A DNA stretch of 36,712 nucleotides, taken from assembly GCA_015488555.1 (NCBI GenBank), contig WFNO01000043.1:1-36712 (forward strand). Reading direction: 5' to 3'. This DNA is from Gammaproteobacteria bacterium. Lineage in GTDB: Bacteria > Pseudomonadota > Gammaproteobacteria > SZUA-140. Made by a program: the position numbers and the translations under genes. The notes under the pieces are model-generated. The model made no database searches, was not told the origin of the DNA, and worked only from the letters and a program-made list of their open reading frames with translations. Positions 1 through 36,712 of the stretch are shown one piece after another. Numbering within the stretch: the first letter of the stretch is position 1; each line of letters opens with the position of its first letter.

Positions 1-171
1 GGTGCCCGCCTCTCCCGCACGGGGGGATTCGCCGCCCGCGTGTTCTCCCTGGTCACCGAGACCGCGGAGGACAGCCGACCCAGGCCCATCACCTTGACCT
101 GCTGCCTCGCCCCGCCCCTACACCAATGGCTCTACCCCCTCACCCTCACCCTCCTCCTCGGGGGTCGGTGA
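1..171 (+). CDS. Possible 3' end of an unidentified gene (partial)
   Basis: The frame starting at base 1 is open for 56 codons and ends at TGA 169-171, inside the left arm of the inverted-repeat element. Its first thirty or so codons almost all end in G or C, which matches real genes in this GC-rich window. I do not recognise the peptide (GARLSRTGGFAARV at the start, ending LTLTLLLGGR). If real, this is the C-terminus of a gene convergent with glgB, and the repeat element supplies its stop codon too. The window gives no start, domain or motif, so this could also be non-coding GC-rich sequence. Confidence 0.3.
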   Translation, partial: GARLSRTGGFAARVFSLVTETAEDSRPRPITLTCCLAPPLHQWLYPLTLTLLLGGR

Positions 172-487
172 CAATTGAGAACCATTCCCAACAAGGGGTC
201 GGTGACAAACGCATATCATTCTCATTTGCTTACCATGTCGGGCATGGCAAGTGATTGATTATCGGACTGATCCTCGCACCCCGGTTCGTTCTTTCTTTGG
301 ATCTTTCTCACACAATTCGTCTCAAGGGTTTGCTGGAATCAGGCAAGGCTTGTCCAAGGAGAGATGGTTTCATAAGGAGCTGATTTTTGGGGGGTCGAAC
401 CACATGGAGATGAGAATGGTTTTTATTTGTCACCGACCCCTTGTTGGGAATGGTTCTCAATTGTCACCGACCCCCTGGAGGAGGAGG
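150..487. repeat. Inverted-repeat (MITE/REP-like) element at the glgB 3' end
   Basis: The left arm (160-209) and right arm (426-475) are perfect 50-bp reverse complements. Each arm holds two direct copies of GGGGTCGGTGACAA (161-174 and 195-208 on the left, mirrored at 461-474 and 427-440). The pairing continues inward: after a 7-base mismatch block, CATTCTCAT (217-225) pairs with 410-418. Outward, CCTCCTCCTC (150-159) pairs with 478-487 across a two-base offset. The loop is about 185 bases and has no convincing gene. The element covers the end of glgB. Its GGGGTCGG core recurs in the malQ-glgP repeat. Such iterated GGGGTC motifs resemble the REP-like sequences mobilised by Y1/RAYT-type transposases, but no transposase is in the window, so family assignment is inference. 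Confidence 0.85.
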
Positions 488-2646
488 CCGGCGAGGGGGG
501 GGAGGGTGATTTCCAGGGAATAGGGGCGGCCCATCCAGGGCAGGGGCTCGGCCTGCAGCCAGCCGCCATTGCCGATGTTGCTGCCGCCGTAGTAGGTGGA
601 GTCGGAGTTGAGCAATTCCCGGTACCGGCCGGGTGCGGGGACGCCGATGCGGTACCGATAGCGCGGCACGGGCGTGAAGTTCAGGGCCACCACCAAAGTC
701 TGTTCCTCGCAGCGGCGCAGATAGGTGAGTACCGACTGGGCGGCGTCGTGGCAGTCGATCCATTCGAATGCCTGGGCCTCGAAGTCGTATCGGTGCAGGG
801 CCGGGGCGCTGCAGTAGAGGGCGTTGAGATCCCGGATCAGCTGCCGCACGCCCTGGTGCAGGGGATAGTCCAACAGGTACCAGTCGAGTGCGCCGTCGGC
901 GTTCCATTCCCGGCCCTGGGCGAATTCGCAGCCCATGAAGAGCAGTTTCTTGCCGGGATGGGTGAACAGGTAGGTGTAGAGCAGGCGCAGGTTGGCGAAG
1001 CGCTGCCATTCGTCTCCCGGCATCTTGTTGAGCAGGGAGCGCTTGCCGTGCACCACCTCGTCGTGGGAGAAGGGCAGGATGAAGTTCTCCGTGTAGGCGT
1101 AGAGCTGGCTGAAGGTGAGCAGGTCGTGGTGGTAGTGGCGGTGGATGGGGTCCTTGCTCATGTAGTTCAGGGTGTCGTTCATCCAGCCCATGTTCCATTT
1201 CATGCTGAAGCCCAGCCCGCCCAACCAGGTGGGACGCGATACCATGGGCCAGGAGGTGCTCTCCTCGGCCATCATCAGGGTGCCCGGGTGTAACTCATGC
1301 GTGAGGTTGTTGAGTTCGCGCAGGAAGTCGATGGCTTCCAGGTTTTCGTTGCCGCCGTGGATGTTGGGGGTCCATTCCCCGGGGCCGCGCGAGTAATCCA
1401 GATAGAGCATGGAGGCCACGGCATCCACCCGCAAGCCGTCGATGTGGAATTCCTCGAGCCAATAGAGGGCGCTGGAGATGAGGAAGTTCTTCACCTCGTG
1501 ACGGCCGTAGTTGAAGATCAGGGTGCCCCAGTCGCGATGTTCGCCGCGGCGCGGATCGGCGTGTTCATAGAGGGCGCTGCCGTCGAAGAAGGCCAGGGCA
1601 TGGGCGTCCTTGGGGAAATGGCCCGGGGCCCAGTCCAGGAAGACACCGATATCGTGCCGATGGCAGTAGTCGACGAAGTAGCGGAAATCGTCGGGTGTAC
1701 CGAAGCGGCTGGTGGGGGCGTAGTAACCGGTGGTCTGATAGCCCCAGGAGCCGTCGAAGGGGTGTTCGGTCACCGGCAACAGTTCGATGTGGGTGAAGCC
1801 CAGGGGTTTGACATAGTCCACCAGGCGATGGGCCAGTTCCCGGTAGTCGAGAAAGCGGCCTTGTTCGTCCCGCTGCCAGGAGCCCAGGTGCACCTCGTAG
1901 ATGGAGAGCGGGGCGTGCAGCCAGTTCCATTGCCGGCGCCGGGCCAGCCAGTCGTCGTCCTGCCAGGCGTAGTCGCTGGGGGCAGTGGTGAGGGCCGCTG
2001 TCTGGGGACGTAGTTCGAAGCGTTTGCCATAGGGGTCGCTCTTCACCAGAATGGCACCCGTGGCGCGGTTGCGGATCTCGAACTTGTACAGTTCACCCGC
2101 TCCCAGGCCGGGCAGGAACAACTCCCACACCCCGCTCGCGCCCCGTACCCGCATGGGATGGCGGCGGCCGTCCCAGGCGTTGAAGTCTCCCACCACGCTC
2201 ACCCGCTCGGCGTTGGGGGCCCAGACGGCGAACAACATGCCCTGGATGCCGTCCACTTCGTGGAGATTGGCGCCGAGGAAGCGATAGGCGTGGCGGTGCC
2301 GGCCTTCGCCGAACAGATACAGGTCGTAGTCCGGGATCTGCGGCGGCAGGCAATAGGGGTCGAAGGCGGTGTGGGTATGGCCGTTGGCCAGGGTCCAGCG
2401 CAGGCGGTAGCGTTGCGGCACGCGGCCGGGCCTGCCCGTCCACTGGAAGAGATCGGTGTCCCCCACGCGTTGCATCGCTTCGCCGAGCTCCACGATGGTC
2501 ACGCTCACGGCCTCGGGGATGAAGGCCCGCACCACTTCCCTGTCACCTTTCCGGTGCCGGCCCAGATAGGCGAAGGGATCGTGGTGTCTGGCTTCCAGGA
2601 TCTTGCGGGCGTCGGCGGGGAGCGAGGGTGCGGTGAGTGTATCCAT
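457..2646 (-). CDS. glgB: 1,4-alpha-glucan branching enzyme GlgB
   Basis: The enzyme forms alpha-1,6 branches in glycogen by cutting and transferring alpha-1,4 glucan chains in the cytoplasm. The 729-residue product matches the usual length of about 730. An N-terminal CBM48-type region ([20 protein letters not shown], about 141-160) precedes the GH13 barrel. Catalytic motifs are visible: DGLRVDAV with nucleophile Asp408, MMAEES with Glu461, and [10 protein letters not shown] with Asp529. The ATG at 2646 was chosen because it gives the family N-terminus; the frame stays open further upstream but adds unrelated residues. The gene is divergent from glgC across a 225-bp gap. The last five codons (GVGDN) and the stop lie inside the right arm of the inverted-repeat element, so the C-terminal tail is repeat-derived. 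Confidence 0.97.
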
Positions 2647-2786
2647 GACGCGTGCGTTTTGGATGGGTGAGGTGTTCGAAGTGTGGGGGTTGCGTTCGTT
2701 TTCGTTTGTCTTGTTTTTCCTTCTGCCGCCCCTGTCTGCACCGCGAATTCCCGCTGATGGTCGCGGCACCGCTCGAGACGAGGGCG

Positions 2787-2816
2787 TTGGTGCGCCGTGC
2801 GGGTTAATGATAGCAT
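2787..2816 (+). promoter_or_regulatory. Candidate glgC promoter
   Basis: TTGGTG (2787-2792) and TAGCAT (2811-2816) are 18 bases apart in the glgB-glgC divergent gap, about 55 bases before the glgC start. Both hexamers are only fair matches to the sigma-70 consensus. I see no clear promoter for glgB on the other strand. Confidence 0.3.
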
Positions 2817-2871
2817 AGGGCCCGGGTCATACGCGGCCCGAAGACGAGGGTTGAGGCGGGAGAGCAGGTCC

Positions 2872-4203
2872 ATGCAGCAGCGAGCGGCACCCGGTTCGAA
2901 TACCGGCACGCAGGCAAACGTGAAAACGGGTGCAGAGAACGGCCAGGATCCCCGCTTCGTCAGCAAGCTCACCCGGGATACGGTGGCATTGATCCTCGCC
3001 GGCGGCCGCGGCACGCGTTTGAAGCAGCTCACTCAGTGGCGGGCCAAACCTGCGGTTCATTTCGGCGGCAAGTTCCGCATCATCGATTTCCCCCTTTCCA
3101 ATTGCATCAACTCGGGCATCCGCCGCATCGCGGTGCTCACCCAATACAAGGCCCATTCCCTGATTCAACACATCCAGCGCGGCTGGGGCTTCCTGCGCGC
3201 CGAGCTGGGCGAGTTCGTGGAGCTGGTACCGGCCCAGCAGCGCGTCGCCGATACCTGGTATGCAGGTACCGCCGACGCCGTGTTCCAGAATCTCGACATC
3301 ATCCGCGGCTACGGCGCCTCCTACGTGCTCATTCTCGCCGGCGATCACATCTACAAGATGGACTATGGCCCCATGCTGGCCCACCACGTGGCCAGGGGAG
3401 CGGACATGACCATCGGTTGCCTGGAGGTGTCCCTGGAGGAGGCCCGTGCCTTCGGCGTCATGTCCGTGGACGAGACGGGACGGGTGGTGGATTTCCACGA
3501 AAAGCCGGAGCGCCCGCAACCCATTCCCGGGGCGCCCGACCGGGCCCTGGTTTCCATGGGCATCTATGTGTTCAACACCCAGTTCCTGTGCGAGGAACTG
3601 CAGCGCGACGCCAGCGAGCAGGGTTCCAGCCACGACTTCGGCAAGGACGTCATCCCCCGCGCCATACACGAAAAATATTGCGTGCATGCCTACTCCTTTC
3701 GCGATCCGGCCAGCGGCCGCCAGGCCTACTGGCGGGACGTGGGCACGGTGGACGCCTTCTGGGAGGCCAACATGGAACTCATCGGCGTGGTGCCGGAACT
3801 CAACCTCTATGACGAGCAGTGGCCCATCTGGACCTACCAGGCCCAGCTGCCGCCGGCCAAGTTCATCTTCGACGACGACGGGCGCCGGGGCATGGCGGTG
3901 GATTCCATGGTCTCCGGCGGTTGTATCGTCTCCGGGGCCCTGGTGCGCCGTTCCCTGCTGTTCTCGGGCGTGCACGTCCACTCCTACGCGGAGGTGGAGG
4001 ACTGTGTGGTGATGCCCAATGTGGACATCGGCGAGCGCTCCCGCCTGCGCAAGGCGGTGATCGACGAGGGTTGCCGTATCCCGGAGGGCATGGTGATCGG
4101 GGAGGATGCGGCGGCCGACACCGAGCGCTTCCACGTCAGCCCCCAGGGGGTGGTGCTGGTCACCCCGGAGATGCTGGGACAGGAATACGCCCGTGTCCGC
4201 TGA
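2872..4203 (+). CDS. glgC: Glucose-1-phosphate adenylyltransferase GlgC
   Basis: The enzyme makes ADP-glucose from glucose-1-phosphate and ATP, the committed step of bacterial glycogen synthesis. The 443-residue product has the nucleotide-binding motif GGRGTR (44-49), the [15 protein letters not shown] stretch that holds the lysine linked to fructose-bisphosphate activation in E. coli, the [20 protein letters not shown] region, [10 protein letters not shown], and the C-terminal beta-helix ending EGMVIGEDA. It aligns with E. coli GlgC over essentially its whole length. ATG 2872 follows a GGGAGAG ribosome-binding site; starting at 2797 would add 25 unlike residues. The N-terminus is still about ten residues longer than in E. 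coli. The 3' end overlaps the GH57 gene by 11 bases, implying co-transcription and coupled translation. Confidence 0.97.
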
Positions 4204-5914
4204 GACACGGCTCAAGGTGGTGCTGTGCTGGCACATGCACCAGCCGAGTTATCTGGACCTGGCCGGCGGGCGCTACCAGTTGCCCTGGACCTACCTGCAC
4301 GCCATCAAGGACTACGTGGACATGGCCGCTCTGCTGGAGGAGAACCCGCGGGCGCGGGCGGTGGTCAATTTCGCCCCCATCCTGCTGGACCAGATCGAGG
4401 ATTACGCCCGCCGCGTGGCGGCCCATCTGCAAGAGGGCGCGCCGGTGGGGGATCCGGTGCTGGCGGCGCTCACCGCCGATGAATTTCCCGTCGGGGCCGA
4501 GCAGCGCGCGGCCCTGATCCGGGCTTGCCTGCGGGCCAACGAGGAACGCCTCATCAAGCGCTTTGCGCCGTACGGGCGCCTGGCGGAGCTGGCCGCCATG
4601 GTGCTGCAGGAGGAAGGGGCCGGCGATGCCCGTTATCTGAGCGATGCCTATCTGGCCGACCTGGTCACCTGGTACCATCTGGCCTGGCTGGGGGAGACGG
4701 TGCGCCGCGGGGATGGGCGCGTGCAGGCCCTGTTGGAGAAGGGGCAGGCTTACACGCCCGAGGACCGGCGCACGCTCATGACCATCATCGGTGAACTGCT
4801 GGGCGGCGTGGTGGGTCGCTACCGGGCGCTGGCGCAGGACGGCCGGGTGGAGCTGTCCGTCACCCCTTATGCCCATCCCATACTGCCCTTGCTCCTGGAT
4901 TTTCACAGCGCCCGCGAGGTGTTGTGCGACATCGCCCTGCCTGGCTGTGCGGCCTATCCCGGCGGCGAGGCACGCGCGCGCTGGCACATCGAACAGGGCC
5001 TGGCCGGCTTTCGCCGGCATTTCGGCTTCGATCCCCAGGGCTGCTGGCCGGCGGAGGGCGGGGTCAGCGAGCGCCTGCTGTCCCTGCTGGGAGAGTACGG
5101 CTTCCAGTGGACGGCCTCGGGGGAGAGCGTGCTGCGCAACAGCCTGGCCCATTGTGAACTGCAACAGCAACATCCCCTGGAGGACCGCTTGCATCGCCCC
5201 TATCGCATCGGTGACAGGGAGGGACCGGTGTGTTTCTTCCGCGACGACGGACTGTCCGATCTCATCGGCTTCACCTATGCCTCCTGGCACGCCGACGATG
5301 CCGTGAACAATCTCGTCCACCACCTGGAGAACATCGCCGACTGCTGTGCGGGCGACCCGCACCGGGTGGTGGCCATCATCATGGACGGCGAGAATGCCTG
5401 GGAGACCTATCCGGAGAACGGCTATCACTTCCTCACGGCCCTGTACGCCCGGCTGGCGGAGCACCCGCGCCTGCAGCTCACCACTTTCGCCGAGTGCCTG
5501 GCGGGAGGCATGGAATGCCGGCGCCTGTCGCGCCTCACGGCCGGGAGCTGGGTGTACGGTACCTTTTCCACCTGGATCGGCGACCCCGACAAGAACCGGG
5601 GCTGGGACCTGCTGTGCGCCGCCAAGGAGGCCTTCGACGGGGTACAGGCCCAGGGCCGTCTGGACGCCGCCGCCATGGCGCGGGCCGAGCGGCAGCTGGC
5701 CGTGTGCGAGGGATCGGACTGGTTCTGGTGGTTCGGAGATTACAACCCGGCGGAGACGGTGAGCGATTTCGAGCGCCTCTACCGCCTGCATCTGGCCAAT
5801 CTCTACCGTTTCCTGGAGCTGCCCGTACCGGACGAGATCGGCCGGGTGATCAGCACGGGTGGCGGCAGCCCGGAGATGGGTGGGGTCATGCGCCACGGGC
5901 AGGCCGGCGCCTGA
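4193..5914 (+). CDS. Glycoside hydrolase family 57 protein (alpha-amylase/glucanotransferase-like)
   Basis: This predicted cytoplasmic 573-residue protein belongs to GH57, whose members hydrolyse or transfer alpha-1,4 (or branch alpha-1,6) glucans. Motifs fit the family: [11 protein letters not shown] near the N-terminus (motif 1), [11 protein letters not shown] in mid-protein, and [16 protein letters not shown], which resembles the motif carrying the second catalytic acid. The GTG at 4193 overlaps the glgC stop by 11 bases; no better start precedes the conserved N-terminus. malQ begins 9 bases after the stop. Sitting between glgC and malQ, it probably trims or rearranges glycogen or maltodextrin. 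The exact specificity (amylase, 4-alpha-glucanotransferase or branching enzyme) cannot be read from these motifs alone. Confidence 0.9.
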
Positions 5915-5922
5915 ATGCCGCC

Positions 5923-7437
5923 GTGACGGGCGCGCAGGCCGTGGTCCAGGAACCCTTCGCCCGACGCCGGGCCGGTATCCTGCTGCATCCCACCTCCCTG
6001 CCCGGGCGCTGGGGCAGTGGCGAACTCGGACACGAGGCGCGGGCCTTCGTGGATTTCCTGGCCGCCGCCGGCCAGACGGTGTGGCAGACCCTGCCACTGG
6101 GCCCCACCCATCACGACGGCTCCCCCTACCAGTGCCTGTCGGTGCAGGCCGGCAATCCACAACTGATCGCCATCGACGAACTCATCGCCCGCGGCTGGCT
6201 GGAGGAAGGCCGGGCCCAGGTCCTCTTCGCCCATACCGCCCAGGGGGTGGTGCAGCGCCGGTTCCGCCTGCTGGCCGCCGCCTACGAGGGTTTCCGGGAG
6301 CGTGCCGATGATCAGGAGCGGGCGGCGCTGGCGGCCTTCGTCGAGCGCGAGGCCCATTGGCTGGAGGATTTCGCCCTCTATCAGGCCCTGCGCCGTGAAC
6401 ACGGGGGGCGCGACTGGTCGCAATGGCCGCCGCCGCTGCGCGACCGCGAACCCGAGGCCCTGGCCCAGGCGCGCAGGCGCCTGGCGCCGTTCATTGCCCA
6501 GATCCATTTCGAGCAGTATCTCTTCTTCAACCAGTGGCAGGCGCTGAAGCGTTATGCCAACGAACGCGGCGTATTGTTGTTCGGGGACCTGCCCATCTTC
6601 GTGGCCTACGACAGTGTGGACGTCTGGACCCAGCGCCACTTCTTCAAACTGGACGAGCAGGGACGGCCGCAGGTGGTGGCGGGGGTGCCGCCCGACTATT
6701 TCTCCGCCACCGGCCAGCGCTGGGGCAATCCCCTCTATCGCTGGGAGGCCATGGAGGCCGACGGTTTCTCCTGGTGGCGGCAGCGGGTGGCCATGCAGTT
6801 GCGCCTGTTCGATCTGGTGCGCATCGATCACTTCCGCGGCTTCGAGGCCTCCTGGGAAATTCCGGCCGGCGAGCGCACCGCCGTCCACGGGCATTGGGTG
6901 CCGGTTCCGGGCGAACGCCTGTTCGCCGCGCTGCGCGAGCACTTCGGGCGCCTGCCTTTCGTGGCCGAGGACCTGGGCGTCATCACGCCGGAGGTGACGG
7001 CCCTGCGCGAGCGCTACGGCCTGCCGGGCATGCGCATCCTGCAGTTCGCCTTCGAGGGCGGCGGTGACAATCCTTATCTGCCGCACAATCACGAGCGCCA
7101 CACGGTGGTGTATACCGGCACCCACGACAACGACACCACCCTGGGCTGGTTCCAGCACCTGGACGACGCGCTCCGCCGGCGGGTCATGGATTATCTGGGG
7201 CTGGAGGCGGAACAGGCCCGGGACATGCCCTGGCCCCTCATTCGTGCCGCCCAGGCTTCGGTGGCGGTGCTGGCCATGGTGCCCATGCAGGATGTCATGG
7301 GGCTGGACAGCCGCCATCGCCTCAATGTGCCGGGTATCGCCTCCGGCAACTGGCGCTGGCGTTTCCAGTGGGAGCAGGTGCCTGCGGACGCCGCCGCCCG
7401 CCTGCACCATCTGGCGGAACTCTACGGCCGCCTCTAA
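5923..7437 (+). CDS. malQ: 4-alpha-glucanotransferase (amylomaltase) MalQ
   Basis: MalQ transfers alpha-1,4-glucan segments between maltodextrins, allowing short chains to be used by glucan phosphorylase. The 504-residue protein has the GH77 signatures RRAGILLHPTSLPG at the N-terminus, GDLPIFVAYDSVDVW, VRIDHFRGFEASWEIP (nucleophile Asp in RIDHF), VAEDLGVITPEV (acid/base Glu) and TGTHDNDTTLGW. The chosen GTG at 5923 is the first plausible start after the GH57 stop, 9 bases away; the frame runs open far upstream but only as a shadow of the GH57 gene. A GTG about 18 bases later is also possible. It is the last gene of the glgC unit and converges on glgP, with the inverted-repeat element directly after its stop. 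Confidence 0.95.
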   Translation: MTGAQAVVQEPFARRRAGILLHPTSLPGRWGSGELGHEARAFVDFLAAAGQTVWQTLPLGPTHHDGSPYQCLSVQAGNPQLIAIDELIARGWLEEGRAQVLFAHTAQGVVQRRFRLLAAAYEGFRERADDQERAALAAFVEREAHWLEDFALYQALRREHGGRDWSQWPPPLRDREPEALAQARRRLAPFIAQIHFEQYLFFNQWQALKRYANERGVLLFGDLPIFVAYDSVDVWTQRHFFKLDEQGRPQVVAGVPPDYFSATGQRWGNPLYRWEAMEADGFSWWRQRVAMQLRLFDLVRIDHFRGFEASWEIPAGERTAVHGHWVPVPGERLFAALREHFGRLPFVAEDLGVITPEVTALRERYGLPGMRILQFAFEGGGDNPYLPHNHERHTVVYTGTHDNDTTLGWFQHLDDALRRRVMDYLGLEAEQARDMPWPLIRAAQASVAVLAMVPMQDVMGLDSRHRLNVPGIASGNWRWRFQWEQVPADAAARLHHLAELYGRL

Positions 7438-7441
7438 TCAT

Positions 7442-7590
7442 GGGGTCATAATCAATGGGGTCGAATCAATGGGGTCGGAGTAAATTGAATCAAGAAATCA
7501 ATTGAACTGAGAGTCAATATCATTGGATCTACTGGAGCAGGAACGCCGGCCTCATTGGTTCAATTTACTCCGACCCCATTGATTGACCCC
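7442..7590. repeat. Inverted-repeat (REP-like) element between malQ and glgP
   Basis: Arms 7464-7489 and 7559-7584 are perfect 26-bp reverse complements with core GGGGTCGGAGTAAATTGAA. The pairing extends outward with a single-base indel. GGGGTC is iterated three times on the left (7442, 7457, 7471) and twice on the right as GACCCC (7572, 7585), spaced about 13-15 bases. About 69 bases separate the arms. The core resembles the element at 150-487. It fills the gap between two convergent genes, so the RNA could fold as a hairpin from either direction and help end transcription, although no U-tract follows. Mobilisation by a Y1/RAYT-type transposase is inference. Confidence 0.85.
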
Positions 7591-7614
7591 ATTGATTTCT
7601 AACGGGCCTGGCGC

Positions 7615-10179
7615 TCACAGCCAGATCATGCGGCCGGTCTCGAAGCGCCGCCCCAGCAATTCGTGGAAGGGGTAGAGGCGGATCTTGTAATACTGCAATC
7701 CCGGCAAGGTGGACTTGAGGTCCAGGGCGAAGAGCATTTCGCCGCTGTCCAGGTGTTCCTGGGGCTGCAGGCGGTAGATCTTCTGGGTCAGGAATTCACC
7801 CTGTTCGTTCTCCACGCCCACCAGGCATTCCACATACACGTCGTCCGGTTCCAGTTCACCCAGGCTGGCGGCCACGCGCAGGGTAAGGGTCTCGCCGTGA
7901 TAAATGGCGGACGGCAACTCCTGCAGGCAGCGCAGGGACACCTGGGGCCAGGCGCGGGCCACTTTCTCCTTCCAGCGCGCCAGCTCCTGGGCCGGACGGC
8001 AGTCGTCCCGGCGCAGGTGGAAGGCCTGGCGGCTGGCCTTGCTGTAGTACTTGCGCACGTAGTCCATGACCATGCGCTGGGCGTTGAAGCGGGGCAGGAT
8101 GCTCTTCATGGAGGCCTTGGATTTCCGCACCCAGCCGCTGGAATAGCCGCGCCCGTCGCGGTTGTAATAGAGCGGGATCACCTGGGTCTCCAGGAGGTCC
8201 AGCAATTCGTTGGCCTCTTCCCGGTTGCGGAAGGCGTCGTCGAAATGGGGGCCGTGCGGGGTGATGGCCCAGCCGTTCTCGCCGTCGTAGCCCTCGCCCC
8301 ACCAGCCGTCCAGCACGCTGAGATTGATGGCGCCATTGATGGCCGCCTTCTGGCCCGAGGTGCCGCTGGCCTCCAGGGGATATTGGGGGGTGTTGAGCCA
8401 TACGTCCACGCCCTTGACCAGCTTGCGTCCCAACGCCAGGTCGTAGCCCTCCACGAGGATGATCTTGCCCTCGAATTCCGGCCGCCGCGAGAAGTCGTGG
8501 ATGGTCTTGAGCAGTTCCTGGCCCGGGACATCGTGGGGATGGGCCTTGCCGGCGAAGATGAACAGCACCGGGCGTTCGGGATCGTTGACCAGCTGGGCCA
8601 GGCGCTCGGGATCCGAGAACAACAGCAGGGCCCGCTTGTAGGTGGCGAAGCGGCGCGCGAAACCGATGGTGAGGACGTCGGTCTCGGGGTTGCGCAGGTA
8701 GCGGGTGAGGCGCTCGATCTGGGTGGGACTGCAACCATTGCGCAGGTGCTGGCGGGTGATCCGCTGGTAGACGTCGTCGAACAGCTTGCTCTTTAGGGAC
8801 TGGCGCACGCTCCAGAAGCTGTGGTCGGGGATGTCCTCGATGGCCTCCCAGAACTGGGCGTTGAGCAATTCGTTGCGCCAGCCGCCGCCGAAGTGCAGGT
8901 CCAGCAGCGTGACCCATTCCCGGGCCAGGAAGGTGGGGATGTGCACGCCGTTGGTGACGTAGTCGATGGGATTCTCCTCGGGCGGGACCTGGGGCCATAC
9001 GTAGGCCTCCATGTGCGAGGCCACGTTGCCGTGGATGCGGCTCACGCCGTTGTGAAACTTGGAGCCGCGCAGGGCCAGGGCGGTCATGTTGAAGCCGGTG
9101 GGATTGGCGGGGTAGGCGCCCAGTTCCAGGAAGCGCTGGGGTTCGATGCCCAGTTCCCGGATAAACTCGTCGAAGTAGTTGAGGATGAGTTTGTGTTCGA
9201 AGATGTCGTGCCCCGCGGGGACCGGGGTGTGGGTGGTGAAGACGGTGCTGGAGGACACGCATTCCAGGGCACTGGCGAAATCCACCCCCTGGGCGACACG
9301 GGTGCGGCAGCGTTCCAGGATCTGGAAGGCGGAGTGGCCCTCGTTGATATGCCAGACGCTGGGGGTCAGGCCCGCGGCGCGCAGGGCGCGCACGCCGCCG
9401 ATGCCGAGGACGATCTCCTGCTGGATGCGGGTGTGGATGTCACCGCCGTAGAGCTGGTAGGTGATGCGCCGGTCCTCTTCGCTGTTGGCCGGGTGGTCGC
9501 TGTCCAGGAAGTAGAGCCGCACGTGCCCGGCGCGGGCCTGCCACACCTTGAGCCGCACCGGGCGTCCCGGCAGTTGCACTTCCACCTCGATCTCCTGTCC
9601 CTGGGGATCGCGGGCTGGCTCGATGGGCAGGTCCTGGGGATCGAACGGCACGTAATGGGCCACCTGGTTGCCCATGCCGTCGATGGTCTGTTGGAAGTAC
9701 CCCTCCCGGTACATCAATCCCACACCCACGAAGGGCAGGCCCAGGTCGCTGGCGGCCTTGCAGTGATCCCCGGCGAGGATGCCCAGGCCCCCGGAGTAGA
9801 TGGGGAAGCTCTCGTGAAAGCCGAATTCGGCGCAGAAGTAGGCCACCAGATCCCGTTCCGGTTCCAGCAGGGAACGCAGGTCACTGCCGGCCGGGCTGTC
9901 GCTGCGCCGGTAGGCGTCGTAGTTGGCCAGGACGATGTCGTAGTCCCGCAGGTAGACGGGGTCGTTGAGGGCCGCCTCCAGTCGTTCCTGGGCAATGCGC
10001 CGCAGGAACACCTTGGGATTGTGGCCGCAGGCGTTCCACAAGGCGGGGTCCAGGCGCACGAACAGGCTGCGCACCTGGCTGTCCCAGCTGTAGAGCAGGT
10101 CTTTGGCCAGCTCTTCCAGGCGCTGCAGGCGTGCCGGGATGTTGGGGCGTACTTCCAGCGAGAAACGGGTACCGGTCAT
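7615..10179 (-). CDS. glgP: Alpha-glucan phosphorylase (GlgP, DUF3417-type)
   Basis: The enzyme releases glucose-1-phosphate from glycogen or maltodextrin using pyridoxal phosphate. The 854-residue protein belongs to the bacterial/archaeal alpha-glucan phosphorylase branch: an N-terminal DUF3417 region (PNIPARLQRLEELAKDLLYSW) is followed by FCAEFGFHESFPIYSGGLGILAGDHCKAASDLGLP, a glycosyltransferase-like substrate region. The PLP-lysine motif is GTSGQKAAINGA (Lys after GQ), followed by NLSVLDGWWGEGYDGENGW. A GGAAGGA ribosome-binding site lies 6 bases before ATG 10179. The gene is transcribed toward malQ and its stop is 25 bases from the REP-like element. It completes the degradation side of the glycogen block. 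Confidence 0.95.
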   Translation of the reverse strand: MTGTRFSLEVRPNIPARLQRLEELAKDLLYSWDSQVRSLFVRLDPALWNACGHNPKVFLRRIAQERLEAALNDPVYLRDYDIVLANYDAYRRSDSPAGSDLRSLLEPERDLVAYFCAEFGFHESFPIYSGGLGILAGDHCKAASDLGLPFVGVGLMYREGYFQQTIDGMGNQVAHYVPFDPQDLPIEPARDPQGQEIEVEVQLPGRPVRLKVWQARAGHVRLYFLDSDHPANSEEDRRITYQLYGGDIHTRIQQEIVLGIGGVRALRAAGLTPSVWHINEGHSAFQILERCRTRVAQGVDFASALECVSSSTVFTTHTPVPAGHDIFEHKLILNYFDEFIRELGIEPQRFLELGAYPANPTGFNMTALALRGSKFHNGVSRIHGNVASHMEAYVWPQVPPEENPIDYVTNGVHIPTFLAREWVTLLDLHFGGGWRNELLNAQFWEAIEDIPDHSFWSVRQSLKSKLFDDVYQRITRQHLRNGCSPTQIERLTRYLRNPETDVLTIGFARRFATYKRALLLFSDPERLAQLVNDPERPVLFIFAGKAHPHDVPGQELLKTIHDFSRRPEFEGKIILVEGYDLALGRKLVKGVDVWLNTPQYPLEASGTSGQKAAINGAINLSVLDGWWGEGYDGENGWAITPHGPHFDDAFRNREEANELLDLLETQVIPLYYNRDGRGYSSGWVRKSKASMKSILPRFNAQRMVMDYVRKYYSKASRQAFHLRRDDCRPAQELARWKEKVARAWPQVSLRCLQELPSAIYHGETLTLRVAASLGELEPDDVYVECLVGVENEQGEFLTQKIYRLQPQEHLDSGEMLFALDLKSTLPGLQYYKIRLYPFHELLGRRFETGRMIWL

Positions 10180-10483
10180 GGGTGATCCTTCCAGGATGTC
10201 GAATGGTGTGGTTCAGGGGGCCGCAAAGGCGGGTCGTGCCGGAATGTTCGGGTTCGACTGCGCGTTCGGCGAGCCGCTCGCCTCCTGCCTGGTCGTGTGT
10301 AGATTTCCTCTTCCCCTGTTGGGTCGCCATACGGCCGGCCAGCGTTGTCGCAGGATCCAGCTGTGGTAATCTGTTTGCCTTTCGTAAAACCCCTTCGTGA
10401 GATCGTGGAGCACGGGTGGATGTCGTTTTGCCGCTGGTTCTTGTTGTCGTTCGGGTCGGGGCACGTCCCGAGGTCCTTGCAGA
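10180..10483. other. Intergenic region between glgP and tRNA-Leu
   Basis: This stretch of about 300 bases contains the glgP ribosome-binding site next to base 10180. On the minus strand just past the tRNA there is a weak 5-bp hairpin (TCGGG/CCCGA, around 10455-10473) without a T-run. I see no convincing gene, riboswitch or strong promoter. glgP may be read through from the tRNA promoter, because both are on the minus strand. Confidence 0.5.
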
Positions 10484-10570
10484 TGGTGCCGGGAGAGAGA
10501 CTCGAACTCTCACGGTCGCAAAACCACCGGATTTTGAGTCCGGCGCGTCTACCAGTTCCGCCATCCCGGC
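10484..10570 (-). tRNA. tRNA-Leu (anticodon CAA)
   Basis: The minus strand folds as an 87-base class II tRNA with CCA encoded (10484-10486). The acceptor stem pairs GCCGGGA with TCCCGGC, followed by ACCA. The D-arm contains GGTAGACGC. The anticodon stem CCGGA/TCCGG encloses loop CTCAAAA, giving anticodon CAA (plus-strand TTG at 10534-10536). A long variable arm follows and the T-loop reads GTTCGAGTC. The long variable arm and leucine-type features fit tRNA-Leu reading UUG. Confidence 0.95.
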
Positions 10571-10614
10571 GCGCTTCCCTCCGCCTCAGCGTGTAATTCG
10601 GGCTAGAGTATAAA

Positions 10615-12872
<2,258 letters not shown>

Positions 12873-12971
12873 GATCGCGCTGTTTGTGCGCAAGCCCCGG
12901 AGGTGTGGTCGCGCGATTGCACGAGCAAATTCGAGAAACACCAGGAACGAACAAGCGACAAGAGGACTGAC

Positions 12972-13301
12972 ATGAGCTTTTTCATCGAAGACGCCTGGGC
13001 GCAGGCGGCGCCGGGCGGGGCCGAATCGGCCTTCGCCAGTCTCATTCCCCTGATCCTGATCTTCGTCATCTTCTATTTCCTTCTCTTGCGCCCCCAGATC
13101 AAGCGGGCCAAGGAACACAAGCAGATGGTGAACTCCCTGGCCAAGGGCGACGAGGTGGTAACCAACGGCGGGCTGCTGGGCAGAATCACGAAGGTGGACG
13201 AGAGCTTCATCACCCTGGAGATCGCGGACGGCGTCCAGGTCAAGGTGCAGCGCAACGCCATCGCCTCCCTGATGCCCAAGGGCACATTCAAGTCGGCGTG
13301 A
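12972..13301 (+). CDS. yajC: Sec translocon accessory protein YajC
   Basis: YajC is a small inner-membrane protein that associates with SecDF-YidC. The 109-residue product has a short N-terminal region rich in Ala/Gly, one transmembrane helix (SLIPLILIFVIFYFLLL, about 21-38), then the basic cytoplasmic segment RPQIKRAKEHKQMVNSLAKGDEVVTNGG typical of the family. AGAGGA just upstream supports ATG 12972; an open frame continues 23 codons upstream but is not conserved-looking. It sits 99 bases after tgt and 65 bases before secD. Confidence 0.96.
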   Translation: MSFFIEDAWAQAAPGGAESAFASLIPLILIFVIFYFLLLRPQIKRAKEHKQMVNSLAKGDEVVTNGGLLGRITKVDESFITLEIADGVQVKVQRNAIASLMPKGTFKSA

Positions 13302-13366
13302 ACGGGGGGCAGCGCCGCTGTACCCGTCTTGCCTGGCAGTAGTCGATAGGGGCTTCGAGGTCGTTC

Positions 13367-15223
13367 ATGAACCAGTATCCGCTGTGGAAATATCTCCTGA
13401 TCCTGGCGGTCGTGGTGGTGGGCATCGTCTACGCCCTGCCCAATCTCTACGGCGAGGATCCGGCCCTCCAAATCTCGCCGCTGCGCGGCGCGGTGGTGAA
13501 CGACACCACCGAACAGCGGGTGCGAGACGCCCTGCGCGATACCGGTTTGACCTTCACCAGCCTGGAACGCAGTGAACAGCGTCTGACCATTCGTTTCGCT
13601 GACACCGAGACTCAGCTCAAGGCCCGTGACCTCCTAAGTGAAGAGCTGGGTGACCAATACGTGGTGGCCTTGACCCTGCTGCCCGCCACCCCCGCCTGGC
13701 TCGCCGCCCTGGGCGCGGCGCCCATGTATTTGGGCCTGGACCTACGCGGCGGGGTGCACTTTCTCATGGAAGTGGACATGGAGACCGCCATTCGCCAGGC
13801 CGAGGAGCGCTACGTCAGCGACCTGCGCGCCACGCTACGCGGTGAGAAAATTCGTTATCTAGGTATTGCACGCATGGCGGGCGGCGGCATTGAGATCAAA
13901 TTCCGTGACGCCGCCGAACGCGATCGCGCACACGATCTCATCGCCCGCGAGTATCGCGGGCTGGTGCGGCGCAAGGTGGATCGGGACGGCGGCTATTACC
14001 TGGAGGTCACGCTCAGCGACGAGGAAATACGCGAGACCAAGAAATTCGCCTTGCAGCAGAACATCACTACGCTGCGCAAGCGCGTCAACGAGCTGGGCGT
14101 GGCAGAGCCGGTAATCCAGCAGCAAGGCGACAATCGCATCGTGGTGCAGTTGCCCGGCGTGCAGGATCCAGCGCGCGCCAAGGAGATCCTGGGAGCCACC
14201 GCCACCCTGGAATTTCGCATGGCGGACGAGACCGCCGACATCGAGGAGGCCCTCGCCGGCCGTGTCCCGGTGGGTACCCGCCTGTACAGGCAGCGTGACG
14301 GCCAGCCCATCCTGCTCAAGAAGCGCATCATCGTCACCGGTGACCAGATCATCGATGCCGCTTCTGGCATCGACCAACAGACCGGTTCCCCCGCGGTGTT
14401 CATCACCCTGGACAGCAAGGGAGCCCGGCGCATGGCCGAGACCACGCGCGAGAACCTGGGCAAGCCCATGGCCGTAGTGTTCATCGAGACCAAGACCCAG
14501 ACGAAGATGGTGGACGGCGAGAAGGTCAAAACTACCAGAACCGTCCAGGAGGTCATCAACGTGGCCACCATTCGCGACCAGTTCAGCAAGCGTTTCCAGA
14601 TCACCGGTCTGTCCAATACCGAGGAGGCCCGCAATCTGGCGCTGCTGCTGCGTGCCGGGGCCCTGGCGGCGCCCATCGAGATCGTCGAGGAGCGTACCGT
14701 TGGGCCTAGTCTGGGACAGGAGAACATCGAGCAGGGCTTTCGCTCCGTGGTCATCGGCTTCGTCCTGGTGCTGGTCTTCATGGCCTTCTGGTATCGGGTC
14801 TTCGGTCTGATTGCCGATCTGGCGTTGACTCTAAATCTGGTGTTGCTGATAGCCCTGTTGTCCATGCTTCAGGCAACCCTCACGCTGCCCGGTATCGCCG
14901 GCATCGTGCTCACCGTGGGGATGGCGGTGGACGCCAACGTGCTCATCTTCGAACGTATCCGCGAGGAGCTGCGCAACGGCAACAGCCCTCAGGCCAGCAT
15001 CCAGGCCGGTTACAGCAAGGCCTTGTCCACCATCGCCGATGCCAACATCACTACCCTGATTGCTGCGGTGGTGCTATATAGTTTCGGTACCGGCCCCATC
15101 AAGGGCTTCGCCGTGACCCTATCCCTGGGGATTCTCACGTCCATGTTCACTGCCATCATGGGTACCCGTGCGGTGGTGAATCTGCTCTACGGCGGCCGGC
15201 GCCTGAAGAGTCTGCCCATCTAG
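13367..15223 (+). CDS. secD: Protein translocase subunit SecD
   Basis: SecD is the large subunit of the SecDF complex, which uses the proton motive force to help pull proteins across the inner membrane. The 618-residue protein has an N-terminal transmembrane helix (about 8-24, LLILAVVVVGIVYALP), a large periplasmic domain with LGLDLRGGVHFLMEVD, and a C-terminal five-helix bundle starting at GFRSVVIGFVLVLVFMAFWY with GIVLTVGMAVDANVLIFERIREE. The length matches the E. coli protein (about 615). secF follows after 27 bases. Confidence 0.97.
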   Translation: MNQYPLWKYLLILAVVVVGIVYALPNLYGEDPALQISPLRGAVVNDTTEQRVRDALRDTGLTFTSLERSEQRLTIRFADTETQLKARDLLSEELGDQYVVALTLLPATPAWLAALGAAPMYLGLDLRGGVHFLMEVDMETAIRQAEERYVSDLRATLRGEKIRYLGIARMAGGGIEIKFRDAAERDRAHDLIAREYRGLVRRKVDRDGGYYLEVTLSDEEIRETKKFALQQNITTLRKRVNELGVAEPVIQQQGDNRIVVQLPGVQDPARAKEILGATATLEFRMADETADIEEALAGRVPVGTRLYRQRDGQPILLKKRIIVTGDQIIDAASGIDQQTGSPAVFITLDSKGARRMAETTRENLGKPMAVVFIETKTQTKMVDGEKVKTTRTVQEVINVATIRDQFSKRFQITGLSNTEEARNLALLLRAGALAAPIEIVEERTVGPSLGQENIEQGFRSVVIGFVLVLVFMAFWYRVFGLIADLALTLNLVLLIALLSMLQATLTLPGIAGIVLTVGMAVDANVLIFERIREELRNGNSPQASIQAGYSKALSTIADANITTLIAAVVLYSFGTGPIKGFAVTLSLGILTSMFTAIMGTRAVVNLLYGGRRLKSLPI

Positions 15224-15250
15224 TTCCGAGGTCAACGCAAGGATTCGTAC

Positions 15251-16186
15251 ATGCAGGTCCTCACCCAAACCAAATTCGATTTCATGGGTAAACGTCGCCT
15301 GGCGGCGGCTCTGTCCATCACGCTCATTCTCGTCTCGGTGGGGGCATTGTTCTTCCGCGGACTCAATCTGGGAATCGATTTCACGGGCGGCACGCTGGTG
15401 GAGATCGGCTCCCCCGAGGCCATCGAGCTGGAGACGGTGCGCCAGGTCATGACGGGGGCCGGTTTCGAAGAGGCCATCGTGCAGTATTTCGGTTCCGCGC
15501 ACGACGTACTTATTCGCCTGGCGCCCCAGGAGGGCCTGAGTAGCGCTGAGATCAGCACCAGGGTGCTGGAGGCCTTGCAGGCCTCTTATCCTGGCGAAGT
15601 GGAGATGCGGCGCATCGAGTTCGTGGGCCCGCAGGTGGGCGACGAACTCACGGAGGACGGTGGCCTGGCCATGCTCTACGCCCTGATCGGCATCTTGATC
15701 TACGTGACCCTGCGTTTCGAGAAGCGCTTCGCCGCCGGAGCCGTCATCGCCCTGATACACGACGTGATCATCACCATCGGGATCTTCGCGCTCTTCCAGT
15801 TGGAGTTCGATCTCTCGGTGCTGGCGGCCATTCTCGCTGTGATCGGCTATTCCCTCAATGACACCATCGTCGTGTACGATCGCATCCGGGAGAATTTCCG
15901 CAAGCTGCGCAAGGCGACGCCGGCGGAGGTGCTCAACGTCTCCATCAATCAGATCCTGTCCCGTACTCTCATCACCTCCTTCACCACGTTGCTGGTATTG
16001 CTGGCCCTGTTCTTCCTGGGCGGCGAAATTATTCGCGGGTTCGCCCTCGCGCTCATTATCGGGGTAATAGTGGGGACTTATTCCTCCGTTTACATCGCCG
16101 GTACCACCATCCTTGCTTTGGGGGTAAGCAAGGCGGACCTGATGCCGGTAGTCAAGGAGGGTGCGGAAGTAGACGATCGCCCCTGA
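15251..16186 (+). CDS. secF: Protein translocase subunit SecF
   Basis: SecF pairs with SecD in the inner membrane. The 311-residue protein has an N-terminal transmembrane helix, the GIDFTGGTLVEIG motif in the first periplasmic loop, and the C-terminal bundle with VIGYSLNDTIVVYDRIRENFR and TLITSFTTLLVLLALFFLGG. An AAGGA ribosome-binding site precedes ATG 15251. It ends the queA-tgt-yajC-secD-secF run and converges on a diguanylate cyclase gene. Confidence 0.97.
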   Translation: MQVLTQTKFDFMGKRRLAAALSITLILVSVGALFFRGLNLGIDFTGGTLVEIGSPEAIELETVRQVMTGAGFEEAIVQYFGSAHDVLIRLAPQEGLSSAEISTRVLEALQASYPGEVEMRRIEFVGPQVGDELTEDGGLAMLYALIGILIYVTLRFEKRFAAGAVIALIHDVIITIGIFALFQLEFDLSVLAAILAVIGYSLNDTIVVYDRIRENFRKLRKATPAEVLNVSINQILSRTLITSFTTLLVLLALFFLGGEIIRGFALALIIGVIVGTYSSVYIAGTTILALGVSKADLMPVVKEGAEVDDRP

Positions 16187-16213
16187 CGGTCTCTGCTGTC
16201 TGCCGCGCCGCCA

Positions 16214-16255
16214 GGGATTTGTCGAAGGGGATTTGTCGAAGGGAATTTGTCGGAG
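16214..16255. repeat. Three 14-bp tandem repeats between secF and the GGDEF gene
   Basis: GGGATTTGTCGAAG occurs at 16214-16227 and 16228-16241, and a third copy with two changes lies at 16242-16255. The 91-bp convergent gap between secF and the diguanylate cyclase holds nothing else that I can identify, and no clear terminator hairpin. Confidence 0.8.
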
Positions 16256-16277
16256 GGCAGGTGGGATTGAGCGTGGT

Positions 16278-17873
16278 TCAGTGGGCCGTGGCCTCGAGGT
16301 CGCTGTTGGCCAGTTCGATCCGGTTGCGTCCCAGCCGCTTGGCCCTGTAAAGGGCCTTGTCAGCCCGTTCGATGAGGCTGCTGGGGGTCTCTCCGGGACG
16401 ATACAGGGCGATGCCCGCCGAGAAGGTGGGCATGGATCGGGTCTCGCCGTCGAAGTGATAGGGAGATTCGGCGTTACGTTTCTGTACCTTCTGCAGGGCG
16501 CGCAAGGCCCCGTGCTGGTCGGTATTGGGCAGGATCACCGCGAATTCCTCGCCACCATAGCGGGCCACCATGTCATGGTGGCGGAATATGCTGAGGATGT
16601 TGTGGGCGAAGTTGCGCAGCACCTCGTCGCCGGCGGCGTGACCGTAGGTGTCGTTGATCTTCTTGAAACCGTCCATGTCCACCAGGGCCAGGGTCAGGGG
16701 GGAGCCGTAACGCTGCACGCGGGCTACCTCGTCCTCCAGGCGGCGCATGAAGGCACGCCGGTTGGGCAGCTCCGTCAATTCGTCGGTGAGGCTCAGGATG
16801 TGGACCCGTGTGAGTTCGTCGTTGAGATACTGGCCCTCGCTCTCGATGATCTGCAGGTAGCGGTTGGCACTCTCCAGTTTGCGAGTCAGCTCCTTATGGC
16901 CCTCCATGAGGCGCGTCACCTCCCGGATCAAGGCTTCTTTGAGATTGCCGATCTCGTCGATGTTATCCATCTGGCGCAGGGATTCGTGCCCCACTTCCAG
17001 GAGGATGCCGAATTTCTCGTTCTGCTTGATGACCTCGCCCAGGTGGGAGGCCAGAGTCTTTTGGATCTCGCGGATGCGCTGGCGTTTGTCCTCCAGTACA
17101 GATCCGGGTTGCGAGGCTGGTATCTCGGCGCTTGCCGCTTGTGTCTCCTCCGCTATCTGTGCAGGTGTGATCGGAGCAAGGGGTTGGGTGGAGGCTGCCG
17201 GCGTGGGTGGGGGGTCGGTGGTGGCAGGAGCTTGTTGCCTGTCTTCTCTGCCGAGTTCGTTGCTGGTTTCTCTTCCAGTGGGAGGTGATTCACCGGCCCT
17301 CATGGCGGAGTGCGGTGAGTGAGCTGCGGTGCGGGATCGGGGCTGAGCCTGAAATGCTGGGACCTTAGAAAGAGTCGCGGGCGTTCTGGCCGGCGTTGGG
17401 CTCTGTTTCGAACCCACCTGTGGGCTGTGGTTGGCTGCTTTTTCCGGGGTCAGGGTGGTCCCAGCCCAAGAAGCGACGTCCTCGATTTCTTCCAGTAGAT
17501 CACTCAGGGCAGCCTCAGGGGCGGCGGATGGCTTTTCACTCAGAGTGGCGAACAGAGAGCGGATCTGGTCGCTCAGGGTGCGTATCTCGTCAGCGCTGGT
17601 GGACAGGGACAAACGCATCTTGATGAGTCTCAGGTGGACAAGCAGGGGGGAGTCCGCGGGCAGCAGGCGGGCGCTTTCCTCTAGCAGTACCTGTACCAGC
17701 ATGCGGTAGGCTTCCTGGGTCTGATGAGTGTGGGCCTCGAAGTCCTCCAGCACGCTTTGCACGTGCTGGTAGATGGCCACTCCCGCACGGCTCCCTTTCA
17801 GGGCCCGGAGCAGGTACAGTGTCTTGGGTGTGATGGACATGGGGTTTAGATTCTGTCCGTGTTTCGATGACAT
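16278..17873 (-). CDS. Soluble diguanylate cyclase (GGDEF domain)
   Basis: Predicted to make c-di-GMP from two GTP in the cytoplasm. The 531-residue protein has no transmembrane helix. An N-terminal helical region (about 1-135) of unknown fold is followed by a Pro/Ala/Thr-rich linker (about 145-255), a helical, probably coiled-coil stretch (260-360), and a C-terminal GGDEF domain with SLTDELTELPNRRAF, active-site GGEEF (440-444) and an RxxD inhibitory site (Arg431-Asp434) five residues before it. The intact motifs suggest an active, feedback-inhibited enzyme. ATG 17873 was chosen because GGAG lies 6 bases before it; a TTG eight codons upstream lacks this. It is transcribed alone and convergent to secF. 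The signal sensed by the N-terminal region is unknown. Confidence 0.92.
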   Translation of the reverse strand: MSSKHGQNLNPMSITPKTLYLLRALKGSRAGVAIYQHVQSVLEDFEAHTHQTQEAYRMLVQVLLEESARLLPADSPLLVHLRLIKMRLSLSTSADEIRTLSDQIRSLFATLSEKPSAAPEAALSDLLEEIEDVASWAGTTLTPEKAANHSPQVGSKQSPTPARTPATLSKVPAFQAQPRSRTAAHSPHSAMRAGESPPTGRETSNELGREDRQQAPATTDPPPTPAASTQPLAPITPAQIAEETQAASAEIPASQPGSVLEDKRQRIREIQKTLASHLGEVIKQNEKFGILLEVGHESLRQMDNIDEIGNLKEALIREVTRLMEGHKELTRKLESANRYLQIIESEGQYLNDELTRVHILSLTDELTELPNRRAFMRRLEDEVARVQRYGSPLTLALVDMDGFKKINDTYGHAAGDEVLRNFAHNILSIFRHHDMVARYGGEEFAVILPNTDQHGALRALQKVQKRNAESPYHFDGETRSMPTFSAGIALYRPGETPSSLIERADKALYRAKRLGRNRIELANSDLEATAH

Positions 17874-18398
17874 GCCGGCTCCGTGCAATCCTTGCAAAAA
17901 ATTACCTTCTTCCCCCTTGTGCCGGCCTCAGCGCATCAAGTCTTTTCCTCGGAGAGTCGATAGTTTGACGGGTGATGATTAGATAAGCATATGAATTGAA
18001 AAGCATTATTATTCTACCACATCCAGCTTTGGATGAACAGGGAATGCCATATAAAAAGAATGGAATTCTCCCTTGGGAAGGTAGGTAGGTGTGCAGGCTG
18101 CTAGCGGGTTTCCCCGAAACCGTTCCTACCGGTGATGTCGAACAATGATCGATGTAGGAGGGGTGACGTGACAAAGTGTGGAACCACGACAAGCTACGAC
18201 AAAAGACGAACCTAGAGCAGAAATCGTGTTATTGTTCCGTGCAGCGCGCCGGGAATCCGCCTCGGCTGAAATGGAACCAATCTCGCTGAAATCTGATTGC
18301 ATTGAAACTTACTCTCTGGAGTCTATTCTCTGGCGGGCGCCCGCGCGGTGGAGTATGCTTTATGACTTTTATCCATTCATTCGGCCAAAAGGTGTGAC
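17874..18398. other. 525-bp intergenic region upstream of glyA and of the GGDEF gene
   Basis: This divergent intergenic region has an AT-rich block at roughly 17950-18060 that contrasts with the GC-rich surroundings. It also contains a short hairpin, GGTTTC/GAAACC with a CCC loop, near 18107-18121, and a glyA promoter candidate at 18302-18329. I looked for the glycine riboswitch core and did not recognise one. No convincing open frame is present. Confidence 0.5.
18302..18329 (+). promoter_or_regulatory. Candidate glyA promoter
   Basis: TTGAAA (18302-18307) and TATTCT (18324-18329) are 16 bases apart, about 70 bases upstream of the glyA ATG. Both are good partial matches to the sigma-70 consensus. 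Confidence 0.45.
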
Positions 18399-19658
18399 AT
18401 GTTCACAGGCTCCATGCAGATCGCGGGTTTCGACGAGGAATTGTGGCAGGCCATGGAGGGGGAGCGCCGGCGCCAGGAGACCCATCTGGAACTCATCGCT
18501 TCGGAGAATTACGCCAGTCCGAGGGTGTTGCAGGCCCAGGGTTCAGTGCTCACCAACAAGTACGCCGAGGGTTATCCCGGCAAGCGCTATTACGGCGGCT
18601 GCGAATACGTGGACCAGGTGGAGCGGCTGGCCATCGACCGAGCCCGCCGGCTGTTCGGTGCCGATTATGTCAATGTGCAACCCCATTCCGGTTCCCAGGC
18701 CAACGCCGCGGTGTACATGGCCCTGCTGGAGCCCGGTGACACCATCCTGGGCATGAGCCTGGCCCATGGCGGCCATCTCACCCATGGCGCCCAGGTGAAT
18801 TTCTCCGGCAAACTCTATCATGCCGTGCAATACGGACTGGACCCGCGCACCGGAGAGATCGACTACGAGCAGGTGGCGGCCCTGGCCCGGGAGCACCGCC
18901 CGCGCATGATCGTGGCGGGGTTCAGCGCCTATTCCCGGGTGGTGGACTGGCAGCGTTTCCGCGCCATCGCCGACGAGGTGGGGGCCTATCTGTTCGTGGA
19001 CATCGCCCACGTGGCGGGACTCGTCGCCGCCGGTTGTTATCCCAACCCCGTGGCCATCGCCGACGTCACCACCTCCACCACGCACAAGACCCTGCGCGGC
19101 CCGCGCGGCGGCCTGATCATGGCGCGGGCCAATGCCGAGATCGAGAAGAAACTCAATTCCATGGTCTTCCCCGGCACCCAGGGGGGGCCGCTGATGCACG
19201 TCATCGCCGCCAAGGCGGTGGCCTTCCAGGAGGCCCTGCAGCCGGAATTCCGCGATTACCAGCGCCAGGTGGTGGCCAATGCCCGCACCATGGCGCAGCG
19301 CATGCAGGCGCGAGGGTATCGCATCGTCTCCGGGGGGACCGACAACCATCTGTTCCTGGTGGACCTCATCGAGCGCGGGCTCACCGGCAAGGAGGCCGAC
19401 GAGGCCTTGGGTGCGGCCCACATCACCGTCAACAAGAACAGCGTGCCCAACGATCCGCGCTCGCCCTTCGTCACCAGCGGGATCCGCATCGGTACCCCCG
19501 CCATCACCACCCGGGGGTTCAGGAAGCCGGAGGCCGCCCTGCTGGCGGATTGGATCTGCGACATCCTCGACGACGTGCGCAACACCGCCGTGATCGAACG
19601 GGTGCGGGGCCAGGTGCAGGAGATTTGCCACCGTTTTCCCGTGTATGGCGCGACATGA
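18399..19658 (+). CDS. glyA: Serine hydroxymethyltransferase GlyA
   Basis: GlyA interconverts serine and glycine with tetrahydrofolate, supplying one-carbon units. The 419-residue PLP enzyme has the expected length (E. coli 417). Motifs include [51 protein letters not shown] and the PLP-lysine motif [18 protein letters not shown] 18399 follows AAGGTG; a second ATG five codons later is possible. It leads a run of genes through pgpA on the same strand; nrdR begins 48 bases after the stop. Confidence 0.98.
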
Positions 19659-19706
19659 GGCGGCTGAGGGGCACGGGCGGGACGATGGCCCCAGTGGAGG
19701 GCTGGC

Positions 19707-20249
19707 GTGCATTGTCCGTTCTGCGGTGAAGCCGATACCAAGGTGATCGACTCGCGCCTGGCCAGTGACGGCAACGCCGTGCGCCGCCGGCGCGAGTGTC
19801 AGGCCTGCGGGGAGCGATTCACCACCTTCGAGACCGCGGAACTGGTCTTCCCGCGCATCGTCAAGAACGACGGCAGTCGCGAGCCCTTCGACGAAGACAA
19901 ACTGCGGCGGGGCATGTTGCGGGCCCTGGAGAAACGGCCCGTCAACATCGACGACATCGAACTGGCCCTGAACCGGATCAAGCGTCGCCTGCACACCTGC
20001 GGGGAACGGGAGCTGCCCTCGCGCCTGCTGGGAGAATGGGTGATGGAGGAACTGCGCGAGCTGGACGAAGTGGCCTACGTGCGTTTCGCTTCGGTGTACC
20101 GCAGATTCCAGGACGTGGATGCCTTCCGTGAGGAGATCGAACGCCTGCAGGCCCGTCCTGTCGAATTGCAGCGGCGCCAGCTGTCCCTGTTGCCGGACGG
20201 TGGCGCGGAGGCAGGAGAGGGCGAGCGCGGCGAACCGGACCGGACATGA
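19707..20249 (+). CDS. nrdR: Transcriptional repressor NrdR
   Basis: NrdR senses ATP/dATP and represses ribonucleotide reductase genes. The N-terminal zinc ribbon has Cys3, Cys6, Cys31 and Cys34, followed by the ATP-cone with [28 protein letters not shown]. The start is GTG 19707, preceded by GGAGG, and gives exactly the conserved MHCPFC N-terminus. At 180 residues it is about 30 longer than E. coli NrdR; the extra C-terminal tail is rich in Gln/Arg/Glu. Its TGA overlaps the ribD ATG (ATGA at 20246-20249), so the two are probably translationally coupled. The nrdR-ribD pairing is common in this class. Confidence 0.96.
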
Positions 20250-21397
20250 ATTTCACGGCCGAAGACCATGCCTTCATGGCCCGCGCCCTGCAGCTGGCCC
20301 GGCGCGGGCTCTACGGCACCGATCCCAATCCCCGCGTGGGCTGCGTGCTGGTCCGTGAGGGCCGTATCGTGGGCGAGGGCTGGCACCGCCGGGCCGGCGG
20401 TCCCCATGCCGAGATCGCGGCCCTGGAGCAGGCCGGCGAACAGGCCCGCGGGGCCACGGCCTACGTGACCCTGGAACCGTGCTGCCATCACGGGCGCACG
20501 CCGCCCTGTACCGAGGCGCTGGCGGCCGCGGGCGTGCGGCGCGTGGTGGCGGCCATGGTGGATCCCGATCCACGCGTGGCGGGCAAGGGCCTGCAGGCCC
20601 TGCGCGCGCAGGGGATCGAGACCGCCAGCGGCCTCAGCGCAGCCCAGGCGGCGGCCCTCAATCCCGGCTACATCCTGCGCATGGAGCGCGGCCGCCCCTT
20701 GGTGCGCTGCAAGCTGGCCGCCACCCTGGACGGCCGCACCGCCACCGCCGCCGGCGAGAGCCGCTGGATCACTTCGGCGGAGGCACGCGAGGACGTGCAC
20801 CGCCTGCGGGCCCGGAGTTCGGCCGTGCTCACCGGCATCGGTACGGTGCTGGCGGACGACCCGGCCCTCACCGTGCGTCTCGATGCGCCCGAATTGGCGG
20901 CACTGGGCGGGCGCCTGCCCCTGCGCGTGGTGCTGGACACCCAGTTGCGCCTGCCCCTGGAAGCGCGCCTGCTCCGGGAGCCGGGCGAGGTGCTGGTGAT
21001 CACGGCCCACGAGGACATGGCCAGGATCGGCGAGCTGGAGGCCCGGGGTGCGCGGGTGACCTGCGTCCCGGCGCGCGACGGGCGCGTGGACCTGGAAGCA
21101 GCCCTGCGCCATCTGGCACGGCTGGAGGTCAACGAGGTCCTGCTGGAGGCGGGGCCGGTGCTGGCGGGGGCCCTGCTGGCCGGTGGCTGGGTGGACGAAC
21201 TCGTCTGCTACCTGGCGCCGCGCTTGCTGGGCGACGCCGGCCGCGGCATGTTTCACCTGCCGGCGCTCGCGCGCCTGGCCGATACGATCGCCCTGGAGAT
21301 CAACGAGATTCGGGCCGTGGGGCGCGACTGGCGCGTCACGGCCCTGGTGCTGAATGGTGCTGCAGCGGGTGGTTCCGCCGGGCAGTCGCCAGCGTGA
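20246..21397 (+). CDS. ribD: Bifunctional deaminase/reductase RibD
   Basis: RibD carries out the second and third steps of riboflavin synthesis: deamination of the pyrimidine intermediate, then reduction of its ribosyl side chain. The 383-residue protein has the N-terminal cytidine-deaminase-like zinc site (His54-Ala-Glu56, Cys79, Cys88 within [12 protein letters not shown]) and a C-terminal NADPH-dependent reductase domain beginning near [17 protein letters not shown]. Both domains look complete. The ATG overlaps the nrdR stop by 4 bases; ribE starts 24 bases downstream. Confidence 0.97.
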
Positions 21398-21421
21398 ACC
21401 GTTCTGCGGTAAGGTAGACCC

Positions 21422-22114
21422 ATGTTCACCGGGATCGTACGCGCCAGGGGCAGGATCACCGGCCGGGTGTCGCGCGGCGGCGACTGGCGTTACCGTATCG
21501 ATTGCGGGACACTGGAGACCGCCGGCCTGCCGCCCGGTGCCAGCCTGGCCGTCAACGGCGTATGCCTCACCGTGGTGGAGCGGACCGGGCGCGAGGTGGC
21601 GGTGGACGTGTCGCAGGAGACCCTGCGCTGCACCACCTTCGCGGACCTGGCGCCCGGCTGCGCGGTGAATCTGGAGCCGGCCCTGGCGGTGGGCGATGCC
21701 CTGGGCGGTCATTTCGTCAGCGGCCACGTGGACGGCGTGGGCACCGTGACGGCCATCGCGCCCGCGGGGCGTTCCCGCGAGCTGACCATCGCCTTGCCCG
21801 CGGCGCTGGCCCGTTACGTGGCCCCCAAGGGTTCCATCTGCGTGGACGGGGTGAGCCTCACCGTCAACGAAGTGCAGGACACCGCTTTTTCCGTGAACAT
21901 CATTCCCCACACCCTGGAGGTGACGGTGATCGGCGAGTACGCGGTGGGGCGGCGGGTCAACCTCGAGGTGGATCTGCTGGCCCGTTATCTGGAACGCCTG
22001 CTGGCGGTGGGCCCGTGCCAAACGAGGGAGGCGGGGGAGGGTGGAGACCCGGTGGTGGATCGGGCGCTGCTGCGGAATTACGGTTTCGAGCAGGGTTTCG
22101 AGCAGGAGGGATGA
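21422..22114 (+). CDS. ribE: Riboflavin synthase, alpha chain
   Basis: The enzyme dismutates two molecules of 6,7-dimethyl-8-ribityllumazine into riboflavin. The 230-residue protein contains the two lumazine-binding repeats: [12 protein letters not shown] at the N-terminus with NGVCLTVVE, then [15 protein letters not shown] with [10 protein letters not shown]. The C-terminal tail (about 200-230, Glu/Gly/Phe-rich) is a little longer than usual. Its TGA overlaps the ribBX ATG in an ATGA at 22111-22114, with AGGAGG just upstream of that start. The symbol ribE follows gammaproteobacterial use (ribC in some genomes). Confidence 0.97.
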
Positions 22115-23253
22115 AGGTGTTGCAGCGCATACAGGCGGACCCGGGCCTGGACAGCATCGAGGAGATCATCGAGGAGATCCGTGCCGGGCGCATGGTGGTG
22201 ATCATGGACGACGAGGACCGGGAGAACGAGGGGGACCTGGTGATGGCCGCGGCCCGCGTGCGGCCGGAGGACATCAATTTCATGGCCCGTTACGGGCGTG
22301 GGCTCATCTGCCTGACCCTCACCCGGGAGCGCTGCCAGCGCTTGCGCCTGCCGTTGATGGTGCGCTCCACCGACAGCGAGCACGCCACCAATTTCACGGT
22401 CTCCATCGAAGCGGCGCGCGGCGTGACCACCGGGATCTCGGCCGCCGACCGCGCCGCCACCATCCAGGCGGCGGTGGCGCCGGACGCCCGGCCGGAGGAC
22501 CTGGTGCAGCCGGGGCATGTCTTTCCCCTCATGGCCCAGCCGGGAGGCGTGCTGGCCCGCGCCGGACACACCGAGGCCGGCTGCGACCTGGCCCGCCTGG
22601 CGGGTTACGAACCGGCGGCGGTGATCGTGGAGATCCTCAACGAGGACGGCAGCATGGCGCGCCGTCCCGAGCTGGAGGCCTTCGCCCGCCGCCACGGCCT
22701 CAGGATCGGCACGGTGGCCGACCTCATCCGCTATCGCATGGCCCACGAGCAGACCATCGAGGAAGTGGCCGCCAGCGAGGTGGCCACGGCGCACGGGCCG
22801 TTCCGGCTCAAGGCCTATCGCGATCACGCCACCGGCCAGGTGCATCTGGCCCTGGTGCGCGGCGAGGTGGGCGGCGGCGAGCCGGTGCTGGTGCGCGTGC
22901 ACGTGGAGGACGAGCTGGAGGACCTCTTCGGCATCGTCCAGGGCTCGCGCACCTGGAGCCTGCGTGCCGCCATGCAGCGCATCGCCGCCGAGGGGCGGGG
23001 GGTGATCGTGGTGTTGCGCGGCCGCGAAGATCCGCAGCAGCTGGTGCAGCGCATCGGCGCCCTGGAACGCCCGCGGCCCGCCGCACGCCCCACGGCACCG
23101 GCAGCCAAGGAGTTGCGCAGCTACGGGGTGGGGGCCCAGATCCTGGTGGCCCTGGGCGTGCGCCGCATGCGCGTGCTGGGCTCGCCGCACAAGCTCCACG
23201 CCCTGTCCGGTTTCGGTCTGGACATTCTCGAATACATCGGAGACGACACTTGA
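22111..23253 (+). CDS. ribB: 3,4-dihydroxy-2-butanone-4-phosphate synthase fused to a degenerate GTP cyclohydrolase II domain (RibBX type)
   Basis: The N-terminal domain (about 1-205) makes 3,4-dihydroxy-2-butanone 4-phosphate from ribulose-5-phosphate for lumazine synthesis. It keeps [13 protein letters not shown] (32-44) and [14 protein letters not shown]. The C-terminal domain has the fold pattern of GTP cyclohydrolase II ([36 protein letters not shown]) but lacks its catalytic parts. Where active enzymes have HSECLTGD and RCDCG, this one has HVEDELED and RTWSL, so all zinc cysteines are gone, and the RQEGRGIGL loop is also absent. This matches the RibBX variant known in Proteobacteria. 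GTP cyclohydrolase II must therefore be encoded elsewhere. An AGGAGG precedes ATG 22111, which overlaps the ribE stop. Confidence 0.93.
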
Positions 23254-23258
23254 ACGAC

Positions 23259-23738
23259 ATGAACGACAAACCAGCGATCCTCGAGGGGGCGCCGGCCGCC
23301 GGCGATGTGCGGTTGGCCATCGCCTGCGCCCGTTTCAACAGTTTCATCGTCGATCACCTGCTGGAAGGGGCACTGCGCACCTGCCGCAGTCACGGCGTGG
23401 CGGCGGACGCCGTGGACGTGGTGCAGGTGCCGGGGGCCTTCGAACTGCCTCTGGTGGTGAAGCGCCTGGCCGCTTCCGGCCGTTACGATGCGGTGATCGC
23501 CCTGGGTTGCGTGATCCGCGGCGCCACCCCGCATTTCGAATACGTGGCGGGTTCCTGCGCGCGCGGCCTGGCCGAGGTGGCCCTGCAACAGGATTTGCCC
23601 GTGGCCTTCGGCGTGCTCACCGTGGACAGCATCGAGCAGGCCATCGAGCGAGCCGGCACCAAGGCGGGCAACAAGGGGGCCGAGGCGGCCGCCACCGCGC
23701 TGGAGATGGTGGGCCTGCTGCGGCGCCTGTCCTCGTGA
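23259..23738 (+). CDS. ribH: 6,7-dimethyl-8-ribityllumazine synthase RibH
   Basis: RibH condenses the pyrimidine intermediate with dihydroxybutanone phosphate to give the riboflavin precursor. The 159-residue protein has [49 protein letters not shown] (catalytic His in PHFEY) and [17 protein letters not shown] with GNKGAEAA. Two starts are possible. TTG 23250 overlaps the ribBX stop and has GGAG 7 bases upstream; ATG 23259 is three codons later and too far from that site for ideal spacing. I list the ATG. nusB follows after 58 bases, a classic pairing. Confidence 0.96.
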
Positions 23739-23796
23739 AGGCCCGCGCGCCGGAGCGGTCCTCGAAGCTACCCGGAAAATCCGGTTCCGACGTGCG

Positions 23797-24276
23797 ATGA
23801 GTGGTACCCGCAACAGGCGCAGCGGCGCGCGGCGCTGTGTGGTCCAGATCCTCTATCGCTGGCTGGTGGCGGGCGAGACCCCGGAACGCCTCGATGCCGC
23901 CGCCGAATGGCAGGCGCTGGCCGGCATGGACGCCACCGGAGGGCCAGTGGACGAGGCCTATTTCCGGGAACTGCTGGCGGAGACCCATGCCCACGCCCGG
24001 GAACTGGACGAATTGCTGGTCCCCCATCTGGACCGGCCCCTGGCGGAGGTGGATTCGGTGGAGCGGGCCATTCTGCGCTTGGGCGCCTGCGAACTCGCCC
24101 GCCACCACGAGGTGCCCTTCCGGGTGGTGATCAACGAGGCGGTGGAACTGGCCAAGCGCTTCGGCGCCGAGCAGAGCCACCGTTTCGTCAACGGCGTGCT
24201 GGACAAGCTGGCCCTCGAGCTGCGCCCGCTGGAGACCGGCCGCAAGGACGAGCACGGGCAGTCCCGCCCCGCGTGA
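23797..24276 (+). CDS. nusB: Transcription antitermination factor NusB
   Basis: NusB binds boxA RNA with S10 and supports antitermination of rRNA operons. The 159-residue all-helical protein has RCVVQILYRWLVAG at the N-terminus and the conserved VERAILRLGACELARHHEVPFRVVINEAVELAKRFGAEQSHRFVNGVLDKLA block. It lies between ribH and thiL in the standard order. Confidence 0.96.
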   Translation: MSGTRNRRSGARRCVVQILYRWLVAGETPERLDAAAEWQALAGMDATGGPVDEAYFRELLAETHAHARELDELLVPHLDRPLAEVDSVERAILRLGACELARHHEVPFRVVINEAVELAKRFGAEQSHRFVNGVLDKLALELRPLETGRKDEHGQSRPA

Positions 24277-24306
24277 GGGCACCAGCTCGAGCCATTCCCG
24301 AAAGCC

Positions 24307-25287
24307 ATGGCGCTGGCCGAATTCGAAATCATCCACCGTTACTTCAGCGCCCAGGGCGCGGCCCGCGCGGACGTGGCCTGCGGGGTGGGGGACGACGGCG
24401 CCGTGCTGCGCGTACCGCCGGACCGGGAACTGGTGGTGTCGCTGGACACTCTGGTGGAAGCGGTGCACTTTCCCGCCGCCACCCCCGCCGGGGCGGTGGG
24501 GTACAAGGCCCTGGCGGTGGGGTTGAGCGATCTGGCCGCCATGGGGGCTGAACCCGCGTGGCTGACCCTGGGTCTGACCCTGCCGCGTCCCGATGCCTCC
24601 TGGCTGGAGGCCTTCAGCGCCGGGCTCGGCGGGCTCGCCGCCCGCCATGGCCTGGCCCTGGTGGGGGGCGACCTTACCCGCGGCCCCCTGGCGGTGACGG
24701 TGCAGGTGCACGGTCTGGTGCCGCCGGGCGGGGCCGTGCTGCGCCGGGGCGCGCGCCCCGGGGACGGTATCTATGTCACGGGCGAGCTGGGCGCGGCGGC
24801 CGCGGCCGTGGCCCATTTGCGGGGAGAGCTGTCTCTGCCGCCCGACCTGGCCGTGGTGGCCCGCCGGCGCCTGGAACGTCCCCAGCCGCGGGTGGCAGAG
24901 GCCCTGGCGCTGCGCGGGCTCGTCCGCGCCGCCATCGACGTCTCCGACGGCCTGCTCGCGGATCTCGGGCACATCCTGGAGGCCAGCGGGGTGGGGGCCC
25001 GCCTGGAACTGCAGGCGCTGCCCCTGCACGAGGTCCTGCAGGCCCTGGTGCCGCGCCTGGGGCTCGAGACCTGCCAGCGCCTGGCCCTCGCCGGCGGCGA
25101 CGACTATGAACTCTGTTTCGTCGCGCCGGTGCAGGCCGAGGCCGAGATCAGCGCGCGCCTGGCGGCGCTCCGGTGTCCGGTGGCCCGGGTGGGCGTGATC
25201 GAGGTCCATCCGGGATTGCGCTGCCGGCAGGCCGATGGCCGCCTCCTGTCCTGCCCGGACGGGGGATACGAGCATTTCCATGAGTGA
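24307..25287 (+). CDS. thiL: Thiamine-monophosphate kinase ThiL
   Basis: ThiL phosphorylates thiamine monophosphate to the active cofactor thiamine diphosphate. The 326-residue protein shows the PurM/ThiL-like fold: FEIIHRYF at the N-terminus, GVGDDGAVLRVP metal and ATP binding, SLDTLVEAVHFP, GLSDLAAMGAEP, GGDLTRGP, and AIDVSDGLLADLGHI in the second half, ending with GGDDYELCF. pgpA overlaps its 3' end by 8 bases. Confidence 0.97.
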   Translation: MALAEFEIIHRYFSAQGAARADVACGVGDDGAVLRVPPDRELVVSLDTLVEAVHFPAATPAGAVGYKALAVGLSDLAAMGAEPAWLTLGLTLPRPDASWLEAFSAGLGGLAARHGLALVGGDLTRGPLAVTVQVHGLVPPGGAVLRRGARPGDGIYVTGELGAAAAAVAHLRGELSLPPDLAVVARRRLERPQPRVAEALALRGLVRAAIDVSDGLLADLGHILEASGVGARLELQALPLHEVLQALVPRLGLETCQRLALAGGDDYELCFVAPVQAEAEISARLAALRCPVARVGVIEVHPGLRCRQADGRLLSCPDGGYEHFHE

Positions 25288-25783
25288 GGTGGAGGTCAGA
25301 CGGGATCCGGATTGGGCGCGGCTGCGCCGCCACCCCGTCCATTTCCTGGCCTTCGGCTGCGGGGCCGGCCTGGGTCCCCGGGCCCCCGGCACCTGGGGCA
25401 CCCTGGCTGCCGTGCCCCTTTATCTCCTGTTGCAGGACCTCGCCCTGCCGGGGTACCTGCTGGCGGTGGCGGCCCTGTTCGCACTCGGCATCTGGCTGTG
25501 CGGGGCCACCGCCCGTGACCTGGGCGTACACGACCATCCGGGCATCGTTTGGGACGAGGTGGTGGGTTATCTGGTGACCATGACGGCGGCCCCGGCGGGC
25601 TGGGGCTGGGTCTTGCTGGGCTTTGCCGCCTTCCGCCTCTTCGACGTCTGGAAGCCCTGGCCCATCCGCGCTTGCGACCGGCGGGTGGGCGGCGGCCTGG
25701 GCATCATGCTGGACGATGTCCTCGCCGGGCTCTATGCCGCCCTGGTCCTGCAGCTCGCCGCTTTCGCCACCGGGACAGGCTAA
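25280..25783 (+). CDS. pgpA: Phosphatidylglycerophosphatase A PgpA
   Basis: PgpA removes phosphate from phosphatidylglycerophosphate to make phosphatidylglycerol at the inner membrane. The 167-residue protein has GLGPRAPGTWGTLAAVPL, the acidic motif HDHPGIVWDEVVGY, FRLFDVWKPWPI and GGLGIMLDDVLAGLYAAL, with three to four hydrophobic segments. The ATG at 25280 overlaps the thiL stop by 8 bases, giving the thiL-pgpA coupling common in Proteobacteria. A TTTCTTTTTTTT run about 30 bases after the stop could be part of a terminator, but I see no good stem before it. Confidence 0.95.
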   Translation: MSEVEVRRDPDWARLRRHPVHFLAFGCGAGLGPRAPGTWGTLAAVPLYLLLQDLALPGYLLAVAALFALGIWLCGATARDLGVHDHPGIVWDEVVGYLVTMTAAPAGWGWVLLGFAAFRLFDVWKPWPIRACDRRVGGGLGIMLDDVLAGLYAALVLQLAAFATGTG

Positions 25784-25961
25784 TCCTCTCGCGCATTCCT
25801 TCCGGTTTCTTTTTTTTCGGCCCGCCGTTCGTGCGGTCTGCATCCCGCGTGAAGCATTGCGGCTTACAAGGATATCATCCTTTTCGCCTGATTCCGGATA
25901 CGGCTCATTCGAGCGGATCCAGAATTTCATTGAACACCTGTTGACGGCGGAGCCGAGCGTG
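25784..25961. other. Non-coding stretch downstream of pgpA
   Basis: No intact gene is visible between the pgpA stop and the small broken gene. There is a T-rich run near 25808-25819. A GGAG at 25949-25952 looks like the ribosome-binding site of the interrupted gene that follows. Confidence 0.5.
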
Positions 25962-26488
25962 ATGCTGGACTGGTTACTAAGATAATCGATGACAAAGCCT
26001 CATTCACAGCGTGTCCGATACGGCGCATAAAGGCGCACTTCCAGGCAATGGCTCAGCCCTTGGCAAGAAGCGCAACACCGAGGTGCCGCATCCGGCGCGC
26101 TCCTCCTGGGCGGATCTCGGGGCGGGCCTCTGGACGGCCATCTGCGGTGTTACGCCGCTTTGGCATAGCTCGGGCTATGCCGGCGTCGGCGCGCCTAGCG
26201 GACTGCCCGCCCAGAGACCCGCTGAATGAGGCTTTGTCATCGTTTGTCTTAGTAATAGCGCGCGCCGTCACGAACGAGGAGTTGCAGGCGCTGGTCCACG
26301 CAGAGGGAGAGCTGCAGATCGCAGAGGAAGGTGGTACCACGGCGGTCGATGCCGAGCAGTTAGCCCGGGACAAGGCGGCGGCCAAGACCGCAGCGGCGTA
26401 CCAGTGTAGGGCGATGAGCCGACCTGGGATCAGCTGGCGCTACTCGAGGCGCTGGTCGCGCCCAGATACCAGAGGGTTCGGCACATGA
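25962..26488 (+). pseudogene. Small unidentified gene interrupted by a MITE-like insertion
   Basis: GGAG (25949-25952) sits 6 bases before GTG 25959 and 9 before ATG 25962. After only five codons the frame enters the inverted-repeat element and stops. If the element (25977-26252) and one TA copy are removed, codon TTA joins ATA at 26255 and the frame continues as MLDWLIARAVTNEELQALVH, then ELQIAEEGGTTAVDAEQL, up to TGA 26486-26488: about 82 residues. I do not recognise the protein. It looks soluble and Glu/Ala-rich in its first 55 residues. The tail after about 26404 is less protein-like, while a neighbouring frame reads GDEPTWDQLALLEALVAPRY after a TAG, hinting at a further frameshift. Confidence 0.5.
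25974..26255. mobile_element. MITE-like element with 33-bp terminal inverted repeats
   Basis: The ends 25974-26006 and 26223-26255 are reverse complements over 33 bases with two mismatches; the core CGATGACAAAGCCTCATTCA at the left end is nearly identical on the right. Reading the outermost bases as a TA duplication (25975-25976 and 26253-26254) leaves a 276-bp element starting CTAAGA and ending TCTTAG. The 216-bp interior is GC-rich, contains the small palindrome GCATAGCTCGGGCTATGC near 26163-26180, and encodes no transposase. TA target duplication is typical of IS630/Tc1-mariner-type transposition, so a non-autonomous derivative is likely. The parent transposase is not in the window. Confidence 0.75.
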
Positions 26489-26504
26489 TTCCGATCGTGT
26501 CGCT

Positions 26505-28523
26505 TCATGGTCCTGTCAGGGATACACTGTGATTCCGCGATTCATCCAGCCAGTATTCCAAGCGCGCAGCACTCAGTGGTCGCCCCAGATGGAATCCCTG
26601 CACCTTGTCGCAATTCAGCTCTTCGAGCTGTTGCAGGATCTCGTCGCTGGCCACACCCTCCGCCACCACCTGTAATCCCATGTTGTGGGCCAGCTCGATG
26701 GTCGACTGCACGATGACGAAATCGTCCTTGTTGCGGGTCATGTCCTGGATGAAAGACTTGTCGATCTTGAGGATGTCCAGCGGCAGTTTCTTGAGCGAGC
26801 TGAGGGAGGAATAGCCGGTACCGAAATCGTCGATGGCCAGGCAGACGCCCAAGGCATTGAAATCCTCTAGTATCTCCCGGGCCCGCTGCGGATCGGCAAT
26901 GATGGCGCTCTCCGTGAGTTCCATGATGAAGCGCCGTGCGGGAATGCGCGAGGACTCGACGATATCCATCAGCCGGCGCGGGTGTTCCCGGTCCTGCAGG
27001 CTGCGCGGTGAGAGGTTCACCGAGATGCGGAAGTCGCGGTCCTGTTCCAGCCAGCGACGGCACTGGCGAATGGCCTCTTCCAGCACCCATACCGTCAGGG
27101 GCTTGATGAGATTGGCCTGCTCGGCCAGCGAGATGAACTCGGCCGGCATCACCAGCCCGCGCTGGGGATGATGCCAGCGCACCAGGATCTCCACGGCGTC
27201 CAGCCGGCGGCTGCGCAGGTCGAATATGGGCTGGTATTCCAGGCGCAGCTCGTGCTGCTCCAGGGCTTGGCGCAGGTCCCACATGAGGGACAGTCGGCTG
27301 ATGCTGTTTTTGTCTTGTTCGGCGTCGTATATGATGTAATCGAGGTGATTCTTCTTGGCCATGTACATGGCGACGTCCGCATGGCGCATGAGCAGGATGT
27401 CGTCGCTGCCATGTTCCGGATAGAGGGCGATGCCGATGCTCATGCCCACTTTATAGGGCTGTTCTTCGAAGAAGAAGGGCTGTTCCATAGCGGCCATGAC
27501 CTTGCGTGCGAAGTCCACGGCGTGGCGGCGGTCGGCGATGCTGGGCAGCAGAATACAGAACTCGTCGCCACCGAAGCGAGCCAGGGTATCTGACTTGCGC
27601 AGGAGGTTCTGGATGCGAGAGGCGACCTGTTGCAGCAGGAGGTCGCCGTAGTGGTGGCCCAGAGTGTCGTTTATGGTCTTGAAACCGTCCAGGTCGATCA
27701 TGAACAGAGCCAGCAGGCGATCCTCACGCTGGGCACTGTAGATGGCCTGGCGCAAGCGATCCTGCAATAGCACCCGATTGGGAAGATGAGTGAGAGCATC
27801 GTGGAGGGACTGGTATTCCAGCTCTTTGTTGTGACGTACCAATTCCTGACGCATGAACTCGAAGTCCTGTTGTAGGCTGGTGATCTCGCGAATGGTAGTG
27901 AGTACTTCCAGGGGGTGGTCATAATCCCCAGAAGCGATGCGGCGGGCACCGGCGCGTAGGCGTTGCAGGGGGCGAGTGATCAAGGAGCCGAAAATGGCGG
28001 AAGCCAATAGGATGGCGACGATGTAAGCGAGCACCAGGTAGGCACATAGCCACAAGGTCTCCCGGATTTGTTCCGCGATCGGCGTCTCGTCGTACCCCAG
28101 GAACAACATGCGCCGTTCGCCCTCTTCCCCGCCAACCAGCAGGGGTACGGAAATGTAATAGATGTCGTCCCCATGCTGGTTGAAGAAGAAATCTTCCTGG
28201 AAGATCTCACCTCCGGCATCGTGTCTCAGATCCTGCTCCGAGGTGGCAATGCGTGCATAGACGTAGCGCCCAGCGAGCATGGCGTCGTCGATCATGTCTT
28301 CCATGAGGTCGGGGTCGCGTGCCTGGGTAAGGGTCTCGGCGAACAGGTGGGCGTCTAGGCGTACCTGATCGAGGAAATTGGCCTGCAGATTCTTCTGTAC
28401 CAGATAGACCACCCCGCCCAGGAGCAGAGGCAAGAGGATCAGATTGATAGCTAGGCCGCCGAGGACGATACGTCCCGTGAGGGTATTGAAGAAGCGGTGC
28501 AGCACCAGAGGAATCCCTCTCAT
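26505..28523 (-). CDS. Membrane GGDEF-EAL protein (c-di-GMP cyclase/phosphodiesterase)
   Basis: This 672-residue inner-membrane protein can in principle make and break c-di-GMP. Two transmembrane helices (about 17-41 and 157-180) flank a periplasmic sensor domain of about 115 residues; a HAMP-like segment (181-235) follows. The GGDEF domain has GGDEF at 318-322 and an RxxD inhibitory site (Arg309-Asp312). The EAL domain has EIL at 445-447 (Glu kept), Asn503, ELTE (535-538), Asp565-Asp566, Lys586, Glu622 and Gln642, so catalytic and metal residues look complete. It is the last gene of a three-gene operon: its ATG overlaps the preceding stop (ATGA, 28520-28523). The partners suggest that a periplasmic protein conveys a signal to the sensor domain. 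Confidence 0.95.
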   Translation of the reverse strand: MRGIPLVLHRFFNTLTGRIVLGGLAINLILLPLLLGGVVYLVQKNLQANFLDQVRLDAHLFAETLTQARDPDLMEDMIDDAMLAGRYVYARIATSEQDLRHDAGGEIFQEDFFFNQHGDDIYYISVPLLVGGEEGERRMLFLGYDETPIAEQIRETLWLCAYLVLAYIVAILLASAIFGSLITRPLQRLRAGARRIASGDYDHPLEVLTTIREITSLQQDFEFMRQELVRHNKELEYQSLHDALTHLPNRVLLQDRLRQAIYSAQREDRLLALFMIDLDGFKTINDTLGHHYGDLLLQQVASRIQNLLRKSDTLARFGGDEFCILLPSIADRRHAVDFARKVMAAMEQPFFFEEQPYKVGMSIGIALYPEHGSDDILLMRHADVAMYMAKKNHLDYIIYDAEQDKNSISRLSLMWDLRQALEQHELRLEYQPIFDLRSRRLDAVEILVRWHHPQRGLVMPAEFISLAEQANLIKPLTVWVLEEAIRQCRRWLEQDRDFRISVNLSPRSLQDREHPRRLMDIVESSRIPARRFIMELTESAIIADPQRAREILEDFNALGVCLAIDDFGTGYSSLSSLKKLPLDILKIDKSFIQDMTRNKDDFVIVQSTIELAHNMGLQVVAEGVASDEILQQLEELNCDKVQGFHLGRPLSAARLEYWLDESRNHSVSLTGP

Positions 28524-28990
28524 CGCACATTTCCCTGCCAGAGTTCCATAAGGGTCATGAGTCTAGGGTATTGCCTAGCTTCGTGTTGCCACATATAGGT
28601 GATACTGCCCGGATGTCTCTGCAGGGTCTCGATGAGATGGAGCAGGGAATGGAAACGTTCCGGTCGTCTGCCACCTTGGCGGAATACCCGGGAGAGTAGC
28701 AGGCGGTCGTAGGAGCGTGCGGACATGAGCATGATTTTCTGCAGGAACACTTCGTGGGCCAGGGGATCGCTCAGATTGATGAGGGGAATGAGGCGCATGC
28801 CGGTATTATGATAGATCGGCCTGCTCAGATACAGGCGGCTAATGTCCTTGCGGCTGAGTTGCAGGCCCTCCAGCTCCGGCGTGGCGGTGACCAGGAGCAG
28901 GCGTTGGATCTCGGCCTGCGCGCCGTTGCTGCCGAGCACGAGCAACAGGGCCAGCACCAGCCGAATCGTCCGTGCAGGGAAGGACTTCAT
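28520..28990 (-). CDS. Small periplasmic PBP-like (phosphate-binding-protein-like) protein
   Basis: The 156-residue product has a clear signal peptide (MKSFPARTIRLVLALLLVLG, cleavage predicted after AQA at residue 26). The mature part (SRKDISRLYLSRPIYHNTG, IPLINLSDPLAHEVFLQKIM, RSYDRLLLSRVFRQG, LIETLQRHPGSITYMW) follows the pattern of truncated PstS/PBP-like domains often found beside GGDEF proteins and sensor kinases. ATG 28990 overlaps the barrel gene's stop (ATGA, 28987-28990), and its own stop overlaps the GGDEF-EAL start. It probably binds a ligand or an envelope partner and modulates the membrane c-di-GMP enzyme. The ligand cannot be told from sequence. Confidence 0.85.
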   Translation of the reverse strand: MKSFPARTIRLVLALLLVLGSNGAQAEIQRLLLVTATPELEGLQLSRKDISRLYLSRPIYHNTGMRLIPLINLSDPLAHEVFLQKIMLMSARSYDRLLLSRVFRQGGRRPERFHSLLHLIETLQRHPGSITYMWQHEARQYPRLMTLMELWQGNVR

Positions 28991-30051
28991 GGGATCACGG
29001 CACTCCACTGGATGTGGATCTGATCGCTGGATTGTTCTAGGTAACGGGCATGAGAGACCTCCAACTTGAGAGCCTGGTGCTCCTTGAAATCGAAGCGCAA
29101 TCCGCCCAGCTGACGGGCCCGCACGTAGGCAGGCAGAGCATCGAGATAGGCGACGTCCTGGTCTCCGTAGTTGTCCTCCACGCGCAGGAACAGGGTCCAG
29201 CGATCTGCGAACGAATTTTCCAGTTGCAGATAAGCACTGGAGAAGCGCTTGCCAGGGAGTCCTGGCCGGCCTGGGTCGGTGGTGATCTGGAACAGTGCTC
29301 CCAGGAGCCGCACGTGGCGCTGCCACAAGAGGCCCTCCCAGTTGCCATAGAGGCCGGCGATGGTTTGTTCTACATTCTCCAGGGCGCGGCTGAAGAGAGT
29401 GCCTCGGGCGAAGAAGATGCCGTATTGCTCAAGGCCATCTTCCAGAGGCTGATAACTGAGGCGCAGAGTGGCGGCAGATTCGTGGTCGTTCTGGAGGTCA
29501 GAGAGATCCTGGGCATGCAGGGCTTCTCCCCGCAGTTGCGGCGCCAGGCCCACTGCCAGGTCGAGGCCGTAACGCTGCTCTTCCTTCCTGAGGCCGCTTT
29601 GCCAAAGCAGGCCCACCAGATGCATGGGCAGGACACCACCGTCGTGTTCGTAGGCCGCGATACCGGGGCGGGTGATGCTGGTCTCCAGATAGTTGCCATG
29701 GTGGTACTGGGTGTTCCAGTAGCCCAGGGGATTGTGGAAGCGTCCCACCCAGGCCACGCCGTTTTCCCGCAGCTGCCAGCCCAACTGCAGGCGTTCGAAA
29801 TGGGTACCGCGATCTTCAGCGCTACTCACGAAGAACTCGCCTAGCACGCGCAGGCGAGTGAATTCCCGTGCATAGAAAAAGTCCACTGTGGGCGTGGTGC
29901 GATTCTCCGGCAGGTCATGTTCGGCCCCCAGAGCGATTTCTTGGTCACGGTATACGGAGTTGATATTGGGAAAAACGATGAATTCCCCCTGCGTGAGTGC
30001 GGGTGCCTGATGAGACAGGATCAGCGTACACCCTATCAACAGCCCGGCCAT
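28987..30051 (-). CDS. Predicted outer-membrane beta-barrel protein of unknown function
   Basis: The product is about 354 residues from ATG 30051. It begins with a hydrophobic leader (MAGLLIGCTLILSHQAPALT) and then alternates short amphipathic strands rich in aromatic residues (RLQLGWQLRENGVAWVGRF, RWTLFLRVEDNYGDQ, LGGLRFDFKEHQALKLEVSH), the pattern of an outer-membrane barrel. A conserved-looking HNPLGYWNTQYHHGNYLETSI stretch occurs early. The frame is open upstream to 30246 (another ATG at 30216), so the true start may be earlier; the shorter form lacks basic residues before the leader. It is first in an operon with the PBP-like and GGDEF-EAL genes, which suggests a role in an envelope sensing module. 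Confidence 0.8.
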   Translation of the reverse strand: MAGLLIGCTLILSHQAPALTQGEFIVFPNINSVYRDQEIALGAEHDLPENRTTPTVDFFYAREFTRLRVLGEFFVSSAEDRGTHFERLQLGWQLRENGVAWVGRFHNPLGYWNTQYHHGNYLETSITRPGIAAYEHDGGVLPMHLVGLLWQSGLRKEEQRYGLDLAVGLAPQLRGEALHAQDLSDLQNDHESAATLRLSYQPLEDGLEQYGIFFARGTLFSRALENVEQTIAGLYGNWEGLLWQRHVRLLGALFQITTDPGRPGLPGKRFSSAYLQLENSFADRWTLFLRVEDNYGDQDVAYLDALPAYVRARQLGGLRFDFKEHQALKLEVSHARYLEQSSDQIHIQWSAVIP

Positions 30052-30330
30052 CGCACCGGCCAGCCTGTTTGGGGAACTCGTGGACCCGCACTGGCAGGCA
30101 GCAGACGGTCGTTGCGCGGCGTTCGTGTGAGCAGCCCCGCTGATCCCATCCCTGGGTGTTTGAGCCCTCTTTCGGGAGGAGTGCCCCCAAGTTGTTGTTT
30201 TCCAAGCACAGAACATGAGAATGCCGCACGATGCGCCTGAGCGCACGGGCGCGCTGCAGGCGGGCCCATCCTGTTCCTTATCGGCGGGAGGTGCGGAAAA
30301 ATGAAGTGCGCCCTAAAGCGTCGTAGGGAT
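30052..30330. other. Gap between the amidotransferase and the barrel operon
   Basis: About 280 bases hold the leader of the barrel operon on the minus strand. TTCATT and GATAAG, 17 bases apart near 30270-30300 on that strand, form only a weak promoter candidate. I do not see a c-di-GMP riboswitch core, a terminator or another gene. Confidence 0.35.
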
Positions 30331-31026
30331 TCAGCGGCGGAGCTGGTCGAGCCAGGATCCGTAGATGCGATCGGCCACAGGGGTGAGCGCAGCCATGGCT
30401 GCGGGGGTCTGTTCTTGCATGGCTTCTTCGCTCTGCACGCTGGGCAGATGCTGATGGCGCTCCAGCTCTTGCCGGTAGCGCGCGCACCATTGCGGGATCA
30501 TCTCCGGCAGGACCTCCAGATGGAACTGCAGGGCGAGGGCGCTGCCCAGGAAAAAGCCTTGCTGGGCGCAATACGCGCTGCGAAACAGGGGCGTGGCCCC
30601 TGCAGGGAGGGTGAAGGTCTCACCGTGCCAGTGAAAGGCGGGAAAGCGGTGTGGTAGCCCCGGCCACCGCAGCGGGTCCAGGCACTCTACCTCGAACCAG
30701 CCGATCTCGCGCACCGGATTGGGGCCCACGGTGCCGCCCAGGGCCTTGCTGATGAGCTGGCCGCCCAGACAGTGTCCCAGCACCGGTACGCCGCGGCGCA
30801 CCGCTTCCCGGACGAGGGACAGCTCGGTTCTGATCCACGGCAAGTCGTCATTGACGCTCATGGGACCGCCCAGCAGCACCAGGGCCGAGATACCCTCCAG
30901 ACTGGCGGGGACGGCCTCTCCCTGGTCCACCGCCACCAGACGCCAGAGCAGGCCGCGGCGTTCCAGGACCCGGGCCAGATGGCCCGGTCCCTCGATGTCG
31001 ATGTGGCGCAGGATATGGACGGTCAC
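30331..31026 (-). CDS. Class I glutamine amidotransferase family protein
   Basis: The 231-residue protein has a GATase1 domain: LVLLGGPMSVND (about 50-61), nucleophile motif PVLGHCLGGQ (Cys86) and the His-Glu pair in LQFHLEV (His169, Glu171), so the triad is complete. This is the stand-alone GuaA-like type whose acceptor substrate is usually unknown. The start is GTG 31026, only 6 bases after the folE2 stop, so it is probably co-transcribed with folE2 and queD. Its location hints at a link to pterin or deazapurine metabolism, but such proteins also occur in unrelated contexts. I assign no specific reaction. Confidence 0.88.
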   Translation of the reverse strand: MTVHILRHIDIEGPGHLARVLERRGLLWRLVAVDQGEAVPASLEGISALVLLGGPMSVNDDLPWIRTELSLVREAVRRGVPVLGHCLGGQLISKALGGTVGPNPVREIGWFEVECLDPLRWPGLPHRFPAFHWHGETFTLPAGATPLFRSAYCAQQGFFLGSALALQFHLEVLPEMIPQWCARYRQELERHQHLPSVQSEEAMQEQTPAAMAALTPVADRIYGSWLDQLRR

Positions 31027-31032
31027 GGGTCG

Positions 31033-31833
31033 TCAGTCAGGCACGTAACCCTTCTCGATGAGGGCGTAGGCCGAGTGGTTGTGGATGGATTCGAAGTTTT
31101 CCGATTCCACCCGGTAGGCCTCGATGCGCGGGTCCTGGTTGAGGGCCGCGGCCACGTCGCGCACCATGTCCTCCACGAACTTGGGATTGTCGTAGGCCTT
31201 CTCGGTGACGTATTTCTCGTCGGGGCGCTTGAGCAGGCCGTAGATCTCGCAGGAGGACTGGGCCTCGACGATGTCGATGAGGTCCTCGATCCACACGAAG
31301 CTGCGCGTGCGCGCGGTGACGGTGACGTGGGAGCGCTGGTTGTGGGCCCCATAGTCCGAGATCTCCTTGGAGCAGGGGCACAGGCTGGTGACCGGCACCA
31401 CCACCTTGATGGTGGTCATCACCTGATGGTCTTTGCTCACCTCGCCCACCAAGGTGACGTCGTAGTCCAGCAGGCTCTGCACGCCCGAGATGGGTGCGGT
31501 CTTGTTGACGAAATAGGGGAAGCTCATCTCGATGTGGCCGGAGGCGGCATCGAGCACCTCACGCATGGTGCACAGAATGTCTTTGAGACTGGAGACGCTG
31601 ATCTCCCGCTCGTGGCGGTTGAGCAACTCCACGAAGCGCGACATGTGGGTGCCCTTGAAGTTGTGGGGCAGGTCCACGTACATGTTGAAGGTGGCGATGG
31701 TATGTTGCTCGCCGCCGCTGCGGTCGCGCACCCGGACCGGATGGCGGATGTTCTTGATGCCCACCTTGTCGATGGGCAGTTTGCGCGTGTCGGGACTGTT
31801 CTGTACGTCGGCGATGTTCATCACAGTGCTCAT
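31033..31833 (-). CDS. folE2: GTP cyclohydrolase I, type IB (FolE2)
   Basis: FolE2 turns GTP into 7,8-dihydroneopterin triphosphate, the entry point for folate and for queuosine. It is the metal-flexible alternative to zinc-dependent FolE. The 266-residue protein carries the family signature [24 protein letters not shown], plus [18 protein letters not shown] and [11 protein letters not shown] near the end. Its ATG overlaps the queD stop (ATGA, 31830-31833). FolE2 genes are often induced by zinc limitation, but I do not see a convincing Zur site. The pairing with queD suggests dedication to the queuosine pathway. Confidence 0.96.
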
Positions 31834-32219
31834 GAGCGGTGTTCCTCCACATAACGCACGCAGGCCCGGTCGGTCTCCCAGAGGGTCACGGCGGCCACCC
31901 GGATGCGGCCGTCGTCGAGGCGCTGTGCCAGTTCACCATGGATGTAGGCGGCGATGTTCTCGGCCGTGGGATTGACGGTGTCGAAGGGAGGCAGCTCGTT
32001 GAGACAGCGGTGATCCAGCTGTTCCGTCACCCGCCGGGTCTCCTGCCGGATAGTCTTGAAATCCAAACCCATGCCGAGTTCGTCCAGGGCCGCGGCCTCG
32101 ACTTCCACTTCCACCTTCCAGTTGTGACCGTGCAGGCGGCTGCAGTCTCCGGGATAGTCCCGCAGCCAGTGTGCGGCTGCGAAATCCGTGATCACTTTCA
32201 ACGTGTAGCGCCCCCCCAT
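31830..32219 (-). CDS. queD: 6-carboxytetrahydropterin synthase QueD
   Basis: QueD converts dihydroneopterin triphosphate to 6-carboxy-5,6,7,8-tetrahydropterin, the second step toward preQ0. The 129-residue protein has the zinc histidines and catalytic cysteine in [22 protein letters not shown], and later [23 protein letters not shown] and [14 protein letters not shown] 32219 gives the family N-terminus ([11 protein letters not shown]); ATG 32234 would add five residues. It lies 33 bases downstream of dxs on the same strand and overlaps folE2. Confidence 0.95.
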
Positions 32220-32252
32220 GGTCGGTACCAGCATACCCAATTTCTGATCAAA

Positions 32253-34154
32253 TTAGTAGGAATTGGCGCTGCGCGGCAGTGCCGGGGGCTGGCGGCCCTC
32301 GCGGCAGGCCTGGACGGCGGCCACGATACCGTCACGGTCCAGTCCCAGGGCGGCCAGCAGTTCCTCCCGCTTGCCGTGTTCCCCGAAACGGTCGGGTAGT
32401 CCTAGTTGCAGCAAGGGGCGGTCGAGTCCCGCGGCGTCCAGATGTTCGCGTACGGCGCTGCCGGCGCCGCCGGCGATCACGTTCTCCTCCACGGTGACCA
32501 GCAGTTCGTGGCCGGCGGCCACCTCCTGCAGCAGGGCCTGGTCCAGAGGCTTGACGAAGCGCATGTTGACCACCGTGGCGTCCAGCAGCTCGCCGGCCTC
32601 GCGGGCGGGCTGGACCATGCTGCCGAAGGCCAGCAGGGCGACACCGTGCCCGCGGCGGCACACCTTGGCCTTGCCCAGGGGCAGGGTGTCCAGATCTTCG
32701 GCCACCGGCACGCCCGGGCCGCATCCGCGGGGATAGCGCACCGCACACGGGCCTTGGTGCCGGAAACCGGTGCTGAGCATCTTGCGGCATTCGTTCTCGT
32801 CGGCGGGGGCCATGATCACCAGGTTGGGGATGCAGCGCAGGAAGCTCAGGTCGAAGACGCCGTCGTGGGTGGGGCCGTCCGGGCCGACGATGCCGGCGCG
32901 GTCGATGGCGAACAGCACCGGCAGGTTCTGCAAGGCCACGTCGTGGATCAGCTGATCGTAACCCCGTTGCAGGAAGGTGGAATAGATGGCCACCACCGGC
33001 TTGAGGCCTTCGCAGGCCATGCCTGCCGCCAGGGTGATGCTGTGCTGTTCGGCGATGCCTACGTCGAAGAAGCGCCCGGGGTGGCGGCGAGCGAACTCCA
33101 CCATGCCCGAGCCCTCGCACATGGCGGGGGTGATGGCCACCAGCCGCGGGTCGCGCTCCGCAATGTCGCACAGCCACTTGCCGAACACCTGGGTGTAGGT
33201 GGGGCCCGCCGCCGGGCCCTTGCGCATGCGCCCGTTCTCCGGGTCGTAAGGTGTGACGCCGTGATAGGCGCAGGGGTTGTCCTCCGCCGGCGGGTAGCCC
33301 TTGCCCTTCTTGGTGATGACGTGCAGGAATTGCGGGCCCTTGAGGTGGTAGAGATTGCGTAGGGTGGTGACCAGGGTGTCCAGGTCGTGGCCGTCGATGG
33401 GGCCGATGTAGTTGAAGCCCAGCTCTTCGAACAGGGTGCCGGGCACCACCATGCCCTTCATGTGTTCCTCGGCGCGGCGCGCCAGCTCGCGCATGTGGGG
33501 CATGGCGCTGAGCATCTTCTTGCCGCCCTCGCGCACGGTGGCGTAGAAACGCCCGGACAGCAGTTTGGCCAGATAGTTGGACATGCCGCCCACGTTGGGG
33601 GAGATGGACATCTCGTTGTCGTTGAGGATCACCAGCAGATCGGCGTGTACGTGCCCGGCGTGGTTGAGGGCCTCGTAGGCCATGCCGGCGGTCATGGCAC
33701 CGTCGCCGATGACGGCCACCACCCGGCGCGCATCGCCGCGGCGCTGGGCGGCGATGGCCATGCCCAGGGCGGCGCTCACGGAGGTGCTGGAATGCCCGGC
33801 GCCGAAGCAGTCGTATTCGCTCTCCGAACGCTTCAAAAAGCCCGAGATGCCGCCCCGCTGGCGGATGCCCGCCATGGCCTCCCGGCGGCCGGTGAGGATC
33901 TTGTGGGCGTAGGCCTGGTGGCCCACGTCCCAGACCAGGCGATCCTCCGGGGTCTGGAACACGTAGTGCAGGGCCACCGCCAGTTCCACCGTGCCCAGGC
34001 TGGCGGCCAGGTGCCCGCCGGTGCGGGCTACCGAATGGATGATGAAACGGCGCACCTCGTCCGCCACCCGCGGCAGCTCCCGGCGCGGCAGCTCTCGAAG
34101 ACGGGCAGGAGAATCGATGGTTTCCAGGAGGGGATAGGCGGCGCGCTCGCTCAT
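32253..34154 (-). CDS. dxs: 1-deoxy-D-xylulose-5-phosphate synthase Dxs
   Basis: Dxs joins pyruvate and glyceraldehyde-3-phosphate with thiamine diphosphate to start the MEP isoprenoid pathway. The 633-residue protein shows [29 protein letters not shown], the TPP motif [18 protein letters not shown] (150-167) with NDN (178-180), and the transketolase-like second half with [17 protein letters not shown] carrying the catalytic Glu, plus [21 protein letters not shown] 34154 matches the family start ([10 protein letters not shown]); the open frame extends 23 codons further upstream. It is downstream of xseB-ispA, the common arrangement. Confidence 0.98.
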
Positions 34155-34241
34155 ATTTCGTGGGCCCTGCGGACCGGTTTTCGTCAAAAGAGAAATGATG
34201 CGGCGTTTGAGAGTGGGATGCAAGTCAAGGGGGGCGGTCGG

Positions 34242-35147
34242 TCAGCGCTCGCGCTGCACGATGTAGCGGGTGAGCCAGCGCAGGGGGTCGGCGTCGCGGC
34301 CCAACGGAGTCAGTTGCGCCAGGGCCTTCTCGTACAGCTCCGCCGCCTTGCGCCGGGCGCCTTCTACCCCCAGCAGGGCGGGATAGGTGGGTTTGTTGCG
34401 TACCTGGTCGGCCCCACGGGTCTTGCCCAGGACGGTGGTGTCGCCTTCCACGTCCAGGATGTCGTCGCGGATCTGGAAGGCGAGGCCGATGCAGCGGGCA
34501 TAGGTGCCCAGCAGGCGCAGGAGGTCTTCACCGGCGGTGGGATGGGCGAGGGCGCCCAGGATGACGCTGGCGCGGATCAGGGCGCCGGTCTTGCGCAGAT
34601 GCATGTTCTCCAGTTCCTGCAGGTCCAGTTCCTTGCCCACCGCCTCCAGGTCGATGGCCTGGCCGCCGGCCATGCCCTGGGAGCTGCTGGCGATGGCCAG
34701 GGTGTCGATCATGCGCAGGCGCCGCTCGGGGGAGATGCGCAGGGCGGGGTCGTGGGCCAGGATGTGGAAGGCCAGGGATTGCAGGGCGTCGCCGGTGAGG
34801 ATGGCCATGGCCTCGCCATAGACCTTGTGGCAGGTGGGCTTGCCGCGCCGCAGGTCGTCGTCGTCCATGGCCGGCAGATCGTCGTGGACCAGGGAGTAGG
34901 CATGGATCAGCTCCACGGCGCAGGCCGGGCCATCCAGGGCCTCCGGGGTCACCCCCAGGGTGCGGCCGGTGGTGTAGACCAGCAGGGGACGCACATACTT
35001 GCCGCCCGCCAGGGTGGCGTAGCGCATGGCCTCGTGCAGGGTGCGCGGCGGGGTGGTGGCGGCCGGCAGCCAATGGTCCAGGGCCCGCTCGATGCGGCTG
35101 CGATAGAAGGCCATGAGGGCCTCCAGGGAGGGCAGGGTCTCAGCCAC
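34242..35147 (-). CDS. ispA: Farnesyl/geranyl diphosphate synthase IspA
   Basis: IspA condenses isopentenyl diphosphate with allylic diphosphates to give farnesyl diphosphate. The 301-residue protein has both Asp-rich motifs: [16 protein letters not shown] (first, about 88-101) and [13 protein letters not shown] (second), along with [15 protein letters not shown] and [11 protein letters not shown]. The GTG at 35147 overlaps the xseB stop by 8 bases and gives the expected N-terminus ([14 protein letters not shown]). The frame remains open far upstream, but only as a shadow of xseB and parE. It forms an operon with xseB upstream and dxs downstream. Confidence 0.96.
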
Positions 35148-35412
35148 CGTCTTGCGCTGAGAAGTCTTCGGTGACCACTTCCCCCTCCCGTTCCAGCAGG
35201 ATCTGCACCTTCTGTTCCGCCGCCCGCAGGGCCTCCTGGCAGCGGCGGGTGAGCTGGATGCCGCGCTCGAAGCTGCGCAGCGACTCCTCCAGGCTGAGTT
35301 CACCGCTCTCCATGTGTTCCACCAACCGTTCCAGCTCCGCCAGAGCCGCTTCCAGATCCAGTGGTTCCGGCTCGGCGTCGTTGCCGGTCTTTTTCGCGCT
35401 TTTCTTGCCCAA
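35140..35412 (-). CDS. xseB: Exodeoxyribonuclease VII small subunit XseB
   Basis: XseB is the small subunit of exonuclease VII, a single-strand-specific nuclease. The 90-residue helical protein has [40 protein letters not shown] and [17 protein letters not shown], matching E. coli XseB. The start codon is TTG at 35412 (GKKSAKK); no ATG or GTG gives a full-length protein, so this unusual start is likely real. The gene is divergent from parE across 176 bases and overlaps ispA. Confidence 0.94.
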
Positions 35413-35524
35413 TCGTCGCCCGTCCCGCGTGCAGTCTCAGAGGAAGCCGTGCACAAGATACCCAATGACGGGGGGCGAGAACAAGGGCGCGATTGGCGCC
35501 ACGCGCACCGGTATCCCGCCCCTG

Positions 35525-35552
35525 TTATCCGCGTGCGCTCGTCTGCTATGCT
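35525..35552 (+). promoter_or_regulatory. Candidate parE promoter
   Basis: TTATCC (35525-35530) and TATGCT (35547-35552) are 16 bases apart, about 36 bases before the parE ATG. The -10 is good and the -35 is weak. Confidence 0.4.
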
Positions 35553-35588
35553 ACGCTGCTTCACGATTCCGGCACCGAAAGAAAGCCC

Positions 35589-36712
35589 ATGAGTCATCGT
35601 TACGACGCCTCCGAGATCGAAATCCTCAGCGGCCTGGATCCGGTACGCAAGCGTCCCGGCATGTACACCGACACCAGCCGGCCCAATCACCTCGCCCAGG
35701 AGGTGATCGACAACGCCGTGGACGAGGCCATCGCCGGGTATGCCCGTACCATCGAGGTGATTCTGCACGAGGACGGCGCCATGACCGTGCGCGACGACGG
35801 GCGCGGCATGCCGGTGGACACCCATCCCGAGGAAGGCGTGAGCGGGGTGGAGGTGATCCTCACCCGCTTGCATGCCGGCGGCAAGTTCTCCGGCAAGAGC
35901 TATCGCTTCTCCGGCGGCCTCCACGGGGTGGGCGTGTCCGTGGTCAACGCCCTGTCCAAGCGCCTGGACGTCTGGGTGCGCCGGGGCGGCAAGGAATACC
36001 ATATGGCCTTCGAGGGCGGGGAGAAGGCCAGCGAACTGGAGGTGGTGGGCAAGGTGGGGCGGCAGAACACCGGCACCACGGTGCGCTTCCTGCCCGATCC
36101 CCGCTATTTCGACAATCCCCGCTTCTCCCTCGCCCGCCTGCGCCACCTGCTGCGGGCCAAGGCCGTGCTGGCGCCGGGGCTCCGCGTGGTGTTGCGCAAC
36201 GAGGCCACCGGCGAGGAGGAGCAGTGGCAATACCAGGGGGGGCTGCGGGACTATCTGCTGGGCGCCCTGGAAGGACACACCCTGTTGCCGCCCGAACCCT
36301 TCCTGGGCGACATGGAAGGCAACGAGGAGGCCGTGTCCTGGGCCGTGACCTGGCTGCCCGAGGGTGGGGAACCGGTGGCCGAGAGTTACGTGAATCTGGT
36401 GCCCACGGCGCAGGGGGGCACCCACGTCAACGGCCTGCGCACCGGACTCACCGAGGCCCTGCGCGAGTTCTGCGAGTTCCGCAACCTCCTGCCGCGGGGC
36501 GTGAAGCTCTCGCCCGAGGACGTCTGGGACCGGTGCGGCTATATCCTGTCCGTGAAGCTGGCCGATCCCCAGTTCTCCGGTCAGACCAAGGAGCGATTGT
36601 CCTCGCGTGAGTGCGCCGCCTTCGTCTCCGGGGTGGTCAAGGACAGCTTCGCGCTCTGGCTCGGCCAGCACGTGGAGGCCGGCGAGGCCATCGCCGCCCT
36701 GGCCATCGAACA
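35589..36712 (+). CDS. parE: DNA topoisomerase IV subunit B ParE (5' part, runs off the window)
   Basis: ParE is the ATPase subunit of topoisomerase IV, which decatenates daughter chromosomes. The visible 374 residues include EVIDNAVDEAIAG (ATP/Mg site), VRDDGRGMPVDTHPEEG, the ATP-lid FSGKSYRFSGGLHGVGVSVVNALS, and QGGTHVNGLRTGL with the transducer domain that follows (PQFSGQTKERLSS). The absence of the longer GyrB-type N-terminus and the sequence AYRFSGGLHGVG-like lid favour ParE over GyrB. ATG 35589 begins MSHRYDASEIEILSGLDPVRKRPGMY. The rest of the gene, roughly another 250 codons for this family, lies beyond the window. Confidence 0.95.
   Translation, partial: MSHRYDASEIEILSGLDPVRKRPGMYTDTSRPNHLAQEVIDNAVDEAIAGYARTIEVILHEDGAMTVRDDGRGMPVDTHPEEGVSGVEVILTRLHAGGKFSGKSYRFSGGLHGVGVSVVNALSKRLDVWVRRGGKEYHMAFEGGEKASELEVVGKVGRQNTGTTVRFLPDPRYFDNPRFSLARLRHLLRAKAVLAPGLRVVLRNEATGEEEQWQYQGGLRDYLLGALEGHTLLPPEPFLGDMEGNEEAVSWAVTWLPEGGEPVAESYVNLVPTAQGGTHVNGLRTGLTEALREFCEFRNLLPRGVKLSPEDVWDRCGYILSVKLADPQFSGQTKERLSSRECAAFVSGVVKDSFALWLGQHVEAGEAIAALAIE

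Follow-up and report, generated by a model that had tools for sequence, protein, structure and literature searches.

A gammaproteobacterial operon encoding a porin-like barrel, half a periplasmic binding protein and a c-di-GMP enzyme looks like an undescribed kind of envelope-spanning sensor

The periplasmic domains of c-di-GMP enzymes mostly have no known input. The locus described here raises the question of whether such an input could start at the outer membrane, and its genes point to two candidates: one particular porin and one particular half of a periplasmic binding protein (half-PBP). In the window (the whole stretch of DNA that was analysed, 36,712 nucleotides), three minus-strand genes (30051..26505) encode a barrel (P0003), a half-PBP (P0002) and an enzyme (P0001), in that order. 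The initial annotation had tied these genes together by two ATGA overlaps; the order, the strand and both overlaps check out on the sequence (Table 1). In nearly all of the 16 relatives examined, the barrel/half-PBP overlap is found again at this position, and is therefore more than chance. Upstream of the trio, as judged by eye from the translations, lie a class I glutamine amidotransferase-like gene and genes resembling folE2, queD and dxs; the downstream side has convergent genes that resemble pgpA, thiL and nusB. Similar genes flank the trio at loci L037, L039, L111, L112 and L114, all from other families; the position is therefore old and inheritance there largely vertical.

Table 1. Features of the three-gene operon, in positions of the window
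Feature	Position	Strand	Basis
P0003, predicted outer-membrane 16-strand porin-like barrel, 354 aa	28987..30051	-	AlphaFold2 model
Constriction loop L3 of P0003, residues 107-143, between strands 5 and 6	29623..29733	-	Predicted topology, conservation
ATGA overlap, barrel stop TGA / half-PBP start ATG	28987..28990	-	Relatives keep CCATGA or close variants
P0002, putative secreted half-PBP, about 156 aa including signal peptide, single PstS-type lobe II	28520..28990	-	AlphaFold2, VIA
ATGA overlap, half-PBP stop TGA / enzyme start ATG	28520..28523	-	Sequence
P0001, predicted inner-membrane sensor enzyme, 672 aa, TM-periplasmic domain-TM-HAMP-GGDEF-EAL	26505..28523	-	Pfam, motifs, hydropathy
Periplasmic sensor domain of P0001, about residues 42-155	28059..28400	-	Conserved motif
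HAMP domain of P0001, residues 179-229	27837..27989	-	PF00672, E 1.2e-11
GGDEF domain of P0001, residues 240-393, RKSD inhibitory site and GGDEF active site	27345..27806	-	Pfam, motifs
EAL domain of P0001 (EIL variant), residues 416-649, catalytic residues complete	26577..27278	-	Pfam, motifs

An AlphaFold2 model of P0003, built with 42 homologues, is a 16-strand barrel (pLDDT 92.9, pTM 0.88), so that the barrel expected from the initial annotation is also what structure prediction returned. Foldseek matched the model to general porins. With VIA-align, the top match was OprP (2o4v; Z 26.4, rmsd 4.0, 299 residues aligned), followed by OprO (4rjw; Z 26.1, rmsd 5.1, 310 aligned), whilst other porins scored Z 23-24; judged on the model, the nearest structures are thus the OprP and OprO phosphate porins. 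P0003 shares their 16-strand fold, but differs from these phosphate and pyrophosphate porins in having only 12-14% identity to them, an invariant L3 motif of its own and a place in a signalling operon. That motif, HNPLGYWNTQYHHG...RPG...DGG.LP, lies in the best-conserved stretch of the barrel, with 2.78 bits per column in L3 against 1.9 elsewhere across the 42 homologues. P0003 itself had no Pfam match at E<=1; the Porin_O_P profile weakly matched three of the 42 relatives (best 1.8e-5), and PDB sequence searches with P0003 and with a wide barrel profile returned nothing relevant. Beyond the class, the P0003-type barrel is rare and its matches are weak. The start codon is uncertain: the frame is open up to 30246, and the ATG at 30051 would give a signal peptide that lacks a basic n-region.

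The periplasmic partner had been called PBP-like in the initial annotation. The fold stands, but the predicted structure (pLDDT 94.0) and the VIA superposition give one lobe and not a whole PBP. Residues 27-154 of P0002 superpose on residues 101-238 of the PstS structure 1twy (Z 11.8, rmsd 2.5, 112 aligned), and 1twy and 4exl together gave Z 11.8, rmsd 2.5-2.7 and 110-116 aligned. P0002 thus resembles PstS (Pfam PBP_like_2) in its lobe II fold, whereas lobe I is absent, the mature part being a single lobe, the phosphate-binding GSGT (SGT) loop of PstS is replaced and aligns to NxSDP, and the operon holds no recognised ABC transporter genes. Since P0002 has only half of a PBP and lacks the phosphate-binding loop, it is unlikely, on its model, to work as a classical two-lobe solute clamp. 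By alignment, the conserved residues of the half-PBP nevertheless fall at ligand-site positions of PstS; binding of a small molecule, for example by a dimer, may thus still occur. P0002 had no Pfam match at E<=1, its close relatives likewise matched nothing in Pfam, and PDB sequence searches with P0002 and with a profile of the trio half-PBPs only found nothing relevant. In the wider half-PBP family, PBP_like_2 matches seven of 54 members and the family profile reaches PstS structures in the PDB at 8.6e-7; since only this wider profile reaches PstS, the PBP assignment of P0002 goes through intermediates and the model.

For the enzyme, hydropathy places transmembrane helices at about residues 17-41 and 156-178 of P0001, with about 113 residues between them, in agreement with the periplasmic domain of about 115 residues noted initially. 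The catalytic residues that had been called complete were all found on inspection of the motifs, with EIL standing for EAL: RKSD, TLARF and GGDEF provide the I-site and active site of the GGDEF part, and the EAL signature is EIL, VNLS, ELTE, DDFGTGY, LKID, AEGV and QGFHLGRP. With these residues intact, both synthesis and breakdown of c-di-GMP are possible for P0001. An equivalog name for P0001 was rejected, as NCBIfam matches all fell far under their cut-offs (DibA, 447 of 980 bits).

We examined whether the three genes are inherited together by running barrel and half-PBP profiles over 369 genomes of the class. Barrel loci scoring above 280 bits were taken as strong (n = 18); the strong half-PBP loci (n = 23) comprised 22 with more than 110 bits and a further one broken into two pieces. 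The half-PBP lay directly downstream of the barrel in all 18 strong barrel loci, usually with a 4-base overlap, and a sensor protein with the same periplasmic domain comes after the half-PBP at the 23 strong half-PBP loci. (Frames are broken for the sensor in L033 and for the half-PBP in L135.) A P0003-type barrel is absent from five of the 23 loci (L131-L135), and the half-PBP/sensor pair can therefore exist without it; at L134 another porin-like gene takes its place. The tree distances of barrel, half-PBP and sensor correlate (Mantel r 0.71-0.74, 26 trios), as is expected from joint inheritance and by itself no proof of contact. Together, adjacency and correlation answer the initial suggestion that co-occurrence be checked: the barrel is co-inherited with the other two genes.

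What varies amongst the relatives is the output. The P0001-type sensor domain carries the motif EDFFFxxHxDxxYYIxxP...LGYDE and is common to proteins that end in GGDEF-EAL or PAS-GGDEF-EAL; it is also joined to GGDEF alone (L038), to PAS-GGDEF (L118), and to a histidine kinase whose gene is followed by one for a response regulator (L040, L115), and is present in a kinase-receiver locus (L033). F50, D111 and E146 are invariant across the GGDEF-EAL, GGDEF and histidine-kinase outputs. A sensor domain that is kept whilst outputs vary marks an input module. Joint inheritance of the three genes, together with an input half that stays the same where the output is exchanged, gives good support from comparative genomics to reading the trio as a trans-envelope sensory module. 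Of the relay proposed initially, it is this sensory unit that stands, on the 18/18 adjacency and the swapped outputs; solute capture by a classical PBP clamp is unlikely, and a P0003-type barrel is missing at the five loci above.

How might such a module work? In the reading that we prefer, albeit tentatively and at slightly under an even chance, the state of the porin is passed through the half-PBP to the periplasmic domain of the enzyme and so to the c-di-GMP balance; of this chain, the two protein contacts, the nature of the signal and the direction of the response are what we infer. The OprP/OprO-fold porin would sit in the outer membrane as the first part, and the half-PBP would be a periplasmic adaptor with two docking partners, the porin and the periplasmic domain of P0001. 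A change in porin state, whether in its ligand, in its assembly or in the flux past the conserved L3 constriction, would alter docking of the half-PBP on the enzyme, and the changed docking could shift P0001 between making and degrading c-di-GMP, in either direction. An adaptor fits better than a solute clamp because the SGT loop is replaced and only one lobe is present.

The main rival to this adaptor relay is a solute receptor of the kind represented by NspS-MbaA, in which a binding protein is coupled to a c-di-GMP receptor (PMC8967002). Here the porin would let a solute in, the half-PBP (possibly dimeric) would bind it and the periplasmic domain of the enzyme would read the complex, with no need for contact with the porin. 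Besides the precedent, such a receptor would be consistent with the pairing of an OprP/OprO-like fold with a PstS-like lobe, with the conserved residues at the PstS ligand-site position, with an L3 that looks selective, and with the loci that retain half-PBP and sensor without a P0003-type barrel. The single lobe and the lost SGT loop argue against it, as do the half-PBPs that are fused to an anchored long linker with a barrel gene alongside, and those that accompany barrels of several families even where no sensor is a neighbour; we rate it as unlikely, though ahead of the other alternatives.

It is more doubtful that the porin and half-PBP simply handle a nutrient whilst the enzyme merely shares their operon and binds a ligand of its own through its periplasmic domain. 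The relatives of both proteins are transport parts, and the sensor domain could bind a ligand alone. However, no ABC transporter permease or ATPase genes were recognised within the trio or overlapping it, and the same periplasmic sensor domain goes with the strong half-PBPs whatever the output, which exceeds what shared transcription would give. Still less probable is a stress relay like that of YfiBNR, a tripartite system that spans outer membrane, periplasm and inner membrane (PMC4655355, PMC3375315). The half-PBP would then keep the enzyme repressed and be sequestered once the outer membrane is under stress or misassembled, with the porin as sequestering partner and no solute involved. The trio occupies the same three compartments, but a strongly conserved pore constriction is unexpected in a mere sequestering scaffold and, by Pfam, the trio has no family relation to YfiB or YfiR.

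By analogy, the trio that we read as an adaptor relay is, in its working, like a cross between YfiBNR and NspS-MbaA and a member of neither. With YfiBNR (TpbB) and HmsCDE it shares one protein per compartment, encoded in an operon, and an inner-membrane HAMP-GGDEF enzyme with a periplasmic domain; control from the periplasm is a feature of those systems and would be one here. YfiB, however, is an OmpA/Pal-like lipoprotein where the trio has a 16-strand porin, YfiR forms its own family where the trio has a PstS lobe, and the enzyme of the trio also has an intact EAL domain. Membership of the YfiBNR type was accordingly rejected, P0003 and P0002 both being without a Pfam match at E<=1 and having porin and PstS-lobe folds. 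With NspS-MbaA the trio shares a gene of a binding-protein family beside a GGDEF-EAL enzyme with two transmembrane helices and a periplasmic domain. NspS, a polyamine-type binding protein with two lobes, is not known to have a porin partner, whereas the trio has one PstS-type lobe and a porin. ScrB-ScrC is a further binding-protein-coupled GGDEF-EAL receptor, alongside NspS-MbaA. The enzyme layout (TM-periplasmic domain-TM-HAMP-GGDEF-EAL) is also that of LapD, but P0001 keeps both catalytic sites where LapD has degenerate GGDEF and EAL domains. LapD membership was likewise rejected: P0001 matches only HAMP, GGDEF and EAL at E<=1, without the LapD/MoxY periplasmic domain, and its catalytic residues are intact.

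In the literature, which was covered in part, we found no earlier description of a porin/half-PBP/c-di-GMP module. Were the contact real, a general porin fold would be serving bacteria as a sensor at the outer membrane, and the three genes offer a simple genetic test of this. Porin and half-PBP are kept together across families whilst the output is swapped, and there is a real chance that this input forms a general class of its own. In its widest form, the proposal is of a widespread, undescribed class of sensors in which a half-PBP reads a porin and the input plugs into interchangeable outputs (c-di-GMP enzymes, histidine kinases, chemoreceptors and J-domain membrane proteins). We consider this wide form doubtful; if true, what passes or binds one pore would directly control cell behaviour. 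The locus also points to a possible role for short proteins that lie beside porins and match PBP_like_2 (PstS-type) in part.

Distant members of the half-PBP family adjoin genes for outer-membrane barrels of other kinds. A crude rule, which counted a neighbour as a barrel if it matched the profile or if it had 280-620 aa with F/W/Y as the last residue, placed a barrel directly next to the half-PBP in 52 of 61 loci; amongst other ORFs in this size range, 11% have such an ending. As part of the 61-locus set was retrieved through barrel searches, the figure for L131-L150, which were retrieved by the half-PBP alone and have no barrel-profile match, is less biased: about 14 of these 20 loci have a barrel neighbour. 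Chemoreceptor (MCP) genes lie beside a distant half-PBP at L145 and near a barrel/half-PBP pair at L123, L046 and L050, and a distant half-PBP adjoins a GGDEF gene at L148 and a kinase gene at L136. Four loci (L122, L124, L126 and L127) encode the half-PBP as the C-terminal part of a longer protein of 560-750 residues, whose gene adjoins a barrel gene; ahead of the half-PBP come a cytoplasmic part, one transmembrane helix and a long low-complexity stretch. The length of this tether would suit a lobe that has to extend to the outer membrane. The cytoplasmic part contains a DnaJ domain in two of these four fusions.

Membrane-anchored fusions carry the half-PBP at four loci (L122, L124, L126 and L127), where a cytoplasmic part, with a DnaJ domain in L124 and L127, is followed by one transmembrane segment, a long low-complexity linker and the half-PBP at the C-terminus; a barrel gene adjoins each. 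At L128 and L129, a repeat protein ending in GGCRIC (Sel1 repeats in L128) takes the place of the half-PBP before a distant barrel. Near the end of a contig, the genome of the window itself has a second half-PBP (~127 bits), adjoining a barrel of another kind (369 aa). At L046, a chemoreceptor gene and one more half-PBP/barrel pair come after a pair of this kind.

Outer-membrane proteins usually have an aromatic residue at the very last position. Most barrels of the trio subfamily end in QWSAVFP (28990 region of the window, and A2 for the subfamily's C-termini), i.e. with a proline after the terminal aromatic residue.

Three barrel-less pairs of half-PBP and GGDEF-EAL enzyme (L131, L132 and L135, the last with a split half-PBP frame) have an Rrf2-type regulator a short distance upstream. 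Judged by eye, this regulator is NsrR-like, which hints at a nitric oxide link.

GGDEF matches in the window's genome number 19, over 2.35 Mb.

Positions of related features
Feature	Position	Strand	Remark
Anchored fusion, C-terminal half-PBP	L122:7563-9818
Anchored fusion, C-terminal half-PBP	L124:6117-7808
Anchored fusion, C-terminal half-PBP	L126:6240-8264
Anchored fusion, C-terminal half-PBP	L127:2241-3947
Distant barrel and preceding repeat protein	L128:6890-8797
Distant barrel and preceding repeat protein	L129:2540-4936
Second half-PBP/barrel pair	L161:5983-7583	+	G000:C9 (genome of the window)
Additional GGDEF domain	window:16320-16790	-	within 549-residue open frame
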